From Zelonia costaricensis (taxonomy: Eukaryota; Euglenozoa; Kinetoplastea; Trypanosomatida; Trypanosomatidae), in NCBI GenBank assembly GCA_030849075.1, contig JASAOO010003050.1:1-19199 (forward strand): a DNA stretch of 19,199 nt. The letters run 5' to 3'. Below are positions 1-19,199 of this stretch, one piece after another. The first letter of the stretch is position 1. Every line of letters begins with the position of its first letter. The notes below the pieces were generated by a model that was given only the letters and a program-made list of their open reading frames with translations, was not told where the DNA came from and did not search any database. The translations under genes and the position numbers were made by a program.

Positions 1-292
1 CCTCCCCCCGCCGCCGCTCTCTCGCGCCTCTCACTTCTCTGCCCACCCTCCCCGTCGACCGCGGCGCCCTCCGTTGCTGTGGCGCACAGACGTCTTTTCT
101 ATTTCTTCGCCTTGTGGTGCGTCGGCTGCTCGTCGCGTGTCGTGAGGCCCAGCTCGTTGCGTGTGCGTCGCCTTGCTCGTTGCGTGTGCGCGTGTGTCTG
201 ACCGCTTCATCGACCAAATCCCTTCTTTGCTTGTCGCGCGTGCGCCGCGTTTCTCCCTTTTCTGTGTGCCCCCCGTCGTCGTTGTGTTTTCT

Positions 293-320
293 TGTGCGTG
301 TGTGTGTGCGTGTGCGTGTG
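293..320. repeat. GT-rich dinucleotide microsatellite
   Basis: This is an imperfect (GT)n tract broken by GC steps. It lies upstream of the likely splice acceptor of the first gene. Confidence 0.75.
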
Positions 321-330
321 CTTATCATTG

Positions 331-388
331 TTGCTTTTCTTCGCCCGCGTCTGTTTTTCTCCTGCGCGCACGCCCGTCTCCGCGTCAG
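331..388 (+). promoter_or_regulatory. Candidate trans-splice acceptor (polypyrimidine tract and CAG) for the hydrolase gene
   Basis: A T/C-rich tract with T4 and T5 runs is followed by a CAG ending at 388. The first ATG downstream of it is 583, in frame with the hydrolase, so the 5' UTR would be about 195 nt. AGs at 413-414 and 434-435 are alternatives. No AG lies between the later C/T-rich tract (about 506-548) and the ATG, so that tract cannot be the one used unless splicing falls inside the coding sequence. Confidence 0.4.
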
Positions 389-582
389 CCCCACTTTCTC
401 CTCCTGTTGTGGAGTCACTGCGCCTCCCCACACAAGACACCGCCTTGTGGCCTCCCCCCCACCCGCTCGTGTGGCTGCCCACCTCTACATCAACCTCACC
501 TGTGTTTGCGTTCTGCCTCCCCCCCTGTTCCCTTTTTCCTGTCTTGATTTGCCCCGCCACATCGGCTGCTACCTCCCCGACC

Positions 583-3033
583 ATGGACTGCCTCGCGATG
601 CCGGGGGTGCTGCTCACCACCCCCACCGCCGTCTCCCCGCCGGCGGCCACTCTCGCACCGGCACCCCGGGCGGCTCCCTCAAGCCCGTCGACGGCGGCTG
701 GTGGACACGGCGCGGGCCCCACTGGCGCCGTCACCTCCCCCAGCGACAGCACAACGCAGTCCCACCTGCCACGCGTGCCCCGCTCGCCGGAGATGCTGGT
801 GAAGGTGCGCGACTGCCCCACCACGCGGATGCCCATCGAGCTGTGCTACCAGTGCTTCGGCGACCCCGCGAACGGCCTGCCGGTCGTCCTACTGATTGGC
901 GGCCTCAACATGCAGATGTACGCCTGGGACGAGAATTTCTGCGAGTCGCTGGTGCGGGCCGGCTTCTTTGTAGTTCGCTACGACAACCGCGACATCGGGC
1001 ACTCCACCAAGGTCGAGAACTGCGGCAAGATCAAGGTGCCCATCCTGCTTCTGCCCGGCCGCGCTGCAAAGTGGCTTGGCGAGGAACTGCCGTACCGACT
1101 GGACGACATGGCCGCCGATGCATGGGCGCTGCTCGACGCGCTGCACGTGCCATGTGCGCATCTCTTCGGCATTAGTATGGGTGGCATGATCGCGCAGCTG
1201 GCCGCGCTGCAGGCGCCGGAGCGGACAATCAGCCTGACGAGCGTCATGTCCTCGACGAACTCACCGGACCTGCCGCAGCCGGCATTGTGGGTGAAGCTGT
1301 GGATGCTCCGCCGCCCGCCGCGCAACTGCACGGTGGAGGAGCTGCTCGAGTTCCGCGTGCACTCGCTGCGGCACCTCCTGCGCTACGCCCTGCCGCCCGA
1401 TGGCGAGTACCTCAAGAGGCGCTTTCTCATGTCGCTGCGGCGAAGCTCGTATGCCGCGGGGCTCGTGCGCCAGGCCGCTGCGATCCGCCGGTGCACCGGC
1501 CGCGACGCGCAGCTGCAGCGGCTGCACGTGCCGGCGCTGGTCGTGCACGGCGCGCAGGATGTCGTGGTGCCGCCCATGAACGGGTACCGCACCGCGACGA
1601 TGCTGCCATACGCACGGATGCTCGTGCTCAAGAGCATGGGTCACTACTTCCATCCCGCCTTCTTCTCAACCATCATCGCGGCCTTCGCGGACATGGCGGC
1701 CTCCACCGACCCGGCACGCCGCCCCCTCCGCCCGGCACTCCCCTCCGTCAACGCGATGGAGCTGACGTCCTCGCCGGACAGGGATGGGGAGGAGCTGGCG
1801 CCAAGGCAGGACGGCGGGACGGCCCCCACCGTCGCGCACAATCACGCAACTCCAGCGCATCCTCAAGCCGCTACCAACACCACCACAGCTGCGCACACCG
1901 ATCCAGCGGAGGGGCTGTCACCGGAGGAGGCGGCTGCAGCCCTGGCTGCGGCTCCGGCTGCTGCGGCGGATGCCTCAGACGGTGGGGCCCCTGCAGCGGA
2001 CGTGGAGCCCGGCGCCGGCGTAGACCCGAGGACGCGCATGATGGCCTCGCTTGGCGAGTTCATCGTCCCCGTCGTGGCCGACGCCGCGTCGCCGATTGGG
2101 AGGGCGGTGTGCGGCTCCGTGATGGTTGCCGTCCCGGGCGGCAACAGCAACCCCGCCGTCCCCGAGGCGGTGATCGTCGAGAACCTCTTCCAGCGCGACC
2201 CGCACGCGACACCGACCGTGCCGCGCGCCGCCGTCGTGAAGCGTCCTGCCTCGCCCACGCCTCAGCAGGGCGGTGGCAGGTCGAGTGCTGCGGCCGCGAC
2301 GCCACCGCCGCGGATGCTTGTTTCCCCGCTGGCGGACATGAGCAGGCGGCCTGGTGACCCCACCCCTCCGCGCTCGCCGTCCACGTCGCTCTCCAACCTG
2401 CCCACGATGCCCCCCGGCGCCGGCCGCCGCGCGACGCCAGCGCCACCACCCGCAGCCCCACCAGCGCCAGCTCCCATGAACGGGGCCACCCCCTTCGTGC
2501 CCTGCAGCCCCTCGCGCTGGTACGAGATCGAGCCCTACCCGCAACGCCGCGCCGCGTCGCAGGCCAGCGACGCCGCACCGCGGAAGCTGCCGGCTGTCCA
2601 CCCCATTGCTTGCGGCGTGCCCGTCGACGAGTACCTGCGCACCCACGCTGCCGCGTCGAAGCCGCTGGGCGAGGCGAGCGGGGTCAAGGGGAAGACGGCC
2701 GTGGCAGCGGCTGCGACGGCACCCGTGCGTGCGTCGCCAGACGTCTCCTCCTCCCCTGCGGCGTCGTCCGCTGCGGGCCCGCTGCGGGTCCCACTGGTGG
2801 AGGCCCCCGCGGTGGCTGCGGTCATCGCCGGTAGCGCGGACGCGGCGAGGTCGACTGCCGCTGCCGCTGCTGCCGCGGCACTGGCGGGTGACGTGCGTGG
2901 CGAGCAGGACGACGGCGGGCTGCAGTCGTCCGCCTCGGACACCCCGTCGGCGGACCGCCGCGCCGATGAGGAGTTCCTGCACTCCGAGGCGCCCCTGGAT
3001 GTGGTGGAGGCGTCGTCCTTCTCGGCCCTGTAG
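583..3033 (+). CDS. Alpha/beta-fold hydrolase with long disordered C-terminal tail
   Basis: The predicted protein has 816 residues. A canonical alpha/beta-hydrolase core spans about residues 70-385. The oxyanion-side motif GGLNMQ lies near residue 105, the nucleophile elbow GISMGG has Ser198, the acid is Asp326 in HGAQDVVVPP, and the catalytic His354 is in SMGHYFHP. The order and spacing fit esterases and lipases of the RdmC/methylesterase-like group; the substrate cannot be told. From about residue 390 the protein becomes an Ala/Pro/Ser-rich, probably disordered tail ending in an acidic segment. I see no signal peptide or membrane anchor, which suggests a soluble enzyme. ATG 583 is chosen because the open frame to its left begins only at a GTG inside a microsatellite and the whole upstream region lacks ATG. 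Met71 (position 793), at the start of the conserved domain, is a less likely start. The fold and catalytic triad are secure; the biological role is unknown. Confidence 0.9.
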   Translation: MDCLAMPGVLLTTPTAVSPPAATLAPAPRAAPSSPSTAAGGHGAGPTGAVTSPSDSTTQSHLPRVPRSPEMLVKVRDCPTTRMPIELCYQCFGDPANGLPVVLLIGGLNMQMYAWDENFCESLVRAGFFVVRYDNRDIGHSTKVENCGKIKVPILLLPGRAAKWLGEELPYRLDDMAADAWALLDALHVPCAHLFGISMGGMIAQLAALQAPERTISLTSVMSSTNSPDLPQPALWVKLWMLRRPPRNCTVEELLEFRVHSLRHLLRYALPPDGEYLKRRFLMSLRRSSYAAGLVRQAAAIRRCTGRDAQLQRLHVPALVVHGAQDVVVPPMNGYRTATMLPYARMLVLKSMGHYFHPAFFSTIIAAFADMAASTDPARRPLRPALPSVNAMELTSSPDRDGEELAPRQDGGTAPTVAHNHATPAHPQAATNTTTAAHTDPAEGLSPEEAAAALAAAPAAAADASDGGAPAADVEPGAGVDPRTRMMASLGEFIVPVVADAASPIGRAVCGSVMVAVPGGNSNPAVPEAVIVENLFQRDPHATPTVPRAAVVKRPASPTPQQGGGRSSAAAATPPPRMLVSPLADMSRRPGDPTPPRSPSTSLSNLPTMPPGAGRRATPAPPPAAPPAPAPMNGATPFVPCSPSRWYEIEPYPQRRAASQASDAAPRKLPAVHPIACGVPVDEYLRTHAAASKPLGEASGVKGKTAVAAAATAPVRASPDVSSSPAASSAAGPLRVPLVEAPAVAAVIAGSADAARSTAAAAAAAALAGDVRGEQDDGGLQSSASDTPSADRRADEEFLHSEAPLDVVEASSFSAL

Positions 3034-3150
3034 TGAAGCGTGGAGGGTGGGGGGGAGGGGACGGCGTGAGGTTCTTCACCCCTTGCTCTCGTGCTCGTGC
3101 GCCCTTGCGGCATCCCCAGCCCCTCCTCACTCCACCCACCCACCCATCCC

Positions 3151-3176
3151 AACACACACACACAGACACACAGACA
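3151..3176. repeat. CA-rich microsatellite
   Basis: A (CA)n tract interrupted by AGAC steps, in the likely 3' UTR of the hydrolase gene. Confidence 0.75.
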
Positions 3177-4084
3177 ATCGGGCCTTGTGCCCGTTTGTGT
3201 GTCCGCGAGACGGTGTGGGGAAGGGCCGGTGAGGCAACGGCGGAGGCGCCGCTGGGCTGCGACGCCGCATCCACCGCCGCCGCCGCAAGAAGCGGCCACA
3301 CAAGAGAAACGACTCCACACAAGAAACGAAAACAAGGCGTGCTCACAAAATGCCAGCTTAGGCAGCGGGGAGCGGCTCACTGCCTCAGCCGTGCATGACA
3401 AGAACACAACGTGCGTGGACTGCACGCACCGGTCCTTGCCAAGGCACGTGTTGCGGGGCACTCTTGTTGCGGCGTCGAAGCGCCGCTCCCTTTTTTTTCC
3501 CTTCCGGCTTGAGGCGGAACAAGCAAACACGAAGACTAAACGACTGAGCGGCTGCGTAGTGGCAGCACACCCGCCGTGCCCGCGACCACGGCGAGTCAGC
3601 CCGCGGTAGCGGACGCGCTTGCCGTCAACCCGCACCCCCTCCAAACTTCTGCTGCCCTTTCCTTCTTTCCTTCTACGTCCTCCATCCCTCCCCCCGTTCT
3701 CTTGCCACATCGCGCACCTTCCTTCCCTCGTTCGTTCGCGCATCCGTGCGGTGCACCACGACTACGGTCACCACCACCGCCACTGCCGCTGCGCCCTCAC
3801 CGGCCCGCCACCCTTAAACAAACCAAGCAACGCGCCTCTGCACGCCCACCGCACACACCACACGCAGTCGAACTACTCGCACGACTCCCCCGTCCAACCC
3901 TGCACGCCGTAGTCGCAGAAACGCCGAGTCAGCACGCAAACCAAAAAACAAAAAAGCAGCCAAACGGCAGTAGCAAACTCCTCCCTTTTCCCCTCCCTTC
4001 GTTGTGTTTTCTCTCCTTTCTGCGCACGCGTCGCACTCGCTGCAGCGCTGCGTGTGTGTCACACAGTACGCGTCCATCTGCTTC

Positions 4085-4131
4085 CCCTGCTCTTCATCCC
4101 CCCTCCCCCTCCCCCTCCCCCTCTCTTCCAG
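4085..4131 (+). promoter_or_regulatory. Strong but orphan polypyrimidine-CAG acceptor-like signal
   Basis: An almost pure C/T tract made of CCCCCT repeats ends in TCTCTTCCAG, with the AG at 4130-4131. It is the best-looking acceptor in the spacer, yet no ATG follows for about 550 nt, and that ATG is immediately followed by a stop. It could be an alternative far-upstream acceptor for the gene at 5311 or the 5' end of a non-coding transcript. Confidence 0.35.
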
Positions 4132-4353
4132 CCGTTGCACGTTTCCTTTGGTTTTTGCTTTTCTTTTGAGTGTAGGCGTTGTCCTGCTCTCGTGCGCTCT
4201 CGAGTGTCTCCGTGCGCTTGTCGGTCGAACATCGCGTTTCTTCCAACTCTCCCCTCCTCCTCCCCACCCTTACCCGGCGGCTGTTCTCGCTCTCTCTCTG
4301 TCGCTCCATCGGGAGGGACCACGCATTGTTCTTCCCTTCACTTCCGCTGCATC

Positions 4354-4397
4354 GTGTCTGTGTGTGTCTGTGTGTGTGCGTGTGCGCGCGTGCGTGT
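4354..4397. repeat. GT-rich microsatellite
   Basis: An imperfect (GT)n tract with CT and GC interruptions. A second short GT tract lies at about 4509-4528. Confidence 0.7.
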
Positions 4398-5097
4398 TGC
4401 TGCGGGTATCCAACCCTGAGTGTCCATCGGTTGGTCATCGTGAGCGCCCTTCTCAACTTCTCCTCCCCCTCCTTCAACGTTCGGAGTCGCTGCGCTGATT
4501 GCTGCCGCTGTGTGTGCGTGTGTGTGTCGTGCCGCCACCACCGCCACACGCAGCTCAAACGCGATCACACGCCGCCGCCGACTCCCCTCGTTTTCAGAAA
4601 GCAGGACTCGCACAGAAAGCGCACACACCTATATTCGTGTGCCGAGCGACCGAGAGCGTGCGTGTGTGTTCTTGGTTGTGGATGTGAAGAAGGGTCAGGG
4701 AGCAGCGTCCGTCGTTCCCTTCCTTGAGGTTGTGGCCAGGCTGGCGGCGTCCGTGTAAACGCTGCCGCCGCACTCGTCAGGTTCTTTCATTGCCCCCCCC
4801 CTCCCCCCCGCCGTTCTCTTCCTTCGAAATCACCCGCGGCCCCGTCATCGATTTCGCGACTCATTTCGGCGGTGCATCACTTCCCCGCTGCAACTATAAC
4901 TTGCCAGGGCTGGCACCCTTGCCACTTTTCTCAGACTCTCCCCCCTCCTCTCCATAGCCCCTTGCTTTCCCGCCCGTCCCTCCCTCGCGGCGGCGTCTTC
5001 AGTGCGCTCCTCTTTCTCATCTCGCGACGAGGCGGGAAGGGGCGCGTGTGGGGCTCGTGCGCCGCCTCCCTCGCTCGTGGTGCTGCTGCTGCTGCTT

Positions 5098-5136
5098 CGC
5101 TCTCCCCCCCTTGTTGCGCCTTCCTCTGTGTCGCAG
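5098..5136 (+). promoter_or_regulatory. Candidate trans-splice acceptor for the PLAC8-like gene
   Basis: A C/T-rich tract (C7, then TTGTTGCGCCTTCCTCTG) is followed by TCGCAG, with the AG at 5135-5136. This would give a 5' UTR of about 175 nt that contains one upstream ATG at 5169. AGs around 5205-5230 could be used instead and would skip that upstream ATG. Confidence 0.4.
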
Positions 5137-5168
5137 GTGTCGCACCGGCCGCGACCGCACACGCCCAC

Positions 5169-5252
5169 ATGCGCGCTGGGACATACACACACGACACAAC
5201 GAACAAAGACGGCGTGAAGGAAAAGGACAGGCGATACGGAACAAGGCGGTGA
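5169..5252 (+). other. Upstream ORF (27 codons) in the 5' leader of the PLAC8-like gene
   Basis: The ATG at 5169 opens a 27-codon frame ending at TGA 5250-5252, 58 nt before the main ATG at 5311. The peptide is basic and hydrophilic with no recognisable motif. It would be in the mRNA only if splicing occurs at or before 5136. It is notable because the rest of the leader is almost free of ATG. Confidence 0.35.
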
Positions 5253-5310
5253 CTCTCATCAACACGGAGGGAAGATAAAAGGGCAAACGTAAAGCTTGTC
5301 GAGCGCTTCC

Positions 5311-7908
5311 ATGAGTTTCACAAGCAAACGCGCCGCGGACGGCGACGAGCTGTCGCCCCCAATCGAGATGGAGGCGCGCCCCCGCGGTCGCGGCGTCGTG
5401 CCGCCATCAGTCCTGACCGCCGACATGCCGCCGTCGCCGACGTCAGCCACGCCGCTCATCACGGATGGTTCTAGCGGCCTGCTTACCGTCGCCTCCCACT
5501 CGCAGACGCCCGGGGAGTCGCCGCTGCCGGGCCTCCTCTCGCCCACGGGCCCCACCTTTCCGCAGCTGCCCACGCTCGCGGCGGAGTCGCTGAACCCAGA
5601 GCGCAACGGCGCACCACCACAGCTGACCGCCCCGCAGTCCCATCACGAGGAGCAGGCGTCAGAGGAGTGGACCAACGACCTGAATCGGAGAGCGTCGTCT
5701 AGGGACGCTGGGGACCGGGGACGCGCAGCCGAGGCGGCACCGCAGCCGCAGCGCTGGCAGCGTGCCTCGGGCTCCCTGTCAGCCAGCAGCCGCCCCTACC
5801 GAGGGCCGCCCGAGATCTCCAACCGCGCACCCCGCGCGCGGTCGGCCGGCATGTCGCCGTCGAGCTCGCCGATGAGCACTGGCGCCGCTGAGGCTGTCGG
5901 TCACCCCCCCCGCACCTTTCAACCCGGCAGCAGCAGCAGCGCAGGCAACGGCGGTGGCGGTGGTGCCGCGCCTCCAGCGGCGCGGTCCACCTTCCCGCGC
6001 TCCGGCGCCTACCTCGAGGCGGTCGATAGCTCCATGCCTACCCAAGGTGAAGCCCCGTTTCTCGGCTCCGTCTCCACGATCAGCAACTTCGAGTCAACCA
6101 CGAACGCCGCGGCGCGGTCGGTGCTGTCAGCGCCGGACATCCCGGACGCCTCGACCACCCTGGCAGCGCTGCCGGACACGCCCAGGGCATCGGTGCGGTG
6201 GGCGCACACGAGTGTCCCGCAGAGGGGCGTCGCCGCACCGCCGCCGCTGGTGAGCTTCCCCGCGCAGCGAGCGTCCGCCGTCTCCGCGGAGCAGCCGGTG
6301 CACGACGACAACGGCCAGCGCACGCTCTCCATGACCGACACCACCACCTCCTCGCCCGGCCCAGAAGCCGGGGCGGGGACATCGTCTGTCATTATGGTGG
6401 CATCGCTCAGCCCGCAGCAGCTCTTCCCCGCCCCGTCATCGCGCCGGCAGCAGCAGCGCTTCCAGGAGGAGCGGCGCACCTCCCGATCGACGTCCGTCAG
6501 TCAGTCAGAGAACGCCGTGCCCGGGACGGCACCCGCCTCGGCCGCATCCACGCCCCGCGCGATGGACCACATCGTCGTTGACAACACCGAGTTTGCCATT
6601 CTTCGTGTGCTGCCGGAGCGCTCCCACTCCACGAGCCGCGGCGCCCCGGGGACGGAGGACGCTGCCAGCACCGTGCGAAGCCCCAGTCGATACGCGGTGG
6701 CGGCGGTGGTCAACAACAACAGTAGCACCACGAACAACAACGCCAGCACATCGCACACGCAGCGGGAGGTGAGCCGCAACGCCGAGTCGGCGGACGAGAT
6801 CGGGTGGCGCGGGGTGGCGGACTTCGCATCCCTCGCGAGCGGCCTGCCACCGGTTAGGGGCGACTCGATAAGCGGGCTGGCCCTTCTCCAGCAGGCCCGC
6901 ATCGCCACCTCAGAGGAACGCCGGGTGCGGCTGCTTTTCCACAACCGCCCGCACGTGCAACTCGAGAAGCGACCGCTGGTGGTCACGAACGCCGTGCTGG
7001 ACCGCACTTCGTGGGAGCAGCCGCTGTGCTACCTGCCGCTCTTCTTCCCGTGCATGCGCAACACCTTCTACTCCGTGCCGCTCAGCACGGTGATGCGGAC
7101 CTCGTGGGAGGCGGACCTGCCGGGCCCCTCCCAGCCCAGTGTCGCCTACTCCGAGTCGACGACGTCGCAGTCACCGGTGAACGCGCCGGCAGTGCCGCCG
7201 CGGCGGGACGGCAACTACGCCGAGGTGCCCCGCACGCTCATGACCCCCACCGTGTCGATCTCCACCGTGTACCACGTCCCCATCACCGCCCCACGCCCCG
7301 TGCTCACCCGCGCGGCATCCCCGCACCGCCGCGAGCGGCAGGAGTCGCTGCTGCACCGCCCTGCTGCCGCCCCGCCGACCACCGGCCCCAACCCGCTAAG
7401 CCGCGCACCCGCCCGCCCGCTCCTGAACCACGAGGACGAGATGGTGATGCTGCGCAACGAGGTGGCACGGCAGCCGCTGAGTCTCGGCAACAACGTGAGC
7501 CACCTGCTCTACCGGTGCTTCTGCGTGCGGTGCGCGATTGCGTCGCAGGCGCAGGCGATGCAGGCGGACGCCGACATGCGGGCCGCGCACCCAACCCCCT
7601 TCCCGTGCTGCACCTGCCTGGGCGTAGAATCGAAGTCGTACTCGGACATTCTGTGCCTGCTGTGCGTGCTCGACGTGCTTACGCTCGGGGTGCCGTGTGG
7701 GTGCTGCTGCTACCACGGCCTCGGCTCCGCGCTCTACGGGTGGCACCTGCGCTATCTGCTGCGCGCCCGCTACCGCATCTTCGCATGGACCTCCATTGAC
7801 CTGCTGACGACCTGCTGCGTGCCAGGCCTGGCGGTGGACCAGCAGGGGGCGGAGCTGCTCCTCAGCGGCACCCCAGAGGCCACCGTCGGGCTGCAGTTCA
7901 TGGCGTAG
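5311..7908 (+). CDS. Conserved protein with C-terminal Cys-rich PLAC8-like domain
   Basis: The predicted protein has 865 residues. Residues 1 to about 490 are Pro/Ser/Ala/Thr-rich and probably disordered, with an Asn-rich patch near residue 470. A more ordered, aromatic-rich block at about 535-600 contains WEQPLCYLPLFFPCMRNTFY. The last 140 residues are Cys-rich: Cys736/738/741, Cys766/767/769, a hydrophobic CLLCVLDVLTLG segment followed by CGCCC, then RARYRI, Asp830 and Cys835-Cys836 followed by AVDQQ near 841-845. The ending R-x2-R-x-Y-x-I ... D ... CC ... A-x2-Q matches the C-terminal half of PLAC8 (DUF614) domains, which are small Cys-rich and often membrane-associated. This assignment is by eye, and the domain is divergent, with an elongated middle. 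ATG 5311 is the first ATG of the frame; a TTG at 5296 extends it but is not a likely start. The biochemical function is unknown. Confidence 0.85.
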   Translation: MSFTSKRAADGDELSPPIEMEARPRGRGVVPPSVLTADMPPSPTSATPLITDGSSGLLTVASHSQTPGESPLPGLLSPTGPTFPQLPTLAAESLNPERNGAPPQLTAPQSHHEEQASEEWTNDLNRRASSRDAGDRGRAAEAAPQPQRWQRASGSLSASSRPYRGPPEISNRAPRARSAGMSPSSSPMSTGAAEAVGHPPRTFQPGSSSSAGNGGGGGAAPPAARSTFPRSGAYLEAVDSSMPTQGEAPFLGSVSTISNFESTTNAAARSVLSAPDIPDASTTLAALPDTPRASVRWAHTSVPQRGVAAPPPLVSFPAQRASAVSAEQPVHDDNGQRTLSMTDTTTSSPGPEAGAGTSSVIMVASLSPQQLFPAPSSRRQQQRFQEERRTSRSTSVSQSENAVPGTAPASAASTPRAMDHIVVDNTEFAILRVLPERSHSTSRGAPGTEDAASTVRSPSRYAVAAVVNNNSSTTNNNASTSHTQREVSRNAESADEIGWRGVADFASLASGLPPVRGDSISGLALLQQARIATSEERRVRLLFHNRPHVQLEKRPLVVTNAVLDRTSWEQPLCYLPLFFPCMRNTFYSVPLSTVMRTSWEADLPGPSQPSVAYSESTTSQSPVNAPAVPPRRDGNYAEVPRTLMTPTVSISTVYHVPITAPRPVLTRAASPHRRERQESLLHRPAAAPPTTGPNPLSRAPARPLLNHEDEMVMLRNEVARQPLSLGNNVSHLLYRCFCVRCAIASQAQAMQADADMRAAHPTPFPCCTCLGVESKSYSDILCLLCVLDVLTLGVPCGCCCYHGLGSALYGWHLRYLLRARYRIFAWTSIDLLTTCCVPGLAVDQQGAELLLSGTPEATVGLQFMA

Positions 7909-8683
7909 TCGACCTTCTCTCTTGTCCGCGTCACCCAGCGCCGCACTTGCGAAAGGTTCGCCGACCGGTCCCCTCTCGGTCCCCGCAGCCCCGCAGCGCC
8001 TGCGCCTTCGCCACCTGCCCACCTCGTGTGTGTCTGTGTGTGATAGCCACCACCCCAGCTTACTCTTCCACCGTGTGTGTCTCTGCTAATGTAGTCCTTT
8101 CCGCCGTGCAGTTTCACAGGGTGCCTCGTGACGTGTGCGTGTCGTAAGCGGTGGTGCGCGTTGGTGTGCGCGGGTGCATGTGCCCCCCCCTCTCCTCTCC
8201 CCCTTCCTTTTCGCCTTCTTTTTCCCCCCACGTGAAGAGAATGCTGTTCTTCATGCTGCTGCGATGCATCTCTGCCTTGCCTGGTGTGTGTCTGTGCGCG
8301 AGAGTCTTGTCTTCGCGTTCTGTGCGCATTGTTGGGTCCTTGTGTTGGCCCATTCTTCTTTCTCTTCTTGCGGCATTTCACGGTGTTGCTTATGTGTCCA
8401 CCACCCTCACTTCCATCGTGCGTACGATGTCGATAGTGATGACGGGTGCTTGCGTGTATGTGTGTGCGCCTGTCTGTAGGCCCATGCCTCGTGCGATCGC
8501 CACTGGGAGCGGGTGCGCCGCTGTCACGCTGCCACCCTCACCCCTTCATGTGTGTACTTGTGTTCCCCTCGTTGCCGCCTCGCCCCCTCCCCCCTTCACC
8601 CTTACTCCCCCCTTTCTCACCCCCGGCACGGCGTAGGTCGCGGTGTCACCCACCGAGCCACACCGCCGACGTCGCCACCAGCT

Positions 8684-8720
8684 TTGTGTGTATGTTTGTA
8701 CATATATGTGTGTGTATGTA

Positions 8721-8751
<31 letters not shown>

Positions 8752-8765
8752 TTGTGTGTGTGTAT
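8684..8765. repeat. (GT)n/(GTAT)n microsatellite
   Basis: An approximately 80-base tract of GT and GTAT units with a pure (TG)n core around 8726-8750. It lies in the transcribed spacer and would be a GU-rich element in the RNA. Confidence 0.85.
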
Positions 8766-9178
8766 GAGCGAGGCCTTACGTGTGCCGCCTTCGCCTTCAC
8801 AGCAGCGTTGCGACGTGAGTGGCAGCCACCGCACGCGTCGTCTGCGGCGCGCTGCTGCGTCTGCACCCCTGCCTGCAGCGGTTCGTGTCTGAGCCCACCT
8901 CGCCTTGCCTCCTCCAACTCATCCCCGCCTCGCCAGAGCGAGGTACGTCAAGGCGCGGGGACTCTGCACCGCTGTGGAGACGACAGACGTGGATTGGAGA
9001 GGACGACTGCGGATGAAGGCGCGGAGGGAGGAGGGGTGGGGGTGGAGGAGAGAGCGAGACCACAGTATACCCGTGCCCCTTCACCTCCCAACTCGCACGA
9101 CGTGTCGGTTCACGCGACAAGAGCGCTTTCCCGCTTCCCTCATCTCACGGACGGCCCCTTCCACGGGTGCTTTCTTAG

Positions 9179-9240
9179 GTGCGTGCGTGTGTGTGTATGT
9201 GTGTGTGCGTATGTGTGTGTGTGTGTGTGCCTGTGTATGT
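9179..9240. repeat. GT-rich microsatellite
   Basis: A second (GT)n tract with GTAT and GTGC variants, in the same spacer as the tract at 8684. Confidence 0.8.
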
Positions 9241-9660
9241 CCGTCCACGCGCGGTTGTGTGTGTGAATCGAAGCGCCACTTGCGCATCTGTCCACGCACA
9301 CACGCACACATGCATTCTTATGCGCTCCTACAACACACGCAGCTTTAAGTCACTGCTGAGACTTCAAATGAGCAGCGAGGTCGAAACTGCTACGAGCCAC
9401 AAGCCCCGAAGAGGCGGACGGTGTTAGCGCTGGCAACAAACGCATCCTTTTCCGTTTGCTGCGCCTTGTGACTCGTCCACTCGCAATGCCGCGCATGCCT
9501 CAGGCGAGCTCATGCCCGCCTCCGCGCTCCCCTTTCCTTCCTCTCCTTCCCCACGTGTGCAGACCCCTCCACGGCGTGTGGTCACCCTGCCCGGCAGCAA
9601 CGGGATGCTACACGGCGCACACGTGTGTTACGCGGGCTCGCCTCCGTCAACTCTGTTTGC

Positions 9661-9730
9661 CACTCCGCTCCTCTCTCCCCCTTTCTTCCTTGCCGTGCCT
9701 CCATGTGGACCTTCACGCCACACCTCCCAG
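9661..9730 (+). promoter_or_regulatory. Trans-splice acceptor for the kinesin-like gene
   Basis: A C/T-rich tract at about 9661-9700 (CTCTCTCCCCCTTTCTTCCTT) is followed, with no intervening AG, by CCTCCCAG ending at 9730. The next ATG is the start codon at 9828, giving a 97-nt 5' UTR without upstream ATGs. An earlier tract ending in a CAG at 9561-9562 would include ATGs at 9605 and 9703 and is less attractive. Confidence 0.55.
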
Positions 9731-9827
9731 TGACACACCGCGCTGACGGCACACACCTGCAAGCACACACAACACCACACTTGCCTCGCCACGTCCCACC
9801 TCTCCCTCGAGACACACGGAAGCACAC

Positions 9828-11780
9828 ATGCTGGATGTCGCTGGCCAGCAGCAACTCCGCGCGCTGCACGAGGAGCAGCACCGGGTGCGGACGGCTGTGG
9901 AGGGGCACATGGCGACATACGAGGCTGCTGTAGCGGCACACGCCCGTGCGCAGCAGCGGGAGGCGGAGCTGCGAGCGCTGCTGCACGCCGCAGAGGCGCG
10001 CACTCGGCAGCTGCAGCAGGTCATGGACGGCGCCGCGGCACACCTGGGTGACGCCACGCTCCGCCTCAGCCACCTCCAATACACCCGCAACGCGTTGCAG
10101 AGTCGACTGGCCGAGCACATGCACTGCCAGCGTGCGGCCATTCTGCTACCGAGCACGTCGTGCGACGCCGGTGATGATGACGAGGACGACGCCGCTGCTG
10201 CCGCTGCTGCTGCCGCCGCCTCCCGGCTGCCCCCACTGCGACTGTGCCGCATCGACTCGTTTAGCCTCCTCGACACGCGTGCCGGCGAGGGGCTTGCGGT
10301 GGACCTGGTCGGTGTGGCTCGGCGGCCCTCACTGCCAGCTGCGGACCCCACGGGTGCCGCGCTGGAGCCATGGCGGACCGGCATCTACGGCGACGAGGCC
10401 GACCCAGACGGTGACGTCGCGGCAGGAAGCGGGACCGACGACACCACCGCGAGGGTGGGCGAGGACGGCGACGGGGAGGTCGAGGCCGCCCTCCCGGCGG
10501 CACCCACGCTAACCTCCCTTCTCCTGCAGGTGGTGCGCGATGTCCTGCAGGGGTACCACCACACGTGTCTCTGCACCACCGCCGCCGCCGCAGACGAACC
10601 CCAAGAAGACGGGGGCGGCGCAGACCCGAGTGCCTTGTGCCTCCGCCTCCTGCACCTCCTCCAGCGCGAGGCGCTGCGGTGCGGCACGCGGGCGCTGAGT
10701 GTCACTCTTGCTGTCGGCCGCGTGGACGCAGACGCCGGGGTTTGGCGGGACGTGCTGCACCCTGCGGCGGTGCGCCACGGCCAAACCACGCTCGCCGTCG
10801 ACGCCGTGCCTGCGGAGAGTGGCGACACGAACTGTGAGGAGGATGTCTACGCTTCCCACCATCGCAGGTTCTCCCTGAGCGCAGGCGGTGGGAGCGGCTC
10901 CAGTAGCGGACGCGCAGGGTCGCACGTGGCGGCTGCTGCCCCGTCCGCGGCTGCCTCTGTGCCCCGACTCGCCGGCATTCCAATTTGCTCCCTCGAGGAG
11001 GCGGCGTACTGGCTGGGGGAGGGGGGGGTGCCGTCGACGGACCCCGGCGGCGTTGTCGTGGTGCTTGGCGTGGACAGCCAGGCCGCCGGCGGTGGGCTGC
11101 GCAAGAGCCTCTTGCGCATTCTCGGCGAGTCCACCGCTGCCCCGCGCGGCACACCTCGCAGCAGCGGGGCGGTCGCACCCGCACTGCGGCCTTCTCCGTC
11201 GGTGTTCGCGCTCTACATGCGGGACGTGCTAGAGGCGGCGGCGTTGGCGGCCCTGCCCGGGGCGGGGCCAGGGCTAGACACTGGTGCCATCGCCCAGTAC
11301 TTAGATGGTGCGGTGGGGCCGACCCCTCTGCCCGCCAACAAGCTGCGCGCTATCGCCGCAGCCGTGTCGTCGGGGTGCCCCTCCAAGCCGCAGGCACAGC
11401 ATGGGCCCTTGGCGGCGGTGCGCGCCTCCGCCTGGGACGCTGCGTGGGCGCTGTGGGCGGCCCTGCTGCGTCCCGTGTTCGGTGGAAACAGCAAGACCGT
11501 GTGGGTGCACCACCACGGGGAGAGCGGCCTATCCACGCACAGCACCGCGAGCAGGCACGCCCACCGCGGCAGGGCGGCAGGCGCGATGGCCGCAGCACCG
11601 ACGGCGGATGCGGGCGCGGTGCGGCGGCGGGGCTCTGTCGCATGCAGTGCCCCGTCGGACCCGGTCGATGTGCTTCGCCTGTGCGCGGTTTTTTGTCGCC
11701 TCGTGCGCCACGTCGCGGTCCCGACGGAGGTGTCGCCGGAGCTGGTGCAGCTGCTGCGCGGTGGCAGGGATCGGCGCTGA
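9828..11780 (+). CDS. Coiled-coil protein with a degenerate kinesin-motor-like C-terminal domain
   Basis: The predicted protein has 650 residues. Residues 4-105 are rich in Leu, Gln, Glu, Ala and Arg with heptad-like spacing (coiled coil), followed by an acidic/poly-Ala linker (about 117-135). The remainder aligns by eye with a kinesin motor. DVLQGYHHTCLC (Gly242-Tyr243) sits where kinesins have vlxGYNxtifAYGQT. SVTLAVGRVDADAGVWRDVL (291-310) matches the EIYnExvrDLL strand and helix. LAGIPICSLEEAAYWLGEG (381-399) matches the stretch after L8. FALYMRD (460-466) matches the switch I strand. GGNSKT (552-557) matches the GGNSKT of helix alpha 5, and VLRLCAVFCRLVRHV (615-629) matches the TLxFAxRAkxI helix. 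The P-loop GxxxxGKT, SSRSH and DLAGSE are all missing. Motor homology C-terminal to a coiled coil recalls kinesin-14 and its non-catalytic partners Vik1/Cik1. The gene itself is certain; the kinesin reading is inference. Confidence 0.85.
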   Translation: MLDVAGQQQLRALHEEQHRVRTAVEGHMATYEAAVAAHARAQQREAELRALLHAAEARTRQLQQVMDGAAAHLGDATLRLSHLQYTRNALQSRLAEHMHCQRAAILLPSTSCDAGDDDEDDAAAAAAAAAASRLPPLRLCRIDSFSLLDTRAGEGLAVDLVGVARRPSLPAADPTGAALEPWRTGIYGDEADPDGDVAAGSGTDDTTARVGEDGDGEVEAALPAAPTLTSLLLQVVRDVLQGYHHTCLCTTAAAADEPQEDGGGADPSALCLRLLHLLQREALRCGTRALSVTLAVGRVDADAGVWRDVLHPAAVRHGQTTLAVDAVPAESGDTNCEEDVYASHHRRFSLSAGGGSGSSSGRAGSHVAAAAPSAAASVPRLAGIPICSLEEAAYWLGEGGVPSTDPGGVVVVLGVDSQAAGGGLRKSLLRILGESTAAPRGTPRSSGAVAPALRPSPSVFALYMRDVLEAAALAALPGAGPGLDTGAIAQYLDGAVGPTPLPANKLRAIAAAVSSGCPSKPQAQHGPLAAVRASAWDAAWALWAALLRPVFGGNSKTVWVHHHGESGLSTHSTASRHAHRGRAAGAMAAAPTADAGAVRRRGSVACSAPSDPVDVLRLCAVFCRLVRHVAVPTEVSPELVQLLRGGRDRR

Positions 11781-12159
11781 GGGGCGCTGAAGGCTAGACT
11801 AGATTAGCTCGTGTCAAGCGCGACACACGCGCACGTACAGGAAAACTGAGAAGGCGACACGGAGGAGGGGGGGGGGGTGGGGTCAACCCGCGGCACTGTC
11901 TCGACACAGGTGTGCCACCGAGCGTGCGTGGCAACTCGGAGGGAGGGAGGGTGCGGCATCGACTCACTGCGTTCCGCCGACTGGTGTCTTACGCTGTGCC
12001 ATTGAACTCGCAGCCGCCTTCTTCTCTTTTGTCCTTTTCGCAATGCCTTCACTCTCCCTGACGGCGACGTCAACTCTGCGCACGAACTCAGCACTGGCGC
12101 GCGACGGTGAAGAAACACGCGTACACACGCACCGAAATAGAAGCGCGTCAGACTCGTAG

Positions 12160-12185
12160 CACACACACACACACACACAGACACA
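12160..12185. repeat. (CA)n microsatellite
   Basis: A clean (CA)n tract, then GACACA, just upstream of the candidate acceptor of the ubiquitin-protease gene. Confidence 0.8.
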
Positions 12186-12197
12186 AAGGTAAGCACG

Positions 12198-12230
12198 GCC
12201 CGCCCTTCTTTCCTTCCCCACCGTACTGAG
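12198..12230 (+). promoter_or_regulatory. Candidate trans-splice acceptor for the ubiquitin-protease gene
   Basis: The tract CCCGCCCTTCTTTCCTTCCCC is followed by TACTGAG, with the AG at 12229-12230. No ATG lies between here and 12488, so the 5' UTR would be about 258 nt and would contain the CA repeats. CAGs at about 12264, 12305 and 12365 are alternatives. The tract nearest the ATG (about 12397-12461) has no AG before the start codon. Confidence 0.4.
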
Positions 12231-12330
12231 AGGGTCAAGGTTTCTCGCCTTATCGCACATACAGACACGCACGCACACACACACGAGTGGCGCGCGGCGG
12301 GTGCAGATACGCACGCACTCGTCATAGAGT

Positions 12331-12354
12331 ACACACACACACACACACACACAC
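12331..12354. repeat. (CA)n microsatellite in the 5' UTR of the ubiquitin-protease gene
   Basis: An uninterrupted (AC)12 tract. It is complementary to the (GT)n tract just after the stop codon of the same gene. Confidence 0.85.
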
Positions 12355-12487
12355 CCCGGTGCACAGACCACAACTGCACGCCGCGCCGCCGTTGCACGCT
12401 CCCACCTTCTCTCTCTCTCTTTGTGTGGCCTCTTTTGCCGTGTCCCCTCCTCCCCCCCCCCCGCACGGTCCGCACGCGTCGCCCCGC

Positions 12488-15400
12488 ATGAGTCATGGCA
12501 GACGCATGCTGGAGGCCCAGGCGCAGAAGGAGCGCACCTCCGGCACCGCCCCAGACGGTCGCCTCGACGACGGCCACCTCCGAAACGGCGCCCGCGCTCT
12601 GAATGATGACGGCACCCCCGTGCGACCCTCCCGCGGCGCGCCGGCCGACGAGACCGGCGACGGCGGCGATGCCCTTCTCACCTCCCCACCCCCGCGGCCC
12701 ACAGTGCAGCTCGGCCAGAGCCGGTCGAGCTCTGCCGCCGCAGCTACGCGCCCCCCGCGACTGAGCGGCGTCGCCCTCTTCGCGGCCGGCGGCGGCGGTG
12801 GAGGTGGTGGCGGCGCCGCGTCAGTCTCCACTGCCCTCACCGCGGCGCCACGGGTCTCTGCCTCGCGCGGGCCGGAGGACAGTGCGACCCGCAGCCCCGA
12901 CACCTCACCACGCCGGCGCCGCTCCTCCACCGGGACCACAGCCGCTCCCGCCACGCGTAGCCGCAGTCGGACAGGCGGCAGCGGCAGCGGCACCGCCCCG
13001 TCCGCGGCGGTGCGCTACCCCGTCTCCCGCCTCAACGTGGCGTCCGCCGCAGCGACAGCGGCGCCGCTTCACGACGAGCGGGACGAGCGCAGCAGCAGCA
13101 GCAGTCGCCGCGCCCTGCCGGCCGTGACGACGGCGGCAGCGCTGCTGCACCGTCAACCCCCGTCTGCCACCGCGGCCGCGCCGGCACCGCGCGCAGCCCC
13201 GCCGCCGGCGCCCGTGACAGCGGCGCTGGGCGGCCCTCTCGCGCCCGTCTTCGCCACTGCTGCCTCTGCAGGGGTCGCCCCCCGCCCGCCGCCGCTCAGC
13301 TCCAGCCCGCCGTACGCGGAGATGGCGATGCCGATGTCGCCAGCCTCCCCGCCGCTGCGGGCGGGGGTGTCGCCGCGCATGCTGCCCCTGCACCCCACCC
13401 GCGCCGACGGCAGCACCGCCGCGTCCCTCTCGCGCTCCCGCGCCGCGAGCACGGCGACGACGACGGCTGTGGGGGCCCCGACGCAGTCCCCCTCCTCGCA
13501 GCCGCCCTTTCCCCCAACGCAGCCGGACTCGCAGGTGTCCCCGTACGAGCTGCGCCAGGCGCAGCCGTACGCGATGCCGCCGACACCGCCTTCCCACACC
13601 ACGACTGGCACGCAGGCGGTGGTCGCGGGGTCACACGCAGAGGAACCGCACGCAGCCTGGCGCTCCGCCCCGCCCTCGCCGTTGCCGGTGACCGCCGCGG
13701 CCCCTTTCGGAGCCGCGCCGCGCCTATCGCCGTTGCCCCCATCGCGGACGGACGCGGGCGTCAGCGAGGCCACTGCCGGGGCGGTGAGAAGGGAAGAGGA
13801 GGAGAACGGGGAGGAGCGGGAGCGAGACGGCTACGGCGGCGTGGACGACGGCTTCCACGACCTGGACACGCCGTTGACGCGCATGATCGACGCGCGGCAT
13901 TGTCCGTACATGAACGACTTCAGCGGCTTCCACAACAACGGCAATGACTGCTACGGGTGCAGCCTACTCACGATGCTGCTCCGTAGCCCGGTCTTTCGGC
14001 GTGCGCTGCTGACCTCGCCCATCATCGCCGCCGCGCGGCGCTACGAGGCGCTGCTGACACGAAAGACGGAGCGGCGGGTCTTGTGGATGAGCGGGTACGT
14101 CGACACGGCGCCATCGACGGTGGGTGGGGGGGGCGGCGCCAAGTCCGGCAAGGCAACAGTGCCGCGCAAGCGACCGCGCCCTGCTCTGGATGCGGACGCA
14201 TCGGTGGCCGAGGTGTGCGGTCTGCCACACGACAGCGCGGCACAGACGATCGACGTCGCGTGCACATTCACCGCGGCGGTGCAGCACACACTGGACGTTG
14301 TGGAGAGTTTCGGTGTGGAGGAGCTGGAGGAGTCGCTGGAGGTGGACCTGGAGACGGGGCGGGTGCCGACCACGCTGCACAGCGCCCTCGCCGGCCTCGC
14401 CCGCTCGCAGCGCTGGCGCGAGTACATGACGCACGTCATCAACGCCGACCACACGCGTGCGGCGGAGCGGCAGCGGCTCATTGAGCTAAAAATACACCAC
14501 GACAATGACCGCGTCTTTGACGGGCAGCAGTACACGAACGGCATTCGTCTGAATGCGGTTGCCGCCGCCTTCACGGGCGAGTTCTTCCTGGGCGATCAGG
14601 AGGACGCCCACGAGCTCTTCGTCGCCATCATGGCGAAGCTCGAGGCGGAGGCGGTCGCGTTTCAGCAGCGCTGCGCGGAGGTGCTGGCGCGCCGCTCCGC
14701 CGCGTCGGACGGGGAGTCGACCACGGACACGACATCAAACCGAGGAGGACGCGCCGAGCCCGCGGAGAGCGGAGGAGATGAGGCGGGGGTGAGACAGAGC
14801 GCGGGCGTTGTCGCGGTGCCCACGCCGCCGCCGTCGTCGTCCCTGTCCACCGAGGTGGCGGAGGTGTGGGTGAACACGCTGGTGCAGACGCGGCTCCTCA
14901 ACATCATCCGCTGCCGCACCGCCGGCTGCCAGCACGAGATCGTCACGGACGAGATCTACGTAAACCTCTCGCTGCACATTCCCGACGAAGCCGCCGCCGC
15001 CGCCGCAGTCGCCCCAGCGGCAGCGCCGGCTGCTGCGCCTCTGGCAGAGTCGTTGCCGTTTTCCCCAACCCCCGCAGCGGCGGCGGCATCGACCTTTCCC
15101 GCCCTCCCCACCGCCGTCGCAGCGCCACCCGCGTCCGCCACGGCGACGCTGATGGCCATCGTGGGCGCACCTGCGGCGTCCGAAGAGCCCGAGCCCGCCC
15201 CCGCCCCTGCCCCCGTCTCCGTTGCCCAGCTGCTGCGTGATTCAATGGCGTACGAGGCGCTGCGCGACTACCGCTGCGACGGCTGCGGCTCCACCACCTC
15301 GCAGTTCCAGGGCGGCTGCTTCTACACGTGCCCGCCGCCGGTGCTCGTGCTGCAGCTGAAGCGCTTCGCCACGCAGTTCGTGAACGGCGCCATTCACATC

Positions 15401-16075
15401 GACAAGAACGCGCGCCGGGTCGCGTGCGAGGACGTTCTCATCGTGCACGCGCTCCCCAGTGCAGAGGAGCTGCTGGCGCACCACCTCCGCCGCAGTCGGT
15501 TCGAAGCGGGCAAGGCACGCGGCGGGAACGGCGACTGGAAGCACGGAGGCGCTTCCGAACTTGCGACGCCAGGCTTCGGCCTCGACGCCGCTGGCGCCGC
15601 GTACTATGACCCAGAGAGCAAGTGCTTCTCCAGCGAGCTGCAGTCTGCGTATGAGAGCGGCGCTGGCAGCGCGGAGGCGGGGCAGGTGTGGGCGATTCGC
15701 TGTGTCTACCGGCTGCGGAGCTGCGTGCTGCACCTCGGGCAGAGCCTCCACTACGGCCACTACGTGGCCGACTTTGCCGTGGATGGAGAGGCGTCGCCGA
15801 CGAGGTCGCCGTCATCGCCGTCGCTGTCGCCGCCTTCGTCCGACTTCGACGGGGACGCCGAGGGCGACAGCGCTCGACACAGCTGCGGCTGCCGCCGCCG
15901 CTGGCGCCGCGCGAACGACGAGCGAGTCGACGTGCTGCCTGACGCGGTGGTGCGCACCCGCCGCACGGGCCGCTCTGATACCTACCTCCTTCTCTACGAG
16001 AGGGTGGCGGAGGAGTGGGTGCGGTGTGCTGCAGCGGCGGTGTTGCCGCGACCAGTCTACGAGAGCAGCGAGTGA
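12488..16075 (+). CDS. Ubiquitin-specific protease (USP/UBP, peptidase family C19)
   Basis: The predicted protein has 1195 residues. Residues 1 to about 445 are Ala/Pro/Ser/Arg low-complexity with a poly-Gly run near 100-111, then an acidic patch. The Cys box FHNNGNDCYGCSLL carries the nucleophile Cys488. LGDQEDAHELF (701-711) is the family QQDAHEF motif. Cys809/Cys814 and Cys930/Cys933 fit the zinc-ribbon pairs of the fingers, VLVLQLKRF follows the second pair, and the His box LHYGHYVADF carries His1091; YLLLYERV closes the domain. Low-complexity inserts separate these blocks (about 745-790, 830-915 and 1105-1140). Such enzymes remove ubiquitin from proteins in cytosol or nucleus. In the Cys box the usual Thr before Cys is Asp, and the usual YxNSxLQ is YGCSLLT, so activity is likely but not certain. 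ATG 12488 is the first ATG; the open frame extends left only to a GTG at 12287. Confidence 0.92.
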   Translation: MSHGRRMLEAQAQKERTSGTAPDGRLDDGHLRNGARALNDDGTPVRPSRGAPADETGDGGDALLTSPPPRPTVQLGQSRSSSAAAATRPPRLSGVALFAAGGGGGGGGGAASVSTALTAAPRVSASRGPEDSATRSPDTSPRRRRSSTGTTAAPATRSRSRTGGSGSGTAPSAAVRYPVSRLNVASAAATAAPLHDERDERSSSSSRRALPAVTTAAALLHRQPPSATAAAPAPRAAPPPAPVTAALGGPLAPVFATAASAGVAPRPPPLSSSPPYAEMAMPMSPASPPLRAGVSPRMLPLHPTRADGSTAASLSRSRAASTATTTAVGAPTQSPSSQPPFPPTQPDSQVSPYELRQAQPYAMPPTPPSHTTTGTQAVVAGSHAEEPHAAWRSAPPSPLPVTAAAPFGAAPRLSPLPPSRTDAGVSEATAGAVRREEEENGEERERDGYGGVDDGFHDLDTPLTRMIDARHCPYMNDFSGFHNNGNDCYGCSLLTMLLRSPVFRRALLTSPIIAAARRYEALLTRKTERRVLWMSGYVDTAPSTVGGGGGAKSGKATVPRKRPRPALDADASVAEVCGLPHDSAAQTIDVACTFTAAVQHTLDVVESFGVEELEESLEVDLETGRVPTTLHSALAGLARSQRWREYMTHVINADHTRAAERQRLIELKIHHDNDRVFDGQQYTNGIRLNAVAAAFTGEFFLGDQEDAHELFVAIMAKLEAEAVAFQQRCAEVLARRSAASDGESTTDTTSNRGGRAEPAESGGDEAGVRQSAGVVAVPTPPPSSSLSTEVAEVWVNTLVQTRLLNIIRCRTAGCQHEIVTDEIYVNLSLHIPDEAAAAAAVAPAAAPAAAPLAESLPFSPTPAAAAASTFPALPTAVAAPPASATATLMAIVGAPAASEEPEPAPAPAPVSVAQLLRDSMAYEALRDYRCDGCGSTTSQFQGGCFYTCPPPVLVLQLKRFATQFVNGAIHIDKNARRVACEDVLIVHALPSAEELLAHHLRRSRFEAGKARGGNGDWKHGGASELATPGFGLDAAGAAYYDPESKCFSSELQSAYESGAGSAEAGQVWAIRCVYRLRSCVLHLGQSLHYGHYVADFAVDGEASPTRSPSSPSLSPPSSDFDGDAEGDSARHSCGCRRRWRRANDERVDVLPDAVVRTRRTGRSDTYLLLYERVAEEWVRCAAAAVLPRPVYESSE

Positions 16076-16089
16076 CGTCAGGTCCACGC

Positions 16090-16158
16090 TTGTGTGTGTG
16101 TGTGTGTGTGTGTGTGTGTCTGTCTGTGTGTGCGTGTCTGTGTGTTTGTGCGTGTGCG
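16090..16158. repeat. (GT)n microsatellite just after the ubiquitin-protease stop codon
   Basis: A tract of almost 70 bases, starting 15 bases after the stop codon. The first part is a pure (TG)n run, followed by TGTC and TGCG variants. Confidence 0.88.
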
Positions 16159-16384
16159 AGTGCATCTGTGTCAGCTGAGGCTCTGATGAAGACGCTTTCA
16201 GTTGCGTCTCTCACGCTGGCAGCTCCAAGAGGCCGCCCGCCGCTTCAGCGCGGCCACTGCGCGCTCCTTTCACCTCTCTCGCCTTTCTTCTTCTTTTCTT
16301 CTTTGGAGGAGGTGAACATGACACGGCGATGCACGTCAGACACGCACACGTCTCCTCCTGTGTTCCACGTCGATCGTCGCCGCG

Positions 16385-16405
16385 CCCCCCCCCAAAAAAA
16401 AAAAA
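16385..16405. repeat. C9-A12 homopolymer junction
   Basis: Nine C residues are followed directly by twelve A residues. The A-run is the longest in the window and could be an assembly length error or an old poly(A) scar. Confidence 0.8.
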
Positions 16406-16668
16406 CACGCAGCAGCGACGCACATGCAAACGTACGGCGTTCGCTTTTCCTTGGCAACGTGGCTGCTCGAGGGCGAGAGAGGAGCCTGGGGCGGCAGACC
16501 AGAGGGCGCACGTGCGTGAGGTGGGCACGAGGGCACAGTAGCTGGGCACCCATCAGTGTGCCCCCTGCGTCGCCGAAGCCTTCCCGGGCGGCTGGACTGC
16601 GCTGGTCCAGCGGACGCCAGACTCTGTTGAGCCTGCGCGCATCATGACACTCGCAAACTCATCAGCGC

Positions 16669-16709
16669 TCATTTTTCTCTTCCTCTCCATCTTTCGAACT
16701 CTTCCCCAG
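16669..16709 (+). promoter_or_regulatory. Trans-splice acceptor for the 5-alpha-reductase-like gene
   Basis: The T/C-rich tract (TTTTTCTCTTCCTCTCC and CTTTCGAACTCTTCCCC) ends in CAG at 16707-16709. It is followed by a 61-nt leader with no ATG and then the start codon at 16771. It is the most typical acceptor in the window. Confidence 0.65.
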
Positions 16710-16770
16710 CCACACACACACACACCGCGCCACCCCCATCTCTCCATCTCTTGCACGCGGTTGCAACTCT

Positions 16771-18243
16771 ATGCAAGTCATGGCGGTGGATGTTCGCACT
16801 GCGGCGGCCGTCATGGTGCACCTCGCCGTGACGGCCGTGCTGGTGGCCTACATCGCGGATGTGGCCATGCCCTTCTACGTGTACCGCCCCGGCAGCGGCA
16901 TCAGCGCCGACCACAGCGCCGTGACGTCGCCCATTGGGTGGGCGCAGTGGCCGCTGCTCCTCGTATCCGAACCTGCTGCGTACGCGGCGCAGATGGCGCA
17001 ACACACCGAGGCCGCCGCGCCGTCTGCTGCGGCTGCACAAGCGCTGAACCTCCGCGTGGTGTGGCGCAGCAGCCTCTTCCACATTGCACTCGCGGTAATC
17101 ACGTACGGGACGCTGACCGGCGTCGTGGTGGCGCCGTACGGCCGCCACACGACGCGGATGCGCCTGCGCCTCACGCTGCCCTCGCGGGTGAGCTGGATGC
17201 TGCAAGAGAGCCCCACGCTCTTCCAGGTCCTCTACTTCGTCCTGCTCGAGTACCCGCGCGTCATGGGGCACGGGCCTGGTGCGCACCCGGCGGCGTCGCT
17301 CGACTCCATCGCCGCCGGCGCCGCGACGTGCGCGTCGTACTGGGAATGCGTCTGGGCGGCGTGCGCGAAGCAGCACCTCGGGCTATGGCTGTTTGTGGTG
17401 CACTACGTGCACCGCAGCTGGGTCTACCCCCTCACCATCCCCAGCAGTGCCCACCGCGTCCCGCTTCTCGTCACGTGGTCGGCGACGCTCTACTGCATCT
17501 TCAACGGCCGCCTGCAAGTGCTGGCGAGTGCGACGGCCGCCACAACCTCGAGAGCCTGCACGCCATCGATGAACTTCGTGCGATGCTGGCGGGCGGCGCA
17601 GGAGATGCAGGACGTTGCGGACAATGGGAGGACTGCGGCCGTGGCGCTGGGCGCGGCGCTGCTGATGTGCGTGTACGTGGTGGGCGTCTTTGGGGGCTCG
17701 ACGCTGTTCTTTTATGGGCAGTACGCGAACATGCGAGCGGACTACTACCTCGTGCAGCTGCGGTCCGCCAAGGACAGCGACGGCGGCGCGAGTAGGGCGA
17801 AGGACGGCGGGGCGGAGGTGCAGGTGGGCGGCAAGACATACCGCATCCCCGTCGGCGGCTGGTTCGATCGCGTCAGCTGCGCCAACTTCTTTGCGGAGCT
17901 GGTCGAGTGGACGGGTTACGTCATGGTCGTCGTCGCCACGTGTGCAACGAGCAACGGCGACTGTGCTGCCGTGACAGACGGCCTCAACGCACTGCAGCTT
18001 GCCGCGTCGGTGGCGTCCCCGCTGGCGCTTCTCAACCCGCTACTGTGGGGCCGACTCGTGCTTGGCGTGTTCGCGGACGCGAGCGAGGCGCGACCTGCCG
18101 CCCTCGCCGCTTTCAGCTTCCTGTTGTACGTGGTCAGCAACCTGGTCCCGCGTGCGGTGGAGCACCACGCCTGGTACGCGCGCACGTTCGGAGCCCGGTA
18201 TACCGCGCTGCGCCGCAAGGCAGTGATTCCCGGCGTGTACTGA
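16771..18243 (+). CDS. Steroid 5-alpha-reductase family protein (3-oxo-5-alpha-steroid 4-dehydrogenase-like)
   Basis: The predicted 490-residue protein is hydrophobic, with several likely membrane helices starting at residues 10-30. Family motifs appear in order: PYGRHT (122-127), SWMLQESP with Gln145-Glu146 (the active-site QE of SRD5A1/2), HYVHRSWVYPL (211-221), FNGRLQ (244-249), a segment matching the conserved Asn/Asp helix (YANMRADYYLVQLR, about 327-340), YRIPVGGWFDRVSCANFFAE (357-376), and the C-terminal EHHAWY (464-469) ending in RRKAVIPGVY. Known members reduce the 4-5 double bond of 3-oxo-steroids, or polyprenol, with NADPH at the endoplasmic reticulum. The blocks resemble SRD5A1/2 more than the polyprenol reductase SRD5A3. 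At 490 residues it is nearly twice the usual length (about 260), through an N-terminal extension and inserts at about 160-195, 250-290 and 340-352. ATG 16771 is the first after the acceptor; Met4 is an alternative. The substrate in this organism is unknown. Confidence 0.93.
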   Translation: MQVMAVDVRTAAAVMVHLAVTAVLVAYIADVAMPFYVYRPGSGISADHSAVTSPIGWAQWPLLLVSEPAAYAAQMAQHTEAAAPSAAAAQALNLRVVWRSSLFHIALAVITYGTLTGVVVAPYGRHTTRMRLRLTLPSRVSWMLQESPTLFQVLYFVLLEYPRVMGHGPGAHPAASLDSIAAGAATCASYWECVWAACAKQHLGLWLFVVHYVHRSWVYPLTIPSSAHRVPLLVTWSATLYCIFNGRLQVLASATAATTSRACTPSMNFVRCWRAAQEMQDVADNGRTAAVALGAALLMCVYVVGVFGGSTLFFYGQYANMRADYYLVQLRSAKDSDGGASRAKDGGAEVQVGGKTYRIPVGGWFDRVSCANFFAELVEWTGYVMVVVATCATSNGDCAAVTDGLNALQLAASVASPLALLNPLLWGRLVLGVFADASEARPAALAAFSFLLYVVSNLVPRAVEHHAWYARTFGARYTALRRKAVIPGVY

Positions 18244-18837
18244 GGCACCGCGCGTCGGTGCTGCTGTGCGCCGCTGCTGGGGGATGGTGGACCTGTGTTT
18301 GCTCGTCGATGCCTACGTGCGGTTGTGCGGCAGGCATGTGCGCCCCCTCTCCTTCCTTCCCTTTCCCACGTTGTCGCTCTCGGCTCGCCCGTTTGTGCTC
18401 TAGATCGATTCACCTGTGGTGCCTCGTGCCTCCCTCGTCCCCACTCCACACACGCGCGCGTGTAGCAGCACGGCGTACACGCAACGGCGCTCAGCGCGCC
18501 ACGGAGTGAGAAGGTTTCACGCACCGCCCCCCCCCCTCCCCGGCCGGCTCGCACTAAAGCGTGAACAGAGAGAACACCATCACGCTCGCTGCTACCGTCA
18601 CCCTGCACGTTCTGGGTGTCTTTCCTAGTCCTGCTGTTCCTCCCTCCCCCTCCCTCTGCCGCCGAATTTCGCTCCTCTCCTCCCCGCCCTCCACGGTGTG
18701 TGATGTACACACGCGTGCACACACCTACACCATGTACGCGCATCTGTCGCATCAAACACAGCAGCAGCACCTTCAGTATAGTAGCGGGCTGCTGGGTGTC
18801 GGCGTGCGTGCTACGACACTTCACCTCCCCTCCTTCA

Positions 18838-18863
18838 CACGCACACACACACACACATACACA
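18838..18863. repeat. (CA)n microsatellite
   Basis: A (CA)n tract with a single CATA interruption, in the spacer downstream of the last gene. Confidence 0.8.
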
Positions 18864-18902
18864 GCCGCACGCACTCAAACACAGGTACACGCAGGGCACG
18901 CT

Positions 18903-18977
18903 CTACACCACCCTCCCCTCTTCCTTCTCCGTTCTCCTTTGTTGCTCGCTCGATCATCGTCAACAACATCGCCTCAG
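18903..18977 (+). promoter_or_regulatory. Candidate trans-splice acceptor for a gene beyond the right edge
   Basis: A C/T-rich tract (CCCTCCCCTCTTCCTTCTCC and continuing) is followed by CGCCTCAG, with the AG at 18976-18977 the first AG after the tract. No ATG follows within the window, so the coding sequence it would serve lies outside. Confidence 0.3.
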
Positions 18978-19199
18978 TACCGTCACTCCGCGGTGTGCGT
19001 TTTCGCTCACTGTTTCTTATTCTCGTTTGGCCTGCTTTCGCGTCTGTTCATCGCGTCGCAGCTTCACCCGAGCAGACCCCGTGCGCACGCGCCGGGCCCG
19101 TGTGTGAGTGCGCGTGGGTGCGCGTGGGTTTGAGTTGCCGGCTCCCCCCCCCCCCCGGACGGCCTCCCCCTCGCGTCTCGCGGCTGCCGTCGTACGTTG

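Follow-up and report, generated by a model that had tools for sequence, protein, structure and literature searches.

A putative pseudo-kinesin with a predicted motor fold and lost nucleotide-binding motifs in Leishmania-group trypanosomatids

The reading frame at 9828-11780 of the window (the whole stretch of DNA that was analysed, 19,199 nucleotides) encodes a protein whose C-terminal part very probably has a kinesin motor fold, as judged from predicted structures, and whose family has lost the P-loop and switch motifs. Instead of acting as a motor, the protein of this Leishmania-group family probably serves as a docking or partner subunit. Reading frame, conservation, predicted fold and motif loss were computed; from these we infer dimerization, a partner, a docking role and the absence of nucleotide binding.

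Reading frame, relatives and conserved blocks

The frame runs uninterrupted on the forward strand from an ATG at 9828 to a stop at 11780 (650 codons). Its G+C content by codon position is 0.78/0.58/0.81, and the other four long genes of the window for which it was measured have 0.85-0.87 at the third position. Position 2 was the lowest in 6/6 blocks of 100 codons examined, and position 1 exceeded position 3 in the first two. The pattern is of the coding type, less pronounced at the third position. The protein matched only itself in its own genome (28.7 Mb, 755 contigs; nine candidates scored), and because of this single match we rejected an origin as a recent duplicate of another gene.

Two other forward-strand frames of the window were also inspected. 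The 865-aa ORF at 5311-7908 gave no Pfam match at E <= 1, and its Cys-rich C-terminal part matched PLAC8 only below threshold (E 0.62; 11.5 bits against a cut-off of 34.4). The frame at 12488-16075 encodes a ubiquitin hydrolase: UCH scores 69 bits, and its 254 matched positions are scattered across residues 480-1170, separated by long Ala/Pro/Ser-rich stretches.

Three protein searches yielded nine relatives of the window protein, giving a family of ten members. The closest is 92% identical; the others, from Leishmania martiniquensis, L. orientalis, L. braziliensis, L. tarentolae (P0008), Porcisia hertigi, Novymonas esmeraldas and two more, share 39-44% identity with it in the alignment. All six relatives that carry a name from their source are called "hypothetical protein", as had been expected. 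The searches reach proteins that share exact words, and each scored about 8000 candidates; further members may therefore exist. The third, a profile search, added nothing to the list of relatives and failed to recover three known members (P0001, P0002, P0009), so members in Trypanosoma or Crithidia may have been overlooked.

Each sequence block named in the original prediction was found where it had been placed: DVLQGYHHTCLC at residues 238-249, TTAAAADEPQEDG at 250-262, WRDVL at 306-310, LAGIPICSLEEAAYWLGEG at 381-399, GGNSKT at 552-557 and a C-terminal helix with LRLCAVFCRLVRH at 616-628. LxGYH occurs in 10/10 members, its GYH being invariant in the family alignment, GGN[SAC][KR] in 9/10, and FCRLVRH is invariant in all ten. 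These blocks persist despite the overall identity of 39-44%. Positions are collected in Table 1.

Table 1. Features of the putative pseudo-kinesin, with positions in the window
Feature	Position	Strand	Basis
Putative pseudo-kinesin, entire ORF, 650 aa	9828..11780	+	Reading frame; nine relatives; one genome match
N-terminal long helix / putative coiled coil, residues 2-103	9831..10136	+	AlphaFold2 helix 2-103; hydrophobic period 3.55
Possible beta1, RAAILLPS, residues 102-109, without RxRP	10131..10154	+	By eye; CENP-E match (6m4i) from model residue 93
Possible FxFDxVF strand, residues 155-161	10290..10310	+	Alignment; block score 4.9; low pLDDT
Predicted alpha1 + beta3, LTSLLLQVVRDVLQGYHHTCLCTTA, residues 228-252	10509..10583	+	AlphaFold2 helix 228-240, strand 244-252; GYH invariant
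Lost P-loop site, TTAAAADEPQEDG, residues 250-262	10575..10613	+	GxxxxGK[ST] absent, 10/10 members
Predicted alpha2, residues 267-284	10626..10679	+	AlphaFold2 helix; block pLDDT 86 and 83 for 271-290
Predicted beta4 region + RDLL-like helix (WRDVL), residues 289-316	10692..10775	+	AlphaFold2 strands 289-299 and 306-308, helix 310-316
Predicted beta5/alpha3, RLAGIPICSLEEAAYWLGE, residues 380-398	10965..11021	+	AlphaFold2 strand 380-386, helix 389-398; conserved block
Predicted beta6-beta7, GVVVVLGVDSQAAGGGLRKSLLRILGE, residues 408-434, lost-switch region	11049..11129	+	AlphaFold2 strands 408-418 and 424-434; no switch motifs, 10/10
Predicted alpha4-like helix, residues 459-475	11202..11252	+	AlphaFold2, low pLDDT
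Predicted alpha5, GGNSKT, beta8, residues 528-563	11409..11516	+	AlphaFold2 helix 528-551, strand 555-563, low pLDDT; hhalign 23-column kinesin match
Predicted alpha6-like C-terminal helix, residues 612-630	11661..11717	+	AlphaFold2, low pLDDT; FCRLVRH 10/10

Predicted fold and kinship with kinesins

AlphaFold2 was run twice, with the window protein as lead of the ten sequences (model 1, mean pLDDT 47.8) and with the Novymonas protein, 44% identical to it, as lead (model 2, mean pLDDT 54.6). The two runs are not fully independent, because the same ten sequences entered both. In model 1, block pLDDT was 75-90 at residues 1-80, then 66 and 45, and 60-86 across much of 231-430; the stretch assigned to alpha4-alpha6 lay largely below 50. 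The first half of the predicted domain consists of helix 228-240, strand 244-252, helix 267-284, strands 289-299 and 306-308, helix 310-316 and strand 322-325. It is followed by strand 380-386, helix 389-398, strands 408-418 and 424-434, helix 459-475, two extra helices, helix 528-551, strand 555-563 and helix 612-630. We take this order to be that of kinesin alpha1, beta3, alpha2, beta4, the RDLL helix, beta5, alpha3, beta6, beta7, alpha4, alpha5, beta8 and alpha6, and the order of elements was repeated in model 2. About six of the eight kinesin strands were modelled, beta1 and beta2 not being among them. With both lead sequences the predicted fold was that of kinesins; a different fold would have counted against the original prediction. 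The agreement appears to be more than chance as far as the models go, and the feature that defines non-catalytic kinesin-fold proteins, a kinesin motor fold, is present by prediction.

The motor had been placed at residues of about 230-630. The named blocks do lie there, and the start of the homology may be nearer residue 100: 36 of the 50 structural matches listed for model 1 begin at residues 93-142, and by eye AILLPS and GLAVDLV (AFTYDLV in 5/9 relatives) resemble beta1 and FxFDxVF. Against the earlier start, pLDDT is below 50 in that stretch, the possible beta1 at 102-109 is unaligned in model 2 as well as low in pLDDT, and all 50 structural matches listed for model 2 begin at residues 180-193, i.e. 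at alpha1. None of the 50 matches listed for either model was recognised as the Vik1 head; a Kar3-Vik1 chain, 4etp_A (one of the two subunits), is among those listed for model 2.

Ahead of the domain, the coiled coil proposed earlier agrees with a long predicted helix (residues 2-103). Its strongest hydrophobic period was 3.55, a strength reached near 3.5 in 2/1000 permutations and at some period in 81/1000.

Sequence comparison contributed less. The Pfam kinesin model (PF00225), whose cut-off motor inventories apply, matched 0/10 members at E <= 10. In the genome it matched 65 places at E <= 0.001, none of them on the window contig. Searches of PDB sequences by phmmer and by profile returned little, the profile search no kinesins, and Pfam and NCBIfam gave the family weak background matches only, many of them inside the coil. 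An HMM of own-genome kinesins reached a best full-sequence E of 0.0057 (ten-sequence set) and 0.074 for the best single stretch, in inconsistent registers. With hhalign against eight own kinesins, only the GGNSK block was aligned (23 columns, LLRPVFGGNSK; Prob 12, P 0.0024 for one comparison), and Prob was 8.8 with all columns. In an HMM-HMM comparison with a broader own-genome kinesin alignment, the best match was misregistered, aligning the alpha1 block with alpha5. No column shuffle (0/200) and no local shuffle (0/200) attained its score of 25.35 (highest 25.33), and its summed posterior was equalled in 110/200 and 88/200, respectively. A block-chain test placed 8/11 kinesin blocks, better than 400/400 column and 400/400 local shuffles, several of them where the predicted model disagrees. 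The kinesin order of the blocks was not significant by sequence, with 24/400 permuted orders and 5/62 circular shifts as good. Sequence alone is therefore modest evidence for kinship with kinesins and would not have settled the question.

A lack of profile matches in every orthologue had been named as an outcome against the original prediction, and this is what we found, with no Pfam kinesin match in any of the ten and an HMM-HMM signal that was weak and confined to the GGNSK block. Since the predicted folds agree, we read the missing matches as extreme divergence from kinesins.

Catalytic motifs and the microtubule face

The loss of the P-loop and both switches, first proposed for the window protein, extends to the whole family: Walker A (GxxxxGK[ST]), switch I (NxxSSR) and switch II (D[LIV]AGxE) each occur in 0/10 members. 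Two less strict matches, GxxxxG[KR][ST] at residue 142 of one member and a bare GK[ST] at residue 516 of one, both lie away from the P-loop site, where members carry TTAAAAD, TSADGSC, TSSDGC and similar sequences after beta3. SSRS is present in 3/10 members, immediately ahead of alpha5, and RxRP in 3/10 at residues 507, 729 and 743, with none before 507 in any member. A search of orthologues for intermediate forms that keep a P-loop had been suggested; there were none among the ten members, in searches of which the profile search missed three known ones. Because the catalytic motifs are absent and the P-loop site is replaced, ATP use by the family seems very unlikely, and all nucleotide binding has presumably been lost.

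The alpha5/L12 arginine of kinesins contacts tubulin. Reading ungapped back from GGN, YR or FR was found in 8/8 own-genome kinesins read (e.g. HVPFRSSPLTMLLKDSLGGNSK, YIPYRDSTLTWILKDNLGGNSK). The family has LDAAWSLWAALLRPVFGGNSK at the same stretch, with Ala in place of the arginine in 9/10 members and Val in 1/10. Over the motor-homology region, 10/10 members carry a net charge of -7 to -24 (-11 to -19 on columns filled in at least nine), compared with -10 to +16 for the motor match in 28 own-genome kinesin ORFs (median +3; one at -10, the others at least -5), a comparison that is indicative only because the family stretch is longer than those of the kinesins and includes acidic linkers. The 28 ORFs were chosen from the 65 PF00225 places, the two most degenerate included. 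Microtubule binding, tentatively suggested earlier for the window protein, draws no support from either net charge or the alpha5 residues, both of which are indirect signs against it.

Possible roles and known non-catalytic kinesins

In the reading that we prefer, with middling confidence, the protein is a non-catalytic kinesin-fold protein. Its N-terminal coiled coil of about 100 residues would dimerize it, the partner being either a second copy of the protein or an active kinesin, and its C-terminal part would keep the predicted motor fold and be unable to bind or hydrolyse ATP. The dead head would most likely serve as a protein-docking or targeting module, because the alpha5/L12 arginine is lost and the domain is acidic, and the assembled protein might help to place a complex, by analogy with KIN-B. 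The case for docking is made chiefly by elimination.

PMC10987093 describes KIN-B, which belongs to the kinetoplastid chromosomal passenger complex, as an inactive motor lacking the P-loop, switches I and II and many of the conserved residues of alpha4-L12. Like the present family, it is a kinetoplastid kinesin-type protein with a dead motor. KIN-B has its motor domain at the N-terminus, with coiled coils after it, and works with KIN-A (PMC10987093), whereas here the coil is N-terminal, the predicted head C-terminal and the head is recognised by no profile. Because of this reversed architecture, we rejected the 9828-11780 protein as a KIN-B orthologue.

Vik1 and Cik1 have the order coil, then C-terminal head, and the earlier comparison with them fits in architecture, a coil being followed by a predicted C-terminal head without ATP site. 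According to PMC4338441 and PMC3544905, these accessory proteins have a kinesin-like fold without ATP site, and their heads, lacking an active site, bind microtubules and act as a foothold for Kar3. It is unlikely that the family provides a similar foothold, with the coil pairing with a kinesin-14-type C-terminal-motor kinesin and the dead head binding microtubules without nucleotide. The shared layout speaks for it, and the genome holds a kinesin with a frame-end motor (L003, residues 495-825 of 831 in the piece analysed). However, the heads of Vik1 and Cik1 bind microtubules and pair with Kar3, whereas the contact-helix arginine present in 8/8 own kinesins is Ala or Val in 10/10 members, and the domain is acidic in all ten. 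Docking and positioning in the style of KIN-B fits better than a foothold on account of this lost arginine and the acidic domain.

Rather unlikely, too, is a homodimeric structural protein, for instance in the axoneme, basal body or spindle, in which the dead head would be a building block and which would have no motor as partner at any time. A head that is dead and lacks the usual contacts with tubulin would need no motor, and a T. brucei flagellar doublet chain, 9e5c_4y, ranked sixth in Foldseek with model 2; however, with a TM-score of 0.23-0.25 and an rmsd of 22.9, this chain is a lead only. Chain 4y of PDB 9e5c, 661 residues long, may itself be a kinesin-like structural protein.

We consider it quite improbable that the protein is an alpha/beta protein without kinship to kinesins, its GGNSK and GYH being due to chance and its known fold forced by AlphaFold2, as the absence of a convincing profile match at any threshold, the non-significant block order and the low pLDDT (means of 48 and 55) would allow. 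A decaying pseudogene, to which the loss of every catalytic motif might point, is scarcely credible and was rejected in view of ten uninterrupted protein sequences, invariant blocks kept at 39-44% identity and coding-type G+C with the second position lowest in all six blocks examined.

We file the family with non-catalytic kinesin-fold proteins, a known class. It would add a case of a motor fold that is kept as a module without enzymatic function, placed C-terminally as in Vik1 and Cik1 of yeast. An analogue of Kar3-Vik1 in the Leishmania group, i.e. a heterodimer of catalytic kinesin and dead head that evolved apart from yeast, with a docking surface replacing tubulin contacts, and by extension a hidden layer of kinesin folds below profile thresholds in kinetoplastids, is a doubtful prospect. 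The orthologue in L. tarentolae, which is maintained as a laboratory species, makes the family testable.

Among open-licence literature on kinesins and dead motors, we found no report of the protein; four family locus tags, of members other than those of L. braziliensis and L. tarentolae, are not mentioned there. A broad kinesin inventory was built on Pfam model matches (PMC2867816), and the present family would fall outside it. A kinesin-fold family that escapes the Pfam model would mean that such inventories are incomplete, and further kinesin folds could come to light if the hypothetical proteins of kinetoplastids were scanned by structure. Cos2 and VAB-8, atypical or very divergent kinesins like the present family, are omitted from a kinesin tree, and Cos2 may have no motor activity (PMC2867816). 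The word pseudokinesin occurs in one paper of the open-licence literature, PMC5076506, for an orphan group in fungi. The kinesins in PMC8906236 and PMC8885694 are other ones, with catalytic motifs present, and PMC7617938 does not mention kinesin.

Two other degenerate kinesins were noticed in the genome. L010 (minus strand, G000:C538:34500-39500) has an N-terminal degenerate motor in a 637-aa frame, with GASSSGRFYTLYGS and no switches; by sequence it is a plausible candidate for the KIN-B orthologue, likelier so than the 9828-11780 protein. L009 (829-3009, minus strand, G000:C620:51500-56500) carries GPPESGRSQTLYGS at the P-loop, has neither SSRSH nor DLAGSE, and still matches Pfam kinesin at 38.2 bits (cut-off 29.3), with a CENP-E stretch at E 3.1e-07.
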